Below are positions 1 through 64,000 of a stretch of 64,000 nucleotides of DNA, in pieces. The DNA lies in assembly GCF_009193295.2 (NCBI RefSeq), contig NZ_CP059973.1:4588001-4652000 (forward strand), given 5' to 3'. This DNA is from Bacteroides luhongzhouii. Its GTDB lineage: Bacteria > Bacteroidota > Bacteroidia > Bacteroidales > Bacteroidaceae. Position 1 is the stretch's first letter; each line of letters begins with the position of its first letter. The notes under the pieces are model-generated. The model saw only the letters and a program-made list of their open reading frames with translations, did no database searches and was not told the origin of the DNA. The position numbers and the translations under genes are program-made.

Positions 1-762
1 AAATGTAATCACGAAGCTGTTTTTAACTATGCACTAAAGATTCCAGCTGTGACTAAAGAGAATCTGAATCAGACGTTACTTATCATGATTCCTAACTCTA
101 CCGACTACGGTGGCATCTGTGAAATGTGGAGTGACGGTTCCGCCCTTGCCTTCTGTCCCATGAGTACCGACGACTATCCATATGATGCACGAGGACTCAT
201 TCAGCACGAAGCCGGTGGACACGGATTCGGTAAACTGGGCGATGAATATATCTACCACAATGCGTTTATCGATTTCTGTGACTGTATGTGCTGCGCACAC
301 ACAAGCGAATTTAACAACGCCAAATCCAATGGCTGGTATGACAACCTCTCGCTAACAGGCAAAATGCACGAAGTTCCTTGGAGCCACCTGATATTCGACG
401 AACGCTACAGCGACCGAGTAGATATCTACGAAGGAGGATTCATGCACAACCGCGGCGTATTCCGTTCAGAACAAACCAGTTGTATGAATAACAACATTCC
501 GTATTACAGCGCCATCAGCCGCGAGTCTATTGTGAAACGCATCAAGAAGTATGCAGGCGAAGAGTATTCGTTCGAAGATTTTGTGAAGAATGATAAGGGA
601 GATGCGGGATCCATCACGCGCGCCATGAATGTTCCGTATGCAGGAAGCCGCATACATACGTTCCAATATCCCCCCAAGATTCATAAAGGCAGCCCGCTGA
701 ATGACAAGACAGGTAAAAACGCTGAAACAGAAAAAGGAATTAAAAAGGAAAAAAGAATATGA
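1..762 (+). CDS. M64 family (IgA-peptidase-like) metallopeptidase, 3' part
   Basis: The reading frame is open from base 1, so the gene starts left of the window and only the C-terminal 253 residues are here. The Zn motif is read at 204-248 as HEAGGHGFGKLGDEY, the Bacteroides form of the peptidase M64 signature. One extra Gly makes it HExxxH instead of HExxH. Downstream there are several Cys (CDCMCC near 280-296) and a conserved-looking segment around MHEVPWSHL. The tail after about residue 230 is rich in Lys and Glu and looks disordered. Enzymes of this family are secreted or surface-attached, but the signal peptide is outside the window. The stop overlaps the next start by 4 bp (ATGA), so the two genes are translationally coupled. 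Family assignment is firm; the substrate is unknown. Confidence 0.85.
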   Translation, partial: KCNHEAVFNYALKIPAVTKENLNQTLLIMIPNSTDYGGICEMWSDGSALAFCPMSTDDYPYDARGLIQHEAGGHGFGKLGDEYIYHNAFIDFCDCMCCAHTSEFNNAKSNGWYDNLSLTGKMHEVPWSHLIFDERYSDRVDIYEGGFMHNRGVFRSEQTSCMNNNIPYYSAISRESIVKRIKKYAGEEYSFEDFVKNDKGDAGSITRAMNVPYAGSRIHTFQYPPKIHKGSPLNDKTGKNAETEKGIKKEKRI

Positions 763-1694
763 AACCAACGATTCATACCATCTATACGGCTTGCATCTGC
801 CTGCTCTCCAGTATGGCGATGGTAAGCTGCGGACAGGAAGAAACGGCAGGCAGTAAGGAGACGGAACGGAACGACGTGATGCAGTTCCGAATTGCGCATC
901 CTTCACAGCAACAAGCTGCTCCTGCCAGCCGCGCCACGGAAACAGACTTCGAAACAAATGACCGCATCGGTCTGTTTGTCTGCGGAGAAAATGAACCTTT
1001 GCAAGTGGGAGGCAACTACGTGAACAATGCTTCACTGACCTACAACGGAACGACATGGACTCCCGCCCGCCCTATCTACTGGAACGACGGTAGTTATGAC
1101 GTATACGCCTACTATCCCTTCTCCTCTCCCATCTTGTCGACAGACGAAATGGAATTCCGCGTGGCAGCCGACCAAAGCGCAACAGGCACAACCGACGCAT
1201 TGGGAGGCTACGAAGCCAGCGATTTCCTATGGGCATCAGCAAAGAAACAGACTGCCGGCAATGATGCCGTGGCACTGAAATTCAAGCATTGCATGAGCAA
1301 ACTTACCGTGCGCCTTATCAAAGGCGAAGACTACGAAGGCGATGAACTACCGCAGGATGCCGAAGTGTTCATTCACAACACCGTACCCAATGCTACCATC
1401 GACCTTGCTGCAGGGATAGCCACCAAAACACTCTACGGTACGGAAGCCACACTGAAAGCAAAGGCAGCAGGAGACAACAGATACACCGCTATCGTCGTTC
1501 CGCAACGAATCACTAACCGCCGTCCGCTGGTGGAGGTAGTGATGAAAGGCGTGTCGTACCTGATGGAAAGTGCTTTCGTATTTAAGCCGGGAATGCATCA
1601 TATTGTATCACTGACTATCACGAAAAACCCTGAACAAGTGAAGATTGAAATTGGCGGTGAAATTGAAAATTGGGAAACAACAGAAGAATCATAA
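759..1694 (+). CDS. Fimbrillin-family lipoprotein (Mfa/FimB-like)
   Basis: 311 residues. A hydrophobic signal ends in a lipobox (MVSC, Cys24), so the mature protein should be a lipid-anchored, probably surface-exposed lipoprotein. The body has the fimbrillin-family layout: an early segment with DRIGLFV, a YWNDGSYDVYAYYPF segment, then the core VALKFKHCMSKLTVRL at about residues 170-185, and a C-terminal beta segment (HHIVSLTITKNPEQ) ending in a short tail. Members of this family are pilus subunits, anchors or tip adhesins; I cannot tell which this is. The start overlaps the stop of the upstream M64 peptidase, which suggests the two surface proteins are made together. Confidence 0.8.
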   Translation: MKPTIHTIYTACICLLSSMAMVSCGQEETAGSKETERNDVMQFRIAHPSQQQAAPASRATETDFETNDRIGLFVCGENEPLQVGGNYVNNASLTYNGTTWTPARPIYWNDGSYDVYAYYPFSSPILSTDEMEFRVAADQSATGTTDALGGYEASDFLWASAKKQTAGNDAVALKFKHCMSKLTVRLIKGEDYEGDELPQDAEVFIHNTVPNATIDLAAGIATKTLYGTEATLKAKAAGDNRYTAIVVPQRITNRRPLVEVVMKGVSYLMESAFVFKPGMHHIVSLTITKNPEQVKIEIGGEIENWETTEES

Positions 1695-1701
1695 TTTAGG
1701 T

Positions 1702-1995
1702 TTCACCACGAATTACACGGATTTTCACAGATTAAATAGTTTTCTATAGGTTGGATATAGTACATTCATCCGCATAGATTCCCCTTCTTCCAAAAAGAAG
1801 GGGGCTGGAGGGCAGAGTGATAAACACGGCAATTAACTGGTTCACAATTGTATATAAATTTATGTATTCACTTACCACCTCCCTCTACAAATACTCCTCC
1901 TTCTTGAAGGAGGAGTATTTAGTTACTATCGGCTTTTCCCTCCAATCATGTGGAATATAGATTAATCTGTGGAAATCTGTGCAATCTGTGGTGAA
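1702..1995. repeat. Long imperfect inverted repeat, 34-bp arms
   Basis: Arms at 1702-1735 and 1962-1995. After reverse-complementing the first, 29 of 34 positions match by eye. Each arm is built from AATCTGTG-like words, and related words occur at 16867-16925, 43731-43758 and 57031-57072. It looks like a member of a dispersed Bacteroides intergenic repeat family; function unknown. Confidence 0.75.
1889..1920. terminator. Perfect 14-bp hairpin, probable terminator
   Basis: The arms AAATACTCCTCCTT (1889-1902) and AAGGAGGAGTATTT (1907-1920) are perfectly complementary around a 4-nt loop. They begin with A-runs and end with T-runs, so either strand could terminate here. It is about 200 bp after the fimbrillin gene and 128 bp before the next gene. 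Confidence 0.6.
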
Positions 1996-2048
1996 TTTTC
2001 TTGTAATATGTTTATATTTGCAACAGGGGTTTTAAAAGTTAACTATCA

Positions 2049-3956
2049 ATGAACGACAAACTGAAGTATATTGTCACTTCTATCCTTCTTTCAAGCCTGT
2101 TTGCAGTGTTATATACCGGATGCAAATCGGACAGTATAGAAATCAACGCACTGCCTTTTCAGGAAAACGAAGGAGACAACTGGGGACTTATCTCCACCAG
2201 CGGAAAGATTGAAATCCCTTCCGGAAGCTTCACTCGCCAACCGTCAGCTGTGGTCAATGGAATGTTCAGTCTGCCGGACGAAAAAGGATATTATCAACTC
2301 TACGAATTAAAACATCCGACACACCCCACCAGTGCAAGGCGATTTGCGCAAATCGGACATTTCTTTGAAGACGTCACACTGGCACAGGAGTTTCCAGACT
2401 CCCCTATCCTCATCATCGACCGGAAAGGACAAAGCATCAACAATATCGGAATAAGCCTGCATTACGACATCGTATTGGCACATAACTTTGCCGAAGGCAG
2501 AGCTTTGTTCTGCACCCGAAAAGGGAAGTACGGCTATATGGATACTCGAGGGAACATCCTCATCCCACCTATATATGATCAAGCGTATGACTTCCACGAA
2601 GGCTTGGCACTGACAGGCAACACGAATGATAAGGGTGAGACCAGCTACCAACTTATCGACCTGTCCGGAAACGTACGCATTCAAATTCAAGATACGCCTG
2701 CCCTACTTGACCCACAACCGGCATGCGGACTGATAAAATACAATAACTGTCAAAGCGGGCAATGTTGCTATCTAAGCACCACAGGAAAGGAAGGAATCTT
2801 CCTGCCGGACAGCATCCGCGAAGCCTTTCGCTTCCGTCACAATGCCGCCATTATCCATACCGACCACGGCGCAGGGCTCATCGACCGCGAAGGGAAATTG
2901 CTAATTGCTCCCACATACGAAGAAGGATTCATCGTTGGCAACGACCGCGTGTGTCTACGCATCGGCAACGAATGGCAGCTCACCGACTTCGAAGGGAACA
3001 GTTTAGGAGAAGCAAAAAAGAGCTACGAACGAATATCAACTTTCTACCCTTCGGAACTTGCCATCGTCCGTTCCGGAACTCAATGCCGATGGATGAACCG
3101 ACAAGGAAAGCCTGCCGACAACCGGACATACCACTGTATCGCTGAAGATCCTTCCGCATTACAACTTGTTCCACAAGTCTTCGTCCGAAGAAATACAAAG
3201 ACAAAAAACGAAGAAAACAGTTCTGTGAATAGATCGGAAAAAACGGAAACTGTTTCCGCTCCATCATCAGCAATGATTTCCTCTTCACCATCAACTATGA
3301 CTTCGTCATCGGAAAAGAACTCCCAAAGCAACGAGCCATCCGCAGGAAACCCACACACCACCTGCATCATCAGCAGTGATGAATGGAAGAACATCGGAAA
3401 ACAAAATCCGTTCTATGCCGAAGCAAGGAAAATACTATCCGGAAAACTAGCCGAAACGGATGCGGAAAACAGACAAGTGATACTCAACTATGTGGAACAT
3501 CTGCGCACATCGTACACCACCAAGGATATCGACTTCCTGACGCAACTGTTCAGCGAAGAAGCACTGATTATCGTCGGCAAAGTCATCCGCAGTACTCCCC
3601 GGACAGACGGGAAATACCTGCCACAACACCAAGTGGAATATAACATCAAAAGCAAACATACCTATCTGGAACGCCTGAAAGTATTGTTCAAACAGAACAA
3701 AGAAATCAATCTGCAGTTCAGTGACTTCAAAATAATGCGGCACCCCACACAAGAGGGGTTATACGGAGTCACGCTACGCCAAAAATACAGCTCCGATCTC
3801 TATTCGGACGACGGTTACCTGTTCTTGCTGTGGGACTTCAGAGATGAAGCCACCCCGTTAATCCATGTACGCACGTGGCAACCCCGTATGCTAGACAACC
3901 GGACGCCACTGCCGGAAGAAGAGATTTTCAACATACGTAATTTCAATCTGCAATGA
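2049..3956 (+). CDS. WG-repeat lipoprotein
   Basis: 635 residues. The signal peptide ends in a lipobox (YTGC, Cys25). Residues of about 45-340 carry several WG (KWG) repeats: NWGLISTSGKIEIPSG, GKYGYMDTRGNILIPP, GAGLIDREGKLLIAP and a degenerate last copy with WQLTDFEG. WG repeats form beta-propeller-like binding modules. A Ser/Asn/Glu-rich low-complexity linker (about 385-440) joins this to a separate C-terminal domain (about 450-635) that I do not recognise, with motifs such as DIDFLTQLF and a Trp-rich end. The gene overlaps the next by 4 bp (ATGA), so it is co-translated with the secreted protein after it. The envelope location is well supported; the function is not known. Confidence 0.8.
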   Translation: MNDKLKYIVTSILLSSLFAVLYTGCKSDSIEINALPFQENEGDNWGLISTSGKIEIPSGSFTRQPSAVVNGMFSLPDEKGYYQLYELKHPTHPTSARRFAQIGHFFEDVTLAQEFPDSPILIIDRKGQSINNIGISLHYDIVLAHNFAEGRALFCTRKGKYGYMDTRGNILIPPIYDQAYDFHEGLALTGNTNDKGETSYQLIDLSGNVRIQIQDTPALLDPQPACGLIKYNNCQSGQCCYLSTTGKEGIFLPDSIREAFRFRHNAAIIHTDHGAGLIDREGKLLIAPTYEEGFIVGNDRVCLRIGNEWQLTDFEGNSLGEAKKSYERISTFYPSELAIVRSGTQCRWMNRQGKPADNRTYHCIAEDPSALQLVPQVFVRRNTKTKNEENSSVNRSEKTETVSAPSSAMISSSPSTMTSSSEKNSQSNEPSAGNPHTTCIISSDEWKNIGKQNPFYAEARKILSGKLAETDAENRQVILNYVEHLRTSYTTKDIDFLTQLFSEEALIIVGKVIRSTPRTDGKYLPQHQVEYNIKSKHTYLERLKVLFKQNKEINLQFSDFKIMRHPTQEGLYGVTLRQKYSSDLYSDDGYLFLLWDFRDEATPLIHVRTWQPRMLDNRTPLPEEEIFNIRNFNLQ

Positions 3957-4966
3957 ACGTTTCTATATTGACTCCCGACACAGGAAAAAAACTGTCGAAT
4001 GCGAAAAGGTACGTGTTAACAGCCGTCGTGCTTCTTATCTTTTCAGCTATGCACGCACAACAGTTTTCCGTACAAAGTTTCCGGCAACTGCCCAATGATA
4101 TCAGTGCTTATATTCAGCCTGTGAAGGACCTGAACGATGAAGCCTGTGCACTCATCAAAATAGTGGGTAGCCGCGATTTCGCGTTCTCCACTCCCCTGGG
4201 AGTGGTGAAAAGGAAAAATGATGTCGGAGAGACGTGGATATACGTCCCACACGGCACTACACAAATTACTATCAAGCACCCGCAATGGGGAGTGCTCCGT
4301 GATTATCGCTTCCCTTCTCCTTTAGAGTCGCGCCTGACCTACGAACTGGTGCTGAATGCTCCTGTCACCATGCCCCGGAGAAGAATTCCCCCGATGGAGA
4401 ACACCGCCGTCAGTTATCCGCGCACGTACAAACTGACTGTGCAACAGCTTCCCGTACCTGAATGGCGACGTCCCCGACGACCGAAAGAGAAAGCCATATG
4501 GTTGATTATGCCGAGCATCGGACTTCATCGTCAGGAAGCGACAAGTGGTATACGCCTTGCCTGGATGCGGCGGCATGGAATATACCTGCACGCATTGAGC
4601 GACTTCCGTACCACCTCCGATACCAACGGCCAGGAATGTGACAAGAACGGACTACTACCCGGCAGCGCACTTCCACCCTACTACACCGGAAAGAGCGAAA
4701 GGTCATACTACGCACTCACCGCAGGAGGGATACATCGCATCGTCGGTAACTTCTGCCTTTATGAAGGTATCGGCTACGGAGCACGCACTGTTGTCTGGCA
4801 AACGGACGAAGGAACTCACCTGCGCAACAGCGATTATTCATCCCAAGGACTCACCGCTGAAGCAGGTGTCATGCTCCGACTACAAAGGCTTGCCTTTTCC
4901 GCCGGCGCCATCACCACAGACGGGAGATACTGGATGGTGAACCTCGGACTGGGTATTCGTTTATGA
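3953..4966 (+). CDS. Secreted protein with PEGA-like N-terminal part and barrel-like C-terminus
   Basis: 337 residues. A hydrophobic segment at about residues 20-35 ends in HAQ, which fits signal peptidase I cleavage; the first 18 residues before it are polar, so an internal start is possible. Residues of about 37-135 form a beta-rich domain with GETWIYVPHGTTQITIKHPQWG, which resembles the PEGA-type surface domains of Bacteroidota. The C-terminal third has alternating short strands and Gly turns and ends in LGLGIRL, typical of a small outer-membrane barrel or beta sandwich. Its start overlaps the WG-repeat lipoprotein and the next lipoprotein follows 53 bp later, so the three probably form an operon. 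No function can be assigned. Confidence 0.65.
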   Translation: MNVSILTPDTGKKLSNAKRYVLTAVVLLIFSAMHAQQFSVQSFRQLPNDISAYIQPVKDLNDEACALIKIVGSRDFAFSTPLGVVKRKNDVGETWIYVPHGTTQITIKHPQWGVLRDYRFPSPLESRLTYELVLNAPVTMPRRRIPPMENTAVSYPRTYKLTVQQLPVPEWRRPRRPKEKAIWLIMPSIGLHRQEATSGIRLAWMRRHGIYLHALSDFRTTSDTNGQECDKNGLLPGSALPPYYTGKSERSYYALTAGGIHRIVGNFCLYEGIGYGARTVVWQTDEGTHLRNSDYSSQGLTAEAGVMLRLQRLAFSAGAITTDGRYWMVNLGLGIRL

Positions 4967-5019
4967 CCGCCTTCTTTAGTAAGAATGTAGAATTGCACAA
5001 AAGACATACCGATTGAAAT

Positions 5020-6657
5020 ATGCATACAAGAATCATTTGTTTCCTGACTCTCTTCGCTTGTTGCCTGCTCTCAACAGGATGCAGTGACGAGAACCGCCCT
5101 AATAATCCGGCACCGGAAATCATCCTGCACGAAGCACAGGACATCACCCGCACAAGCGCCCGTCTCACCGGTACAGTGAATGTCCCGCCCCATAGCCATA
5201 CCGACCGTTACCGTTTCCGCTACGGCACTTCACCGGATATGGCAAAAAGTGAAGAATATTTCCAGCCAAATGGTCTTGTCACTACCGAACTACAAAACCT
5301 GACACCGGGAACCACCTATTATTACTGTCTGGAAGCAGGAAACGAAATGTATATGCGGCAAAGTCCCACCTATCATTTCACCACTTTTCCCAACGAACGT
5401 CCCCGGATAGAACCCATCACCTTTCTGGGACAAGGCCCCATCAGTATCATTCTGTTATGTGCTGTCACAGATGACGGCGGCGACCCTGTGACATCCTGCG
5501 GCTTCCGTTATGTTTCCGCCGATGGACAAGAGCTGGAAACAAACGCATTCCTGACAACCGACAATCAATGGCGACTTCACATCAACCACTTGAAAAAGTA
5601 CACCCAATATACAGTGAAGGCTTTTGCCGAAAATAGAAATGGAAGAACTTACAGCAAACCGTACCATTTTTGCACCAGTGATGCAGTAAACCTCATCAAT
5701 GCAGGCATGCTGCCCGAAATTATCGGAGAGGACGGCAAAGACGACTACACACAACTGAGTATCACAGGTCCGCTGAACGGGACAGACCTCCGATTCATCC
5801 GAGAAATGTGTGGAAAAGACATACATGGCAACCAGACACAGGGACAGTTGCAGAAGTTGGATTTGACGGATGCACTCATCATCGCAGGCGGATTGTCTTA
5901 CGATGAATCGCGGTATACAACAGAACATACGATCGGCAACGGAATGTTCGGTGAACTGGATATACTGACGGAAATCAAACTTCCGGAAAATACGTTGGTG
6001 ATTGAACAGAATGCCTTCCGCAACTGCACGTCACTGACAGCACTTTCCATTCCGGGAAGTACAAAGAAACTGACTCCTTCCAGCGGATGCCGCCATCTCG
6101 AACACCTGTCCGTGATTACAGGAAATTCTGAATATAGCAGCATAGACGGGGTGGTGTACAGCAAAAACGGTGAAGCACTTGTGTGGTTTCCCGAAGGAAT
6201 GGAGAAAGATGAGCTACGTCTCTCTCCCACTCTGAAGAGTATCGGAGAATACGCATTACAAAAATGCAAAATCCGGTCTATCATATTGCCCGGTTCAGTT
6301 ACAAGTATCGGAAAGCTGGCTTTCTATGCTTCCGAAATTGAATCGATCGTACTGCCGGACGGATTGCGAAGTGTGTCGCTCGGGATATTCCAGCAATGCC
6401 AAAATCTCACGACTGTCACACTGGGTAGTGCCTGTGAAACTCTCTCGGATTATTGTTTCGACGGATGCCCGCTCCAGCATTTATACGTAAATGCTGTCAT
6501 TCCTCCCGTCTGCCAATCGAACACGTTCAGCGGAACAGGAAACATCTTTGCCGACTGTATCCTACATGTCCCTGCGGAGAGCTTGCCGATATACAGAAAC
6601 CACTCTACATGGAAACTGTTTCAACACATTGAAATTATCAAAGCTACAAGTAAATGA
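5020..6657 (+). CDS. Lipoprotein with Fn3-like domains and BspA-type leucine-rich repeats
   Basis: 545 residues. The signal peptide ends in a lipobox (STGC, Cys21). Two fibronectin-III-like modules follow: about 34-120, with LTPGTTYYYCLEAGN, and about 125-215, with LKKYTQYTVKAFAENRNG. From about 225 to the end there is a BspA-like leucine-rich region (LRR_5 type) with units such as IEQNAFRNCTSLTALSIPG, IGEYALQKCKIRSIILPGSV and LGIFQQCQNLTTVTLGS. BspA-like repeats of this kind mediate binding to host or bacterial proteins in other Bacteroidota. It is the third gene of the WG-repeat lipoprotein unit. The architecture is clear; the ligand is unknown. Confidence 0.85.
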   Translation: MHTRIICFLTLFACCLLSTGCSDENRPNNPAPEIILHEAQDITRTSARLTGTVNVPPHSHTDRYRFRYGTSPDMAKSEEYFQPNGLVTTELQNLTPGTTYYYCLEAGNEMYMRQSPTYHFTTFPNERPRIEPITFLGQGPISIILLCAVTDDGGDPVTSCGFRYVSADGQELETNAFLTTDNQWRLHINHLKKYTQYTVKAFAENRNGRTYSKPYHFCTSDAVNLINAGMLPEIIGEDGKDDYTQLSITGPLNGTDLRFIREMCGKDIHGNQTQGQLQKLDLTDALIIAGGLSYDESRYTTEHTIGNGMFGELDILTEIKLPENTLVIEQNAFRNCTSLTALSIPGSTKKLTPSSGCRHLEHLSVITGNSEYSSIDGVVYSKNGEALVWFPEGMEKDELRLSPTLKSIGEYALQKCKIRSIILPGSVTSIGKLAFYASEIESIVLPDGLRSVSLGIFQQCQNLTTVTLGSACETLSDYCFDGCPLQHLYVNAVIPPVCQSNTFSGTGNIFADCILHVPAESLPIYRNHSTWKLFQHIEIIKATSK

Positions 6658-6679
6658 ATGTCACCCTTGCACACCACAT

Positions 6680-6745
6680 CAGTTTCCCCTGATGGCACTG
6701 CTGTTCCCTACTGATGAAACACCAGTTCCCCGCACATGAAACATT
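6680..6745. repeat. Degenerate tandem repeat, about 21-22 bp period, three units
   Basis: Three units centred on CAGTTTCCCC, CTGTTCCCTA and CAGTTCCCCG (6680, 6701, 6723), two of them followed by a TGATGAAAC/CATGAAAC word. It lies between two convergent genes, so it could be a termination region or a degenerate dispersed repeat. Confidence 0.45.
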
Positions 6746-6760
6746 CTTTTGTATGGGATC

Positions 6761-7912
6761 TTAACGTTGTCGGACCAGCGACTTAATCTGCTTTAACTGG
6801 CGTTCCGCCTCTTGTTGCAGCCCTTCCCACCGGCACTTATAAGCTGCAGACTCTCGCAACTCGGGCAATGGATATTCAGCATCCAGCGCAGCTTTCAATT
6901 GCTGCATCAATTGCAGGCTATCTGCCTTCCAATTACGTTCGTCCGCTAATGAATCGACAGCATGTATCATTCGCATCCGTTCAGATGCAAGCAGGCGAAA
7001 GCAATTCTCGCTACAAACCTGATTTCCGTAAACAGGATAAAAAGAGGAAGAAGAAGAGAAAGAGCCCGGTAACAGGTCACCTGCAACAACATAAACACCT
7101 ACACAGACTGCCCCTGCCAACACTGCAGCAACCATCCCCGCATAAAATCTTTTCCTGCGAGGCACAATAACGGCGTCGGCCACCTCCACAACAGACGCAT
7201 AACGCTTCTCCCGCTTCCGGCGGGTACACTTGCGCGAAACAGCTGCCAGATGTTTGTCTTTCAATGCAGTAGCCATCTCACCTATAATTACCCCAAGAGA
7301 ATAAATATCAGCACGCAAATCCAACGGCACATCCGGTTGCAACACCTCGGGAGCAAGATAATAACGTGTGCCGGCAGGAAGCTTCAACACATCGTAATCA
7401 TCACAATCGGAAAGGCTGAAATCAATCAGTTTCACATTGTTACCATTGTGTGTAATCAGAATATTGTCCGGCTTTAAATCACGGTGGACAATCTGCTTGC
7501 TATGGATATATTGCAAGGCACTGCACAGTTCGTTGATAATCTTAATCGCCACCGAGCGAGTCAGCTTGCCTTGCTGCATAAACTCTTTCAAAGTGACTCC
7601 ATCAACATATTCCAACAGGATGCAGCATCCTATAGACGGTACACTCTCCCATCCCAATGTACGACAGATATGAGGATGTTCTAATTGATAGCCAATATTG
7701 AATTCTTTTTTAAGAGCCTGTTCGTAAAAAGCCGTTCCTTTATACATCGGCTGTAAAGCTTTCAACACATGCAACTTACCATGCCGATGACAACGGAACA
7801 AGCGATTCCATCCCGAACGGGAGACATATATTTCCTGAATATCAGTAAAAGCCACATCAACAGGAGGCGTTGTTTCCCCTATAAAACCGGAAGTAAAAGA
7901 ATCGTCATTCAT
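6761..7912 (-). CDS. Membrane Hanks-type Ser/Thr protein kinase
   Basis: 383 residues. The kinase domain spans about residues 25-250: ATP-binding Lys in VLK (K51), helix-C Glu (about E70), catalytic loop HRDLKPDN at 143-150 (Asp145), and LAPE at 186-189. Two things are unusual: the Gly-rich loop is poorly conserved (SRSGWNRLFR), and the Mg-binding DFG is DFS at 164-166, where the Asp is kept. A basic stretch (RRKRF) precedes one transmembrane segment at about 256-277. The remaining 105 residues contain a Ser-run and coiled-coil-like Glu/Leu-rich helices, presumably periplasmic. Its start lies inside the 3' end of the upstream gene (8-bp overlap), so the two are coupled. Substrates are unknown. 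Confidence 0.85.
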   Translation of the reverse strand: MNDDSFTSGFIGETTPPVDVAFTDIQEIYVSRSGWNRLFRCHRHGKLHVLKALQPMYKGTAFYEQALKKEFNIGYQLEHPHICRTLGWESVPSIGCCILLEYVDGVTLKEFMQQGKLTRSVAIKIINELCSALQYIHSKQIVHRDLKPDNILITHNGNNVKLIDFSLSDCDDYDVLKLPAGTRYYLAPEVLQPDVPLDLRADIYSLGVIIGEMATALKDKHLAAVSRKCTRRKREKRYASVVEVADAVIVPRRKRFYAGMVAAVLAGAVCVGVYVVAGDLLPGSFSSSSSFYPVYGNQVCSENCFRLLASERMRMIHAVDSLADERNWKADSLQLMQQLKAALDAEYPLPELRESAAYKCRWEGLQQEAERQLKQIKSLVRQR

Positions 7913-8483
7913 TGCTAATGCAGTTCAGTAAAGTAAGACCACCGTTCCGTCCCGCAATAAATGGCGAAGTACGAATTCCATCACGTAAAATGTATGGCAA
8001 AAACAAAGGTTGCCCTTTCAAGAAAAAGGAAGTCTCGAAACAATCTCCTTTTTGCAACTTAGACTGACGCGCCTCACACACTTCGAACAAAGCCTTTCCT
8101 TTATAAAGCAGACGCAGATAACGATTAGGCGACCATCCGATTTCAACTTCCGCCCCAGGAGCAAGCTCGCTTGCCATCACCTGACAGGCAGAGAAAAATG
8201 AAGAATTGTATGCACTGCTACTCTTCAAGTAACTACAAAAAGTACTGAATAAATCAAAACCAATGAAGCGGGATAATAAATCAAGTGTATGTATACGTGG
8301 TGTATGCATATCATTTACATACCCCCACAAACGTTTCAGTGTAGAAGTCGAAATTCTCCCCCATGAGTGATTCTGCAAATAAAAAGAAAACTCCTCAAAA
8401 TCGGTAGTCGTCCGCAAAGATTTTCCATATTTCTTTTCGACCAGCAATAAAAGTTCCGCTATTTCCGGTTTATATACATTCAT
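7905..8483 (-). CDS. Uncharacterised protein coupled to the Ser/Thr kinase
   Basis: 192 residues, no signal peptide or membrane segment. The N-terminal 85 residues are helical and follow a pattern seen in other Bacteroidota proteins (ISTSTLKRLWGY, PRIHTLDLLSRFIGF, then F-x-x-F-CSYL), which looks like a helix-turn-helix-type or interaction domain. The C-terminal 90 residues look like beta strands (AEVEIGWSPNRYLRLLYKG). It is the first gene of a two-gene operon with the kinase and overlaps it by 8 bp, so it may be a substrate, regulator or scaffold of that kinase. I do not recognise the family with certainty. Confidence 0.65.
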   Translation of the reverse strand: MNVYKPEIAELLLLVEKKYGKSLRTTTDFEEFSFYLQNHSWGRISTSTLKRLWGYVNDMHTPRIHTLDLLSRFIGFDLFSTFCSYLKSSSAYNSSFFSACQVMASELAPGAEVEIGWSPNRYLRLLYKGKALFEVCEARQSKLQKGDCFETSFFLKGQPLFLPYILRDGIRTSPFIAGRNGGLTLLNCISNE

Positions 8484-8511
8484 GATTCAATATTGGATAT
8501 TTTATAATGAA

Positions 8512-8519
8512 CAAAGATA
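8512..8519 (-). promoter_or_regulatory. -7 box of the kinase operon
   Basis: TATCTTTG on the minus strand, a match to the Bacteroidota -7 consensus TAnnTTTG, 29 bp upstream of the 8483 start. It is back to back with the S9 peptidase promoter. No clear -33 TTTG was found. Confidence 0.6.
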
Positions 8520-8540
8520 AGTAAAATCGTTTTATTATCG

Positions 8541-8548
8541 TATATTTG
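8541..8548 (+). promoter_or_regulatory. -7 box of the S9 peptidase gene
   Basis: TATATTTG, consensus Bacteroidota -7 box, 46 bp before the ATG at 8594. Only 21 bp separate it from the opposite-facing box at 8512-8519. Confidence 0.6.
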
Positions 8549-8593
8549 TCAGGCTATTCTAACAAAAAAGTTACTAAACAATCATTTTAAAAT

Positions 8594-10690
8594 ATGAGAC
8601 AAGCTAATTTATTTATGATGTCAGCAGCAGTGTTGTTAGCTGCCTGCGGAGGAACCAAAGACGCAGGCAAGACAGATCAGGTGCTTATCGAGAAATCGGA
8701 TATTAAGATCGAAGGGAAGCGCATGACTCCCGAAGCACTTTGGGCTATGGGACGTATCGGCGGATTCGCCGTATCGCCCGACGGAAAGAAAATTGCGTAT
8801 ACGGTAGCGTATTACAGCGTACCGGAAAACAAGAGTAACCGCGAAGTTTTCGTGATGAACGCGGATGGAAGCGAAAACCAGCAAATCACTCATACCCCGT
8901 ATCAGGAAAATGAAGTGACATGGATTAAAGGAGGCACCAAACTTGCATTCTTAAGTAATGACAACGGAAGTAGCCAACTCTATGAAATGAATCCGGACGG
9001 TAGTGGACGCAAGCAATTGACCCACTACGACGGGGACATCGAAGGTTATTCCATTTCACCGGATGGCAAAAAGCTGCTGTTTATTTCACAAGTAAAGACG
9101 AAAGAAAGCACTGCTGAGAAATATCCGGACCTGCCGAAAGCTACAGGTATCATCGTGACCGACCTGATGTACAAACATTGGGATGAATGGGTGACGACAG
9201 CTCCACATCCTTTTGTTGCTGACTTCGACGGTAACGGTATCTCCAATATCGTAGATATCCTGAACGGAGAACCGTATGAAAGTCCGATGAAACCCTGGGG
9301 TGGCATTGAGCAACTTGCCTGGAATACGACTTCGGACAAAGTGGCTTACACTTGCCGTAAAAAGACAGGACTGGAATACGCGATTTCTACCAACTCCGAT
9401 ATTTACGTTTATGACCTGAACACCCAAAAAACGGAAAATATTACGGAAGAAAACAAAGGATACGATACCAATCCTCAATATTCACCGGACGGCAAATATA
9501 TTGCCTGGCAGAGCATGGAACGTGACGGATATGAAGCTGATCTAAACCGTCTGTTCATTATGAACCTGGAAACCGGAGAGAAACGTTTCGTAAGCAAAGC
9601 ATTCGAATCGAATGTGGACGCTTTTGTTTGGGGAGCAGATGCAAAGATGATTTATTTCACCGGTGTATGGCACGGAGAATCGCAGATTTATGCGCTGGAT
9701 TTGGCCAATGATTCGGTAAAGGCAATCACTTCAGGAATGTACGACTACGAAGGTGTAGCTCTTTTCGGGGATAAACTGATCGCCAAACGTCATTCTATGA
9801 GCATGGGTGATGAAATCTACACTGTGGCACTGGATGGCTCTACTACTCAACTGACGCAGGAAAACAAGCAAATCTATGACCAGCTGGAAATGGGTAAAGT
9901 GGAAGGTCGCTGGATGAAAACAACAGATGGCAAACAGATGTTGACATGGGTGATTTATCCTCCTCAGTTTGATCCGAACAAGAAATATCCGACTTTGCTG
10001 TTCTGTGAAGGAGGTCCGCAAAGTCCGGTAAGCCAGTTTTGGTCTTATCGCTGGAACTTCCAGATTATGGCTGCCAATGATTATATCATTGTTGCTCCGA
10101 ACCGTCGTGGCTTACCGGGATTTGGTGTGGAATGGAACGAACAGATCAGTGGTGACTACGGCGGCCAGTGTATGAAGGATTATTTCACTGCTATTGATGA
10201 AATGGCAAAAGAACCGTATGTAGACAAAGATCGCTTGGGATGTGTAGGTGCCAGCTTCGGAGGATTCTCCGTATACTGGTTGGCGGGACATCATGAACAA
10301 CGATTCAAAGCATTCATTGCCCATGATGGAATCTTCAATATGGAAATGCAATATCTGGAAACTGAAGAGAAATGGTTTGCCAACTGGGATATGGGAGGCG
10401 CATACTGGGAAAAACAAAACCCGGTGGCACAACGTACGTTTGCCAACTCTCCTCACCTATTCGTAGAGAAATGGGATACTCCTATTCTCTGCATTCATGG
10501 AGAGAAAGACTATCGTATTCTGGCTAATCAGGCAATGGCTGCTTTCGATGCTGCCGTGATGCGTGGTGTTCCTGCAGAGTTGCTGATTTATCCGGATGAA
10601 AACCACTGGGTATTGAAGCCACAGAATGGGGTTCTATGGCAACGCACATTCTTCGAATGGTTGGACAAATGGGTGAAAGGAAAGAAGTAA
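8594..10690 (+). CDS. S9 family (prolyl oligopeptidase type) peptidase lipoprotein
   Basis: 698 residues. A short signal ends in a lipobox (LAAC, Cys18), so it is periplasmic or surface lipid-anchored. Residues of about 55-430 are an N-terminal propeller built of PD40/TolB-like repeats (SPDGKKIAYTV, SPDGKKLLFIS, SPDGKYIAWQS). The C-terminal alpha/beta hydrolase carries the catalytic triad: Ser554 in GASFGG, Asp639 in HGEKDYR and His671 in DENHWV. This layout matches dipeptidyl/acylaminoacyl peptidases of family S9 that trim peptides at the N-terminus. It is a single-gene unit with its own promoter at 8541-8548 and a strong terminator after it. The exact specificity cannot be read from the sequence. 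Confidence 0.92.
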   Translation: MRQANLFMMSAAVLLAACGGTKDAGKTDQVLIEKSDIKIEGKRMTPEALWAMGRIGGFAVSPDGKKIAYTVAYYSVPENKSNREVFVMNADGSENQQITHTPYQENEVTWIKGGTKLAFLSNDNGSSQLYEMNPDGSGRKQLTHYDGDIEGYSISPDGKKLLFISQVKTKESTAEKYPDLPKATGIIVTDLMYKHWDEWVTTAPHPFVADFDGNGISNIVDILNGEPYESPMKPWGGIEQLAWNTTSDKVAYTCRKKTGLEYAISTNSDIYVYDLNTQKTENITEENKGYDTNPQYSPDGKYIAWQSMERDGYEADLNRLFIMNLETGEKRFVSKAFESNVDAFVWGADAKMIYFTGVWHGESQIYALDLANDSVKAITSGMYDYEGVALFGDKLIAKRHSMSMGDEIYTVALDGSTTQLTQENKQIYDQLEMGKVEGRWMKTTDGKQMLTWVIYPPQFDPNKKYPTLLFCEGGPQSPVSQFWSYRWNFQIMAANDYIIVAPNRRGLPGFGVEWNEQISGDYGGQCMKDYFTAIDEMAKEPYVDKDRLGCVGASFGGFSVYWLAGHHEQRFKAFIAHDGIFNMEMQYLETEEKWFANWDMGGAYWEKQNPVAQRTFANSPHLFVEKWDTPILCIHGEKDYRILANQAMAAFDAAVMRGVPAELLIYPDENHWVLKPQNGVLWQRTFFEWLDKWVKGKK

Positions 10691-10727
10691 TCTGTGCTTA
10701 ATTACTTATCAATAAAGTAAAATAAAG

Positions 10728-10766
10728 GAAGGCTCTGAACTCAAGTAGATTGAGAACAGAGCCTTC
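10728..10766. terminator. Bidirectional terminator
   Basis: 10-bp perfect arms GAAGGCTCTG (10728-10737) and CAGAGCCTTC (10757-10766), extended inside by CTCA/TGAG pairing. It sits between two convergent genes that end at 10690 and 10798. Confidence 0.8.
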
Positions 10767-10797
10767 TCCATTACATTCATCATAAATCGGCTAAATC

Positions 10798-11304
10798 TTA
10801 CTCCGAATAAATATTTTCAATTTCTACAATATACATCTTGTGGAAACCTCCATGAGCACCACCGTACCACTTCTCCAATGATTCCTTATCCAGGAAACAT
10901 TCCGGTTTGATACCGTCAGCATAAAGCTTCTTACATTCCAGGCTTAAGCGTGCCTGCTCGAACAACACATTGCCATTTTCTGTAAACACCGGTTTCAGTC
11001 CGGTCTCTTTTACTTTATCGATATTGCGTCCCGACTTGGAACCACAAACAGCGTGAATCTTCTTATTTTCTTCCCCTAAGAAGGAAAGAGTCAGGTGATC
11101 GTTCTTCTCTACAAATTCATACGTATACCGTTCGGGACGGATAAAAACGAAAGCAACAGGCTTGTTCCAAAGCCAGCCGATACCACCCCAACTTGCTGTC
11201 ATCGTATTAAACTTCTCTTTTGTTCCGGCCGTAACCAGCATCCACTCTTTTCCAATCGCTTCGAAAAAGTTTTCTTTCAAGTCTTTTACTTCTAATTTCT
11301 TCAT
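10798..11304 (-). CDS. Flavin reductase-like FMN-binding protein
   Basis: 168 residues, cytoplasmic. The sequence follows the flavin reductase-like split-barrel family: FNTMTASWGGIGWLWNKPV (about residues 32-50, FMN-binding strand and loop), FIRPERYTYEFVEKNDHLTLSF, then GSKSGRNIDKVKETGL, and a C-terminal beta part ending in HKMYIVEIENIYSE. Members reduce flavin or bind FMN in oxidoreductases. It follows the metallo-hydrolase gene by 18 bp on the same strand, so they probably share a transcript. Family assignment is firm; the physiological partner is unknown. Confidence 0.88.
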   Translation of the reverse strand: MKKLEVKDLKENFFEAIGKEWMLVTAGTKEKFNTMTASWGGIGWLWNKPVAFVFIRPERYTYEFVEKNDHLTLSFLGEENKKIHAVCGSKSGRNIDKVKETGLKPVFTENGNVLFEQARLSLECKKLYADGIKPECFLDKESLEKWYGGAHGGFHKMYIVEIENIYSE

Positions 11305-11322
11305 CTCTTTATTCGTTTCTAA

Positions 11323-12321
11323 TTATTTCTGTTTATTCAATTTCACAATCTCACCCAAATAGGGGATCTCCACAGGAATCTTCCGTTTCTTTGACTCTTC
11401 CGCAAAAACCTTCGGAGGATCGTGCAAAGGCTCGTCAGACAAGTCGAATGTGCCATAATGCATGGGAATGGTAAGGCCTGCATGCATTTCTTCGGCGGCA
11501 ATCAATGATTCGTAAGGCGATATATGATTGGGGCGCATAAACCAGCGAGGTTTGTATGCCCCGATACCTAACAAAGCGTAATCCGGTGCTCCGAACAGAT
11601 CGGGAATCTCACGAAAGTGACTGGAATACCCCGTATCACCACTATAATAAAGAGAAATCCCATTTCCTTGCAGCATAAAAGCTCCCCACAGTCGCTGACC
11701 GCCATCACGTACGGAACGTTTGCTCCAGTGTTGTGCCGGCAGAAACGTGATCTTCAATCCCTCATCTTCCATCTGTTGATACCATCCGGCTTCAATCACT
11801 TTCATTTCGGGGAACCATCCCTGAATCAGTTCACCGGTTCCCAAGCCGCAGAAAAGCTTCATTTGCGGGTTATTCTTCAATAAGCGGGCTATACTCTGTT
11901 TATCCAAATGGTCAAAATGGTCATGGCTGACAAGTAGATAATCAATCTCCGTAAATATGTCAGGATTAGCTGGAAATTCGCTCTGTCTCTTCACAAAAGG
12001 AATACTGCCGAACACCGGATCGAACATGATTCGCTTACCTGCCAATTGAAGAAAGAACGAATTATGCCCGAGCCATATCAGGGAATCTCCTACCACCGCA
12101 TCCAATGAGCGGAGATAACAAACTTTCGGATCCCATTTCACCGTTTTCTTCTCTTTGCGTTGAGGATTGGGCGAAAGACGCCATTTCAGCACGCTGCCCA
12201 TCCCTGGACGGAAGCGATGCTGCCTGTTAAAAAAACGTCCGCGCACCATCGGATTTCCTCTCCAATAAGGATTGACTGTCGCTAAACGTTCGTTTCTCCT
12301 AAAACATATATGTTCACCCAT
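11323..12321 (-). CDS. MBL-fold metallo-hydrolase (UlaG/NAPE-PLD-like)
   Basis: 332 residues from the chosen start. Metal ligands are visible in SHDHFDHLD (HxHxDH), with further His in PAQHWSKRS, the Asp in YSGDTGYS, and His in IPMHYGTFDL. WLGHNSFFLQ and the wide spacing match the UlaG/NAPE-PLD branch of the metallo-beta-lactamase superfamily. An ATG at 12342 would extend the protein by 7 residues, but a -7 box at 12346-12353 would put the transcript start at about 12340, so 12321 (MGEHICF) is preferred. A basic N-terminal 60 residues precede the fold. Likely a phosphodiesterase or lactonase; substrate unknown. Confidence 0.85.
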   Translation of the reverse strand: MGEHICFRRNERLATVNPYWRGNPMVRGRFFNRQHRFRPGMGSVLKWRLSPNPQRKEKKTVKWDPKVCYLRSLDAVVGDSLIWLGHNSFFLQLAGKRIMFDPVFGSIPFVKRQSEFPANPDIFTEIDYLLVSHDHFDHLDKQSIARLLKNNPQMKLFCGLGTGELIQGWFPEMKVIEAGWYQQMEDEGLKITFLPAQHWSKRSVRDGGQRLWGAFMLQGNGISLYYSGDTGYSSHFREIPDLFGAPDYALLGIGAYKPRWFMRPNHISPYESLIAAEEMHAGLTIPMHYGTFDLSDEPLHDPPKVFAEESKKRKIPVEIPYLGEIVKLNKQK

Positions 12322-12345
12322 CTTTATTTCCTGAATACGCATTTA

Positions 12346-12353
12346 CAAACTTA
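12346..12353 (-). promoter_or_regulatory. -7 box of the metallo-hydrolase/flavin reductase unit
   Basis: TAAGTTTG on the minus strand (TAnnTTTG). Its position only 4 bp from the ATG at 12342 argues for the downstream start at 12321. Confidence 0.45.
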
Positions 12354-12396
12354 CATAAAAATTCTCGATTTACGATGAATAAGAGGAAACAAAAAA

Positions 12397-12424
12397 TGTA
12401 CCCCGGACACACTATCGGGGTACA
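12397..12424 (-). terminator. Terminator after the PspC gene
   Basis: 9-bp arms TGTACCCCG (12397-12405) and CGGGGTACA (12416-12424). On the minus strand the stem is followed by a run of six T. It lies 53 bp past the end of the PspC gene. Confidence 0.8.
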
Positions 12425-12476
12425 TTTATTTATAAAAGAATAAATATTATCCTTTTTTTAATAGAATGAGGCTTAG

Positions 12477-13574
12477 TTAACAGCAGTGCAGCCCATACAA
12501 AGGCAGTTGCCAGCCAAGAGCAGAAAGATTAATGACCATAATGACCGCACCCAATATCCATAAAATCAGTAACGACCATTTCAAACCTGTTCCCATTGGC
12601 GACCAATGGAATAGCTGGCGCAAGATAGTATACAAGAAAGCTCCTAATGGAATACCAATGAGGGCAACTCCGGCAATCGTACCCAATAATGTCATCATAG
12701 GAGAGACGGAAACAACCGGCATCCAGTCGATGGCAGGCAACAACTCACAAAGTAAAGCTCCTCCACTGACTGCCACGGCAATTGCCGCAAATACCAACGC
12801 TACCAATACGACAGCCAATACGAACAAGACAGGGCAACAGAGAATGACAAGAGCTACCAGAAATATCTTAAAAAGAACGGCTGCAATAGAAACAAATACA
12901 TCGCCTATCTTTTGAATAAAGGTACGAGGTTTGCCTGAGTTCACATAATTATTAACCCCATCTGCTACCCGTTCGAAACCGTCTGTCACTGTTTTGCCAA
13001 TATTCTCAATAGTTACCGCTTCTCCACGCATACTCAACTTTTCTGCGGCCGTACGGGCTTCCGGAATAACGAGCCATCCGATAATATAAAGGATAATCAT
13101 CGGACAATAAGGCACAAACACCAGGATAATCATCAGGATACGCACCAATGTGATGTCCCAACCGAAGTAGGCAGCCAGTCCTGCTGCCACACCACCCAAC
13201 AATTTATTATCCGGATCACGGAACCAGCGACGTTGAGCAGAGGTTTGCGCATTACTTTGATTAGCGGACGATGCTTGTTCCGTTCTTTTCTGTGAATCTG
13301 TATCCTCGTCAGCAATACCAAAATCTTCCGGTTTGCCTACGCGGGCGATGATTTCTTCTACATCCGAAACTGTGATGACCTGTTTTCCTTCAGTTACTTT
13401 CTCGGCAAACAGTTCGGCAATACGCATCTCAATATCGTTTACGATCTCTTCCGCACCCTCCTGTTTACGAAAGTAATGTTTCAAATTAGACAGATAATTG
13501 TCTAACAGTCGGTAGGCATCGTCATCTATATGATAAACTATTCCTCCTAAATTTATGGTCAATGTCTTTTTCAT
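12477..13574 (-). CDS. PspC domain-containing membrane protein
   Basis: 365 residues. The N-terminal about 95 residues are a cytoplasmic, acidic part (MKKTLTINLGGIVYHIDDDAY, with DVEEIIARVGKPEDF). A Gln/Ser/Asn-rich linker leads to a PspC domain at about 115-175 (RDPDNKLLGGVAAGLAAYFGW, then a transmembrane helix). Three or four further hydrophobic segments follow at about 220-265, 295-320 and 330-355. The protein ends in GLHCC. PspC-type proteins respond to envelope stress. It lies 21 bp after a PadR regulator gene, the standard Bacteroidota padR-pspC arrangement, so PadR probably controls both. Confidence 0.88.
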   Translation of the reverse strand: MKKTLTINLGGIVYHIDDDAYRLLDNYLSNLKHYFRKQEGAEEIVNDIEMRIAELFAEKVTEGKQVITVSDVEEIIARVGKPEDFGIADEDTDSQKRTEQASSANQSNAQTSAQRRWFRDPDNKLLGGVAAGLAAYFGWDITLVRILMIILVFVPYCPMIILYIIGWLVIPEARTAAEKLSMRGEAVTIENIGKTVTDGFERVADGVNNYVNSGKPRTFIQKIGDVFVSIAAVLFKIFLVALVILCCPVLFVLAVVLVALVFAAIAVAVSGGALLCELLPAIDWMPVVSVSPMMTLLGTIAGVALIGIPLGAFLYTILRQLFHWSPMGTGLKWSLLILWILGAVIMVINLSALGWQLPLYGLHCC

Positions 13575-13595
13575 TTTTATTTCTTCTTTTTCGGA

Positions 13596-13922
13596 TTATC
13601 TATTGGCTATATGATTCACTGTGTCGTTAAGTTCTTTCCAGGAAATTTCCAGTTCTCCCAAAAAGACTTCTCCTTGTTCAGTGAGTTTATAGTATTTGCG
13701 GGGAGGCCCCTGGGTAGATTCCACCCACTCATAACTTAACAGGTCGTCATTTTTCAGACGGGTCAGCAACGGATACAAGGTGCCTTCCACTACGATCAGC
13801 TGGGCTTCTTTCAATTTCTGAATAATATCAGAAGCATAAGCAGGCTCCTTGTGCAGTAAAAGCATGATGCAATATTCAAGCATGCCTTTCCTCATCTGTG
13901 ATTTTACATTGTCTACTTTCAT
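13596..13922 (-). CDS. PadR family transcriptional regulator
   Basis: 108 residues. A winged-helix DNA-binding domain occupies most of the protein: MRKGMLEYCIMLLLHKEPAYASDI (helices 1-2), LIVVEGTLYPLLTRLKNDDLL (recognition helix) and the wing QGPPRKYYKLTEQGE. The short C-terminal helix would mediate dimer formation. This is the small PadR-s2 type. It is the first gene of a unit with pspC, and a dyad (13964-13986) overlaps its own promoter, so it is probably an autorepressor. Confidence 0.9.
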   Translation of the reverse strand: MKVDNVKSQMRKGMLEYCIMLLLHKEPAYASDIIQKLKEAQLIVVEGTLYPLLTRLKNDDLLSYEWVESTQGPPRKYYKLTEQGEVFLGELEISWKELNDTVNHIANR

Positions 13923-13944
13923 TATTCACTTCTTTTAGATGGCA

Positions 13945-13986
13945 CAAATATATGCATTACTCAAGTACCTTGCATTACAAAGTACT
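13945..13986 (-). promoter_or_regulatory. padR promoter with overlapping dyad, candidate PadR operator
   Basis: On the minus strand TATATTTG (13945-13952) is a consensus -7 box, 23 bp before the padR start. At 13964-13986 there is an imperfect dyad with arms AGTACCTTG and CAAAGTACT separated by 5 bp (one mismatch). It covers the -20 to -40 region, where a repressor would block the polymerase. The word TGCATTAC also occurs twice in the same stretch. Confidence 0.55.
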
Positions 13987-14048
13987 ATAAATTAATAATA
14001 ATTAAAACATTAGAGAGGGCCCACCTTATTATAAAAAGAAATAATGGC

Positions 14049-14056
14049 TATATTTG
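14049..14056 (+). promoter_or_regulatory. -7 box of the GNAT gene
   Basis: TATATTTG, consensus -7 box, 32 bp upstream of the ATG at 14088. Confidence 0.6.
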
Positions 14057-14087
14057 TGCCCGTTAAACCATAAAATAGAAAATACGT

Positions 14088-14585
14088 ATGTTTACAATTC
14101 GAAAAGCAACGGTAGCCGATTGCGAGCTTATTCATATGATGGCAAAGGAGGTATTCCCCGCCACCTACAAGGATATTTTATCTCCTGAACAACTGGATTA
14201 TATGATGGACTGGATGTATGCTCCTTCCAATGTGCGCAAGCAAATGGAGGAAGAAGGACATGTGTATTCCATCGCCTACAAAGAGGATGAGCCATGCGGA
14301 TACGTCTCTGTACAGCAACAGGGAAAAGATGTATTCCATCTTCAGAAAATCTATGTTCTCCCCCGCTTTCAGGGTGCGCATTGTGGCAGTTTCTTATTTA
14401 AGGAAGCAATCAAGTGTATCAAAGGGATGCATCCGGAACCTTGTCTGATGGAACTTAACGTGAATCGTAATAATAAAGCCTTGCAATTTTACGAATACAT
14501 GGGAATGAGAAAGTTACGGGAAGGTGATTTCCCGATTGGCAATGGGTATTATATGAATGATTATATTATGGGATTGGATATTTAA
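14088..14585 (+). CDS. GNAT family N-acetyltransferase
   Basis: 165 residues, cytoplasmic. The GNAT fold is shown by the N-terminal FTIRKATVADCELIHMMA, the beta4 strand KDVFHLQKIYVLPRFQGAHCGSFL (acetyl-CoA pyrophosphate loop Q-G-A-H-C-G, about residues 103-108) and the LMELNVNRNNKALQFYEYMGM motif for the final strand and helix. The acceptor is unknown; related proteins acetylate amines or diamines. It stands alone with its own promoter and a strong terminator downstream. Confidence 0.88.
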   Translation: MFTIRKATVADCELIHMMAKEVFPATYKDILSPEQLDYMMDWMYAPSNVRKQMEEEGHVYSIAYKEDEPCGYVSVQQQGKDVFHLQKIYVLPRFQGAHCGSFLFKEAIKCIKGMHPEPCLMELNVNRNNKALQFYEYMGMRKLREGDFPIGNGYYMNDYIMGLDI

Positions 14586-14591
14586 TAAATA

Positions 14592-14634
14592 AAAATGCCC
14601 CGAAACATTTACGATGCTTGTTCCGGGGCATTTT
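14592..14634. terminator. Bidirectional terminator
   Basis: 11-bp arms AAAATGCCCCG (14592-14602) and CGGGGCATTTT (14624-14634), with T-runs on both strands. It lies between the convergent GNAT and peptide-transporter genes. Confidence 0.85.
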
Positions 14635-14657
14635 GTTATTTAGTCAATGACGGGATT

Positions 14658-16217
14658 CTACTTCGCTACGCGTTCCAACCATTTTACCATTGAAAGCATT
14701 ACAATCATAGAAGCACCTGTTGCACCTACAAATACTAACCAGCAAGCCCAGATAGGAACAGTTGTATACAGAATACCACCGATAAACAGCAGTGAATTAC
14801 CCACAGCTGTTGCAGCCAACCAACAACCTTGCATTAATCCCTGCAAATGCGGAGGAGCCACCTTAGATACAAACGATAATCCTAGAGGAGAAATGAACAA
14901 TTCGGCAACTGTAAGGATGAAATACAAACCGATCATAATCCACGGAGTCACACGAATAGCATTTATTTCAGCAGCGCTCATAGTGCCCAACACCTCTTTC
15001 GAAGGCAATGTAAAAGAGAATACCATCAAGAATACATATGCCAATGCAGCAATACCCATACCAATGGCAATCTTCATCGGGGTAGAAGGTTCTTTACCAT
15101 TCTTTTTCATTGAGCCAAACATCCACATGATAAATGGAGTCAGGAATACAACGAAGAACGGATTAACACTCTGGAATATTTCAGCTCCCTTGATCTGCGT
15201 AAAACCTAAGTCGATATTAATAACACTCAAATCCACATAGTCACGGGCAAAATAAGTCAAAGAATAACCATTCTGATGGAAGGACAACCAGAAGAAAATA
15301 ACAATACCAAATACTGCAAACAAAGCATAGATACGTTGTTTGATTTCAGTAGCGCTCATTTGGATTTCTTCCTTATTCACAGTCGCAGTGCCTTTACTAG
15401 TTTCCAATTTAGTCGCAGGATCCGGGAAACGTTTCTTATTTGCCATATAAATAATGAGCGAAACAAGCATAGCACCAATAGCAGCCATAAAAGCATACTG
15501 AAAACCACGGTTAAACACATCAAGGTAGTTATTAACAAACACACCCATATCTGCTACAGGAGTTCCGTCAAGAACAGCACTCTTAGCCAAAGTTGTCAGA
15601 TTCTCCATTGCCTGTGGAGCCATATCATTTCCTTTTTCTAAATATTGATGGCACAATTCAGGTAAAGTAGCATCATAATCAAAGTTGTTCACCTTCAACC
15701 ACCAGTTGCGCACACCAATAGCAATAAACGGCGCAAAAACAGCTCCAATATTGATAAACATATAAAATATCTGGAAACCGGCATCACGAAGATTGGAATA
15801 TTTAGGATCATCGTACATCTGACCTACCAAAGCCTGCAGATTTCCTTTAAATAAACCATTACCAAAAGCAATCACCAAAAGTCCGAAACAGGTTAATCCC
15901 AGATAAAGAGCCATACTAGGAACAGGAGTCGGAGTAGGAATGGCAATAATTAAATAACCGATAGCCATTAATATCAGCCCTACTAAAATAGTGCCTTTGA
16001 AATTTTTCGTCTTATCAGCAATAACACCTCCCGCCAAAGCTAAAATATAAATGGAAGCATAAAACGCGGAATAAATGTATCCGGTAGTTGTCTCGGACAA
16101 TCCAAATTTCGCTGAAATAAACAATGTCAAAATCGCCATCATAATATAGAAGCCAAAACGCTCTCCCATATTAGCTAAAGCAGCAGCAATCAGACCTTTA
16201 GGGTGTTTACTGAACAT
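14658..16217 (-). CDS. POT/PTR2 family peptide:proton symporter
   Basis: 519 residues, polytopic inner-membrane protein of the major facilitator superfamily. The N-terminal segment NMGERFGFYIMMAILTLF has the ExxERFxYY-like motif of proton-dependent oligopeptide transporters (here GERFGFY). GGVIADKTKNFKGTILVG is the loop 2-3 signature. FGNGLFKGNLQALVGQMYDD and DAGFQIFYMFINIGAVFAPF are also conserved POT segments. The protein imports di- and tripeptides with protons. It is transcribed alone, from a -7 box at 16270-16277. The gene is intact and of usual length. Confidence 0.92.
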   Translation of the reverse strand: MFSKHPKGLIAAALANMGERFGFYIMMAILTLFISAKFGLSETTTGYIYSAFYASIYILALAGGVIADKTKNFKGTILVGLILMAIGYLIIAIPTPTPVPSMALYLGLTCFGLLVIAFGNGLFKGNLQALVGQMYDDPKYSNLRDAGFQIFYMFINIGAVFAPFIAIGVRNWWLKVNNFDYDATLPELCHQYLEKGNDMAPQAMENLTTLAKSAVLDGTPVADMGVFVNNYLDVFNRGFQYAFMAAIGAMLVSLIIYMANKKRFPDPATKLETSKGTATVNKEEIQMSATEIKQRIYALFAVFGIVIFFWLSFHQNGYSLTYFARDYVDLSVINIDLGFTQIKGAEIFQSVNPFFVVFLTPFIMWMFGSMKKNGKEPSTPMKIAIGMGIAALAYVFLMVFSFTLPSKEVLGTMSAAEINAIRVTPWIMIGLYFILTVAELFISPLGLSFVSKVAPPHLQGLMQGCWLAATAVGNSLLFIGGILYTTVPIWACWLVFVGATGASMIVMLSMVKWLERVAK

Positions 16218-16269
16218 AGATATAAGTTTTTAGAATTAATAAATGATTGATTTAAATAAATATTTCTTG

Positions 16270-16277
16270 CAAATATA
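16270..16277 (-). promoter_or_regulatory. -7 box of the peptide transporter gene
   Basis: TATATTTG on the minus strand, 53 bp upstream of the start at 16217. Confidence 0.55.
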
Positions 16278-16314
16278 TACTTTTTCTTGAGTTTTTGCAC
16301 AATGATTTGTTAAA

Positions 16315-16794
16315 CTACTCCTCAAATAAACGACAAATTTCTGCCCTGGATTCACGAATCAAATCTTCCGGAGCTATTTTTATCTGAAGCCCCCTCACTC
16401 CGGCACTTACATAAATATACGGAAACTGCCGACTGGTTTCATGGATATAAGTAGGAAAATGTTTCTTCATGCCGATAGGCGAACAACCTCCCCGGATATA
16501 TCCGGTAAGTGGCAGAAGTTCTTTTACGGGAATCAAATCGCACTTCTTATTACCTGAAGCTTTAGCTGCCAGTTTCAAGTCAACTTCATGTTCTCCTGGA
16601 ATGACACAGACAAAATATCCGCTTTTATCGCCGTGCAGAACAAGAGTCTTAAACACTTGCTCAATGTTTTCTCCTAAATCTGCTGCTACATGAACAGCAC
16701 TCAAGTCGTTTTCATCCACTTCGTAGGGAATCAATTCATAGGCTATCTTAGCCTTATCTAACAGCCGCGCGGCATTTGTTTTATTGATTTTCAT
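16315..16794 (-). CDS. ybaK: YbaK/EbsC-type Cys-tRNA(Pro) deacylase
   Basis: 159 residues, cytoplasmic. The family pattern is seen throughout: KTNAARLLDKAKIAYELIPYEV at the start, VFKTLVLHGDKSGYFVCVIPG with the active-site Lys region, KASGNKKCDLIPVKELLPLTGYIRGGCSPIG and YVSAGVRGLQIKIAPEDLI. YbaK proteins hydrolyse cysteine mischarged on tRNA(Pro), a trans-editing step. Length is typical. It is transcribed on the same strand as the peptide transporter but separated from it by about 100 bp with a promoter, so it is probably its own unit. Confidence 0.92.
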   Translation of the reverse strand: MKINKTNAARLLDKAKIAYELIPYEVDENDLSAVHVAADLGENIEQVFKTLVLHGDKSGYFVCVIPGEHEVDLKLAAKASGNKKCDLIPVKELLPLTGYIRGGCSPIGMKKHFPTYIHETSRQFPYIYVSAGVRGLQIKIAPEDLIRESRAEICRLFEE

Positions 16795-16866
16795 TTTCGT
16801 TGTAATTATACTTTCTATATCTGATAAATAAAGAATTAGTGGGAGACAAAGTCCTCTATGACTTTT

Positions 16867-16925
16867 ATTAAGGCACGGATTACACGGCTCTAATTAAATA
16901 AAAACTGTGTAATCCGTGCCTTAAT
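16867..16925. repeat. Perfect 19-bp inverted repeat
   Basis: Arms at 16867-16885 and 16907-16925, built on GGCACGGATTACAC / GTGTAATCCGTGCC with a 21-nt loop. The core word GGATTACAC is close to those in the 1702-1995 repeat. It lies between uvrA (ending at 16984) and ybaK (starting at 16794) on the minus strand, so it may also stop uvrA transcription, though no T-run follows. Confidence 0.7.
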
Positions 16926-16983
16926 TAATATAGCTAGGGATAGTTGACTTTATTAGGGGAACGCCCTCACTCTCTGCTTCAAA

Positions 16984-19815
16984 TTAGAGTCCCAGTTCTT
17001 CGCGAAGAAATTTAGGTGTATATCCCTTATGGCTCTTCGCAACTTCTTCCGGGGTTCCGTAACTAAGGAGTTCTCCCCCGCCCTTACCACCTTCAGGGCC
17101 CATATCGATAATATAATCCGCCATTTTAATCACATCCAGATTGTGTTCGATGACAATAACCGTATTACCTTTATCCACAAGCTTATTCAGTACTCCCATC
17201 AGTACGCGGATATCTTCAAAATGAAGTCCGGTAGTCGGTTCATCAAGGATATAAAGGGTCTTGCCTGTGTCTCTTTTCGATAGTTCCGTTGCCAGCTTCA
17301 CACGCTGGCTTTCTCCACCGGAAAGAGTGGTAGAAGATTGTCCTAACTTTATATATCCGAGTCCGACATCCTGCAATACTTTTATCTTATTCAAGATTTG
17401 CGGAACGTTTTCAAAGAATTCTACGGCACGGTTGATTGTCATGTCCAGCACATCGGCAATTGATTTTCCCTTGAAACGTACTTCCAGTGTTTCCCGATTA
17501 TAACGTTTGCCGTGACATACTTCACAAGGCACATATACATCAGGAAGAAAATTCATTTCAATTGTCTTATAACCATTTCCCGTACAGGCTTCACAACGTC
17601 CACCCGAAACATTAAAGGAGAAACGTCCCGGTTTGTAACCGCGAATCTTAGCTTCCGGAAGCCCTACAAACAAATTACGAATATCAGAAAACACACCGGT
17701 ATAGGTAGCTGGATTGGAACGTGGCGTACGCCCCAAAGGTGATTGATCGACATTCACTACCTTATCGATGTTTTCCAATCCTTCAATCGAATCGTATTCC
17801 AAAGGATCCTGCAAAGAACGGTAGAACTTCTGCGACAGAATAGGTTGCAGAGTTTCATTAATCAAAGTAGATTTTCCGCTTCCTGATACACCCGTCACAC
17901 AAATTAGTTTACCTAACGGAAACTCTACATCGACATTCTTCAGGTTATTCCCTTTCGCTCCTTTCAGCCAGATAGATTTTCCGTTTCCTTTTCTACGCTT
18001 GGCGGGGATTTCTATCTTCATCTTTCCATTCAGGTATTGCGAAGTCATCGTATCGGTTTTCAGCATCTCCTGGGGAGTTCCTGCAAAAACAACTTCTCCA
18101 CCGAGACGTCCGGCTTTTGGTCCCATATCGATGACATAGTCGGCAGCCAGCATCATATCCTTATCATGTTCCACCACAATCACAGAGTTTCCCATGTCAC
18201 GAAGTTCTTTCAAAGAGTTGATAAGGCGCAAATTATCACGCTGATGCAAACCGATACTCGGCTCGTCGAGAATATAAAGCACATTCACCAATTGAGAACC
18301 AATCTGCGTAGCCAAACGGATACGCTGGCTCTCACCACCGGAAAGGCTGACAGAACTACGGTTCAGTGCCAGATAATCCAAACCGACATCCAACAGGAAC
18401 TTCAAACGCGTACGAATCTCTTTCAGAATCTCCACTGATATTTTCTTCTGCTTATCGGAAAGGAACTCATCTACCTTCATCAACCAGTCATACAACTCGT
18501 TGATGTCCATGTTTGCCAATTCATTAATATTCTTATCATGGATGCGGAAATGCAGCGCTTCCTTATTTAAGCGGGCCCCTTTACATTCAGGACAAACCGT
18601 TGTTTTGGCAAACTGTTCCGCCCATTTCTGCGCTGTCGCAGAAGCATCTTTTTCCTGCAACATCTGAATATACTTCACCACTCCTTCATAGGTAACAAAG
18701 TAATCGGATGAAGTGCCGATCAGTGAACTCTTGATTTTAATCCGTTCGTCAGATCCGTACAATACTTCATCAATCGCATCGTCCGGCAACTCCTTAATCG
18801 GTGTTTTCAGCGTTGCATCATATTTTTCAAGCAAAGCACCTATTTGCCAGAAAATCATCGCATTCTTATATTTTCCCAAAGGAGCTATCGCACCTTCATA
18901 AATGGAAAGTTCACGGTCAGGAATCACTTTGTCCACGTCAATCTGATTGACTACTCCCAACCCTTTACACTTCGGACACGCTCCTTGCGGTGAATTGAAC
19001 GAGAAGTTGTGCGGGGCCGGTTCACGATAAGACAACCCGGTGACAGGACACATGAGCCGCTTACTATAATGCCGGATACTTTCGGACTGGGCATCCAGAA
19101 TCATCATCAGCCCGTCTCCCTGACGCATGGCAGTTGCCACACTCTGTTTCAGACGCCGGTCATCTTTCTCTGCAACCACTAATTTATCGATAACCACTTC
19201 CACATCGTGGTTCTTATAACGGTCGAGCTTCATACCATGCGTAATTTCACGCACTTCACCGTCCACCCGTACATATAAATATCCTTTTTTGCGTATCTGT
19301 TCAAAAAGTTCTCTATAATGTCCTTTACGTGAACGTACCAATGGCGCCAGCAGGTATATTTTCTTTCCTTTATAATCTTTCAGAATCAAATCCAGAATCT
19401 GCTCTTCGGTGTACTTCACCATTTCTTCCCCCGACAGATACGAATAGGCGATTCCCGCACGGGCATACAACAAACGGAGATAATCGTAGATCTCGGTAGT
19501 TGTTCCTACGGTAGAACGGGGATTTTTATTCGTTGTTTTCTGTTCAATGGAGATAACCGGACTCAAGCCTGTTATTTTATCGACATCCGGACGTTCCAGA
19601 TTGCCCAGGAAATTGCGGGCATACGCTGAAAAAGTTTCGATATAGCGGCGCTGTCCTTCGGCAAAAATTGTATCGAAGGCTAAAGAAGATTTTCCACTAC
19701 CGCTCAATCCGGTGATAACAGTCAAGCTGTTACGGGGAATCTCGGCATCAATGTCCTTCAAATTGTGCACGCGCGCACCGTACACATTAATATATTCTGT
19801 TTCCTGCATATTCAT
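16984..19815 (-). CDS. uvrA: Excinuclease ABC subunit UvrA
   Basis: About 943 residues from the chosen start. It has two ABC ATPase halves. First Walker A is GLSGSGKSS with signature LSGGESQRIRLA and Walker B LYILDEPSIGLHQRD; second Walker A is GVSGSGKSTL with signature LSGGESQRVKLA and LYILDEPTTGLHFED. Two zinc-finger regions show CPVTGLSY...CPKC and CEACTGNG...CEVCHGKRY. UvrA recognises DNA damage and loads UvrB in nucleotide excision repair. The open frame continues to 19878, but the -7 box at 19834-19841 lies inside that extension, so the start is at 19815 or 19809 (MQETEY). uvrB is in the same window at 26671. Confidence 0.96.
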   Translation of the reverse strand: MNMQETEYINVYGARVHNLKDIDAEIPRNSLTVITGLSGSGKSSLAFDTIFAEGQRRYIETFSAYARNFLGNLERPDVDKITGLSPVISIEQKTTNKNPRSTVGTTTEIYDYLRLLYARAGIAYSYLSGEEMVKYTEEQILDLILKDYKGKKIYLLAPLVRSRKGHYRELFEQIRKKGYLYVRVDGEVREITHGMKLDRYKNHDVEVVIDKLVVAEKDDRRLKQSVATAMRQGDGLMMILDAQSESIRHYSKRLMCPVTGLSYREPAPHNFSFNSPQGACPKCKGLGVVNQIDVDKVIPDRELSIYEGAIAPLGKYKNAMIFWQIGALLEKYDATLKTPIKELPDDAIDEVLYGSDERIKIKSSLIGTSSDYFVTYEGVVKYIQMLQEKDASATAQKWAEQFAKTTVCPECKGARLNKEALHFRIHDKNINELANMDINELYDWLMKVDEFLSDKQKKISVEILKEIRTRLKFLLDVGLDYLALNRSSVSLSGGESQRIRLATQIGSQLVNVLYILDEPSIGLHQRDNLRLINSLKELRDMGNSVIVVEHDKDMMLAADYVIDMGPKAGRLGGEVVFAGTPQEMLKTDTMTSQYLNGKMKIEIPAKRRKGNGKSIWLKGAKGNNLKNVDVEFPLGKLICVTGVSGSGKSTLINETLQPILSQKFYRSLQDPLEYDSIEGLENIDKVVNVDQSPLGRTPRSNPATYTGVFSDIRNLFVGLPEAKIRGYKPGRFSFNVSGGRCEACTGNGYKTIEMNFLPDVYVPCEVCHGKRYNRETLEVRFKGKSIADVLDMTINRAVEFFENVPQILNKIKVLQDVGLGYIKLGQSSTTLSGGESQRVKLATELSKRDTGKTLYILDEPTTGLHFEDIRVLMGVLNKLVDKGNTVIVIEHNLDVIKMADYIIDMGPEGGKGGGELLSYGTPEEVAKSHKGYTPKFLREELGL

Positions 19816-19833
19816 ATCCTTCCATAAATGTTG

Positions 19834-19841
19834 CAAAATTA
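19834..19841 (-). promoter_or_regulatory. -7 box of uvrA
   Basis: TAATTTTG on the minus strand, 19 bp upstream of the chosen uvrA start at 19815. It rules out the longer open frame. Confidence 0.5.
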
Positions 19842-19925
19842 ATGTTTCCGCCCGAAATATGCTCCTAAAAAAGCACAATATTATTTTCTTAACTCAAATC
19901 TTATGAAGATATAGGGCATTATTTG

Positions 19926-19933
19926 TACCTTTG
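19926..19933 (+). promoter_or_regulatory. -7 box of the LysM protein gene
   Basis: TACCTTTG, consensus -7 box, 35 bp upstream of the ATG at 19968. It lies inside the longer open frame that begins at 19923 and therefore supports the downstream start. Confidence 0.65.
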
Positions 19934-19967
19934 TTCCTTGATTTCAAGAACCAATAGTTATAATTTG

Positions 19968-21734
19968 ATGAAACCGATAAACCGAATATTCTTATTTCTG
20001 CTTTTTATAAGCGTTTCATACGCTATCAGTTATGCACAGGAAAACCAATCTTATTTCTTGCATACCATCGAAAAAGGACAAAGTTTATACTCCATTTCCA
20101 AGATGTATAATGTCACTACGTCAGACATCATACGTCTGAATTCAGGTTGTGACGAAAAGATCTACGCCGGACAGACCATCAAAATCCCTACAGGAAAAGA
20201 GAGTCAGAAGGGAGAAACATTCCATACGATTCAAGCCGGAGAAACATTGTACAAACTGACAACGATGTATAATGTGTCCGCCAAAGATATTTGTGAAGCA
20301 AACCCAGGTTTGAGTGCCGAGAATTTCCGTATCGGACAAGTTATTCTGATTCCGCAGAAAAAAGAAGTACAAGCTGATGCTGTAGTTCAAACACCTACTG
20401 AACAATCGACCATCCAAGGTCCGGTTGTTCCAAGATGTAAGGATATGCACAAGGTAAAACGCAAAGAGACTATATTCAGCGTGAGCCGTGAATACGGAAT
20501 CAGCGAGCAGGAGTTGATTGCCGCTAACCCGGAACTGAAAAAGGGCATGAAAAAGGGACAATTCCTTTGCATCCCCTACCCGGCAGCAACCACCGTACAA
20601 CCTACACAGAAGGAAGATCCATACGCTGTTCCTCCCAGCAATAGCGAGCTTTTCCGCAAAAGCAAGGAGACTCCCCAAAAACTGTCTACCATTAAGGCTG
20701 CCTTGTTGTTGCCTTTCCAGGAGGACAAACGCATGGTGGAATATTACGAAGGTTTCCTGATGGCAGTAGACAGTCTGAAACGTACGGGCATTTCTCTTGA
20801 TTTATATGTATATGATTGTGGAAAAGAGATTTCTACATTAAATACGATTCTTGCCAAAAACGAGATGAAGAGTATGAATATCATCTTCGGTCCGATGCAT
20901 CAGAATCAAATAAAACCATTGTCAGACTTCGCGGAGAAGAACGACATACGTCTGGTGATTCCTTTCTCTCAAAAGGGAGAAGAAGTATTCAACAATCCTG
21001 CCGTTTATCAGATTAATACACCTCAATCTTATTTGTATTCAGAGGTTTATGAGCATTTCACCCGTCAATTCCCTAATGCGAACGTTATTTTCATCGAACC
21101 GTCAAGTGCTGACAAGGAGAAAGCTGAATTTATCAGCGGCTTGAAACAAGAGTTGAAAAGCAAAGGAATTCCAATGAGAACCGTCAGCGAAAGCGCAACT
21201 AAAGAAACATTGAAAGCAGCACTTCGCAGTGATAAAGAAAACATCTTTATCCCGACATCGGGCAATAATGTCTTACTGATTAAGGTACTTCCTCAACTAA
21301 CGCTATTAGTCAGAGAGAATCCTGCAGAAAAAATTCACTTGTTCGGCTATCCGGAATGGCAGACTTACACCAGAGATCACCTGGAAAATTTCTTTGAGTT
21401 GGATGTATATTTCTACTCTTCATTCTATACAAATACATTGTTCCCGGCAGCTGTGCAATTCACCAACGCTTATCATAAATGGTATAGCAAAGATTTGGCG
21501 AGCAAATACCCTAATTACGCAATGCTTGGCTTCGACACCGGTTTCTTCTTCCTGAAGGGATTATCGCTCTATGGCTCGGAATTGGAAAACAATCTGCCTA
21601 AGATGAATCTGACTCCGATTCAGACAGGATTCAAATTCCAGCGCGTGAACAACTGGGGAGGATTTATTAATAAGAAAGTGTTCTTCATACGTTTCACTAA
21701 GAATTTTGAATTAGTAAAACTTGACTTCGAATAA
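19968..21734 (+). CDS. Periplasmic LysM protein with ABC-binding-protein-like domain
   Basis: 588 residues from the ATG at 19968; this start gives a clean signal peptide (MKPINRIFLFLLF ... SYAQ). Three LysM peptidoglycan-binding modules follow: HTIEKGQSLYSISKMYNV, HTIQAGETLYKLTTMYNV and HKVKRKETIFSVSREYGI (about residues 32-205), each ending in GQ-x-IKIP or a similar motif. After a linker, residues of about 240-580 resemble a type 1 periplasmic-binding fold (AALLLPFQEDKRMVEYYEGFLMAVDSL, NIIFGPMHQNQIKPLSDFAEK). Such proteins are anchored to the wall and may sense or bind a ligand. The following gene starts only 7 bp after the stop, so both form an operon. Confidence 0.88.
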   Translation: MKPINRIFLFLLFISVSYAISYAQENQSYFLHTIEKGQSLYSISKMYNVTTSDIIRLNSGCDEKIYAGQTIKIPTGKESQKGETFHTIQAGETLYKLTTMYNVSAKDICEANPGLSAENFRIGQVILIPQKKEVQADAVVQTPTEQSTIQGPVVPRCKDMHKVKRKETIFSVSREYGISEQELIAANPELKKGMKKGQFLCIPYPAATTVQPTQKEDPYAVPPSNSELFRKSKETPQKLSTIKAALLLPFQEDKRMVEYYEGFLMAVDSLKRTGISLDLYVYDCGKEISTLNTILAKNEMKSMNIIFGPMHQNQIKPLSDFAEKNDIRLVIPFSQKGEEVFNNPAVYQINTPQSYLYSEVYEHFTRQFPNANVIFIEPSSADKEKAEFISGLKQELKSKGIPMRTVSESATKETLKAALRSDKENIFIPTSGNNVLLIKVLPQLTLLVRENPAEKIHLFGYPEWQTYTRDHLENFFELDVYFYSSFYTNTLFPAAVQFTNAYHKWYSKDLASKYPNYAMLGFDTGFFFLKGLSLYGSELENNLPKMNLTPIQTGFKFQRVNNWGGFINKKVFFIRFTKNFELVKLDFE

Positions 21735-21741
21735 TACGAAA

Positions 21742-22464
21742 ATGATAAAGATAAAACCATTTTTGATTGCAACACTCCTACTTACAGGATTTGCCCTTCC
21801 TGCCACTGCCCAAATTGGAGAAGCACGAAGTAATTTATCAGTAGGTGTCAATGGAGGCGTCAACCTAAACAGTGTTTCTTTCACTCCCAGCATCAAGCAA
21901 AATAGCTTGATGGGAATTACCGGAGGATTGACGGCACGCTATATATCCGAGAAGTATTTTGCCATGATTTGTGGCGCACAAGTCGAATTAAATTTCTCGC
22001 AAAGGGGCTGGGACCAATTGTTTGAGATACCAGGGGAAAACGGAGAAATGGTGAAAGACCCTACTCAAACTTACACCCGTAAAATGACTTATATCGATAT
22101 TCCTTTCCTTGCCCACCTTGCTTTCGGACGAGACAGAGGATTACAATTCTTTGTTCATGCAGGTCCGCAAATTAGCTTTCTCATCGGAGAGTCAGAGACT
22201 ATTTCAGGTGTAAACATGGACCAACTTTCCAATACACAGAAAGCCGTGTATGGAGTTAAGATTCAAAATAAATTCGACTATGGTATTGCCGGCGGCGGCG
22301 GTGTAGAACTCCGAACAAAAAAAGCCGGTAGTTTCATCGTTGAAGGCCGTTACTATTTTGCGCTGTCTGACTTTTACAGCACCACAAAGAAAGACTATTT
22401 CGCCCGTGCAGCGCATGGAACAATCACCATAAAGCTCACATACTTATTTGACCTGAAGAAATAA
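21742..22464 (+). CDS. Outer-membrane beta-barrel (PorT-like) protein
   Basis: 240 residues from the ATG at 21742. The signal peptide (MIKIKPFLIATLLLTGFALPATAQ minus its last residues) is cleaved near AQ. The rest has short amphipathic strands and Gly turns: LSVGVNGGVNLNSVSF, LMGITGGLTARYISEKYF, IPFLAHLAFGRDRGLQFFVHAGPQI, FDYGIAGGGGVEL and the terminal TIKLTYLFDLKK. This is the outer-membrane beta-barrel family common in Bacteroidota. It is the second gene of the LysM-protein unit, so the pair may span from the wall to the outer membrane. The open frame begins earlier, at 21721, but that part overlaps the previous gene. Confidence 0.82.
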   Translation: MIKIKPFLIATLLLTGFALPATAQIGEARSNLSVGVNGGVNLNSVSFTPSIKQNSLMGITGGLTARYISEKYFAMICGAQVELNFSQRGWDQLFEIPGENGEMVKDPTQTYTRKMTYIDIPFLAHLAFGRDRGLQFFVHAGPQISFLIGESETISGVNMDQLSNTQKAVYGVKIQNKFDYGIAGGGGVELRTKKAGSFIVEGRYYFALSDFYSTTKKDYFARAAHGTITIKLTYLFDLKK

Positions 22465-22559
22465 AACCTTCTCCTTTCGAGAGAAGGAATTTGAGCATTA
22501 CAAAATATCGTTTTAGGGCTACTCTTTAGAAGATGCTAAAGCATAGCTTTAGAGAGCAA

Positions 22560-22598
22560 AAAGCATCGCTTTAACCCTTATAAAGCGATGCTTTTCAT
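22560..22598. terminator. Bidirectional terminator
   Basis: 14-bp arms AAAGCATCGCTTTA (22560-22573) and TAAAGCGATGCTTT (22581-22594), followed by Ts. A second smaller hairpin (CTAAAGC/GCTTTAG, 22536-22552) and a CCTTCTC/GAGAAGG hairpin just after 22464 precede it. It separates two convergent units. Confidence 0.75.
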
Positions 22599-22638
22599 TA
22601 ATCATATTAACGAATAACCCAAAGTATAGGGAGGAAAT

Positions 22639-23082
22639 TTATCTCAATCTATCCGCAGCCTTTACCATCACCTCGTCACGTCCAATAGCACGAATAGCCA
22701 ATATATTCAGAATGATGGAAATAAGTGGTAAACACAATGCCCAGCCTACCCGAAACATATTTGCATCATTCTTCAACGCAAAATAAAAAGCGAGGGCGGC
22801 AATGTAATAACCTACCAACAATAAGCTATTGAAAATCGTCATACGAATCTGCAACATACGGTTCTTATATAAAAAAATGGTAGCCACGGCAACGATAGTG
22901 CTAAGCATTAGAATCCCGAATAAGCCCCATGTAGACTGAAAAGCATCGTTCACTTCCAATCCTAATACCTTAAAAGGATGTTCACCCATTGTATCAATAA
23001 AGTAACCCATCGGCATACACATCGCTGTAATCAGCAATCCTGCAACAATCAATAAATAAACTGTTTGAATTCGTTGAATCAT
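22639..23082 (-). CDS. DUF4293 family membrane protein
   Basis: 147 residues from the ATG at 23082. Four transmembrane segments are visible: about 5-22 (TVYLLIVAGLLITAMCMP), 50-70, 78-100 and 108-130. The IQRIQTVYLL start matches the DUF4293 family, which is restricted to Bacteroidota; its function is unknown. It follows rpoZ on the same strand by 106 bp. The open frame extends 15 codons further, but the ATG at 23082 is the family start. Confidence 0.85.
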   Translation of the reverse strand: MIQRIQTVYLLIVAGLLITAMCMPMGYFIDTMGEHPFKVLGLEVNDAFQSTWGLFGILMLSTIVAVATIFLYKNRMLQIRMTIFNSLLLVGYYIAALAFYFALKNDANMFRVGWALCLPLISIILNILAIRAIGRDEVMVKAADRLR

Positions 23083-23188
23083 AAGTATTCTAAATAGTAG
23101 TTGAGTTAAACAATAATAGCCAAGCAATAAGGAGCAGGGATGATGATCCCACTTACTACTTGACTATCAATTTTTGTCAGAAAATAAA

Positions 23189-23524
23189 TTACTGAAGTTT
23201 TTCTTTCTCCTTAGCCGGATTTCTATAATATATTTTCCCTTCGATGTATTCTTGCGTAGCAATCAAGTCCGGTTTCGGCAATTTCTCATAATAACGAGAA
23301 ATTTCGATTTGCTCTCTATTTTCAAATACTTCTTCCAAATTGTCATTGTAAGAGGCAAACTCTGCCAATTTCTTTGAAAGATCGTTTTTGATTTCTACAC
23401 TGATCTGATTAGCACGCTTGCCAATAATGGCAACAGTTTCATAAACATTACCTGTATCAGCACAGAGTTCCATCATGTCACGGGTTACTGTTGTAGCAGG
23501 AGCATTCGTTTTTTTGTAGTCCAT
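23189..23524 (-). CDS. rpoZ: RNA polymerase omega subunit, Bacteroidota type
   Basis: 111 residues, cytoplasmic. The core VYETVAIIGKRANQISVEIKNDL is the omega/RPB6 signature, followed by an acidic helical part typical of the Bacteroidota form. Omega helps assemble and stabilise RNA polymerase. It lies 14 bp after bamD on the same strand, the order usual in Bacteroides, so they share a transcript. Confidence 0.9.
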   Translation of the reverse strand: MDYKKTNAPATTVTRDMMELCADTGNVYETVAIIGKRANQISVEIKNDLSKKLAEFASYNDNLEEVFENREQIEISRYYEKLPKPDLIATQEYIEGKIYYRNPAKEKEKLQ

Positions 23525-23538
23525 AAATCTATTTAAAT

Positions 23539-24342
23539 TTAGTCTTTAATTACTTTTTGTGATTCATTGAATATTTTCTCGGCTTCTTTCAGATATTTAC
23601 TTTCGGGAAATTCATTCTTGAAAGCATAATATTCGTCCACTGTTTCGCGGTAACGATCCATCTTCTTGTCTTCTACACTATAGATAGCCATTTCGTGTCT
23701 CGCACGCAGAATCAAGATAGAAAGTTCTTCACGATAATCAGTATAAGGATAATCCTTCAGTGCATTTTGAGCTGTGATTACACAAGACTCATAGTTATTG
23801 CCTAAATAATTACCCAGATTATAATATAATCTTGCAGAATAAAGTTCTTTCAAAACCAGCTTATCCTGCAAAGCAAAAATCATATCCTGTGCTTCCTGCT
23901 TCTTTGTGCTGTTCGGGAAATACTCCATGAACATCTGCAACTGCTGGATAGCCTGATAAGTGCTTGATTGATCCAAACGTGGTTCCGGGGTATCCAGAAA
24001 TAAAGCTTTACCTGCATGGAAACGTGCCAGTTCGGTAAAAGTACCACGGGGATATGTATTAAAATAGGTGATAAATGTCTGGGCAGCTGTCTGATAATCT
24101 TTCTGATTATAATAACTCATTCCCAACATATACAAAGACTCTTCCGCTTTATCGGTTCCTTTAAGAATGGTTATCAACTCATTCAGCAAAGTAGCTGAAC
24201 GATTATACTGTCCCTTCGCAAAATAGTTTTTGGCGGCTTCGTACTTGTATTCGTAATCGGTGCTTTTCAGCAATTTATTGTACTCTCCACATGATGTTAG
24301 AGTAGCCGCCGCAAGCAAAGTTATAATGATATTTTTCTTCAT
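23539..24342 (-). CDS. bamD: Outer-membrane assembly lipoprotein BamD
   Basis: 267 residues. The signal ends in a lipobox (LTSC, Cys18). Tetratricopeptide-like repeats follow: YEAAKNYFAKGQYNRSATLLNELI, KAEESLYMLGMSYYNQKDYQTAAQTF and LARFHAGKALFL. Length and layout match BamD, which with BamA inserts beta-barrel proteins into the outer membrane. It is the first gene of bamD-rpoZ-DUF4293 and has a -7 box at 24362-24369. The protein is intact. Confidence 0.92.
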   Translation of the reverse strand: MKKNIIITLLAAATLTSCGEYNKLLKSTDYEYKYEAAKNYFAKGQYNRSATLLNELITILKGTDKAEESLYMLGMSYYNQKDYQTAAQTFITYFNTYPRGTFTELARFHAGKALFLDTPEPRLDQSSTYQAIQQLQMFMEYFPNSTKKQEAQDMIFALQDKLVLKELYSARLYYNLGNYLGNNYESCVITAQNALKDYPYTDYREELSILILRARHEMAIYSVEDKKMDRYRETVDEYYAFKNEFPESKYLKEAEKIFNESQKVIKD

Positions 24343-24361
24343 CCTATTTAAAAATAATGCG

Positions 24362-24369
24362 CAAAGTTA
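24362..24369 (-). promoter_or_regulatory. -7 box of the bamD-rpoZ unit
   Basis: TAACTTTG on the minus strand, 20 bp before the bamD start. Confidence 0.55.
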
Positions 24370-24565
24370 CTTATTCGCTGGGAATTTAGCAATTAATCTG
24401 TGTTTTTTAATACATAAAAGGCGTTAAACATCGACAAAAGGAGAGAAAATGACGTCGAATCGCAAACGCCAAACTATAAATGGCAGGTAATAAACGAATC
24501 ACACAGAAATCATGACTGACATAAACCTGACGAACAAACATCAGATACCTTGTTATAAGGCAGAA

Positions 24566-24654
24566 AAAAAATAGTGACGGTATATGCTCGGGATAGTGAC
24601 GGTATCAGTGGCATATACCGTCACTATCCGCATCGGATAGCGTCACTATTTTTT
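24566..24654 (-). terminator. Nested inverted repeat of ATAGTGACG words; terminator of the ACT unit
   Basis: Outer arms AAAAAATAGTGAC (24566-24578) and its complement (24642-24654) end in a T-run on the minus strand. An inner 17-bp perfect inverted repeat uses 24571-24587 and 24611-24627. Four copies of an ATAGTGACGG-like word (two direct, two inverted) fill 90 bp, so several alternative folds compete. It lies 90 bp after the stop of the ACT gene. Confidence 0.65.
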
Positions 24655-24742
24655 ATAGCAAAAAAACGGCAAACAAATGTGTTATCCCATTCAAAGACAA
24701 CACAGCTATTTACCGTTCCCAGTTTATCGTTTACTGCTATAT

Positions 24743-25168
24743 TTACAGCTTGTACAAATCACTTGCAGCCAACAGATCGACTTTCTTTTCTTTCAGCACC
24801 TCGATACATTTATCCAGATTGCTGGGGCGAATTACCACATTTGCAATATTGTTATTGGCAAACGAATACATATATTCAATAAATACACCCTCATCTGATA
24901 AATATCCCAGCACTTTTGCCAAAGCACCCGGTATATTGGGACAGCTTATACCTACTACATCAGTCACATTCACTGCAAAATGATTATCTTTTAAAGCTTT
25001 GTATGCTTTATCCGGATCAGATACTATTCCACGCAAAATACCAAAATCAGCATTTTCGGCAATGCACAAGGCAGAAAGATTGATATTTTCTTTCGCCAGC
25101 ACTTCAGTCACTTCCGTCAAACGGCCTGACTTATTTTCCAAAAAGATAGAAAGTTGTTTTGCTACCAT
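24743..25168 (-). CDS. ACT domain protein
   Basis: 141 residues, two tandem ACT domains: VAKQLSIFLENKSGRLTEVTEVLA (about 2-65) and VVGISCPNIPGALAKVLGYLS (about 72-140). ACT domains bind amino acids and usually regulate enzymes allosterically. It lies 68 bp downstream of the phenylacetate-CoA ligase gene on the same strand, the pairing common in Bacteroides, and probably senses an aromatic amino acid for that pathway. The ligand is inference. Confidence 0.88.
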   Translation of the reverse strand: MVAKQLSIFLENKSGRLTEVTEVLAKENINLSALCIAENADFGILRGIVSDPDKAYKALKDNHFAVNVTDVVGISCPNIPGALAKVLGYLSDEGVFIEYMYSFANNNIANVVIRPSNLDKCIEVLKEKKVDLLAASDLYKL

Positions 25169-25196
25169 ATTTATTAAAGTATTAAGTAATAAGTAT

Positions 25197-25235
25197 TAAG
25201 TATTAGGTAACAGGTATTAGGTTACCTAATACTTA
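25197..25235. repeat. 15-bp intercistronic hairpin after paaK
   Basis: Perfect arms TAAGTATTAGGTAAC (25197-25211) and GTTACCTAATACTTA (25221-25235), beginning one base after the paaK stop. The word AAGTATTAAGTATTAG next to it also occurs at 59659-59674. No T-run follows on the minus strand, so it may be an RNA-stabilising hairpin between paaK and the ACT gene. Confidence 0.6.
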
Positions 25236-25236
25236 T

Positions 25237-26535
25237 TTACATTTTTCTGTTATCAATCACACGTTTTGCTTTACCTACGCTACGCTCAATGCTGCGAGGC
25301 TCTACCAGTTTCACGTTGACTCCCAATCCAAGTACGCTTTGCAAACGTCCACCCAACTTTTTCTTCAAAGCCAGCATTTTGTTGATTTCATCAGAATAGA
25401 ATTCCGGACGTACTTCAACCTGAAGCTCCATCGTATCGGTATTGTTTTCACGCCCCACTATCAACAGATAATGCGGTTCAAATTCTGCCATTTCAAGGAT
25501 GACAGATTCAATCTGTGTCGGGAATACGTTCACACCACGGATAATCATCATATCATCACTGCGTCCCAAAATACGATCCATACGTACTAATGTACGACCG
25601 CAAGAACATTTATCATGATGCAAGGCAGTCAAATCACGCGTACGGTAACGGAGCAACGGCATCCCCTCTTTGGTCAGGTGGGTAAACACCAGCTCGCCCG
25701 TTTGTCCCGGCTCAACCGGTTGCAATGTATTCGGATCGATAATTTCCGGGAAATAATGGTCTTCATTCAAGTGAGTACCATTCTGACATTCGCACTCGTA
25801 ACCGACACCCGGTCCGGCAATCTCACTCAACCCATAAATATCGTATGCTTTGATTCCCAATTTCTCTTCAATTTCATGACGCATATTTTCCGTCCAAGGT
25901 TCCGCACCGAACGCACCGGCTTTCAGTTGAAATTCTTCACGCGGCAAACCGGAATCTTTGATTGCATCTGCCAGATAAAGCGCATAAGAAGGAGTGCAAC
26001 AAAGCACTGTCGACCCGAAATCATGCATCAAGGTGATCTGTTTTTCTGTATTGCCACTGGACATCGGAATAACAGAAGCGCCGATATTCTCGGCTCCGGC
26101 ATGTGCCCCCAGTCCGCCCGTAAACAGTCCGTATCCGTATGATACCTGAAAAATATCAGAACGGCCCGCTCCGTAAGCGGTAAAAGCACGTGATATACAT
26201 TCCGCCCAAGAAGCCAAGTCCTTGCGGGTATATCCGACAACCGTCGGCTTTCCGGTCGTTCCGGAAGAGGCATGAATACGTACAATCTGGCTCATCGGCA
26301 CGGCACAAAGTCCGAACGGATAATTATCTCTTAAATCATGTTTCGTGGTAAACGGCAGTTTTACAATATCATCAATACTATTGATATCATCGGGAGTTAT
26401 TCCCATTTCCTGCATCTTCTTTCGATAGAAAGGAGTGTTGTGATAGACGTAATCTACAATTTTCTTGAGTCGTATGCTTTGAATCTTGCGAAGACTTTCG
26501 CGGTCCATACACTCAATGCTCTCATTCCAAATCAT
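25237..26535 (-). CDS. paaK: Phenylacetate-CoA ligase
   Basis: 432 residues, cytoplasmic. The adenylate-forming motifs are visible: HASSGTTGKPTVVGYT (P-loop-like, about 90-105), YDIYGLSEIAGPGVG (about 236-250), RTRDLTALHH and the C-terminal hinge RGVNVFPTQIES. Length is typical for PaaK. In anaerobic Bacteroides these enzymes act on aryl acids derived from aromatic amino acids (phenylacetate, indoleacetate), forming the CoA thioester with ATP. It is followed by the ACT protein gene. The indolepyruvate ferredoxin oxidoreductase genes often found nearby are not upstream here; uvrB is. Confidence 0.92.
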   Translation of the reverse strand: MIWNESIECMDRESLRKIQSIRLKKIVDYVYHNTPFYRKKMQEMGITPDDINSIDDIVKLPFTTKHDLRDNYPFGLCAVPMSQIVRIHASSGTTGKPTVVGYTRKDLASWAECISRAFTAYGAGRSDIFQVSYGYGLFTGGLGAHAGAENIGASVIPMSSGNTEKQITLMHDFGSTVLCCTPSYALYLADAIKDSGLPREEFQLKAGAFGAEPWTENMRHEIEEKLGIKAYDIYGLSEIAGPGVGYECECQNGTHLNEDHYFPEIIDPNTLQPVEPGQTGELVFTHLTKEGMPLLRYRTRDLTALHHDKCSCGRTLVRMDRILGRSDDMMIIRGVNVFPTQIESVILEMAEFEPHYLLIVGRENNTDTMELQVEVRPEFYSDEINKMLALKKKLGGRLQSVLGLGVNVKLVEPRSIERSVGKAKRVIDNRKM

Positions 26536-26670
26536 GTGTTTCTGGTATTACTAGTTGTATGAATCTGTTTTTTGATATTAATATGTTGCAAAGTAAAGGA
26601 TTTATTTGGAAAAATGATTTGTTATCTCGATTATTTTACCGAATATTGCTCCACTTTTTAGGATTTAACT

Positions 26671-28701
26671 ATGAATTATGAACTAACATCAGCTTATAAA
26701 CCTACCGGGGATCAGCCGGAAGCGATAGCACAACTGACTGAAGGGGTACTTCAGGGGGTTCCCGCACAGACTTTACTGGGAGTGACCGGGTCGGGAAAAA
26801 CATTTACCATTGCCAATGTGATCGCCAATATCAACAAACCCACGTTGATTTTGAGCCATAACAAGACATTGGCTGCCCAACTCTATAGCGAGTTTAAAGG
26901 ATTCTTCCCCAATAACGCGGTAGAATATTACGTTTCTTACTATGACTATTATCAGCCGGAGGCCTATCTCCCGAGCAGTGATACTTATATAGAGAAAGAT
27001 CTTGCCATCAATGACGAAATCGACAAGCTTCGACTCGCAGCCACTTCTGCCCTACTCTCCGGCCGAAAAGACGTGGTAGTGGTTTCTTCCGTATCTTGCA
27101 TCTACGGTATGGGAAATCCTTCGGACTTCTACAAAAATGTCATTGAAATAGAACGGGGACGGATGATGGACCGTAATGTGTTTTTACGTCGTCTGGTAGA
27201 CAGTTTGTATGTCCGCAATGATATCGACTTGAACCGTGGCAATTTCCGCGTTAAAGGTGATACCGTGGATATCTATCTGGCTTATACCGACAATCTGCTC
27301 CGTGTCACCTTTTGGGGGGATGAGATTGATGGCATAGAAGAGGTAGACCCGATCACAGGAGTCACCATTGCTCCATTCGACGCCTATAAGATTTATCCGG
27401 CCAATTTGTTTATGACGACCAAAGAGGCAACTCTCCGTGCTATCCACGAAATAGAAGATGATCTAACCAAACAAGTGGCATTCTTCGAGTCTATCGGTAA
27501 AGAATATGAAGCCAAACGACTATATGAACGGGTGACTTACGATATGGAAATGATCCGGGAGTTAGGGCATTGCTCCGGAATTGAGAATTATTCCCGTTAT
27601 TTCGACGGTCGTGCTGCCGGCACTCGTCCTTATTGTCTGCTCGATTTCTTTCCGGATGATTTTCTGATTGTCATTGACGAAAGCCACGTAAGTGTACCCC
27701 AAATCCGTGCGATGTACGGAGGAGACCGTGCACGTAAAATCAATCTGGTGGAGTATGGTTTCCGATTGCCTGCGGCTATGGACAACCGTCCGTTGAAATT
27801 CGAAGAGTTTCAGGAAATGGCGAAACAGGTAATTTATGTCAGTGCCACACCGGCAGATTATGAATTGATTCAGTCTGAAGGTATCGTCGTAGAGCAGGTG
27901 ATTCGTCCTACGGGACTGCTTGATCCTGTCATCGAAGTGCGCCCGAGTCTTAATCAGATTGACGACTTAATGGAAGAAATCCAGCTCCGCATTGAAAAGG
28001 AAGAACGCGTACTCGTCACCACACTAACCAAACGAATGGCAGAAGAACTGGCAGAGTATCTTCTTAATAATAATGTAAGATGTAACTATATCCATAGTGA
28101 TGTTGATACATTGGAACGTGTGAAGATTATGGATGATCTCCGGCAAGGAATCTATGATGTGCTTATCGGAGTCAACCTGCTCCGTGAGGGACTCGATCTT
28201 CCGGAAGTGTCGCTCGTTGCTATTCTTGACGCTGACAAAGAAGGATTCCTCCGCTCCCACCGTTCGCTGACGCAAACCGCAGGACGTGCTGCCCGTAATG
28301 TAAACGGCAAGGTAATCATGTATGCGGACAGAATGACGGATAGCATGAAACTGACGATTGACGAAACCAATCGCCGCCGCGAAAAACAGTTGGCATACAA
28401 TGAAGCAAACGGAATTACTCCGCAACAGATTAAAAAGGCCAGAAACTTGTCGGTATTCGGTAATGCAAAAGAGGCGGATGAACTGCTAAAAGAAAAACAT
28501 GCTTATGTAGAACCTTCTACTCCGAACATTGCAGCAGATCCGGTAGTGCAGTATATGAGTAAAGCGCAAATGGAAAAGAGTATCGAACGTACTCGCAAAC
28601 TGATGCAAGAAGCAGCCAAGAAACTCGAATTTATTGAAGCTGCACAATACCGTGACGAGTTGTTGAAACTGGAAGATTTGATGAAAGAGAAATGGGGGTA
28701 A
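26671..28701 (+). CDS. uvrB: Excinuclease ABC subunit UvrB
   Basis: 676 residues. Helicase motifs and the beta-hairpin are clear: Walker A GVTGSGKTFT (about 39-48), the beta-hairpin region YYVSYYDYYQPEAYLPSSDTYIEKD, the DESH motif in VIDESHVSVPQ and motif VI TAGRAARNVNGK. The C-terminal UVR domain (LMQEAAKKLEFIEAAQYRDEL) binds UvrC. It scans damaged DNA, cooperating with UvrA (16984-19815). The gene is transcribed alone, opposite to paaK. No frameshift or unusual codon use is evident. Confidence 0.96.
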   Translation: MNYELTSAYKPTGDQPEAIAQLTEGVLQGVPAQTLLGVTGSGKTFTIANVIANINKPTLILSHNKTLAAQLYSEFKGFFPNNAVEYYVSYYDYYQPEAYLPSSDTYIEKDLAINDEIDKLRLAATSALLSGRKDVVVVSSVSCIYGMGNPSDFYKNVIEIERGRMMDRNVFLRRLVDSLYVRNDIDLNRGNFRVKGDTVDIYLAYTDNLLRVTFWGDEIDGIEEVDPITGVTIAPFDAYKIYPANLFMTTKEATLRAIHEIEDDLTKQVAFFESIGKEYEAKRLYERVTYDMEMIRELGHCSGIENYSRYFDGRAAGTRPYCLLDFFPDDFLIVIDESHVSVPQIRAMYGGDRARKINLVEYGFRLPAAMDNRPLKFEEFQEMAKQVIYVSATPADYELIQSEGIVVEQVIRPTGLLDPVIEVRPSLNQIDDLMEEIQLRIEKEERVLVTTLTKRMAEELAEYLLNNNVRCNYIHSDVDTLERVKIMDDLRQGIYDVLIGVNLLREGLDLPEVSLVAILDADKEGFLRSHRSLTQTAGRAARNVNGKVIMYADRMTDSMKLTIDETNRRREKQLAYNEANGITPQQIKKARNLSVFGNAKEADELLKEKHAYVEPSTPNIAADPVVQYMSKAQMEKSIERTRKLMQEAAKKLEFIEAAQYRDELLKLEDLMKEKWG

Positions 28702-28821
28702 AAACTCCCACTCTTCATATCTTACACAATGATTGTCAAAGGTTGAAACTCTTAACAAAACTGTAACACAGGATTCAATCTATTAATTAGTGTTATAAAA
28801 ACACCAATTAGTAGCTGATAA

Positions 28822-28852
28822 TTTGCAAAGTTGCCGGAACTCCGTATCTTTG
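28822..28852 (+). promoter_or_regulatory. Full -33/-7 promoter of short RNA copy 1
   Basis: TTTG (28822-28825), 19-bp spacer, then TATCTTTG (28845-28852): an exact Bacteroidota promoter. Copy 2 has the same boxes and the same spacing at 29891-29921. Confidence 0.75.
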
Positions 28853-28857
28853 CATTG

Positions 28858-28920
28858 TGTTTTTCATAGTATTAGATTTAAGGTTAACAAAGGTTGGAGC
28901 AAGGCGTTGCTCCTTTTTTT
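28858..28920 (+). ncRNA. Short RNA gene, copy 1
   Basis: Predicted 63-nt RNA starting about 6 nt after the -7 box and ending in a Rho-independent terminator: stem GGAGCAA/TTGCTCC (28896-28902, 28907-28913) and seven Ts. No coding frame. A second copy at 29927-29989 is nearly identical over about 85 bp that include the -7 box, with 2 differences seen. The copies bracket the SGNH hydrolase gene. Multicopy short-RNA families are known in Bacteroides (I recall a paralogous family called FopS); whether this belongs there I cannot check. Start and ends are inferred. Confidence 0.6.
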
Positions 28921-29043
28921 ATGTCTATACGTCATCTAAAACCTTTTCAACAACTATATCCATAGAAGTGCACATTCACAATAAATGCTGCCCAACTTTA
29001 TTATCAGACAGCATTTATATTTCAAAATTTACATCAATAAACC

Positions 29044-29745
29044 TTAGAGCGATTTCTCTATCGCACTCTTAATCAACGGCTCCATAATATCATACCCCTC
29101 GCCTGTCGGATGAACTCCATCTTTAGTATATTGGGGATTCAAGGCCTGATTTTCATCCACCATTGCCTTATAATAATTAACAAACGGAATTTTATTAGCT
29201 TTTGCATAAGCCTCAATCCGATCATTTAAAGATTTAATTTTCTGTGGAACATCTTTTATTTCCATTCTCCATTTAAATGCAGCGGCAGGCAATACAGAAG
29301 TCAGAATCACTTTTATCTTATTTGCTTTTGCCAATTCTGTCATAGAAACGATGTTTCCAAATGTATAATCTTCATTATAAGTTTGTGTATTTTCGGCGAC
29401 ATCATTGGTTCCGGCATTAATCACCACTAAAGCAGGAGAAAGATTAATCACATCTTCCCGAAAACGCAACAAGAATTGATAGGAAGTCTGCCCACTGATT
29501 CCACGACCGATGTAACCGTTTGATTTGAAAAAGTCCGGATGAGTACGTACCCACCCTTCCGTAATGGAATTTCCCAGAAAAATAACCCGTTTGTCTTTCT
29601 TTGTCGCCTGTGGAAGTGCGGCATTTTGTTTTGAATAACGAGCTAAATTTCCAAAATCATTTTTCTGTGCATAGCTTTCTCCTATTGAGAAACTCAAGCA
29701 AACAATAGCCAATAACATCCATTGGCTCAATCTTCTTTTATCCAT
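29044..29745 (-). CDS. Secreted SGNH/GDSL hydrolase
   Basis: 233 residues from the ATG at 29745; this start gives a signal peptide (MDKRRLSQWMLLAIVCLSFS ... SYAQ). The SGNH blocks are present: FLGNSITEGW with the nucleophilic Ser (block I), GRGISGQTS (block II), NAGTNDVAEN (block III) and DGVHPTGEGYDIM (block V, with Asp and His). Such enzymes are esterases, often carbohydrate acetyl esterases. The upstream open frame extends 20 codons, but the -7 box at 29781-29788 lies in it. The gene stands alone between the two short RNA copies. Confidence 0.88.
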   Translation of the reverse strand: MDKRRLSQWMLLAIVCLSFSIGESYAQKNDFGNLARYSKQNAALPQATKKDKRVIFLGNSITEGWVRTHPDFFKSNGYIGRGISGQTSYQFLLRFREDVINLSPALVVINAGTNDVAENTQTYNEDYTFGNIVSMTELAKANKIKVILTSVLPAAAFKWRMEIKDVPQKIKSLNDRIEAYAKANKIPFVNYYKAMVDENQALNPQYTKDGVHPTGEGYDIMEPLIKSAIEKSL

Positions 29746-29780
29746 GTTTATATTAAGTATTAGTAATATGATATTTTGCA

Positions 29781-29788
29781 CAAAGATA
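29781..29788 (-). promoter_or_regulatory. -7 box of the SGNH hydrolase gene
   Basis: TATCTTTG on the minus strand, 35 bp before the start at 29745. Confidence 0.55.
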
Positions 29789-29890
29789 AAAAAAACTCCA
29801 TACATAGACGCCCAAAATATCGAATAACCGTTAAGACGAAAGATATTTTTCTTAATCTATGTTATATAACATGCTATTTTACTTGGATTA

Positions 29891-29921
29891 TTTGCTAATT
29901 TCCCAATAGTCCGTATCTTTG
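29891..29921 (+). promoter_or_regulatory. Full -33/-7 promoter of short RNA copy 2
   Basis: TTTG (29891-29894), 19-bp spacer, TATCTTTG (29914-29921). Boxes and spacing are as for copy 1, while the spacer sequence itself differs except close to the -7 box. Confidence 0.75.
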
Positions 29922-29926
29922 CAATG

Positions 29927-29989
29927 TGTTTTTCATAGTATTAGATTTAAGGTTAACAAAGGTTGGAGCAAGGCGTTGCTCCTTTTTTT
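29927..29989 (+). ncRNA. Short RNA gene, copy 2
   Basis: Same 63-nt predicted RNA and terminator (stem arms 29965-29971 and 29976-29982, then seven Ts) as copy 1, offset by 1069 bp. Visible differences are A for T at 29924, before the transcript, and C for T at 29993, after the terminator, so the transcripts themselves look identical. It ends about 100 bp upstream of the KilA-N gene. Confidence 0.6.
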
Positions 29990-30092
29990 ATGCCTATATA
30001 TTAGAAGTGAGTTTAACATACCTTGAATAAAAAGTGATATATACGTTTCTTTATTCCCAAATATAACTTTACCTTTACTGAAAAATCAGAAT

Positions 30093-30899
30093 ATGGCAAA
30101 GATTACAGTTCAGACCACAGACGTTACTATCTTAAAGATCAACGATACAGATTATATTTCTTTAACCGACATAGCTAAATACAAGACAACAGATACTAAT
30201 ACTGTTATTGCCAACTGGCTACGTAATAGAATGACTATTGAATATCTAGGATTATGGGAAATATTATATAACCCCCATTTTAAACCCCTCGAATTCGAGG
30301 GGTTTAGAAAAGAAGCAGGTTTAAATGCATTCACTCTTTCTCCTCAAAAATGGATAGAAACGACCTGTGCTATTGGACTCATATCCAAATCCGGAAGATA
30401 TGGCGGCACTTTTGCTCACAAAGATATTGCATTCAAATTTGCAAGTTGGATTTCTGTTGAATTTGAGTTATATATAGTAAAAGAATTCCAACGTCTCAAA
30501 GAGCAAGAGCAAGCTCAAATTGGTTGGTCAGCAAAGCGAGAACTATCTAAAATTAATTATCATATTCATACTGATGCAATCAAGCAGCATCTTATCCCTC
30601 AAGAAATCACTCCACAGCAAGCATCCATGATTTATGCCAGCGAAGCTGATATCCTTAATGTAGCCATGTTTGGAATGACAGCCTTAGAATGGCGTGATAC
30701 ACACCCTAATTTAAAAGGTAATATTCGTGATTATGCCTCAATCAATGAACTTATCTGCTTATCAAACATGGAAAATTTAAATGCCGTTTTCATAAATGAA
30801 GGTTTGACACCCAAAGACAGACTTATCAAATTAAATCAAATAGCAATTCAACAAATGAGCATACTAGAAGATATCAAAAATAAAAAGTTATTGAAATAA
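30093..30899 (+). CDS. KilA-N domain protein
   Basis: 268 residues, cytoplasmic. The N-terminal part (about 1-125) is a KilA-N DNA-binding domain: DTDYISLTDIAKYK, VIANWLRNRMTIEYLGLWE, GTFAHKDIAFKFASWISVEFELYIVKEFQRL. The C-terminal half is helical (KRELSKINYHIHTDAIKQHL, ASINELICLSNMENLNAVF). KilA-N domains come from phages and large DNA viruses and are widespread in bacterial chromosomes. The gene ends 3 bp before the AlaX-like gene. A perfect 26-bp palindrome lies inside it at 30281-30306. No phage genes are nearby, so a phage origin is ancient or only of the domain. Confidence 0.85.
   Translation: MAKITVQTTDVTILKINDTDYISLTDIAKYKTTDTNTVIANWLRNRMTIEYLGLWEILYNPHFKPLEFEGFRKEAGLNAFTLSPQKWIETTCAIGLISKSGRYGGTFAHKDIAFKFASWISVEFELYIVKEFQRLKEQEQAQIGWSAKRELSKINYHIHTDAIKQHLIPQEITPQQASMIYASEADILNVAMFGMTALEWRDTHPNLKGNIRDYASINELICLSNMENLNAVFINEGLTPKDRLIKLNQIAIQQMSILEDIKNKKLLK
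30281..30306. repeat. Perfect 26-bp palindrome inside the KilA-N gene
   Basis: Centre GAATTC, arms TAAACCCCTC and its complement. It codes for part of HFKPLEFEGFRK, a conserved KilA-N segment, so the palindrome may be a by-product of codon choice; in mRNA it would form a very stable hairpin. Confidence 0.75.
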
Positions 30900-30902
30900 T
30901 TT

Positions 30903-31379
30903 ATGGAACAACAAATTCAACTCAACGACCACAACAAGCAGGAGTATCCTCCTATGCATACAGCAGAGCATCTACTCAACGCAACCATGGTGAAAGCCTT
31001 CGGTTGCCCGCGTTCCCGCAATGCCCACATCGAAAGAAAAAAGAGCAAATGTGACTATATACTTTCCTCATGTCCGACAGCAGAACAAATCCAGTCAATT
31101 GAAGAGATGGTAAATGAAGCAATTGATCAAAACCTACCTGTGACTGTTGAGTATATGACACACGAACAGGCCAAAGACATCGTAGATTTAAGCAAACTAC
31201 CTGCTAACGCAAGTCCTACCCTTCGCATTGTCCGCATTGGAGATTATGACGCCTGTGCCTGTATCGGATTGCATGTATCAAATACTTCTGAAATGGGAAC
31301 TTTCAAAATCATTAGCTATGACTATGACAAAGAAAGGCAAACATTAAGAATGAGATTCAAACTAATCGAGAAGAAATAG
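30903..31379 (+). CDS. AlaX-like stand-alone tRNA-editing domain
   Basis: 158 residues, cytoplasmic. The zinc and catalytic motifs of the second additional domain of alanyl/threonyl-tRNA synthetases are present: HTAEH (His19, His23) and CIGLH (Cys120, His124, preceded by Cys118). ERKKSKCDY and IEEMVNEAI are family-like. Stand-alone AlaX proteins hydrolyse mischarged tRNA(Ala) (Ser- or Gly-tRNA). It lies 3 bp after the KilA-N gene, so they are co-transcribed; why is unclear. The substrate is by family inference. Confidence 0.82.
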   Translation: MEQQIQLNDHNKQEYPPMHTAEHLLNATMVKAFGCPRSRNAHIERKKSKCDYILSSCPTAEQIQSIEEMVNEAIDQNLPVTVEYMTHEQAKDIVDLSKLPANASPTLRIVRIGDYDACACIGLHVSNTSEMGTFKIISYDYDKERQTLRMRFKLIEKK

Positions 31380-31503
31380 ACATATTATCAAATTAATATC
31401 TATCTTATATAAAATAAATAAAAACAGGATACATTTTGTCATCATCATTGCAAAATTGGCATTATTATAATGACAAATAGACAATTTTAGTCTCAAAAAT
31501 CAC

Positions 31504-31520
31504 TTGGCATAAGGTTTGCA
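31504..31520 (+). promoter_or_regulatory. Sigma-54 promoter of hsp20
   Basis: TTGGCATAAGGTTTGCA matches the sigma-54 consensus TGGCACG-N4-TTGCA with the GG and GC doublets exactly 12 bp apart. It would start transcription at about 31530, giving a leader of roughly 120 nt with an ACCGG/CCGGT hairpin. AGGAG at 31638-31642 stands 9 bp before the hsp20 ATG. Confidence 0.75.
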
Positions 31521-31651
31521 CTTATAGAAGCGAACAACGGTTCGAGAGCGGATGACGGAAACCGGGAAAACCGGTAACCACCAGAAGTGAAAATACCGAA
31601 GTTCAAGAATAATTAACTGAATGTTTAACTTAAAGATAGGAGACTAAAATT

Positions 31652-32080
31652 ATGATGCCTGTTAGAAGAACTCAAAGTTGGTTACCAAGTATCTTTAATG
31701 ATTTCTTTGATAACGATTGGATGGTAAAAGCAAATGCTACTGCACCTGCAATTAATGTTTTGGAAACAGAAAAAGAATACAAAGTGGAATTGGCTGCTCC
31801 GGGTATGACGAAGGATGATTTCAATGTTCGCATTGATGAAGATAATAACCTCGTTATCAGCATGGAGAAGAAGACTGAAAACAAGGAGGAAAAGAAAGAC
31901 GGTCGCTATCTGCGTCGCGAATTCTCATACTCTAAGTTTCAACAAACAATGATTCTACCGGATAATGTAGACAAAGAGAAAATTGCTGCATCTGTAGAAC
32001 ATGGCGTTCTAAATATCGAACTTCCGAAACTCTCTGAAGAAGAAGTAAAGAAGCCAAATAGACAAATCGAAATAAAGTAA
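31652..32080 (+). CDS. Small heat-shock protein Hsp20
   Basis: 142 residues, cytoplasmic. The alpha-crystallin domain spans about 30-135: ATAPAINVLETEKEYKVELAAPGMTKDDF, then IDEDNNLVISMEKK and the typical REFSYSKFQQTMILPDNVD; a C-terminal IxI-like motif (RQIEIK) closes the protein. Hsp20 proteins hold unfolded proteins for refolding. The gene is alone between a sigma-54 promoter and a strong terminator. A first ATG pair (MM) makes two adjacent starts possible. The leader of about 120 nt is long for the genus. Confidence 0.92.
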   Translation: MMPVRRTQSWLPSIFNDFFDNDWMVKANATAPAINVLETEKEYKVELAAPGMTKDDFNVRIDEDNNLVISMEKKTENKEEKKDGRYLRREFSYSKFQQTMILPDNVDKEKIAASVEHGVLNIELPKLSEEEVKKPNRQIEIK

Positions 32081-32126
32081 TACAGTAACCACTTACTATT
32101 CACCGGAGACGGTGATGAAAAGGATC

Positions 32127-32168
32127 AAAAACAGCTCTCTCCCTTAAAGGGAAACGAGCTGTTTTTTT
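32127..32168 (+). terminator. Terminator of hsp20
   Basis: Arms AAAAACAGCTC (32127-32137) and GAGCTGTTTTT (32156-32166) with seven Ts. It also faces the end of the efflux operon at 32202. Confidence 0.85.
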
Positions 32169-32201
32169 ATTGTCTTTGCAGGCAATGCCGCCTTATTATC
32201 T

Positions 32202-33317
32202 TCAGTTGTTCTTCCGATAACTAATTACCGCCCAACTATTAAACACGACTGCAAAAAGCAACAATATTCCGAACTGCGGCAGCAAATCAAAGAAACCACT
32301 CCCCTTCAGATATATCATTCGCATCACCTCCATAAAATACCTCAAAGGATTGAATATCGTTATTATTTGTGCCCATTCCGGCATGCTGCTAATGGGGGTA
32401 AACAAACCGCTCATCAAAATCACCACCAACAAACAGAACCACATAACAAACATTGCTTGCTGCATCGTTGCTGAATAGTTGGAAACGACAAGTCCGAAAC
32501 CGGACATCACCAGAACAAAAAGAACCGCGAAAAAGTAAATCAACAGAAAATGTCCGACAGGTGCTATGCCATAAATTAACCAAGCTAATATGAAACACAC
32601 CGTCAGCACTAAAAAACCAATCAGCCAATAAGGCAAGAGTTTTGCCAGAATAAAAACAAACTTCGGAACCGGAGTCACATTGATTTGCTCTATTGTCCCC
32701 ACTTCCTTCTCGCTAACCACATTCAATGCAGGCAAGAAACCACAAATCAAAGTCAACAACATGACCATCAATGCCGGAATCATATAGAGCTTATAGTTCA
32801 GATTCGGATTAAACAATCCCTGCGTATCAACCTGTATGGAAGGGAAAGCGCCGGAAACGGTAGCTGTTTCGGGATGTTCCGAACGTAGTTCGACTGCATA
32901 ATCATTAATGATAGAAGATAAATAAGAACTGCCCAGACCGCCTTTTGTTCCATTCACGGCATTGGCTGCTATCAATACATGAGCATCCTCTCCATTCATC
33001 CAGTCCCGTTCCAAGTGCCTCGGAATTTCCATCACAATATCCGCCGTTCCAATTTCAATGTTTCGAAGACCTTCTTCATACGAGGCCGGTATTTCTACCA
33101 AGCGAAAGTAAGTGGAGGCAGCAATCTTATTCACTAAACGTTGCGAAATAGCGGAATGGTCATTATCCACAATATTCAGCTGTATATTCTTGATTTCCAG
33201 ATTTACCGCCCAAGGCATCAATAGCATAATCATGCACGGAAATACAAGAATCAATTTCGGAAGAAACGAATTGCGAAGCAATTGTTTAAACTCTTTTTCT
33301 ATCAGGAACTTTATCAT
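32202..33317 (-). CDS. ABC-2 type transporter permease (second of the pair)
   Basis: 371 residues from the ATG at 33317. One N-terminal transmembrane segment (LPKLILVFPCMIMLLMPW), a periplasmic domain of about 140 residues, then five C-terminal membrane segments starting with LYMIPALMVMLLTLICGFL. VVSEKEVGTIEQINVTPV is the conserved cytoplasmic loop of the YhhJ/YbhR-like ABC-2 permeases. It is the last gene of the efflux operon; the previous gene ends 76 bp upstream. The open frame extends 10 codons upstream without support. Confidence 0.9.
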   Translation of the reverse strand: MIKFLIEKEFKQLLRNSFLPKLILVFPCMIMLLMPWAVNLEIKNIQLNIVDNDHSAISQRLVNKIAASTYFRLVEIPASYEEGLRNIEIGTADIVMEIPRHLERDWMNGEDAHVLIAANAVNGTKGGLGSSYLSSIINDYAVELRSEHPETATVSGAFPSIQVDTQGLFNPNLNYKLYMIPALMVMLLTLICGFLPALNVVSEKEVGTIEQINVTPVPKFVFILAKLLPYWLIGFLVLTVCFILAWLIYGIAPVGHFLLIYFFAVLFVLVMSGFGLVVSNYSATMQQAMFVMWFCLLVVILMSGLFTPISSMPEWAQIITIFNPLRYFMEVMRMIYLKGSGFFDLLPQFGILLLFAVVFNSWAVISYRKNN

Positions 33318-33393
33318 AAATAATTCTTCAGTTGGCCAATGTACCAATTGACATGCAGGATAGCACAGTCAATTGACATATCAACATATTATA

Positions 33394-34497
33394 TTATTCC
33401 AATCTATACTTGAATTTCTTGATACTGATCGTAATAAGTACCGTCACCATTAATAATAAGATGCCAATCTCCTTATATACCAATACAACAGGCACTCCTT
33501 CAATCATCAATTTTCGCACAGCCTGAATATACCAACGCGCCGGAAGTATATCCGAGATCCATTGAAGTATCAACGGCATACTCTCAATAGGGAAAATCAT
33601 CCCCGATAAGAGCATTGTGGGCATCATCAGCATCAAACCGGAAACCAGCATGGCCGCAACCTGTGTACGCGTGATTGATGAAATCAATAAGCCCAATGCC
33701 AAGGATACGAAGATAAACAACAAAGAGACTGTTATCAACCAGAACAAACTTCCTACTACCGGAACATCCAGTACAAAGACCGAAAGTAAAAGGATGGTAA
33801 TCAGATTGACAAACGACAACACAAAATAAGGTACAGCCTTTGCCAAAATAATAAATAGTGGCCTCACAGGCGAAACCAGTAATACTTCCATGGTACCCGT
33901 CTCTTTTTCACGAACGATGGAAATCGAGGTCATCATAGCACAAATCAGCATCAGGATCAAACCCATTACCCCCGGAACAAAATTATAAGCACTCTTCATT
34001 TGCGGGTTATACAACAGTTTTATATCAGGCGTTAAACGGGCAGCCGACATATTGGGCGGCATCATTTCCTGACCTACCATAGAAACAATTCCCGTCGCAT
34101 AATTAACCTGCGAAGTCGACATATTCGGATCTGTCGCATCTACTACCAGCTGTACACGAGCATCACCCGTATAGAGATCATCAACAAAACGTTCGCTAAA
34201 AACAATCGCCATATCAACTTTATTCTTCAGAAAAGCAGCTTCCATTTCCTGGGGCGAATGGAAACTCGCAGTAACGGTGAAATACTCACTAGCGTCCAAA
34301 CGATCAATTATTTTTCGTGTCACCACATCATTAGAAGGATCGAGTACCGCTAACCGGACATTTTTCACCTCTGTAGTGATGGCAAAACCGAATAGTATAA
34401 TTTGCACAATCGGCATCCCCAACAAAATCAGCATGGTTCGCCGGTCACGGAAAATATGATAAAACTCTTTCTTTACAAAAGCTATAAACTGTCTCAT
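33394..34497 (-). CDS. ABC-2 type transporter permease (first of the pair)
   Basis: 367 residues, same topology as the permease at 32202: one N-terminal segment (MLILLGMPIVQIILFGFAI), periplasmic domain, then five membrane segments (FVPGVMGLILMLICAMMT and on). The loop SIVREKETGTMEVLLVSPVRP is diagnostic. The start at 34497 lies 2 bp after the stop of the ATPase gene. Two related permeases next to one fused ATPase make a YbhFSR-like export complex. Confidence 0.92.
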   Translation of the reverse strand: MRQFIAFVKKEFYHIFRDRRTMLILLGMPIVQIILFGFAITTEVKNVRLAVLDPSNDVVTRKIIDRLDASEYFTVTASFHSPQEMEAAFLKNKVDMAIVFSERFVDDLYTGDARVQLVVDATDPNMSTSQVNYATGIVSMVGQEMMPPNMSAARLTPDIKLLYNPQMKSAYNFVPGVMGLILMLICAMMTSISIVREKETGTMEVLLVSPVRPLFIILAKAVPYFVLSFVNLITILLLSVFVLDVPVVGSLFWLITVSLLFIFVSLALGLLISSITRTQVAAMLVSGLMLMMPTMLLSGMIFPIESMPLILQWISDILPARWYIQAVRKLMIEGVPVVLVYKEIGILLLMVTVLITISIKKFKYRLE

Positions 34498-34499
34498 AA

Positions 34500-35969
34500 T
34501 CAATCTGCTTTACGCACCGCACTGCGGGCTAATTTCTGAAAAACATCATCCATCGTTTCCGCGCCAAATTGTTGCTTCAGACGGGCAGGTGTATCAAGAG
34601 CTTTAATCTGACCGTCCACCATGATAGATATCCGGTTACAATATTCCGCTTCATCCATATAATGGGTAGTGACAAACACGGTGATTCCCTGATCGGCTGC
34701 CTGATAAATCAATTCCCAAAACTGCCTTCTCGTAGCAGGATCTACTCCACCCGTCGGCTCATCCAGAAAAACAATTCTCGGTTCGTGGAAGATTGAAACT
34801 GAAAAAGCTAATTTCTGCTTCCATCCCACCGGAAGACTCTTCACCAGAGTATCCCGCTCGGAAGCAAGCCCCAGGCGATCCAACAATTCTTCCGTCTTCC
34901 GTTCTATCTCTTGCTCTTTCATCCCATAAATCCCGGCAAACAGACGGATATTCTCCCACACTTTCAAATCTTCATACAGCGAAAACTTCTGACTCATATA
35001 TCCGATATGCTTCTTTACTTGTTCAGCCTCCCGGAAAATATCATATCCTGCCACCTTTCCTATGCCCGATGTCGGTTTGCTCAATCCGCAAAGCATGCGC
35101 ATAGCTGTAGTCTTTCCGGCTCCATTGGCACCCAGGAAGCCAAATATCTCTCCCCGATTCACCTGAAAGGAGATATGATCTACCGCTGTAAAATTGCCAA
35201 AACACTTTGTCAGTTGCTCCACTTCAATGACCGGAGCGGTTCCATGTCTCACCTCCTCCCGTTCTAAAGAAGGAGGACAAAGGATGGACGCAAATTGCTG
35301 AAGAATACGCTCGGGGGTATCAATGCCATGAATCTTTCCATGATTGATAAAAGCAATCCGGTCACATTGCCGGGCTTCATCCATGATGGGAGTAGAAACA
35401 ACAATAGTAATACCCTGTTCCCGCAAGTTCCGAAGCATTTGCCAAAATTCCTTGCGCGACACAGGATCCACCCCGGTAGTGGGTTCATCCAGAAATAAAA
35501 TATCCGGTTTATGGATCAAAGCACAACTCAACGCCAGTTTCTGCTTCATACCACCCGACAAAGCCCCTGCCCTTCTTTTCCTGAACGGTTCTATCTGCTG
35601 ATAGATATCTTTAATTAAATCATAGTTCTCCTGAACAGTCGTATGGAATACGGTTGCGAAAAACTCCAGATTCTCCTCTACTGAAAGATCCTGATAAAGT
35701 GAAAAACGACCGGGCATATATCCCACCTTCGTACGAATCTGTTTATAATCTGTTGCCACATCCAGTCCACCGATCGTGGCCGTTCCCTTATCTGCCAGCA
35801 GCAAAGTAGTCAGAATACGGAATAGGGTACTCTTACCGGCACCGTCAGGACCTATCAGCCCAAAGATTTCTCCCCGTTCTACAACAAAAGAGACCTCTTT
35901 CAGCGCTTCCACCGTTCCATAGCTCTTGCCGACTTCTTTCACAACCACTATGGGTGCATCCTTCTCCAT
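34500..35969 (-). CDS. Fused double ABC transporter ATPase (YbhF-like)
   Basis: 489 residues with two nucleotide-binding domains. First half: Walker A GPDGAGKST, signature LSGGMKQKL, Walker B ILFLDEPTTGVDP. Second half from about residue 245: Walker A GANGAGKTT, Walker B IVFLDEPTGGVDP, and a degenerate signature LPVGWKQKLAF, as often seen in YbhF-type second domains. It powers the two permeases that follow. The upstream genes encode the HlyD and TolC components, so drugs or lipids would be exported across both membranes. Confidence 0.93.
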   Translation of the reverse strand: MEKDAPIVVVKEVGKSYGTVEALKEVSFVVERGEIFGLIGPDGAGKSTLFRILTTLLLADKGTATIGGLDVATDYKQIRTKVGYMPGRFSLYQDLSVEENLEFFATVFHTTVQENYDLIKDIYQQIEPFRKRRAGALSGGMKQKLALSCALIHKPDILFLDEPTTGVDPVSRKEFWQMLRNLREQGITIVVSTPIMDEARQCDRIAFINHGKIHGIDTPERILQQFASILCPPSLEREEVRHGTAPVIEVEQLTKCFGNFTAVDHISFQVNRGEIFGFLGANGAGKTTAMRMLCGLSKPTSGIGKVAGYDIFREAEQVKKHIGYMSQKFSLYEDLKVWENIRLFAGIYGMKEQEIERKTEELLDRLGLASERDTLVKSLPVGWKQKLAFSVSIFHEPRIVFLDEPTGGVDPATRRQFWELIYQAADQGITVFVTTHYMDEAEYCNRISIMVDGQIKALDTPARLKQQFGAETMDDVFQKLARSAVRKAD

Positions 35970-35986
35970 CTCCTTGACTTTAATTT

Positions 35987-36898
35987 TTAATCTTCACTCT
36001 TTAATTTTACTCCGCCATACATACCAATCTTCAATGCTCCGTCATTCTGCACCGCAATCTTCACCGCATAGACCAGATTAGCACGTTCATTCTTCGTCAG
36101 AATTGTTTTGGGAGTGAATTCCGAACGATCGGAAATCCATGTCACTTCCCCCGGATAAGCTTTCTGCTCCGAGTTGCCATAGTCAGCATACACAGTCACT
36201 TGATCTCCCAGTTTCACTTTTGACAACTGTTCAGAAGTAATGTAAGCCCTCAAATACATACGATCCACTTCGCCCACCTTAAATAAAGGCTTGCCAATAG
36301 CCGCCAATTCACCGGCTTCCGCATATTTAGCCAACACCGTCCCTTCGATAGGTGACTGGATATGACATTTATCCAATTGATCCTCCACTTGCGCTACCTG
36401 TATAGCAACCGAATTACCTTGTTCTGTAAGGCTATTCGTACTATTACGCAATGATGATTCCTGTGCGACGAGTTGCCGTTCGAGTAATTTGACTTGCGCA
36501 TCCCAATCATCCAGTTGTTTCTGATTGGCCGCACCTGCAGCAAGCAAGTTTTCCACCCGTTTCCTCTCACGCTCTGCCGTGACAATTTGCTGCTTGGTAG
36601 CGGCAATCTGTTTGGCAAGATCAGGACGCTGGTTTTCTACTGATTTCATACTGGCTTCCAATTGCAGTTTCTTTAAATACAATTGTACCGTATCTACCAA
36701 ACCGATCTCCTCACCCGCTTTCAGCTTTGTTCCCTCTTCTACTTCCAGTCGTAGCAATTTTCCGGCAGCCTCGGCGGACACTATTACTTCCGTAGCTTCA
36801 AATGTACCGGTTGCGTCATAATCAGGTGTTCCATTTCCGCAGGCAGATAACATCATCAACGTTATCCCCCACATTCCTATTTTTGTTATTCTTTTCAT
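35987..36898 (-). CDS. HlyD-family periplasmic adaptor lipoprotein (YbhG-like)
   Basis: 303 residues. The signal ends in a lipobox (LSAC, Cys20). After a lipoyl half-motif (GTFEATEVIVSAEAAGKLLRLEVEEG) there is a long coiled coil (about 75-165, rich in Gln/Lys/Glu), the second half-motif (CHIQSPIEGTVLAKYAEAGE) and a beta-barrel part (YLRAYITSEQLSKVKLGDQV). It would bridge the inner-membrane transporter and the outer-membrane channel. It is the second gene of the operon, 16 bp after tolC. Confidence 0.92.
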   Translation of the reverse strand: MKRITKIGMWGITLMMLSACGNGTPDYDATGTFEATEVIVSAEAAGKLLRLEVEEGTKLKAGEEIGLVDTVQLYLKKLQLEASMKSVENQRPDLAKQIAATKQQIVTAERERKRVENLLAAGAANQKQLDDWDAQVKLLERQLVAQESSLRNSTNSLTEQGNSVAIQVAQVEDQLDKCHIQSPIEGTVLAKYAEAGELAAIGKPLFKVGEVDRMYLRAYITSEQLSKVKLGDQVTVYADYGNSEQKAYPGEVTWISDRSEFTPKTILTKNERANLVYAVKIAVQNDGALKIGMYGGVKLKSED

Positions 36899-36914
36899 AT
36901 CCGGAGAAGTTATA

Positions 36915-38180
36915 TTAATAATTCGTTGTATATTTCAATTGATAAATTCCCATCAACCGTTGAATCTCATGCATGGCTTTCGACTGACGCGCCAAGCTCT
37001 CATTGGTCAGTTCACGTAACATTTCAGTCACGGTCAACGTTCCATTTGCCACCTTTGCTTCGGCAGCTTTACGGATATTCGTACGCAACCGGATAATTTC
37101 ATCATCATCCCGCATTTGCTTCTCCAAAGAACGGATAGCCTGATCCTGCTGTGTCATTTCCAGTCTTGTATTGAAAAGGAATACATCCCGGTTATTATCC
37201 AGTTGCTGCCTTTTCTTCTCGATCACCCGACGGTCATTTTTCAAAGTATACAGACTACCGAAATTCCATGAAAGCCGGACACCTGCCATATAATAAGGAG
37301 AGAATTCATTCTTCAGCATATTCAATCCGGGATTTCCATAAGCCCCCTGTACAAACAGTCCGAACTGTGGAAGATGACGCACACTCAAAGCCTTCTCCTG
37401 CACTTGCAGTCCGGCTCCCTGTGCATCAAACAAAGCCAACTCCGGGCGACGAATCTCACTGACAGCCGAAACCATACTTTGAGGTACAGGTTTCTCCAGC
37501 ACCGTCTCCGGAGACAGCGCTTCTCCTACCAACAGTGAAAGCATTTTCAAATAAGCTGCACGTGATGATACTAAATCCACTCTTTTCTGTTTTGTATTCA
37601 ACTGCTCCACTTTCACTGCATCCAAATCAGCCTGATTGGCTATTCCATTTTCCACATAAGCAGTAATCTGACGATAATTTCTCTCTAGTTCATCTTGCAA
37701 CAATGTATTTTGTTTGATTTGTTCGTCCAGCAGGAGAATTCCAAAATAAAGATCGTTCACGCGGTTGTTCAGCGCATACATATCTACATTCAGTTTTTCT
37801 TTCTCCACTTCAGCCTCTGCAATCGTCTGCTTCTTCTGCATACGGATTCCTCCTCCGTCCCATATCTTCTGTTGCAACTCCAACATTACCTGATATTGGT
37901 CTTTGGACAATCCTTTTAAATCTACTCCGGGAAGTTTTACCGGAATTTCTGTTACATCACTCTGATAAGAGGCCTTAGCCGAAAGAGCCAATTGAGGTAA
38001 ATATCCCTTGGCTGCATTTTCCAGGTTATATTCCTTTGTCTTCTCCACTAAGCCATACTGATGTACCAGCGGGTAATTATCCTGCGTCTTCCGCTGACAT
38101 TCTTCCAATGTAATCTGCGCATACGCTCCTGCTACATACAGTAAAAAGGAGAGACTGAAAATCATTCTTTTCATATCCAT
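36915..38180 (-). CDS. TolC-family outer-membrane efflux channel
   Basis: 421 residues from the ATG at 38180 (another at 38174). The signal peptide (MKRMIFSLSFLLYVAGAYAQ) is followed by ITLEECQRKTQDNYPLV and two repeats rich in helices with heptad-like Leu, typical of the TolC alpha-barrel; strands GVRLSWNFGSLYTLKNDRR and similar segments belong to the barrel. It forms the outer-membrane exit of the export system. The longer open frame to 38228 overlaps the promoter and is rejected. First gene of the five-gene operon. Confidence 0.9.
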   Translation of the reverse strand: MDMKRMIFSLSFLLYVAGAYAQITLEECQRKTQDNYPLVHQYGLVEKTKEYNLENAAKGYLPQLALSAKASYQSDVTEIPVKLPGVDLKGLSKDQYQVMLELQQKIWDGGGIRMQKKQTIAEAEVEKEKLNVDMYALNNRVNDLYFGILLLDEQIKQNTLLQDELERNYRQITAYVENGIANQADLDAVKVEQLNTKQKRVDLVSSRAAYLKMLSLLVGEALSPETVLEKPVPQSMVSAVSEIRRPELALFDAQGAGLQVQEKALSVRHLPQFGLFVQGAYGNPGLNMLKNEFSPYYMAGVRLSWNFGSLYTLKNDRRVIEKKRQQLDNNRDVFLFNTRLEMTQQDQAIRSLEKQMRDDDEIIRLRTNIRKAAEAKVANGTLTVTEMLRELTNESLARQSKAMHEIQRLMGIYQLKYTTNY

Positions 38181-38204
38181 CATTTCTTTGGTTTCTTCGA
38201 AAGA

Positions 38205-38212
38205 CAAAGATA
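38205..38212 (-). promoter_or_regulatory. -7 box of the efflux operon
   Basis: TATCTTTG on the minus strand, 24 bp before the tolC start. Confidence 0.6.
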
Positions 38213-38307
38213 AGTATTTCAAAGACACTGGTCGTTTCCAAAAGTTGGTAAATATGTTCTATTAGTTCGAAAAATAGAAAAAAGCAAATAAATATGCTGC
38301 ATTTTAT

Positions 38308-38315
38308 TACCTTTG
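38308..38315 (+). promoter_or_regulatory. -7 box of the AraC regulator gene
   Basis: TACCTTTG, 19 bp before the ATG at 38335. It faces away from the efflux promoter, about 95 bp apart, leaving room for shared control. Confidence 0.6.
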
Positions 38316-38334
38316 CCGGAAAAGAGAGAAGAAA

Positions 38335-39231
38335 ATGGAACAAAAAGAACCGATAGAGTTAGCACTTAAATTATTAGACAATCTCAATATTGTCCGGCAT
38401 AACGAGTATCGCTATATATCTTCTGATTTCGGGTTCGTCAATAGCTTTGTGAAAATGGAAACGGCTCTTTTCTCACTCGGTCAGCCGTATCGTATTAAAG
38501 AAGGGCGCATTGCATTCGTCAAACAAGGTTCTGCCCGAGTTCTCATTAATCTGATTGAGCATATCATCCAACCGGGATACATTTCAGTAATCGCCCCCAA
38601 TTCTATCATTCAAATTATAGAAATATCTCCTGATTTTGATATGCAAATGATGGCAGCCGATCATGATTTCCTTCCTATACCCGGAAAAGATGATTTTTTC
38701 TCTTACCTTCTCCATCATCAGAAAAATATCTTATTGTTACTACTTCCACAAGAGCAGCAACAAGTGAAAAACTATTTCACTTTGATATGGGGAGTATTGC
38801 AGGAACCGACATTCCGCAAAGAAGCTATACAACATCTTTTGGTCAGCCTTCTCTATTATTTAGCATATATCGCTCAAAATAACATTGAGCTGAATCCTGT
38901 CCAGTTGACAAGGCAGGAAGAGATTTTCCAACGTTTCATCTCTCTTGTCAATACGCACAGTAAAAAAGAGCGTAACGTGAATTTCTATGCGGACAAGCTA
39001 TGTCTCACTCCGCGTTATCTGAACACTGTCATCCGACAGGCCAGTCAGCAAACAGTAATGGACTGGATAAACCAGTCCATTATACTAGAAACAAAAGTAT
39101 TGCTAAGACATAGCAATTTGCTCGTTTATCAAGTTTCTGATGAATTAAATTTCCCTAATCCTTCTTTTTTCTCGAAGTTCTTTAAACGAATGACAGGAAT
39201 GACACCACACGAATATCAGCAAACGAAATAA
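38335..39231 (+). CDS. AraC family transcriptional regulator
   Basis: 298 residues. The N-terminal about 160 residues form a cupin-like sensor part; the C-terminal 100 residues hold two helix-turn-helix motifs: NVNFYADKLCLTPRYLNTVIRQ and QVSDELNFPNPSFFSKFFKRMTGMTPHEYQ. Divergent from the efflux operon, so it is its likely regulator, probably in response to an exported compound. The inducer cannot be predicted. Confidence 0.9.
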   Translation: MEQKEPIELALKLLDNLNIVRHNEYRYISSDFGFVNSFVKMETALFSLGQPYRIKEGRIAFVKQGSARVLINLIEHIIQPGYISVIAPNSIIQIIEISPDFDMQMMAADHDFLPIPGKDDFFSYLLHHQKNILLLLLPQEQQQVKNYFTLIWGVLQEPTFRKEAIQHLLVSLLYYLAYIAQNNIELNPVQLTRQEEIFQRFISLVNTHSKKERNVNFYADKLCLTPRYLNTVIRQASQQTVMDWINQSIILETKVLLRHSNLLVYQVSDELNFPNPSFFSKFFKRMTGMTPHEYQQTK

Positions 39232-39234
39232 TCT

Positions 39235-40290
39235 TTATTTCGAGAACTCTTTAATCCGTTGCTCCTCTTCCAGTTTACAAATTAGTAATGTATTATCTTT
39301 CTCTGCGATGATATATCCATCTAACCCTTGAACAACAACTCGTTTTTCTTCGCTGGCATGCACAATACAATTCTTACTGTCATACAAACGTATATCGGTT
39401 CCTACCGTAGCATTTCCCGATTTATCCTGTGGTAAAAGACCGCGAAGTGCTCCCCATGTGCCTAAATCCGACCAGCCGAAAGAAGCTGGCAAGACGTAAA
39501 TCGCCTCCGCTTTTTCCATCACCGCATAGTCGATAGAAATACTTTCGCAAGTTGGGAATAACTTTTTGATTGTTTCATTTTCTTTTTCCGTATAGAAATC
39601 CGGGAAAATACGATCAAAAATTTGTGCGATACCCGGAGCATATACACGCATCACGGAAGTGATAGTACGCACGTTCCACACAAAGATTCCCGCATTCCAA
39701 AAGAAACTGCCTTCCGACAAATACTTTTCTGCTGTCTCTTTATCGGGTTTTTCCTTAAATGCGTCCACCGTATAAATTTCTTTATCAGTCTGAAGCTGGT
39801 TGGCAGCAGCAATATATCCGTAGCCGGTCTCCGGACGAGTCGGCCGAATACCTATTGTGACAATAGCACTGCTATCATCTGTGAAGCGAAGCGCTTTCTC
39901 CATCACTCTACGGAACTCGCGTGTATCAATGACTAGTGCATCCGAAGGAGTTACTACAATGTTAGCACCGGGATGCTTCTTTTTGATTTTCCAACAAGCA
40001 AACGCGATACAAGGCGCAGTATTTCGTGCACAGGGTTCCGCTAAAATATTACTTTCCGGAATTTCCGGCAACTGCTCCCGAACAATATCAATATATTTTT
40101 CAGAAGTTACCACCCACATATTTTCTCTGGGGCAAACACCATCAAACCGATCTGCCGTCAATTGAATCAGTGACCGGCCACATCCCATTACATCAATAAA
40201 TTGTTTAGGACATTCCGGAGTGCTCATCGGCCAGAAACGGCTCCCTATGCCACCAGCCATTATTACAACATGATTATCCATACCTATCAT
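39235..40290 (-). CDS. manC: Mannose-1-phosphate guanylyltransferase
   Basis: 351 residues (348 if the ATG at 40281 is used). The nucleotidyltransferase signature MAGGIGSRFWPMS lies at the start; GPC-like catalytic segments TPSDALVID, FWNAGIFVW and the PASFGWSDLGTWG metal-binding region are present. The isomerase half of bifunctional ManC is absent, as in other short enzymes. It makes GDP-mannose for capsule and glycan synthesis. AGGAGA sits directly before the first ATG, so the second ATG (10 bp from the AGGAGA) is at least as likely. It ends 3 bp from the AraC gene, tail to tail. Confidence 0.9.
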   Translation of the reverse strand: MIGMDNHVVIMAGGIGSRFWPMSTPECPKQFIDVMGCGRSLIQLTADRFDGVCPRENMWVVTSEKYIDIVREQLPEIPESNILAEPCARNTAPCIAFACWKIKKKHPGANIVVTPSDALVIDTREFRRVMEKALRFTDDSSAIVTIGIRPTRPETGYGYIAAANQLQTDKEIYTVDAFKEKPDKETAEKYLSEGSFFWNAGIFVWNVRTITSVMRVYAPGIAQIFDRIFPDFYTEKENETIKKLFPTCESISIDYAVMEKAEAIYVLPASFGWSDLGTWGALRGLLPQDKSGNATVGTDIRLYDSKNCIVHASEEKRVVVQGLDGYIIAEKDNTLLICKLEEEQRIKEFSK

Positions 40291-40418
40291 TCTCCTGTTA
40301 AAAAAATGTTATTTAAATAAGTGCGCAAGTTACATTAAAATGTCCAAAACAACAAATAAAGCCCAAGAGTATTTAATTTTCCAACTGAATAATCGGAAAA
40401 TTGTATTTCTACAATAAC

Positions 40419-40459
40419 AGACAAAGGCCGCTCCCCAATAATAGGAACGACCTTTGTCT
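40419..40459 (-). terminator. Terminator of the glmS-purF-carA-carB operon
   Basis: 16-bp arms at 40419-40434 and 40444-40459 with two G-U pairs (AGACAAAGG / CCTTTGTCT ends), 27 bp after the carB stop. Confidence 0.75.
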
Positions 40460-40485
40460 TTTCATCTCAATAAGATATAATCATC

Positions 40486-43400
40486 TTATTTATATTCTGC
40501 CCAGCTCTTGATAGCAATATCATCAACACTCATCGTACAGAAGGCATTGATAAACGCACTGGCCAGACGAGCGTTCGTAATCAACGGGATATTCAAGTCG
40601 ATGGCAGCACGACGGATTTTATACCCATTATTTAATTCTCCGGCTGTCAGATTCTTTGGTATATTGACTACCATATCTATTTCCTTGGTATGAAGCATCT
40701 CCAACGCCTGCGGATGTCCCTCTTCACTCGGCCAATATACATGAGTACTTTCAATGCCATTCTCTGCAAGCGTTTTATGTGTACCACCCGTCGCAAAGAG
40801 TTTGTATCCCTTATTCACCAGCATACGGGCCGCATCCATCATATCCGCTTTTTGCTTCATCGTGCCCGTGGAAAGCAGGATATTCTTTTTCGGAATGCGA
40901 TAGCCTACAGAAAGCATTGCTTTCAATACAGCACAAGAAGTATCCATACCGATACAACCTACTTCACCGGTGGAAGCCATATCTACTCCCAACACCGGAT
41001 CCGCTTTCTGCAAACGGTTGAAAGAGAACTGTGAAGCCTTGATTCCGACATAATCCAGTTCGAAGAGATTCTTTTCCGGTTTTTCGACAGGCAGACCGAG
41101 CATAACCTTAGTTGCCAATTCGATAAAATTGATCTTCAACACTTTGCTGACAAACGGGAAAGAACGACTGGCACGCAAGTTACATTCAATCACCTTGATA
41201 TCATTGTCTTTCGCCAAATACTGAATATTAAACGGACCGGAGATATTTAAAGCCTTGGCAATCTCACGGCTGATACGCTTAATACGACGAACAGTTTCTA
41301 CATATAGCTTCTGTGGCGGGAACTGAATAGTCGCGTCACCGGAGTGTACTCCCGCAAATTCGATATGCTCACTTATAGCGTATGCCACGATTTCGCCATT
41401 CTGCGCCACGGCATCCATTTCTACCTCTTTGGCATGTTCGATAAACTGACTTACTACCACCGGATGTTTCTTCGATACATTGGCTGCCAATTTCAAGAAA
41501 CGCTCCAGTTCTTCCTGATTGGAACAAACATTCATCGCAGCTCCCGAAAGCACATAAGACGGGCGAACGAGTACGGGGAACCCTACTTCTTCGACAAACT
41601 CATGGATATCTTCCATAGAGGTCAACTCACGCCAACGGGGTTGATCCACCCCGATACGATCGAGCATGGCAGAGAATTTCTCACGGTCTTCAGCATTGTC
41701 GATACTCTTAGCACTTGTACCGAGAATATTAACCTTCTGTGCGTCCAGACGCAAAGCAAGGTTATTCGGAATTTGTCCGCCAGTAGACACAATTACCCCA
41801 TGCGGATTCTCAAGCTCCAGAATATCCATCACGCGTTCGAAAGTCAATTCGTCAAAATACAAGCGATCGCACATATCATAGTCCGTAGATACAGTTTCAG
41901 GATTATAATTAATCATCACGCTGCGCCATCCTTCTTTACGAATAGTATTCAAAGCCTGCACTCCACACCAGTCGAATTCTACGGAAGAACCGATACGATA
42001 AGCACCGGACCCCAGTACGACGATGGATTTATGGTCGCCCAAGTAATGCACATCATTCGCCACACCGCTATAAGTAAGATACAGATAATTGGTTTGTGCC
42101 GGATATTCGGCTGCCAAAGTATCAATCTGCTTCACAACTGGAAGAATACCCGCCTCTTTACGGTGTTTGCGGACATAAAGAATACCATCCTCCATATCAC
42201 CTTCGTAGCCGATGGCACGGGCAACCTGAAAATCAGAGAAACCTTGAACCTTAGCTTTACGAAGCAATTCGTTCGGCAGATCGACAATCTGTTTGTGGTT
42301 GTTTCCCCAGCTATGCAGTTCCTCGGAAGTCTGCATGATATTCATCAATTTCTGAAGGAACCATTTATCAATCTTAGTCAGTTCATGCACCTGGTCGATG
42401 GTGTAGCCGGCACGAAAAGCCTTCGAGATAACAAAAATACGTTTATCAGTCGGTTCGCGCAAAGCCTTGTCGATGTCGGAAATAACTAACTCCTTGTTTT
42501 CTACAAATCCGTGCATTCCCTGTCCGATCATGCGGAGACCTTTCTGGATAGCTTCTTCAAAAGTGCGCCCGATGGCCATCACTTCACCGACAGATTTCAT
42601 GGAAGATCCCAATTCTTTATCTACGCCGTGGAATTTACCCAAATCCCAACGTGGAATCTTACATACTACATAGTCCAGTGCCGGTTCGAAGAAAGCAGAA
42701 GTAGTCTTTGTTACAGAGTTCTTCAGGTCGAAGAGTCCGTAACCCAGTCCCAATTTGGCCGCAACAAAAGCCAGCGGATAACCGGTTGCCTTAGATGCCA
42801 AAGCCGATGAACGGGAAAGACGGGCATTTACTTCAATCACCCGATAATCTTCGGATTCGGGGTCGAAGGCATATTGCACATTACATTCGCCCACAATACC
42901 GATGTGGCGGATGATACGTATTGCCAGCTCCCGGAGTTTATGATATTCCTTATTGGTAAGTGTCTGTGATGGAGCAATAACGATAGACTCACCGGTATGA
43001 ATACCCAGCGGGTCGAAGTTTTCCATATTACAAACAGTGATACAATTATCGAAGCGGTCACGTACTACTTCATATTCCACTTCTTTCCAACCACGAAGAG
43101 ATTTTTCCACCAATACCTGCGGAGAGAAAGAAAATGCCTTTTCTACCAAAACATCCAATTGCTGTTCATTATCACAGAAACCGGAGCCCAAGCCTCCCAA
43201 AGCGTAAGCAGCACGAACAATCACGGGATACCCCAGTTCTTTTGCTGCGCGACGCGCATCTTCCGCGTTTTCTACAGCTTCACTCTTAATGGTCTTTACA
43301 TTGATCTCATTCAATTTCTGAACGAAAAGTTCACGATCCTCGGTATCCATAATGGCCTGTACCGGAGTGCCGAGCACCTTCACATTATATTTTTCAAGAA

Positions 43401-43713
43401 TACCTTCTTTGTACAATGCCACTCCACAGTTCAAGGCTGTCTGACCACCAAACGCCAGCATAATACCTTCCGGTTTTTCTTTCTGAATCACTTTCTCTAC
43501 AAAATACGGAGTCACCGGGAGGAAATAGATTTGATCCGCCACTCCTTCGGACGTCTGTACCGTAGCAATATTAGGGTTGATAAGAATTGTTTCAATGCCT
43601 TCTTCTTTCAAGGCTTTGAGTGCCTGCGAACCGGAATAGTCAAACTCACCGGCCTCACCGATTTTCAGGGCACCGGAACCCAACAGCAATACTTTCTTTA
43701 TATTTTCTTTCAT
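40486..43713 (-). CDS. carB: Carbamoyl-phosphate synthase, large subunit
   Basis: 1075 residues from MKENIKKVLLLGSG; an 8-codon longer frame starts at 43737 without support. Two homologous ATP-grasp halves are visible: GSGALKIGEAGEFDYSGSQA and later GSGAYRIGSSVEFDWCGVQA, each with a carboxyl/carbamate phosphate site; the C-terminal MGS-like allosteric domain (ATGGTHKTLAENGI) ends the protein. It makes carbamoyl phosphate for pyrimidines and arginine from glutamine-derived ammonia. Last gene of a minus-strand operon. Confidence 0.96.
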   Translation of the reverse strand: MKENIKKVLLLGSGALKIGEAGEFDYSGSQALKALKEEGIETILINPNIATVQTSEGVADQIYFLPVTPYFVEKVIQKEKPEGIMLAFGGQTALNCGVALYKEGILEKYNVKVLGTPVQAIMDTEDRELFVQKLNEINVKTIKSEAVENAEDARRAAKELGYPVIVRAAYALGGLGSGFCDNEQQLDVLVEKAFSFSPQVLVEKSLRGWKEVEYEVVRDRFDNCITVCNMENFDPLGIHTGESIVIAPSQTLTNKEYHKLRELAIRIIRHIGIVGECNVQYAFDPESEDYRVIEVNARLSRSSALASKATGYPLAFVAAKLGLGYGLFDLKNSVTKTTSAFFEPALDYVVCKIPRWDLGKFHGVDKELGSSMKSVGEVMAIGRTFEEAIQKGLRMIGQGMHGFVENKELVISDIDKALREPTDKRIFVISKAFRAGYTIDQVHELTKIDKWFLQKLMNIMQTSEELHSWGNNHKQIVDLPNELLRKAKVQGFSDFQVARAIGYEGDMEDGILYVRKHRKEAGILPVVKQIDTLAAEYPAQTNYLYLTYSGVANDVHYLGDHKSIVVLGSGAYRIGSSVEFDWCGVQALNTIRKEGWRSVMINYNPETVSTDYDMCDRLYFDELTFERVMDILELENPHGVIVSTGGQIPNNLALRLDAQKVNILGTSAKSIDNAEDREKFSAMLDRIGVDQPRWRELTSMEDIHEFVEEVGFPVLVRPSYVLSGAAMNVCSNQEELERFLKLAANVSKKHPVVVSQFIEHAKEVEMDAVAQNGEIVAYAISEHIEFAGVHSGDATIQFPPQKLYVETVRRIKRISREIAKALNISGPFNIQYLAKDNDIKVIECNLRASRSFPFVSKVLKINFIELATKVMLGLPVEKPEKNLFELDYVGIKASQFSFNRLQKADPVLGVDMASTGEVGCIGMDTSCAVLKAMLSVGYRIPKKNILLSTGTMKQKADMMDAARMLVNKGYKLFATGGTHKTLAENGIESTHVYWPSEEGHPQALEMLHTKEIDMVVNIPKNLTAGELNNGYKIRRAAIDLNIPLITNARLASAFINAFCTMSVDDIAIKSWAEYK

Positions 43714-43730
43714 TGATTCTACTTTCTGGT

Positions 43731-43758
43731 TCACCACAGATTACGCAGATTGACACAG
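43731..43758. repeat. Dispersed repeat copy between carA and carB
   Basis: CACCACAGATTACGCAGATT-like sequence matching the AATCTGTGGTGAA words at 1962-1995 in reverse. Only one arm is present. Confidence 0.5.
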
Positions 43759-43787
43759 TCTTTTTAATAACCGATGGTGAATATGAA

Positions 43788-44936
43788 TTACAATAGTTTT
43801 ACAAATTCATCGAACAGGAATTCCGTATCCGTAGGTCCACTCGCTGCTTCCGGATGGAATTGTGCAGAAAACCAGGGGTTTCTTTTATGCTTGATTCCTT
43901 CGTTAGAGCCATCATTCATATTGATAAATAAGGGTTCCCAATCTGCGCTCAACGTATTATTGTCTACAGCATAACCGTGATTTTGTGAAGTGATGAAGCA
44001 ACGTTCCGTACCTACCATACGCACCGGTTGGTTGTGGCTACGGTGACCGTATTTCAATTTATAAATCTTGGCTCCTCCCGCTTTCGAAAGCAGTTGGTTA
44101 CCCATGCAGATTCCGAAGATAGGCAGTTTCTCGTTTGCCATTGCCTTGCGGATATTCTGCACCGCAGCATCACAGGTATCCGGATCCCCCGGTCCGTTGG
44201 AAATAAACAGTCCGTCATACTTAAATCCGTTATAATCATAATCCCAAGGTACACGAATCACCTCAACATTCCGTTTCAGCAGACAACGAATGATATTAGT
44301 CTTCACACCGCAATCTACCAACACCACCTTTTTAAGTTGTGAGTTAAAACCTGAAAGTTGAGAGTTGAGCTGCTCAACAGGAGTCGTTAATGAGAAAGAA
44401 TGAGAGGTTCCGTCAGGAAGATAAGAGATTATTTCTTTGCAACTTACTCTGTCTACATAATTAATACTTTCATAATCTTCCATTTTCAATTCATCGTTCT
44501 CCACTTCATCGAAAACGATTTTCCCCATCATTACTCCATGTTCACGAAGCACTTTAGTCAGCTCGCGCGTATCAATGCCTGTAATGCCGGGAACTTGCTC
44601 CCGTTTCAACCAGTCGCCGAGACTTTCCACTGCGTTCCAATGGCTGTATTCATAAGAATAATCACTTACGATAATCGCTTCCGCATGAATCTTTTCACTT
44701 TCCATGAAAGTGGCAAGTCCATTCGGCTCGATAGTGAAAGGAGGAACACCGTAGTTACCTACCAAAGGATAGGTAAGCGTCATCAACTGTCCGGCGTATG
44801 AAGGGTCAGTGAGGCTCTCCGGATATCCGGTCATGGCAGTATTAAACACTACTTCGCCCGCCACCGGCTTCTCGTAGCCAAACGACTTACCGGAAAACCG
44901 GCTCCCGTCGTCAAGGATTAATGTCACATTTCTCAT
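43788..44936 (-). CDS. carA: Carbamoyl-phosphate synthase, small subunit
   Basis: 382 residues. The N-terminal domain (GSRFSGKSFGYEKPVAGEVVFNTA start) is followed by a class I glutamine amidotransferase: FGICMGNQLL with the nucleophile Cys (the usual GHQ is GNQ) and FSAQFHPEAASGPTD with His and Glu. It supplies ammonia from glutamine to CarB. At about residues 187-200 there is a low-complexity insertion NSQLSGFNSQL that looks repeat-derived (see findings). It lies 27 bp after purF and 74 bp before carB. Confidence 0.95.
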   Translation of the reverse strand: MRNVTLILDDGSRFSGKSFGYEKPVAGEVVFNTAMTGYPESLTDPSYAGQLMTLTYPLVGNYGVPPFTIEPNGLATFMESEKIHAEAIIVSDYSYEYSHWNAVESLGDWLKREQVPGITGIDTRELTKVLREHGVMMGKIVFDEVENDELKMEDYESINYVDRVSCKEIISYLPDGTSHSFSLTTPVEQLNSQLSGFNSQLKKVVLVDCGVKTNIIRCLLKRNVEVIRVPWDYDYNGFKYDGLFISNGPGDPDTCDAAVQNIRKAMANEKLPIFGICMGNQLLSKAGGAKIYKLKYGHRSHNQPVRMVGTERCFITSQNHGYAVDNNTLSADWEPLFINMNDGSNEGIKHKRNPWFSAQFHPEAASGPTDTEFLFDEFVKLL

Positions 44937-44963
44937 TCTTATTATTGAATCGTTGTATGGTTG

Positions 44964-46847
44964 TTAGAATTGATACATTTGTTCTATATAGTCGATGAAC
45001 GCCCGGTTCACCATTTTCACACCCCCCGGTGTAGGGTAGTTGCCGCTAAAATACCAGTCGCCTTTATGATGCGGACAAGCTTCGTGCAATCCCTCCAACG
45101 GTTGATAAACAATTTCCACTTTCGCCTTGGTTCCCTTGGGTGTCAGCAGTTCCACCATTTTGGCTGAGATTTCCTCATCAGTGAACGGAGCATAAATATC
45201 TTTCACATAGTTTACCATCTGCTCTTTCGGCAGTCCTACCTGCTCTTTCGACTTACGATATGCAGCCGCAATCACATCTTTCATATCCCGTTCCTTTAAA
45301 AGTTCGACAGCAGCCCTGAAGGCGATAAACTCGCTCATCTTTGCCATATCAATACCGTAATAGTCAGGATAACGCACTTGCGGAGAAGAAGATACAATGA
45401 CAATCTTCTTCGGACCGAGGCGGTCGAGAATACCGATGATACTTTGTTTCAGCGTAGTACCACGCACAATGCTGTCATCGATAATCACCAGATTATCGAC
45501 ACCGGGTACAAGACTTCCGTATGTAATATCATACACATGGGCAGCCAAATCATTACGGCTGTTTCCTTCGGCGATGAACGTACGGAGCTTAATATCCTTG
45601 ATTGCCACCTTTTCGCTGCGAATGCGACGGGAAAGAATAACTTCCAGTTCTTCCATATTCGGGTTATGCCCCAATGCAGCGATCTGCTGCACTTTCTCTT
45701 CATTCAAGTAATCATCCAGTCCCTGCAACATTCCGTAGAAAGCAACCTCCGCAGTGTTGGGAATAAAAGAGAAAACCGTATGATCGATGTCATTATTGAT
45801 TGCTTTCAGTATTCTCGGAACCAACTTTTCGCCCAACCGTTTCCTTTCTTTATAAATATCGACGTCACTGCCACGGGAGAAATAGATACGTTCGAAAGAA
45901 CAGGCCTGATTTTCGCGCGGCTTATTGATTTGCGAAGTACGTATCTTACCCTCTTTGCTAATCAGCAACGCCTGCCCCGGTTGCAGTTCCTTGATTTCCT
46001 CAAACGGAACATTCAAAGCTGTCTGGATAACCGGACGTTCGGAAGCAAGAACAGCTATCTCGTCATCCTGATACCAAAATGCAGGCCGGATGCCCCACGG
46101 GTCGCGAATAGCGAAAGACTCACCGCTTCCGGTCAATCCGCAGATAACATACCCCCCATCCCATTCGCGACTGGAAGTACGCAGTACGTTTGCCAAATCA
46201 ATATGTTCTTCTATATAATGCGTGATGCTCATACCCGTAAGCCCTTCGGCTTCGGCAAGATTGAATACACGCTCCACTTCACGGTCAAGACGGTGTCCCA
46301 CCTGTTCCAACATGATATATGTATCGGCATATTTACGCGGATGCTGGCCAATGGCAGTGATACGGGCAAATATTTCGTCCACATTCGTCATATTGAAGTT
46401 TCCGCAAAGAGCGAGATTCTTGGCACGCCAGTTATTTCTTCTTAAGAATGGATGCACATAAGAGATGCCGGATTTTCCTGTAGTGGAGTAACGAAGATGC
46501 CCCATATATACTTCCCCGGCAAAAGGCAGGGTCCGTTTGGCATACGCAGCATCATGTAACTGTTCGGGAGTGAGATCCTTAAAATTGTTTTGAACATTTT
46601 CAAAAATCTCCGTAATAGCCCCGGAACCTAAAGCACGTTCACGAAACATATATTCTTCACCCGGATTCGCTTCCAGTTTCACACATGCCAGTCCCGCACC
46701 TTCCTGTCCACGGTTATGTTGTTTCTCCATCAACAGGTAGAGTTTATTAAGACCGTACATCCATGTTCCGTACTTTTTCTCGTAGTACTCCAACGGTTTA
46801 AGCAAGCGTATCATGGCAACGCCACATTCATGTTTCAATTGTTCCAT
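44964..46847 (-). CDS. purF: Amidophosphoribosyltransferase (long form)
   Basis: 627 residues, longer than the usual 470-510. Class II glutaminase: nucleophile Cys8 in HECGVAMI, requiring removal of a short propeptide; NRGQEGAGLA, GHLRYSTTGKSG and NGN-like parts are present. The PRPP loop is IIDDSIVRGTT. Extra length lies in inserts in the phosphoribosyltransferase part. It makes phosphoribosylamine, the first step of purine synthesis, using glutamine. Between glmS (19-bp gap) and carA. Bacteroidota commonly have this long form; a related glutaminase is an alternative. Confidence 0.88.
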   Translation of the reverse strand: MEQLKHECGVAMIRLLKPLEYYEKKYGTWMYGLNKLYLLMEKQHNRGQEGAGLACVKLEANPGEEYMFRERALGSGAITEIFENVQNNFKDLTPEQLHDAAYAKRTLPFAGEVYMGHLRYSTTGKSGISYVHPFLRRNNWRAKNLALCGNFNMTNVDEIFARITAIGQHPRKYADTYIMLEQVGHRLDREVERVFNLAEAEGLTGMSITHYIEEHIDLANVLRTSSREWDGGYVICGLTGSGESFAIRDPWGIRPAFWYQDDEIAVLASERPVIQTALNVPFEEIKELQPGQALLISKEGKIRTSQINKPRENQACSFERIYFSRGSDVDIYKERKRLGEKLVPRILKAINNDIDHTVFSFIPNTAEVAFYGMLQGLDDYLNEEKVQQIAALGHNPNMEELEVILSRRIRSEKVAIKDIKLRTFIAEGNSRNDLAAHVYDITYGSLVPGVDNLVIIDDSIVRGTTLKQSIIGILDRLGPKKIVIVSSSPQVRYPDYYGIDMAKMSEFIAFRAAVELLKERDMKDVIAAAYRKSKEQVGLPKEQMVNYVKDIYAPFTDEEISAKMVELLTPKGTKAKVEIVYQPLEGLHEACPHHKGDWYFSGNYPTPGGVKMVNRAFIDYIEQMYQF

Positions 46848-46866
46848 CTATATACTATTTTAACTT

Positions 46867-48711
46867 TCACTCTACCGTTACCGACTTCGCCAGATTTCTT
46901 GGCTGGTCTACATCCATCCCTTTACATACCGCAATGTGATAAGCAAGAAGCTGGAGAGGTACCGTCGTAATTAACGGATCGAGACACTCTATTGTTTCAG
47001 GAAGTTCGATACTGCAATCGGCGATCTTGCTGATAACCGTATCTCCCTTCGTAACGAACGCAATCACTTTTCCTTTCCTCGCCTTGATCTCCTGAATATT
47101 ACTTAGCACTTTTTCGTACAGTCCATTCTGCGTAGCAATCACCACTACCGGCATTTCCGCGTCAATCAGGGCAATCGGTCCGTGTTTCATCTCGGCAGCC
47201 GGATAACCTTCGGCGTGAATATACGATATTTCTTTCAATTTCAACGCACCTTCCAATGCAACAGGATAACTATATCCGCGTCCCAGGTAAATAAAATTAT
47301 GCGCATACGTGAAAGTTTTCGATAACTCCGCCAGGGTATCATTCAGTTTCAGCACTTCTTTCATCTTCTCCGGAATATGATTTAATTCCCGTACAATTGA
47401 AAGATAATGCTGTTCGTCAATTGTTCCTTTCGTTTTGGCAAGCGTCAATGCCAGCATTGCCAACACAGTGACCTGTCCGGTAAACGCTTTGGTGGAAGCG
47501 ACCCCGATTTCCGGACCTACGTGGATATACGAACCGGTGTGAGTGGCACGGGGAATAGAAGACCCGATAGCATTGCAAATACCATATATAAATGCTCCGC
47601 GGCTTTTTGCCAATTCCACAGCAGCCAATGTATCCGCAGTCTCACCACTTTGGGAGATTGCTATCACTACATCCTGTCCGTCAATCACCGGATCACGGTA
47701 ACGGAATTCGGAAGCATACTCCACTTCCACCGGTATGCGGCAGAAACTTTCAATCAGATGCTTTCCAATCAGTCCGGCATGCCAGGAAGTTCCGCAGGCA
47801 ACGATAATAAACCGCTTGGCATTCAACAGCTTTTCCCGATGGTCGATCACAGCGGAAAGTACCACATTGTCGGCTTCCACATTGATACGTCCGCGCATAC
47901 AATCATGAATACAATCGGGCTGTTCGAAAATCTCTTTCAACATAAAATGTGGATATCCCCCTTTTTCCAGCTGGCCGAGATTAAGCTCCACTTTTTTAAT
48001 TTCAGGTGTCATTTCAACATTACTCAAATTGACCACCTTCAGTTCTTTCCCCAGATGGAGAACAGCAATTTCTCCGTCTTCCAGATAAACCACCTTATCT
48101 GTATATTCTACAATCGGAGTGGCATCCGAAGCAAGGAAGAACTCGTCCGCTCCAATCCCCACTACCAGCGGGCTACTCTTACGGGCAGCAATAATCTCAT
48201 CAGGATGCTCTTTATCAAGAATCGCAATCGCATAGGCACCAATCACTTCTCCCAACGCCAATTGAACGGCTGTCAGCAAACTGACTTGATTAGTGACTTT
48301 CATGTATTCTATTAATTGAACAAGGACTTCGGTATCTGTACTACTTTTAAAAATATAGCCTCTGGCTTGAAGTTTTTCTTTGAGAACGGCGTAGTTTTCA
48401 ATAATACCGTTATGAATGAGAGCGAGCTTTTCGGAAGAAGAGTAATGAGGGTGGGCGTTAGCGGAACAAGGTTCCCCGTGAGTAGCCCAACGAGTATGGG
48501 CAATTCCGATTGTACCGGAAATATCTTTTTGCGTGACGAAATTTTCAAGATCGGAGACTTTTCCTTTCGTCTTATACACATTTAACTGTTGGTCATCACT
48601 AATAATTGCTACCCCCGCGCTATCATATCCACGATACTCCAGTCGCTTCAGCCCTTTTATAAGGATAGGGTAGGCTTTTCGTTTACCAATATAGCCTACT
48701 ATTCCACACAT
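46867..48711 (-). CDS. glmS: Glutamine-fructose-6-phosphate aminotransferase
   Basis: 614 residues. Class II glutaminase with Cys2 (MCGIVGYIG), HTRWATHGEP and the NAHPH motif; two sugar isomerase (SIS) domains follow (VACGTSWHAGLIGKHLIE, AISQSGETADTLAA, and LEGALKLKEISYIHAEGYPA with the conserved catalytic Lys region) and the C-terminal DQPRNLAKSVTVE. It makes glucosamine-6-phosphate for peptidoglycan and LPS, using glutamine. First gene of the four-gene operon and divergent from gltB; length is typical. Confidence 0.96.
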   Translation of the reverse strand: MCGIVGYIGKRKAYPILIKGLKRLEYRGYDSAGVAIISDDQQLNVYKTKGKVSDLENFVTQKDISGTIGIAHTRWATHGEPCSANAHPHYSSSEKLALIHNGIIENYAVLKEKLQARGYIFKSSTDTEVLVQLIEYMKVTNQVSLLTAVQLALGEVIGAYAIAILDKEHPDEIIAARKSSPLVVGIGADEFFLASDATPIVEYTDKVVYLEDGEIAVLHLGKELKVVNLSNVEMTPEIKKVELNLGQLEKGGYPHFMLKEIFEQPDCIHDCMRGRINVEADNVVLSAVIDHREKLLNAKRFIIVACGTSWHAGLIGKHLIESFCRIPVEVEYASEFRYRDPVIDGQDVVIAISQSGETADTLAAVELAKSRGAFIYGICNAIGSSIPRATHTGSYIHVGPEIGVASTKAFTGQVTVLAMLALTLAKTKGTIDEQHYLSIVRELNHIPEKMKEVLKLNDTLAELSKTFTYAHNFIYLGRGYSYPVALEGALKLKEISYIHAEGYPAAEMKHGPIALIDAEMPVVVIATQNGLYEKVLSNIQEIKARKGKVIAFVTKGDTVISKIADCSIELPETIECLDPLITTVPLQLLAYHIAVCKGMDVDQPRNLAKSVTVE

Positions 48712-48735
48712 ATTATAATATTTTTATTTCGACTG

Positions 48736-48743
48736 CAAATATA
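48736..48743 (-). promoter_or_regulatory. -7 box of the glmS operon
   Basis: TATATTTG on the minus strand, 25 bp before the glmS start. Confidence 0.55.
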
Positions 48744-48827
48744 CACATTCCAAATAACATAAAGACAACAAAAAGCATATTTATTTGACAGAAATGCATA
48801 AAAAAGTTACAAACACATCAAAACGTT

Positions 48828-48843
48828 AAATAATATATTATTT
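48828..48843. repeat. 16-bp perfect palindrome in the glmS-gltB region
   Basis: AAATAATATATTATTT, symmetric and AT-only; a candidate protein-binding site, but chance is possible in such AT-rich sequence. Confidence 0.35.
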
Positions 48844-49012
48844 TTAGCTCAAAAAGAAACAAATTACAATTGGTTTCCCATTAACACAAAAGAGCTAACA
48901 AATTAAAAGTAAATCTCCTTCTTTCAATTACAAATTAAAAGAAGACAGACTCTTGTTTTCATTTCGTGTTACAGAAAAGTTATATTTTACTATCATTTTG
49001 AAATTAAACCAT

Positions 49013-49020
49013 TAATTTTG
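49013..49020 (+). promoter_or_regulatory. -7 box of gltB
   Basis: TAATTTTG, 53 bp before the gltB ATG. No clear -33 TTTG at the right distance. Confidence 0.45.
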
Positions 49021-49073
49021 CCGAACAAATTGACACTCCAATTAGGTATTATCATACAATAAAGCTAGTAAGA

Positions 49074-52000
49074 ATGAAGAAACAAGAACTTTTTAACAAC
49101 GTAACAGAAGGATTCCCTTACCAACGACAGCCCAAACAGATGGGCTTGTACAATGCGGCATACGAACACGATGCCTGCGGTGTTGGTATGCTGGTAAACA
49201 TTCATGGAGAAAAGTCACACGACATTGTTGAGTCGGCTTTAAAGGTATTAGAGAACATGCGCCACCGCGGCGCCGAAGGTGCGGATAACAAAACCGGCGA
49301 CGGTGCAGGTATCATGCTGCAAATTCCGCATGAGTTTATTTTATTGCAAGGTATTCCTGTACCCGAAAAAGGACGGTACGGCACAGGATTGTTATTTTTG
49401 CCGAAAAATGAGAAAGACCAGGCAGCTATTTTAAGTATCATTATTGAAGAAATCGAAAAAGAAGGACTCACATTGATGCATTTGCGCAATGTGCCCACCT
49501 GCCCTGAAATTTTGGGAGAATCTGCCCTGGCAAACGAACCTGACATCAAACAGGTGTTTATCACCGGATTTACAGAAACGGAAACGGCCGACCGGAAGTT
49601 ATATCTGATCCGGAAAAGAATCGAGAATAAGGTCAGATTGTCATCCATTCCGACAAAGGACGATTTTTATGTTGTTTCGCTTTCTACAAAAAGCATTATA
49701 TATAAAGGTATGCTTTCGTCGTTACAACTGCGCAACTACTATCCGGACCTGACGAATAGCTATTTTACCAGCGGACTGGCACTGGTGCACTCTCGTTTCA
49801 GCACCAACACATTCCCTACATGGGGATTGGCACAACCATTCCGCCTTCTGGCACACAACGGTGAAATCAACACGATCCGTGGTAACCGCGGATGGATGGA
49901 AGCCCGCGAAAGCGTACTCTCCACTCCTACTTTAGGTGATATCAAAGAACTTCGCCCGATTATACAACCGGGCATGAGCGACAGTGCTTCTCTGGACAAT
50001 GTACTGGAGTTCCTGGTGATGTCGGGGTTGAGTCTGCCACACGCTATGGCTATGCTCGTGCCGGAATCTTTCAACGAAAAGAATCCCATCAGTGAGGATC
50101 TGAAATCATTCTACGAATACCACTCTATCCTGATGGAACCGTGGGACGGACCGGCTGCACTTCTCTTCAGTGACGGACGATTTGCAGGAGGTATGCTCGA
50201 CCGCAACGGTCTGCGCCCTGCCCGTTATCTGATTACTAAAAACGATATGATGGTAGTGGCTTCGGAAGTCGGTGTGATGGATTTCGAACCGGGAGACATC
50301 AAAGAAAAAGGTCGCTTACAGCCCGGTAAGATCTTGTTGGTGGATACGGAAAAAGGGGAAATTTATTATGATGGAGAACTGAAAAAACAGTTGGCTGAAG
50401 CCAAACCTTACCGCACCTGGCTGGCTACGAACCGAATCGAACTGGATGAACTGAAGAGCGGACGCAAAGTAGCTCATCAGGTAGAAAACTACGACTGCAT
50501 GCTTCGCACTTTCGGCTACTCCAAAGAGGATATCGAAAAACTGATTATGCCGATGGCAAGCAGCGGAGCAGAACCGATCCATTCAATGGGTAATGATACT
50601 CCGTTAGCTGTACTTTCGGATAAGCCGCAATTGCTTTACAACTATTTCCGGCAGCAATTTGCACAAGTGACCAATCCGCCCATCGACCCGCTCCGCGAAG
50701 AACTGGTGATGTCATTGACTGAATACATCGGGGCAGTCGGCATGAATATTCTGACCCCCAGCGAAAGCCATTGCAAAATGGTCCGCCTGAATCATCCGAT
50801 TTTGAGCAACACACAACTGGATATTCTTTGTAATATCCGTTATAAAGGTTTCAAAACAGTCAAACTGCCCATGTTATTTGAAGTAGCGAAAGGGAAAGCC
50901 GGATTGCAGGAGGCACTGAACAGCCTCTGTAAAATGGCGGAAGAATCTGTGACGGAAGGCGTAAACTACATTGTCCTGACCGACCGTGACGTGGATATTA
51001 CCCATGCAGCTATTCCTTCATTGCTGGCAGTAAGTGCCGTTCATCACCACCTGATTTCAGTCGGCAAACGTGTACAAACAGCATTGATTGTAGAAAGCGG
51101 TGAAATACGTGAGGTAATGCACGCTGCGTTATTACTGGGTTTCGGAGCAAGTGCCCTGAATCCTTACATGGCATTCGCCGTTCTCGACCGCTTGGTTAAA
51201 GACAGGGATATTCAGTTGGATTATGCCACTGCTGAAAAAAATTATATCAAATCCATCTGCAAAGGCTTGTTTAAAATCATGAGTAAAATGGGGATCTCTA
51301 CCATCCGCTCTTATCGTGGCGCAAAGATCTTCGAAGCCGTCGGTTTGAGCGAAGAATTGAGTAAGGCTTATTTCGGTGGACTCGGTTCGCCAATCGGAGG
51401 TATTCGCCTGGAAGAAATAGCCAGAGATGCCATTGCTTTCCATGAGGAAGGATTTGAAAAGATCAGAAATGGAAATGAAGGAACACAAAGTAATTCTCAA
51501 TCTTCTACTTTCAACTTTCCATTATTAAAAAACAACGGTTTGTATGCCTTCCGCAAAGACGGAGAAAAGCACGCATGGAATCCGGAAACAATCAGTACAC
51601 TGCAATTGGCTACACGGCTGGGAAGTTACAAGAAATTTAAAGAATACACTCATCTGGTAGACGAAAAAGAGAAGCCTATTTTCCTTCGTGACTTCCTGGG
51701 ATTCCACCGTAATCCGATTTCTATCGATCAGGTAGAACCGGTGGAAAACATTCTGCATCGTTTCGTCACGGGGGCCATGTCTTTTGGTTCTATCAGCAAA
51801 GAGGCTCATGAGGCAATGGCTATTGCCATGAATAAAATCCATGGACGCAGCAATACCGGTGAAGGTGGCGAAGACGCTGCCCGTTTCCAACCGCTGCCCG
51901 ATGGCAGTTCCTTACGAAGTGCAATCAAGCAGGTAGCTTCCGGTCGTTTCGGTGTAACGGCAGAATATCTGGTTAATGCGGACGAGATTCAGATTAAGAT

Positions 52001-53669
52001 AGCACAAGGGGCAAAGCCGGGTGAAGGTGGACAACTTCCGGGATTTAAAGTGAATGATGTGATTGCGAAAACACGCCATTCCATTCCGGGAATTTCACTG
52101 ATTTCTCCCCCGCCTCATCATGATATTTATTCGATTGAGGATTTGGCACAATTAATCTTCGATCTGAAAAATGTAAATCCACAGGCCAAAATCAGTGTGA
52201 AACTGGTAGCAGAAAGTGGCATCGGTACGATTGCCGCCGGCGTGGCAAAAGCAAAGGCGGACCTGATTGTCATCTCCGGTGCTGAAGGGGGAACAGGTGC
52301 TTCTCCGGCTTCTTCTATCCGTTATGCGGGCATCTCACCGGAATTGGGATTGAGCGAGACACAGCAGACATTAGTTTTGAACGGACTTCGTGGTCAAGTA
52401 GTTCTGCAAGCCGACGGACAACTGAAAACCGGGCGTGACATCATCTTAATGGCGCTAATGGGTGCCGAAGAATATGGCTTCGCCACCTCGGCATTGATTG
52501 TATTAGGGTGTGTAATGATGCGTAAATGCCATCAGAATACTTGTCCGGTGGGAGTTGCCACACAGAATGAAGAATTGCGTAAACGCTTTCATGGGCGTAG
52601 TGAATATTTGGTAAATTTCTTCACATTCCTGGCACAGGAGGTCCGCGAGTATTTGGCTGAAATGGGATTCACCAGAATGGATGATATTATCGGGCGCACA
52701 GACTTGATCGAACGTAAGCCCGTTGCCAACGACCCGAATCCGAAACATGCGTTAATCGACTTCACCAAATTGTTGGCACGCATTGATAACAACGCGGCTA
52801 TCCGCCATGTCATCGATCAGGATCACGGTGTTTCTACTGTAAAGGATGTAACCCTTATTGATGCGGCACAGGAAGCTATTGAACATGAGAAAGAGATTTC
52901 TTTAGAATATACGATTGCCAATACAGACCGTGCAATAGGTGCCATGCTCTCCGGAGTGATTGCCAAGAAATACGGTGCCAAAGGATTGCCGGAACATACG
53001 CTGAATGTGAAGTTCAAAGGCTCGGCAGGTCAGTCTTTCGGGGCTTTCCTCGTACCGGGAGTTAACTTTAAACTGGAAGGTGAAGCGAACGATTATCTGG
53101 GTAAAGGATTGAGCGGCGGACGCATCTCCGTATTGCCTCCTATCCGCAGCAACTTCGAAGCCGAAAAGAATACAATTGCCGGTAATACCTTGCTTTATGG
53201 AGCAACAAGCGGTGAAGTATATATCAACGGTCGTGTAGGAGAACGTTTCGCAGTTCGTAACTCCGGTGCAGTTGCCGTAGTGGAAGGTGTGGGCGACCAT
53301 TGTTGCGAATACATGACAGGAGGTCGTGTCGTAGTCCTCGGGCAAACCGGACGTAACTTCGCAGCCGGAATGAGTGGCGGTGTGGCTTATGTATGGAACA
53401 AGGATGGCAACTTCGATTATTTCTGCAACATGGAAATGGTGGAACTGTCACTCATCGAAGAAGCCAGCTACCGGAAGGAGCTACACGAACTAATCCGCCA
53501 ACATTATCTGTACACAGGCTCAAAACTAGCCCGTACCATGCTTGACAACTGGAATCATTATGCAGACCAGTTCATCCAAGTAGTACCCATCGAATACAAA
53601 AAAGTATTGCAGGAAGAACAGATGAGAAAATTGCAACAAAAAATTGCAGACATGCAAAGAGACTATTAA
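49074..53669 (+). CDS. gltB: Glutamate synthase, large subunit
   Basis: 1531 residues. Class II glutaminase domain with nucleophile Cys35 (HDACGVGM, after a propeptide), SRFSTNTFPTWGLAQPFR and GEINTIRGN; central domain; FMN-binding domain with EGGTGASPASS; [3Fe-4S] cysteines in CVMMRKCHQNTCPVG; and the C-terminal beta-helix domain with its repeated Gly motifs (GLSGGRISVLPP, YMTGGRVVVLGQ). It converts glutamine and 2-oxoglutarate to two glutamates. At about 798-822 there is a low-complexity insertion (NSQSSTFNFPLL). Its stop codon is part of the 44-nt element at 53666-53709. First gene of gltB-gltD-asnB. Confidence 0.96.
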   Translation: MKKQELFNNVTEGFPYQRQPKQMGLYNAAYEHDACGVGMLVNIHGEKSHDIVESALKVLENMRHRGAEGADNKTGDGAGIMLQIPHEFILLQGIPVPEKGRYGTGLLFLPKNEKDQAAILSIIIEEIEKEGLTLMHLRNVPTCPEILGESALANEPDIKQVFITGFTETETADRKLYLIRKRIENKVRLSSIPTKDDFYVVSLSTKSIIYKGMLSSLQLRNYYPDLTNSYFTSGLALVHSRFSTNTFPTWGLAQPFRLLAHNGEINTIRGNRGWMEARESVLSTPTLGDIKELRPIIQPGMSDSASLDNVLEFLVMSGLSLPHAMAMLVPESFNEKNPISEDLKSFYEYHSILMEPWDGPAALLFSDGRFAGGMLDRNGLRPARYLITKNDMMVVASEVGVMDFEPGDIKEKGRLQPGKILLVDTEKGEIYYDGELKKQLAEAKPYRTWLATNRIELDELKSGRKVAHQVENYDCMLRTFGYSKEDIEKLIMPMASSGAEPIHSMGNDTPLAVLSDKPQLLYNYFRQQFAQVTNPPIDPLREELVMSLTEYIGAVGMNILTPSESHCKMVRLNHPILSNTQLDILCNIRYKGFKTVKLPMLFEVAKGKAGLQEALNSLCKMAEESVTEGVNYIVLTDRDVDITHAAIPSLLAVSAVHHHLISVGKRVQTALIVESGEIREVMHAALLLGFGASALNPYMAFAVLDRLVKDRDIQLDYATAEKNYIKSICKGLFKIMSKMGISTIRSYRGAKIFEAVGLSEELSKAYFGGLGSPIGGIRLEEIARDAIAFHEEGFEKIRNGNEGTQSNSQSSTFNFPLLKNNGLYAFRKDGEKHAWNPETISTLQLATRLGSYKKFKEYTHLVDEKEKPIFLRDFLGFHRNPISIDQVEPVENILHRFVTGAMSFGSISKEAHEAMAIAMNKIHGRSNTGEGGEDAARFQPLPDGSSLRSAIKQVASGRFGVTAEYLVNADEIQIKIAQGAKPGEGGQLPGFKVNDVIAKTRHSIPGISLISPPPHHDIYSIEDLAQLIFDLKNVNPQAKISVKLVAESGIGTIAAGVAKAKADLIVISGAEGGTGASPASSIRYAGISPELGLSETQQTLVLNGLRGQVVLQADGQLKTGRDIILMALMGAEEYGFATSALIVLGCVMMRKCHQNTCPVGVATQNEELRKRFHGRSEYLVNFFTFLAQEVREYLAEMGFTRMDDIIGRTDLIERKPVANDPNPKHALIDFTKLLARIDNNAAIRHVIDQDHGVSTVKDVTLIDAAQEAIEHEKEISLEYTIANTDRAIGAMLSGVIAKKYGAKGLPEHTLNVKFKGSAGQSFGAFLVPGVNFKLEGEANDYLGKGLSGGRISVLPPIRSNFEAEKNTIAGNTLLYGATSGEVYINGRVGERFAVRNSGAVAVVEGVGDHCCEYMTGGRVVVLGQTGRNFAAGMSGGVAYVWNKDGNFDYFCNMEMVELSLIEEASYRKELHELIRQHYLYTGSKLARTMLDNWNHYADQFIQVVPIEYKKVLQEEQMRKLQQKIADMQRDY

Positions 53670-53709
53670 TCGGCACCGGCAAAGTGCCGGAGCCAGGTTT
53701 CCATGCGGA
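53666..53709 (+). promoter_or_regulatory. 44-nt element, copy 1 (gltB-gltD junction)
   Basis: Matches 62385-62428 at 37 of 44 positions. The gltB stop TAA is at element positions 2-4. A hairpin folds at 53672-53694: stem CCGGCA/TGCCGG, loop AAG, extended by GGC/GCC around an A.A mismatch. A small second hairpin may form at TTCC-ATGC-GGAA. gltD starts 30 nt later. Confidence 0.7.
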
Positions 53710-53738
53710 ATTATTTGAACTTAAAACTGAAAAACAAT

Positions 53739-55079
53739 ATGGGAGATCCTAAAGCATTTCTAAATATACCTCGACAAGAGGCGGGATACCGCCCTGTAAA
53801 CGAGCGAATCGCTGACTATAGTCAGGTAGAACAGACTTTGAATACAAACAGCCGTAAATTGCAGGCGTCACGCTGCATGGATTGCGGTGTACCTTTCTGT
53901 CATTGGGCATGCCCGATAGGAAATAAACAACCGGAATGGCAGGATGCATTATACAGGGGAAAATGGAAGGAGGCATACGAAGTATTGTCGTCTACTTGCG
54001 ATTTTCCGGAATTTACGGGACGTATTTGTCCTGCTCTTTGCGAGAAATCGTGTGTGTTGAAACTTTCCTGCGATCAGCCGGTGACTATTCGCGAGAATGA
54101 AGCAGCTATCGTGGAAGCGGCTTTTCGTGAAGGATATATACAGATAAAGACTCCGGAAAGAAACGGAAAGAAAGTGGCGGTGATTGGTGCGGGTCCTGCC
54201 GGATTGGTAGTGGCTAATCAGCTGAATTTAAAAGGATATAGCGTTACTTTATTCGATAAGGATGAAGCACCCGGAGGGTTATTACGGTTCGGTATTCCTA
54301 ATTTCAAACTGGATAAGAATGTGATTGACCGACGGATGAAGATATTGGCTGCAGAAGGAATACAGTTTGAAATGGGAGTAGAAATAGACGTCAATCATTT
54401 GCCGGAAGGATTCGACGCTTACTGCATCTGTACCGGAACGCCGACTGCACGTGATTTGAGTATTCCGGGACGTGAACTGAAAGGCATCCATTTCGCACTT
54501 GAAATGCTGGCACAGCAGAACAGGATTCTGGCAGGACAGACTTTCCCGAAAGATAAATTGGTGAATGCCAAAGGCAAAAAAGTACTTGTGATAGGTGGCG
54601 GAGATACCGGTTCCGACTGCATCGGAACCAGTGTGAGACAGGGAGCCGTCAGTGTCACTCAAATCGAAATCATGCCGAAACCTCCTGTCGGCTACAATCC
54701 GGCTACTCCTTGGCCACAATGGCCGGCAGTCTTCAAAACGACTTCCAGCCATGAAGAAGGTTGTACACGCCGCTGGTGCCTGGCTTCCAATCAGTTCCTC
54801 GGAAAGAATGGAAAAGTGACAGGTGTAGAAGTGGAAGAAGTAGAATGGATTCCGGCAGCAGATGGCGGACGTCCCACAATGAAACCAACAGGGAAGAAGG
54901 AAGTCATCGAAGCTGATATGGTATTGCTGGCAATGGGATTCTTAAAACCGGAGCAACCGAAATTTGCAAAGAATGTATTCCTTGCCGGTGATGCCGAGAC
55001 TGGTGCCAGCCTGGTGGTACGCGCCATGGCGGGCGGACGAAAGGCCGCTGTGGAAATAGATGCTTATCTGAAACAATAA
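53739..55079 (+). CDS. gltD: Glutamate synthase, small subunit
   Basis: 446 residues from MGDPKAFLN; an upstream ATG at 53703 lies inside the 44-nt element and is rejected. N-terminal [4Fe-4S] cysteines in CMDCGVPFCHWACP and CPALCEKSCVL; FAD site GAGPAGLVVANQL, NADPH site IGGGDTGSDCIG and the FAD-binding LAGDAETGASLVVRAM near the end. It feeds electrons from NAD(P)H to GltB. It follows gltB by 69 bp. Confidence 0.95.
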   Translation: MGDPKAFLNIPRQEAGYRPVNERIADYSQVEQTLNTNSRKLQASRCMDCGVPFCHWACPIGNKQPEWQDALYRGKWKEAYEVLSSTCDFPEFTGRICPALCEKSCVLKLSCDQPVTIRENEAAIVEAAFREGYIQIKTPERNGKKVAVIGAGPAGLVVANQLNLKGYSVTLFDKDEAPGGLLRFGIPNFKLDKNVIDRRMKILAAEGIQFEMGVEIDVNHLPEGFDAYCICTGTPTARDLSIPGRELKGIHFALEMLAQQNRILAGQTFPKDKLVNAKGKKVLVIGGGDTGSDCIGTSVRQGAVSVTQIEIMPKPPVGYNPATPWPQWPAVFKTTSSHEEGCTRRWCLASNQFLGKNGKVTGVEVEEVEWIPAADGGRPTMKPTGKKEVIEADMVLLAMGFLKPEQPKFAKNVFLAGDAETGASLVVRAMAGGRKAAVEIDAYLKQ

Positions 55080-55126
55080 GTTCTGCAACAGTATACAACA
55101 GGAAGCTCGATCGCTATTACCGGTTC

Positions 55127-55210
55127 GTTCCATATCTGTGGAACTAAAAGATAACAGATATGGAACTAAAGGGAAACAGTTGTGGAACTAAACGATAACA
55201 ATTATGGAAC
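55127..55210. repeat. Four TGGAAC repeats with exact 22-bp period, upstream of asnB
   Basis: TGGAAC at 55139, 55161, 55183 and 55205, each step 22 bp; three are followed by TAAA and a (G)ATAACA- or GAAACA-like word. An inverted copy GTTCCA stands at 55127. 22 bp is about two helical turns, so the sites would lie on one face of the DNA. A protein-binding array and a degenerate tandem repeat are both possible. Confidence 0.65.
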
Positions 55211-55293
55211 GAATTAAGAATAGCTAGTCAGCTTCTTAGAAATAGCGAATAAACAATCAACAGATTACATTACCCCCTCTAAAAATTAAATTT

Positions 55294-56961
55294 ATGTGTG
55301 GAATAGCAGGTATACTCAACATCAAAGTTCAAACGAAAGAACTAAGAGATAAAGCACTGAAAATGGCCCAGAAGATCCGTCATCGCGGACCGGACTGGAG
55401 CGGAATCTATGTAGGCGGAAGTGCCATCCTGGCACACGAACGTCTTTCCATTGTCGACCCGCAGAGTGGCGGACAACCGTTATACTCTCCCGATCGTAAA
55501 CAGGTGCTCGCCGTCAACGGTGAGATTTACAATCACCGTGATATTCGCGCTAAATATGCGGGAAAATATAACTTTCAAACCGGAAGTGACTGTGAGGTAA
55601 TTCTTGCCCTTTACAAAGATAAAGGCATCCATTTTTTGGAAGATATCAGCGGTATCTTCGCTTTCGTTCTTTATGATGAGGAAAAGGATGAATTTCTGAT
55701 TGCCCGTGATCCGATAGGGGTTATTCCTTTATATATAGGAAAAGATAAAGAGGGAAAAATCTACTTCGGCAGCGAGTTGAAAGCTCTCGAAGGATTTTGT
55801 GACGAATATGAAGTATTCCTTCCCGGACATTATTTCTATAGTAAAGAGGGCAAAATGAAACGTTGGTATTCGCGCGACTGGACAGAATATGAAGCTGTAA
55901 AAGAGAATGATGCACAAACCGATGATGTGAAAGTGGCATTAGAAAATGCCGTACATCGTCAGTTAATGAGTGACGTACCGTATGGAGTACTTCTTTCGGG
56001 TGGGTTGGATAGTTCCGTCATCTCCGCCATTGCCAAAAAATATGCGGCAAAGCGTATAGAAACAGACGGTGCAAGCGATGCATGGTGGCCCCAACTCCAC
56101 TCTTTCGCCATCGGTCTAAAGGGCGCCCCCGATTTGATTAAAGCGCGTGAGGTGGCCGAATATATCGGTACCGTCCATCACGAGATCAACTACACTATTC
56201 AGGAAGGTCTGGATGCTGTTCGCGATGTTATTTATTTCATCGAGACGTATGATGTAACTACCGTACGCGCTTCCACTCCCATGTATTTATTGGCGCGTGT
56301 CATCAAATCAATGGGTATCAAAATGGTGTTGAGCGGTGAAGGCGCCGATGAAGTTTTCGGAGGTTATCTGTACTTCCACAAGGCCCCTACTCCACAGGCA
56401 TTCCACGAAGAAACAGTACGTAAACTTTCAAAGTTGCACATGTACGATTGCCTCCGTGCCAATAAAAGTCTGTCAGCATGGGGAGTAGAAGGGCGCGTCC
56501 CTTTCCTTGATAAAGAATTTCTCGATGTAGCAATGAACCTGACCCCGAAAGCTAAAATGTGCCCCGGAAAAAACATCGAGAAACGAATTGTCCGCGAAGC
56601 CTTTGCCGATATGTTACCAGAAAGTGTGGCTTGGAGACAGAAGGAGCAGTTCAGTGACGGTGTAGGATATTCATGGATTGACACATTGAGAGAAATCACA
56701 GCAGCTGCCGTGAGCGATGAGCAAATGGAACATGCTGCCGAACGTTTCCCGATCAATACGCCACAAAACAAAGAAGAGTACTACTATCGTAGCATTTTCG
56801 AGGAGCATTTCCCCAGTGAAAGCGCAGCACGCACCGTCCCCAGCGTTCCTAGCGTAGCCTGCTCCACAGCAGAAGCACTGGCATGGGACATCGCTTTCAG
56901 AAATCTGAACGAACCTAGCGGACGTGCAGTGAAAGGAATACATGAAGAGGCCTATACTTAA
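55294..56961 (+). CDS. asnB: Asparagine synthetase B (glutamine-hydrolysing)
   Basis: 555 residues. Class II glutaminase with Cys2 (MCGIAGIL), RHRGPDWSG, AHERLSIVDP and NGEIYNH; synthetase domain with ATP pyrophosphatase motif LLSGGLDSSVISA and SGEGADEVFGGYLYF. It makes asparagine from aspartate, glutamine and ATP. Third gene after gltD but separated by 214 bp with tandem repeats, so it may have its own control. A hairpin (AATAACG...CTGTTATT) and a T-rich stretch follow. Length typical of the E. coli type. Confidence 0.95.
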   Translation: MCGIAGILNIKVQTKELRDKALKMAQKIRHRGPDWSGIYVGGSAILAHERLSIVDPQSGGQPLYSPDRKQVLAVNGEIYNHRDIRAKYAGKYNFQTGSDCEVILALYKDKGIHFLEDISGIFAFVLYDEEKDEFLIARDPIGVIPLYIGKDKEGKIYFGSELKALEGFCDEYEVFLPGHYFYSKEGKMKRWYSRDWTEYEAVKENDAQTDDVKVALENAVHRQLMSDVPYGVLLSGGLDSSVISAIAKKYAAKRIETDGASDAWWPQLHSFAIGLKGAPDLIKAREVAEYIGTVHHEINYTIQEGLDAVRDVIYFIETYDVTTVRASTPMYLLARVIKSMGIKMVLSGEGADEVFGGYLYFHKAPTPQAFHEETVRKLSKLHMYDCLRANKSLSAWGVEGRVPFLDKEFLDVAMNLTPKAKMCPGKNIEKRIVREAFADMLPESVAWRQKEQFSDGVGYSWIDTLREITAAAVSDEQMEHAAERFPINTPQNKEEYYYRSIFEEHFPSESAARTVPSVPSVACSTAEALAWDIAFRNLNEPSGRAVKGIHEEAYT

Positions 56962-56970
56962 CTGATAAAA

Positions 56971-57004
56971 AATAACGGAAATAGCAAATTCTGTTATTCT
57001 TTTG
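56971..57004 (+). terminator. Probable terminator of asnB
   Basis: Imperfect hairpin AATAAC-GGAAAT with ATTCTGTTATT (56971-56998), followed by CTTTTG. Confidence 0.5.
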
Positions 57005-57030
57005 TAGCATTTCTATTCTAAAATCCCAAG

Positions 57031-57072
57031 GATTAACGCAGATTAGCATATTATCGGCTGATTTGCGTTATC
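57031..57072. repeat. Imperfect inverted repeat before the GDPD gene
   Basis: GATTAACGCAGATTAGC (57031-57047) faces GCTGATTTGCGTTATC (57057-57072), with G-U or compensated changes, followed by six Ts. It belongs to the AATCTG(C/T)G word family seen at 1702-1995 and may act as terminator. Confidence 0.5.
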
Positions 57073-57079
57073 TTTTTTA

Positions 57080-57087
57080 TAATTTTG
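57080..57087 (+). promoter_or_regulatory. -7 box of the GDPD gene
   Basis: TAATTTTG, 46 bp before the ATG at 57134. Confidence 0.5.
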
Positions 57088-57133
57088 AGGCCAAACCCAA
57101 TTAAATCTATCAAACTTTTAAAAGACCAAACTA

Positions 57134-57901
57134 ATGAATTTAAAAAAAATGATGATGGCTTCTGCCCTTCTAATGGCTGCTTGCTGTATGCAGGCACAGA
57201 CAAAAGTGATAGCTCACCGCGGTTTCTGGAAAACTCCGGGATCATCGCAGAACAGTATTTCATCACTTCTAAAAGCAGATTCCATCGGTTGTTACGGTTC
57301 AGAATTTGACGTATGGATCGCGAAGGATAACAAGTTAGTGGTTAACCATGATCCCGTATACAAGATGAGGCCGATGGAATATTCCAAAGGTGATGCGCTG
57401 ACCGGACTTAAATTATCCAACGGAGAAAACTTACCCAGCCTGGAACAGTATCTGGAAGCCGGAAAAAACTGTAAAACCCAACTGATTCTCGAACTGAAAG
57501 CACATAGTAACAAGAAACGCGAGACTAAAGCGGTGCAGGGAATCGTTGCCATGGTAAAGAAAATGGGATTGGAAAACCGTATGGAGTACATCACATTCTC
57601 TCTGCATGCCATGAAAGAGTTTATCCGTCTGGCTCCTGCCGGTACTCCGGTATTTTACCTTAACGGAGACCTGTCTCCCAAAGAACTGAAAGAACTCGGT
57701 GCTGCCGGTCTTGACTATCACATGGGAGTGATTAAGAAACACCCCGAATGGATCAAAGAAGCCCACGACCTCGGCTTGAAAGTAAACGTATGGACAGTGG
57801 ACGAAGTAGAAGACATGAAATCGCTGATTGAACAAAAGGTAGATTTCATCACCACTAATGAGCCGGTCATCTTACAAGAAGAGCTTAAAAAGCTTCAATA
57901 A
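57134..57901 (+). CDS. Secreted glycerophosphodiester phosphodiesterase
   Basis: 255 residues. A signal peptide (MMMASALLMAACCMQAQ) precedes the GDPD domain: VIAHRGFWKTPGSSQNS with the catalytic His-Arg, SEFDVWIAKDNKLVVNHDPVY with the metal-binding Glu/Asp and the second catalytic His, LILELKAH, and the closing VNVWTVDEVEDMKSLI and FITTNEPV. It hydrolyses glycerophosphodiesters in the periplasm to glycerol-3-phosphate and an alcohol. It has its own promoter and is followed by a set of hairpins. Confidence 0.9.
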   Translation: MNLKKMMMASALLMAACCMQAQTKVIAHRGFWKTPGSSQNSISSLLKADSIGCYGSEFDVWIAKDNKLVVNHDPVYKMRPMEYSKGDALTGLKLSNGENLPSLEQYLEAGKNCKTQLILELKAHSNKKRETKAVQGIVAMVKKMGLENRMEYITFSLHAMKEFIRLAPAGTPVFYLNGDLSPKELKELGAAGLDYHMGVIKKHPEWIKEAHDLGLKVNVWTVDEVEDMKSLIEQKVDFITTNEPVILQEELKKLQ

Positions 57902-57940
57902 GAAAAAATATTCACATATTAAACAATTCAACAGCTGGGC

Positions 57941-58026
57941 TTTAAGGAAACGAAATCTTCCTTTAAAAGAAACAGGTTGTTTCTCGGTGTCAAACGGGTG
58001 TTTCCTTTTAAAGGAATCACCCGTTT
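57941..58026. repeat. Three consecutive hairpins after the GDPD gene
   Basis: Hairpin 1: TTTAAGGAA/TTCCTTTAAA (57941-57967). Hairpin 2: GAAACA-GGT-TGTTTC (57969-57983). Hairpin 3: AAACGGGTG/CACCCGTTT (57992-58000, 58018-58026) continuing inward with TTCCTT/AAGGAA. No T-run follows. GGAAAC/GTTTCC words dominate. Confidence 0.65.
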
Positions 58027-58146
58027 CTTTAAATGGAAAATCATCTTCTATAACGCTCTAAATACCAACACTTTAAAAGTGTCATTTTTTTTAATTAAAA
58101 AGAAAAGGGATCTTCCTATGAATAACAATAAAAGATTACAGACAAT

Positions 58147-58443
58147 TCATTGGAAATCATCCAATACTTCTTTTAATTCTTCTACTGTAAGCTCTCCTAC
58201 CTGTCTCCATAGTTCATGACTATTATGCAATAGAAGGAAAGCCGGTACTGTTTCTACATTATGTGCATCGGCAATTGCTCTATTCTCTTCTGCATTCACT
58301 CTAATCAATTCTACAGTTCTCTTTTCGTAAGTTCGAAGCACAGGTCCTATCCACTCATAATGAGGGGACCAATCGGCATAGAATACCACCAACACCAGAT
58401 GGTTGGTTTTAATTGCTGTTTCTAGTTGTTTCTCTATATTCAT
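58147..58443 (-). CDS. Thioredoxin-fold protein without active-site cysteines
   Basis: 98 residues, no signal. The thioredoxin fold is clear from LVLVVFYADWSPHYEWIGPVLRTYE, VELIRVNAEENRAIADAHNVETVPAFLLL (with the cis-Pro) and LWRQVGELTVEELKEVL. The CxxC that should follow the Trp is SPHY, so it cannot catalyse disulfide exchange; there is no Cys in the protein. It could be a chaperone or binding partner. It is alone on the minus strand between two + units. Confidence 0.82.
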   Translation of the reverse strand: MNIEKQLETAIKTNHLVLVVFYADWSPHYEWIGPVLRTYEKRTVELIRVNAEENRAIADAHNVETVPAFLLLHNSHELWRQVGELTVEELKEVLDDFQ

Positions 58444-58857
58444 ATCGCTATGTTTTTATATTAATGATAGTGCTAAAACAATGAATACAGAAAAAGGTTC
58501 TTCAAAATATCCCGCGAGCAATATGATAGAGAAATAAGGTTTTTCACTTTCATATCGTCAAAAGAAAAAGAATGTATTTCCTGTTTTTATAACTGGTTTC
58601 ATCGATTATCAGGGCTAAATATTCTTCATATATTATGAAAGGATATGCAAAACAATTCACCCAAATAACAATTTATTAATATAGATATATATATAATTTC
58701 AAATTATAACTAAACATAGTCGTATAAAAGGCGATTATAAGTTTAAAGAAAATAAATAGAGATTAGACATACTTTTCAGCAAAATATAAAGCAAAAAGTC
58801 ATACCTTTGTGTCGTAATAAAACAAAAGGATACAGCAACCTATAAATATCAATCAAA
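58444..58857. other. 414-bp AT-rich region before dapF
   Basis: No gene visible. It must carry the promoter of the thioredoxin-like gene on the minus strand, and it carries that of dapF (-7 box TACCTTTG at 58802-58809). A simple AT stretch (ATATAGATATATATATAA) lies at about 58680-58696. Confidence 0.55.
58802..58809 (+). promoter_or_regulatory. -7 box of the dapF-dapL unit
   Basis: TACCTTTG, 48 bp before the dapF ATG. Confidence 0.6.
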
Positions 58858-59667
58858 ATGATATCAAAGATTAAGTTCACTAAAATGCATGGAGCTGGAA
58901 ATGACTACATATATGTAGACACGACCAGATATCCGATAGCAGACCCTGAAAAGAAAGCGATCGAATGGAGCAAGTTTCATACAGGAATCGGAAGCGATGG
59001 ACTTATATTGATTGGTGTCTCTGATAAAGCAGATTTCAGTATGCGTATTTTCAATGCCGACGGTTCGGAAGCAATGATGTGTGGCAATGGTAGCCGCTGT
59101 GTAGGCAAATATGTATATGAATACGGATTGACTGATAAAACAGAAATAACTTTGGAAACACTATCGGGAATTAAGATTCTGAAATTGCAGGTAGAGGAAA
59201 AAACAGTCAGTGCAGTCACCGTAGATATGGGCAGTCCGCAAGAAACAGGAGAGATTGATTGGGGAAAGAAATATCCTTTCCGATCTACTAAAGTATCAAT
59301 GGGTAATCCTCATCTCGTCACATTTGTTGATGACATTACCCAAATTAATCTTCCGGAAATTGGTCCTGAACTGGAGAATCATCTTCTCTTTCCCGACAGA
59401 ACGAATGTAGAGTTTGCACAGTTCGTCGGTAAAGACACCATACGGATGAGAGTGTGGGAAAGAGGATCGGGAATTACTCAGGCTTGCGGGACAGGTGCTT
59501 GCGCCACAGCAGTAGCCGCCTTCATCAACGGACTTGCAGGAAGAAAAAGCGATGTGATAATGGATGGAGGAACAGTTACCATCGAATGGGATGAAACCTC
59601 CGGACATATATTAATGACCGGACCGGCAACCAAGGTTTTCGATGGAGAGATTGATGATAAGTATTAA
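58858..59667 (+). CDS. dapF: Diaminopimelate epimerase
   Basis: 269 residues, cytoplasmic. Both catalytic Cys are visible: [16 protein letters not shown] (about 75-90) and [15 protein letters not shown] (about 208-222). [15 protein letters not shown] at the start is the family signature. It interconverts LL- and meso-diaminopimelate, giving the peptidoglycan and lysine precursor. It is followed by dapL 35 bp later, completing the aminotransferase route from tetrahydrodipicolinate. Confidence 0.96.
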
Positions 59668-59702
59668 GTATTAGATTTTGCAGAACTTAAAACAATAACA
59701 AG

Positions 59703-60935
59703 ATGGCATTAGTAAACGAGCATTTTTTAAAATTACCGGGAAGTTATTTATTCTCGGATATAGCGAAAAAGGTAAATACTTTCAGGATAACGCATCCCAA
59801 ACAGGACATCATCCGGCTAGGTATCGGCGACGTTACGCAGCCACTTCCTCCAGCCTGTATAGAAGCAATGCACAAAGCAGTAGAAGAACTGGCCAGCAAA
59901 GATACATTCCGCGGATATGGTCCTGAACAGGGATATGATTTTCTGATTGAAGCAATCATAAAAAACGATTTCGCTCCACGCGGGATTCATTTCTCAGCAT
60001 CCGAAATTTTCGTCAACGACGGGGCTAAAAGCGATACCGGAAATATAGGTGATATTCTTCGCCACGACAATAGCGTAGGTGTTACAGATCCCATCTATCC
60101 GGTTTACATAGACAGTAACGTTATGTGTGGACGCGCCGGGGTACTGGAAGAAGAAACGGGTAAATGGAGCAATGTTACTTATATGCCTTGCACAAGTGAG
60201 AACAACTTTATCCCGGAAATTCCGGTCAAACAGATAGACATCGTTTATCTCTGTTATCCGAACAACCCGACAGGGACCACCTTAACCAAACCGGAACTGA
60301 AAAAGTGGGTGGATTATGCCCTGGCAAACGATACACTGATTCTGTTCGATGCTGCTTACGAGGCATATATCCAGGACGAGAATGTCCCCCACTCTATCTA
60401 TGAGATTAAGGGAGCTAAAAAGTGCGCGATTGAATTCCGTAGTTTTTCAAAAACAGCAGGATTTACAGGAGTACGCTGCGGATATACCGTGGTTCCGAAA
60501 GAGCTCACTGCCGCCACTCTGGAAGGCGATCGCATACCACTCAACAGATTATGGAACCGACGCCAGTGTACTAAGTTCAACGGCACTTCTTATATTACTC
60601 AACGGGCAGCAGAAGCCGTTTACAGTGCAGAAGGCAAGGCTCAGATTAAAAAAACAATCGACTATTATATGACCAACGCAAAAATCATGAAGGAAGGACT
60701 GGAAGCGACGGGATTGAAAGTATACGGCGGAGTCAACGCTCCTTACTTGTGGGTGAAAACTCCGAACGGACTTTCTTCATGGCGATTCTTTGAACAGATG
60801 TTGTATGAAGCCAATGTGGTCGGGACTCCCGGTGTAGGCTTCGGACCAAGCGGTGAAGGGTATATCCGGCTGACTGCATTCGGCGAACGCAACGACTGTA
60901 TCGAAGCGATGAGAAGAATAAAAAACTGGCTCTGA
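59703..60935 (+). CDS. dapL: LL-diaminopimelate aminotransferase
   Basis: 410 residues. The PLP-binding Lys is in FRSFSKTAGFTGVRCGYTV; the fold type I motifs YPNNPTGT and FDAAYEAYI are present. It converts tetrahydrodipicolinate directly to LL-diaminopimelate with glutamate as amino donor, so one enzyme replaces the succinylase steps. Pairing with dapF is typical. It stands before the porin, glnK and amtB genes, tying cell-wall nitrogen demand to ammonium uptake. Confidence 0.96.
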   Translation: MALVNEHFLKLPGSYLFSDIAKKVNTFRITHPKQDIIRLGIGDVTQPLPPACIEAMHKAVEELASKDTFRGYGPEQGYDFLIEAIIKNDFAPRGIHFSASEIFVNDGAKSDTGNIGDILRHDNSVGVTDPIYPVYIDSNVMCGRAGVLEEETGKWSNVTYMPCTSENNFIPEIPVKQIDIVYLCYPNNPTGTTLTKPELKKWVDYALANDTLILFDAAYEAYIQDENVPHSIYEIKGAKKCAIEFRSFSKTAGFTGVRCGYTVVPKELTAATLEGDRIPLNRLWNRRQCTKFNGTSYITQRAAEAVYSAEGKAQIKKTIDYYMTNAKIMKEGLEATGLKVYGGVNAPYLWVKTPNGLSSWRFFEQMLYEANVVGTPGVGFGPSGEGYIRLTAFGERNDCIEAMRRIKNWL

Positions 60936-61005
60936 TTGAACGAATAATGGATAGCGGGAAATGGAAAGTTCAACATCCCCCATTAAACGAACATCATCAT
61001 TCCCG

Positions 61006-61033
61006 CATGATCAGTTATCCATGATCGGTTATC
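61006..61033. repeat. Two adjacent 14-bp direct repeats upstream of the porin
   Basis: CATGATCAGTTATC (61006-61019) and CATGATCGGTTATC (61020-61033), one mismatch. They lie 88 bp before the porin ATG, a suitable place for an activator. An ATAGTA/TACTAT inverted repeat follows nearby. Confidence 0.5.
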
Positions 61034-61120
61034 TATAAAAAACGATAGTATTTTGCGCGCTACTATATAACAAATGGACCGTACATCCACATTTTTCTAA
61101 CTTTTAAAGGTAAAAAGACG

Positions 61121-61882
61121 ATGAAAACGACGATTAACAACAAATTGGGGGTAATAACAGTAGCATTATTACTGTCAGGACTTGTCCCGTCTACAATGAT
61201 GGCACAAGATAAGGTAGAAGCTTCCGTTGGAGCAGATTTGGTAAGTGGCTACATCTGGCGCGGCCAGAATTTAGGCGGGGTTAGCGTCCAGCCTTCACTG
61301 GGAATCTCTTACAAAGGTTTATCACTCGGAGCATGGGGATCGGTGGGAATTGAATCCAAAGATGCAAAAGAGTTTGATTTAACTCTCGGTTATTCAATGG
61401 GTGGATTTAGTGTTTCAATAACGGATTATTGGTTTGATAAAACATATACAGGGGATGTAGATGAATACGGAAAGGAGATTTATACAACCAATAAATATTT
61501 CCAATATGGAGCCTATTCTACGGCTCACGTATTTGAAGCACAAGTGGGATATGATTTCGGTCCGCTAGCCGTCAACTGGTACACAAATTTTGCAGGTGCC
61601 GACGGTGTGAAAGAAAACGGCAAAAGAGCTTACTCTTCTTACCTCGCACTTAGCGCACCATTCAAATTGGGAGGTCTCGACTGGACAGTAGATTTAGGTA
61701 TGGTTCCCTGGGAAACGACTTTTTATAATGGCTATACCAGTGGATTCTGCGTAACAGACATCAGTCTCGGAGCATCCAAGGAGATTAAAATCACAGATTC
61801 CTTCTCCATACCGACATTTGCCAAAGTGACAGTGAATCCACGCACTGAAGGAGCCTACTTTGCTTTCGGACTAAGTTTTTAA
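61121..61882 (+). CDS. Outer-membrane porin-like protein of the ammonium cluster
   Basis: 253 residues. The signal peptide ends at MMAQ. The mature part is built of amphipathic strands with aromatic ends (DLVSGYIWRGQNLGG, VQPSLGISYKGLSLGAWG, FDLTLGYSMGGFSVSITDYWF) and closes with AYFAFGLSF, a terminal Phe signature for barrel insertion. YxWRG-type motifs are frequent in TorF-like putative porins; I assign it there tentatively. It stands just before glnK and amtB, so it may admit nitrogen compounds through the outer membrane (inference). Confidence 0.78.
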   Translation: MKTTINNKLGVITVALLLSGLVPSTMMAQDKVEASVGADLVSGYIWRGQNLGGVSVQPSLGISYKGLSLGAWGSVGIESKDAKEFDLTLGYSMGGFSVSITDYWFDKTYTGDVDEYGKEIYTTNKYFQYGAYSTAHVFEAQVGYDFGPLAVNWYTNFAGADGVKENGKRAYSSYLALSAPFKLGGLDWTVDLGMVPWETTFYNGYTSGFCVTDISLGASKEIKITDSFSIPTFAKVTVNPRTEGAYFAFGLSF

Positions 61883-62031
61883 GAGAGAGAATTTACAATA
61901 CAAAGAGTGTATAGGGATTAGAAAAGGTAGTTAGAGTTTAGATTTTATCGGTTTGTTGTATGGTAACCTGCTATGGCTGCCGCTACCCTATACCTCTTTC
62001 TTTTACAAGACATACTAATATTTTAAGGTAT

Positions 62032-62388
62032 ATGAAAAAGATTGAAGCTATTATCCGTAAGACCAAATTCGAGGACGTAAAAGACGCTCTTCTCGAAGCG
62101 GACATCGAATGGTTCTCTTATTACGATGTAAGAGGCATTGGAAAAGCACGGCAAGGACGTATCTACCGTGGCGTAGTATATGACACCAGCACCATTGAAC
62201 GAATTTTGATCTCTATTGTCGTACGCGACAAGAATACCGAGAAAACAGTGCAGGCTATCATTAAAGCTGCACAGACCGGAGAAATCGGTGACGGACGTAT
62301 TTTCGTCATTCCTATCGAAGACGCTATCCGCATCCGCACTGCCGAACGTGGTGACATAGCCCTCTACAATGCAGAACAAGAACGTTAA
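62032..62388 (+). CDS. glnK: P-II family nitrogen regulator
   Basis: 118 residues from MKKIEAIIRKTKF; the longer open frame upstream has no family match. The PII fold is clear: the T-loop region GKARQGRIYRGVVYDTST has the conserved Tyr in YRG, followed by ILISIVVRD; the B-loop TGEIGDGRIFVIP binds ATP; C-loop RIRTAERGDIAL. It blocks AmtB when nitrogen is plentiful, binding ADP/ATP and 2-oxoglutarate. The T-loop is atypical compared with enteric GlnK. Its stop codon is inside the second 44-nt element; amtB follows 107 bp later. Confidence 0.95.
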   Translation: MKKIEAIIRKTKFEDVKDALLEADIEWFSYYDVRGIGKARQGRIYRGVVYDTSTIERILISIVVRDKNTEKTVQAIIKAAQTGEIGDGRIFVIPIEDAIRIRTAERGDIALYNAEQER

Positions 62389-62428
62389 TCGGCAGCGGCA
62401 AGGTGCCGCTCCCTGGTTTCCTTGCGGA
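62385..62428 (+). promoter_or_regulatory. 44-nt element, copy 2 (glnK-amtB junction)
   Basis: Same element as 53666-53709. Hairpin at 62391-62413: stem AGCGGCA/TGCCGCT, loop AGG, with outer GG/CC pairs beyond a C.C mismatch. The outermost C-G pair of copy 1 is G-C here, a compensated change. The glnK stop TAA is at element positions 2-4, as with gltB. amtB starts 68 nt later. Confidence 0.7.
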
Positions 62429-62495
62429 TTATAACGTTTATAAAGAGGTTTACAACATCACTAATAAATAATAGGTATAAAATAAGATAATTATT

Positions 62496-63935
62496 ATGGA
62501 TACAAAATATAAAAGCCATAGCTTCGTAAAGCTGTGGATAGCCACTACTATATTCATTTTGTGCTGTTTTACTACTGATATGTCGGCACAAAACACAGCC
62601 GCTGCCGATACAGTTACAGCAGTTACAGAAACAATTACCGAAGTCGTTGCCGCTCCTGCCGAAGAAGCATCAGCAGCTCCCGATACGGTTGGAGAATTAG
62701 CTCTTGGATTGAATACTGTATGGATGTTGCTTGCAGCAATGCTCGTATTCTTCATGCAGCCGGGATTTGCATTAGTAGAAGCTGGTTTTACCAGAGTGAA
62801 AAATACTGCCAACATTCTGATGAAGAACTTTGTAGATTTCATGTTCGGCTCTTTACTATACTGGTTTGTCGGTTTCGGATTGATGTTCGGCGCAGGTGGA
62901 TTCATCGGAATGCCCCACTTCTTCGACCTTTCTTTCATTGATAATGGTTTGCCAACCGAAGGATTCCTCATATTCCAAACCGTATTCTGTGCGACAGCAT
63001 CTACAATTGTATCAGGAGCCATGGCAGAACGTACAAAATTCTCCATGTATATCGTCTACACCATCTTTATCAGTGTACTGATTTATCCGATATCCGGTCA
63101 CTGGACATGGGGCGGAGGCTGGTTGATGAACGGTGAAGAAGGTTCTTTCATGATGAATCTCTTCGGAACCACATTCCATGACTTTGCCGGTTCCACAGTC
63201 GTTCACTCTGTAGGCGGATGGATTGCTTTGGTAGGTGCTGCCATTCTTGGTCCCCGTATCGGTAAATATAGTAAAGAAGGCAAATCAAAAGCTATCCCAG
63301 GCCATAGCCTGACTATTGCTGCACTGGGTGTATTCATTCTTTGGTTCGGATGGTTCGGATTCAATCCCGGTTCTCAATTGGCAGCAGCAACCGAAGCTGA
63401 CGCTATCGCCATCTCCCACGTATTCCTGACTACGAATCTGGCAGCTTGTGCCGGTGGTTTCTTTGCTCTGTTGGTGAGCTGGATGAAATATGGAAAACCT
63501 TCTCTGTCATTGACACTGAATGGTATCTTGGCAGGACTGGTAGGTATCACAGCAGGATGTGACGCAGTATCTCCTGCAGGAGCAGCCTTAATAGGTGCAA
63601 TATGTGGTGTCGTAATGATATTCTCCGTTGACTTCATTGACAAGGTTTTAAAGATTGACGATCCGGTAGGTGCATCTTCTGTACATGGTGTTTGTGGCTT
63701 TTTAGGAACTATTCTTACAGGTTTGTTCTCCACCAGTGAAGGTTTATTCTATGGTTACGGTTTCGGATTCCTCGGTGCACAAATATTCGGAGCATTGATA
63801 GTAGGTGCATGGGCAGCCGGCATGGGATTCATCATTTTCAAAACGCTTGATAAGATTCACGGACTTCGCGTTCCGGCACGTGTCGAAGAAGAAGGCCTTG
63901 ACATTTACGAACACGGAGAATCTGCTTACAACTAA
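62496..63935 (+). CDS. amtB: Ammonium transporter
   Basis: 479 residues. A signal sequence (about 1-30) and a short Ala/Glu-rich segment precede 11 transmembrane helices. Amt motifs: FVDFMFGSLLYWFVGFG, GHWTWGGGW, FHDFAGSTVVHSVGGWIALVGA (with the first pore His) and VHGVCGFLGT (with the second). Cytoplasmic C-terminus carries LRVPARVEEEGLDIYEHGE. It takes up ammonium and is gated by GlnK. Last gene of the visible operon. Confidence 0.96.
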   Translation: MDTKYKSHSFVKLWIATTIFILCCFTTDMSAQNTAAADTVTAVTETITEVVAAPAEEASAAPDTVGELALGLNTVWMLLAAMLVFFMQPGFALVEAGFTRVKNTANILMKNFVDFMFGSLLYWFVGFGLMFGAGGFIGMPHFFDLSFIDNGLPTEGFLIFQTVFCATASTIVSGAMAERTKFSMYIVYTIFISVLIYPISGHWTWGGGWLMNGEEGSFMMNLFGTTFHDFAGSTVVHSVGGWIALVGAAILGPRIGKYSKEGKSKAIPGHSLTIAALGVFILWFGWFGFNPGSQLAAATEADAIAISHVFLTTNLAACAGGFFALLVSWMKYGKPSLSLTLNGILAGLVGITAGCDAVSPAGAALIGAICGVVMIFSVDFIDKVLKIDDPVGASSVHGVCGFLGTILTGLFSTSEGLFYGYGFGFLGAQIFGALIVGAWAAGMGFIIFKTLDKIHGLRVPARVEEEGLDIYEHGESAYN

Positions 63936-63953
63936 TTTAGTGATGAACGGTTT

Positions 63954-63998
63954 AGTGATTAGTGAAAGACAGCTACGCACCACTTACTACTAATCACT
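63954..63998 (+). terminator. Possible hairpin after amtB
   Basis: AGTGATTAGT (63954-63963) and ACTAATCACT (63989-63998) are complementary with a 25-nt loop; no T-run is visible before the window ends. Confidence 0.35.
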
Positions 63999-64000
63999 CC

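Follow-up and report, generated by a model that had tools for sequence, protein, structure and literature searches.

Of 34 operon pairs in E. coli in which the 5' gene is stabilised, 26 end at a stable hairpin, and many of the E. coli structures are reported to be conserved in Salmonella and Enterobacter (PMC5927463). The REPs of the GTAG and CGTC types are palindromic extragenic repeats. CGTC REPs are present in some Bacteroidetes and have no dedicated transposase (PMC3733652). TnpA-REP subclass 2.6, whose members come mainly from Bacteroidetes, is flanked by atypical hairpins that lack GT[AG]G (PMC6006769).

We analysed two hairpins in a stretch of 64,000 nucleotides from Bacteroides luhongzhouii (NZ_CP059973.1, positions 4,588,001 to 4,652,000 of the forward strand; hereafter the window), and we think it likely that they belong to a REP-like family of DNA hairpins, dispersed and once mobile, in Bacteroides and are not a nitrogen switch. 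The family shares with REPs (PMC3733652) palindromic extragenic repeats of 20-40 nt, 6-9 bp stems with compensatory subfamilies, loops of 2-4 nt, the supply of stop codons, dimers and in-frame intragenic copies, and with the CGTC REPs the apparent lack of a dedicated transposase. Unlike REPs, it has no conserved GTAG or CGTC foot, the conserved motif being a 19-nt 3' tail, and unlike classical REPs it has a low copy number per genome and a strong sense bias of its main type. Like the malE-malF intercistronic hairpin (PMC5927463), it lies between operon genes and has no U-tract; its occupancy varies between sister species, whereas many of the E. coli structures of that type are reported as conserved in Salmonella and Enterobacter. 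The in-frame palindromic insertions of Rickettsia in protein genes, as described in PMC3733652, are in their arrangement a further parallel to the copies in nuoL described below, nuoL being the one verified intragenic locus here.

The two window copies lie immediately downstream of the stop codons of gltB and glnK, all on the forward strand. Positions 53666-53709 and 62385-62428 are identical at 37 of 44 positions, as the preliminary description had found, and its placement of the upstream TAA at element positions 2-4 is right for both (gltB, 53667-53669; glnK, 62386-62388). A pattern spanning both copies gave two matches in the window and no match across 100 shuffles; together with the covariation described below, this rules out a chance match of the two. 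Copy 1 is between gltB (49074-53669; glutamate synthase large subunit in NCBIfam) and gltD (53739-55079, with the start MGDPKAF placed by similarity to relatives). It has a hairpin at 53676-53690 (stem 53676-53681 with 53685-53690, loop 53682-53684) and a conserved 3' tail, AGCCAGGTTTCCATGCGGA, at 53691-53709. A second in-frame ATG for gltD is at 53703. Copy 2 is between glnK (62032-62388) and amtB (62496-63935), with its hairpin at 62395-62409 (stem 62395-62400 with 62404-62409, loop 62401-62403) and its tail, TCCCTGGTTTCCTTGCGGA, at 62410-62428. The gene names given earlier held above NCBIfam cut-offs for gltB, gltD and amtB; the best match of GlnK was to P-II, below the cut-off.

The stem of each copy is CCGGCA/TGCCGG (copy 1) or GCGGCA/TGCCGC (copy 2). 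The exchange of the outermost pair from C-G to G-C is thus present as first described. A hairpin does follow the stop codon, but the 9-10 pairs originally assigned to it shrink to a 6-bp stem, the outer pairs not being kept by other copies. The fold of copy 1 (49 nt) was clearly more stable than those of shuffles (z -3.07, 1 of 200 shuffles); that of copy 2 was not clearly so (z -1.19, 25 of 200). Between stop and stem, both copies have TCGGCA (53670-53675 and 62389-62394). At this position, other copies (L115, L083, L125) have CCGGCAA-CCGGCAAGG, and comparison with G202, G132 and G177 suggests that TCGGCA probably repeats part of the 5' strand of the stem.

We looked for known RNA features at the two copies. 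At gathering score, Rfam had no family at the window copies and no match to the element in 15 other loci (one FopS match lies elsewhere in L127), so the element was not identified as an Rfam RNA family. Neither copy showed a terminator-like site, with a G+C-rich stem and a T run after it, the single such site in 53400-53900 being at 53870, inside gltD; an intrinsic terminator was rejected as the identity.

We built two models of the element. The first (R1) came from six copies and was seeded with copies flanked by stop codons. The second (R2) was a 34-nt core model made from 56 distinct gap-free cores, for which 71 fetched loci with 77 matches between them were the source, plus three from a profile scan. 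R2 matched the two window copies alone in the window (55 bits over 53676-53709 and 50.1 bits over 62395-62428). The family consensus is a 3-nt loop closed by a 6-bp stem of approximately NNGGCA/TGCCNN, which has covarying positions, followed by the conserved 3' tail NNCCAGGTTTCCATGCGGA; column counts over the 56 cores bear out the conservation of the 3' part noticed in the first two copies. Among the 59 cores, 97.9% of cells were paired, compared to 28-53% in slid controls, and there were 70 double-change cells versus 19.5 in shuffles. The stem variants CCGGC, GCGGC, GTGGC, CCAGC, GGGGC and AAAGC each occur with their complement.

The covariation supports a hairpin and gives no sign of selection on an RNA strand. 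A hairpin under RNA selection on a given strand is expected to tolerate G-U more than A-C. Across 108 distinct cores, the stem mismatches were 13 G-T and 12 A-C in the main type and 4 G-T and 4 A-C in the second subfamily, and the compensatory changes, taken at first as pointing to RNA structure, do not single out RNA. The small second hairpin suggested for the 3' part (TCC....GGA) keeps its pairing under variation but comes to only 2 pairs in the family alignment. In the main type these pairs had 15 G-T and 0 A-C mismatches, an excess that could come from pairing in RNA or simply from variation in sequence. A pseudoknot between loop GG and tail CC was dismissed by reasoning, the two bases of the linker being too few to bridge six pairs.

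The family has two subfamilies, distinguished by the loop. The main type has the loop AGG or similar and the 34-nt core. The second has the loop TAG within GCGTAGCGC, and many of its copies form part of a longer repeat, AAATGATAATTTA-hairpin-ATGTTGTCATTTTAGGCACGGATTACACGG..., in which an arm of a different dispersed repeat is also present. Loop and tail variants co-occur by subfamily. Tandem units were seen in L112, L113 and L163.

Copies are dispersed through several genomes of the genus. R1 at E ≤ 1 matched 96 of the 158 genomes of the genus; G132 had 20 matches and G202 had 19, and at this threshold some matches are due to chance. With R2 at E ≤ 1, five complete Bacteroides genomes had 61 matches (7 in the B. 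luhongzhouii genome, 23 in G202, and 9, 13 and 9 in the others), 44 of them at E < 0.001. With a 34-nt core and 5 (G000) to 23 (G202) matches per complete genome, counts that were taken at different thresholds, the family has the form of a small palindromic dispersed repeat. In B. luhongzhouii, the R2 loci are gltB, glnK and the junction of RND adaptor and CusA, with the second subfamily at gnd/zwf and thiE; weaker matches are at speA-argB (E 0.015) and hisF (E 0.31). The other neighbour of the thiE copy is thiG by eye, which has no family match. The preliminary description had asked which genes precede the matches of a model built from the two copies, and had held that many copies after unrelated genes in the same genome would mean a REP-like repeat. 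This is largely what we found, both here and in relatives, and a dispersed extragenic repeat, its second choice, is the alternative that fared better.

Outside this part of the genus we found little. Two wider searches used stricter filters, with which weak matches are lost. Among 295 genomes of the order at E ≤ 0.01, there were the B. luhongzhouii matches and three marginal ones (E 0.002-0.009) outside the genus, and among 201 genomes of the family at E ≤ 0.001, there was no match besides those in B. luhongzhouii. The 201 include 12 other members of the genus, all without a match, indicating that the hairpins are not in all of Bacteroides. The hairpin family is found in part of the genus.

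Most main-type copies are in the sense orientation, just after a stop codon. The five complete genomes have 27 main-type copies at E < 0.001. In 22 of these the start is -2 to +11 nt from a stop on the same strand, and 25 have the sense orientation between two genes of that strand; the remaining two are an inverted pair in nuoL of G162. We also clustered 109 main-type matches into 32 loci, using those fetched loci that were 2,000 nt or longer. Twenty-three are sense between same-strand genes (one of them merges nuoK-nuoL with the pair inside nuoL), two antisense, two convergent, one divergent, and four inside called genes; 28 of 32 are therefore outside called genes. The ratio of sense to antisense is 23:2 (p about 2e-5). 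The second subfamily, with 21 loci, had 8 sense and 4 antisense (no significant bias) and 7 convergent. Among the 23 sense loci, 19 are within -2 to +14 nt of the stop (13.9 expected) and 16 within -2 to +3 (9.2 expected), under a null that reserves 25 nt 5' of the next start; these figures are somewhat biased by the gene calls, made with a simple caller based on codon usage that had been tried on the window, and by the stop-codon seeding of R1.

The neighbouring genes are diverse. Main-type junctions include nuoH-nuoI, nuoK-nuoL, mraY-murD, clc-fmt, speA-argB, hydG-hydF and susC-susD. Of 30 neighbouring proteins compared with NCBIfam, those above cut-offs include nuoH, nuoK, nuoL, mraY, murD, fmt, hisIE, speA, argB, hydG, hydF, RND adaptor, CusA/CzcA, SusC, nucleoside permease and the sodium-pump decarboxylase beta subunit; NuoI, SusD, Clc, RlmI, PelZ, a HisF fragment and GlnK/P-II were best matches below cut-off.

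Occupancy of the same junction differs between species. We searched ten joined C-termini in 14 genomes and read seven of the ten sites, or 88 junctions (the hydG, hisF and decarboxylase sites were left out). R2 at E ≤ 0.001 was present at 34 of the 88: mraY 4/13, nuoH 1/12, nuoK 6/13, clc 6/14, speA 8/14, RND adaptor 6/11 and rlmI 3/11 (two of the 11 by eye only). Decayed or variant copies were seen by eye at nuoH (G121, G150), RND adaptor (G121, G141) and mraY (G197). The remaining junctions were empty or had another repeat or unrelated sequence. One alternative occupant is the inverted repeat AGGCACGGATTACACGGATT...AATCCGTGTAATCCGTGCCT, or a near variant of it, at mraY (G121, G270, G202, G198) and speA (G202, G198, G121); another is a GTTTCA-type hairpin at nuoK (G000, G162, G270, G121, G141). 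The stop codon often changes with the occupant of the junction. At nuoK, the stem is AAAGC in G198 and GTGGC in G202, and G132 has the first half of the G198 type followed by the G202 type, a swap that suggests turnover of units rather than two point changes. A candidate target duplication at mraY (AGATA in G141) was rejected, as it was not present in the other species compared.

The hairpin also occurs as an inverted pair within a protein-coding gene. Both arms of a pair in nuoL matched R2 at E < 0.001 in G177, G129, G162 and G270, and in G121 and G197 one arm was weaker. The pair keeps the reading frame and inserts 13-20 residues between IFWG and HESPLAM in the five species whose gene is complete (that of G197 is cut by the end of the locus); nuoL of B. 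luhongzhouii and of G202 is without it. A second inverted pair, at 3654008/3654105 in G202, is between convergent genes, and the family thus has both the inverted dimers and the in-frame intragenic copies of REPs. The insertion within nuoL, which encodes a membrane protein, has no role at an operon junction and indicates spread as DNA.

The sense bias and the tightness at stops count against an inert DNA repeat, which would not predict a 23:2 ratio or 16 of 23 loci within -2 to +3 of the stop, and they leave room for a role in mRNA that may have come later. One alternative is therefore that the hairpin is a selected intercistronic mRNA element: in the sense orientation it would protect the upstream message or separate termination from the next start, and it would be gained and lost to tune neighbours in core operons. 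The lack of a terminator-like site at the window copies, the 15 G-T and 0 A-C mismatches of the second short stem, and the E. coli precedent of 26 of 34 operon pairs (PMC5927463) would fit such an element. But the main stem has no excess of G-T over A-C, orthologous operons are found without the hairpin, and a pair sits in frame within nuoL. We regard this alternative as rather unlikely. We are equally tentative about the more specific version in which the sense copies at stop codons would be a working, portable intercistronic RNA hairpin, gained or lost to tune the ratio of neighbouring genes, and one of several unrelated repeats competing for the post-stop slot.

A second alternative, a canonical REP family that a RAYT (TnpA-REP) moved and whose transposase many genomes have since lost, would account for the size, the hairpin, the position after genes and the inverted and in-frame intragenic pairs. 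The atypical hairpins without GT[AG]G that flank subclass 2.6 (PMC6006769) also speak for it, as do the Y1_Tnp genes of B. luhongzhouii and G132 (one each) and G163 (four). Of 16 genomes searched, though, just four have Y1_Tnp genes (these three and G162, with one), and none was found in G202, G198, G197, G141 or G129, all of which carry copies. None of the seven Y1 loci had a full-length R2 match, only three 11-nt tail fragments (E 0.33-0.58), and no Y1 transposase gene flanked by the repeat was found; a search for inverted repeats at five of the seven loci gave one 14-nt pair. The 27 main-type copies of the five genomes had no conserved GTAG or CGTC foot. The TA 5' of the stem derives from stop codons, and the GTAG-like letters of the second subfamily sit in the loop. 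With Y1_Tnp patchy and no full-length hairpin at the Y1 loci, we rejected a RAYT-driven REP as the identity: the family is REP-like in behaviour, its status as a RAYT-driven REP is not supported here, and we consider this alternative improbable.

The gltB and glnK junctions themselves are mostly without the element. Among 80 Bacteroides genomes, the search found GlnK in 61 and the end of GltB in 68, and we read the best 30 of 61 and the best 30 of 68 junctions, that of B. luhongzhouii included. The element follows glnK in 5 of the best 30 and gltB in 1 of the best 30, that of B. luhongzhouii, with a decayed relative in G171. It is absent after glnK in G162, whose GlnK is 100% identical. The genus-wide model search added copies at glnK in G258, G202 and G198 and at gltB in G202, G197 and G243. 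The element at these two junctions is common to some relatives and missing at most of the junctions read. A cis-acting RNA governing gltD and amtB as part of nitrogen assimilation, the reading originally favoured because both window copies are in nitrogen operons, and one to which the copies of several relatives at the same two junctions would also lend themselves, is very improbable, as nitrogen-assimilation junctions are 2 of 32 main-type loci, 25 of the best 30 glnK junctions lack the element, unrelated operons carry it, and neither an association with nitrogen genes nor conservation at both junctions was found. Nitrogen control is unnecessary for explaining any of the observations.

The family of dispersed, once-mobile DNA hairpins remains the reading that we prefer. 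The several copies per genome after unrelated genes, the patchy occupancy of orthologous junctions, the tandem and inverted arrangements and the in-frame pair in nuoL are direct observations. We suggest that copies spread as DNA, with the hairpin moved in trans by a putative enzyme, and that many would now be vertically inherited and decaying. Copies would persist where they are least harmful, in the gap from a stop codon to the next translation start. There, a sense copy that is transcribed may delay degradation of the upstream gene's mRNA in the 3' to 5' direction, by analogy with the malE-malF hairpin.

A literature search, with subscription papers mostly outside its reach, recognised no description of this element. 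A REP-like family with subfamilies of its own is thus added to a genus in which that search recognised none, and it replaces a tempting story of nitrogen regulation. In Bacteroides operons, the slot after the stop codon holds different repeats, or nothing, across sister species. Because these occupants vary, close strains are natural experiments on the effect of intercistronic hairpins on operon expression, and also on the spread of a repeat without an obvious transposase.

The hairpin, a REP-like 34-nt core element found mostly after stop codons, also occurs within a coding sequence. In nuoL of several Bacteroides species, it is present as an inverted pair that is in frame and codes for 13-20 added residues (positions 1443-1519 of fetched locus L132 and 1701-1783 of L109; also in L110 and L147). 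The nuoL gene of B. luhongzhouii has no inverted hairpin pair.

At the nuoK-nuoL junction, 3' of the nuoK stop codon, we observed a third type of repeat, GTTTCA...GAAAC hairpins that are at times in arrays. These were found in genomes G162, G000, G270, G121, and G141 (junction loci L273, L275, L269, L267, and L276).

Another dispersed repeat has GGCACGGATTACACGGATT arms that form inverted pairs spaced ~30-60 bp apart, one of which is in the window (16872-16920). Allowing up to two mismatches, we found 57 matches to the arm in the whole B. luhongzhouii genome versus 0 for the reversed arm sequence used as a control. Reading orthologous junctions in relatives, we found that this repeat occupies the gap directly after the stop codons of mraY and speA.

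The FopS sRNA family (RF04319) has two copies in the window, at 28857-28923 and 29926-29992, spaced ~1 kb and scoring 77.8 bits each.

The conserved tail of the hairpin copy after gltB contains an ATG (53703) that is in the gltD frame, 12 codons 5' of the conserved gltD start. Judging from sequence comparison, this ATG is probably not used as the gltD start, because its counterpart in another Bacteroides genome (G202) reads into a stop codon.
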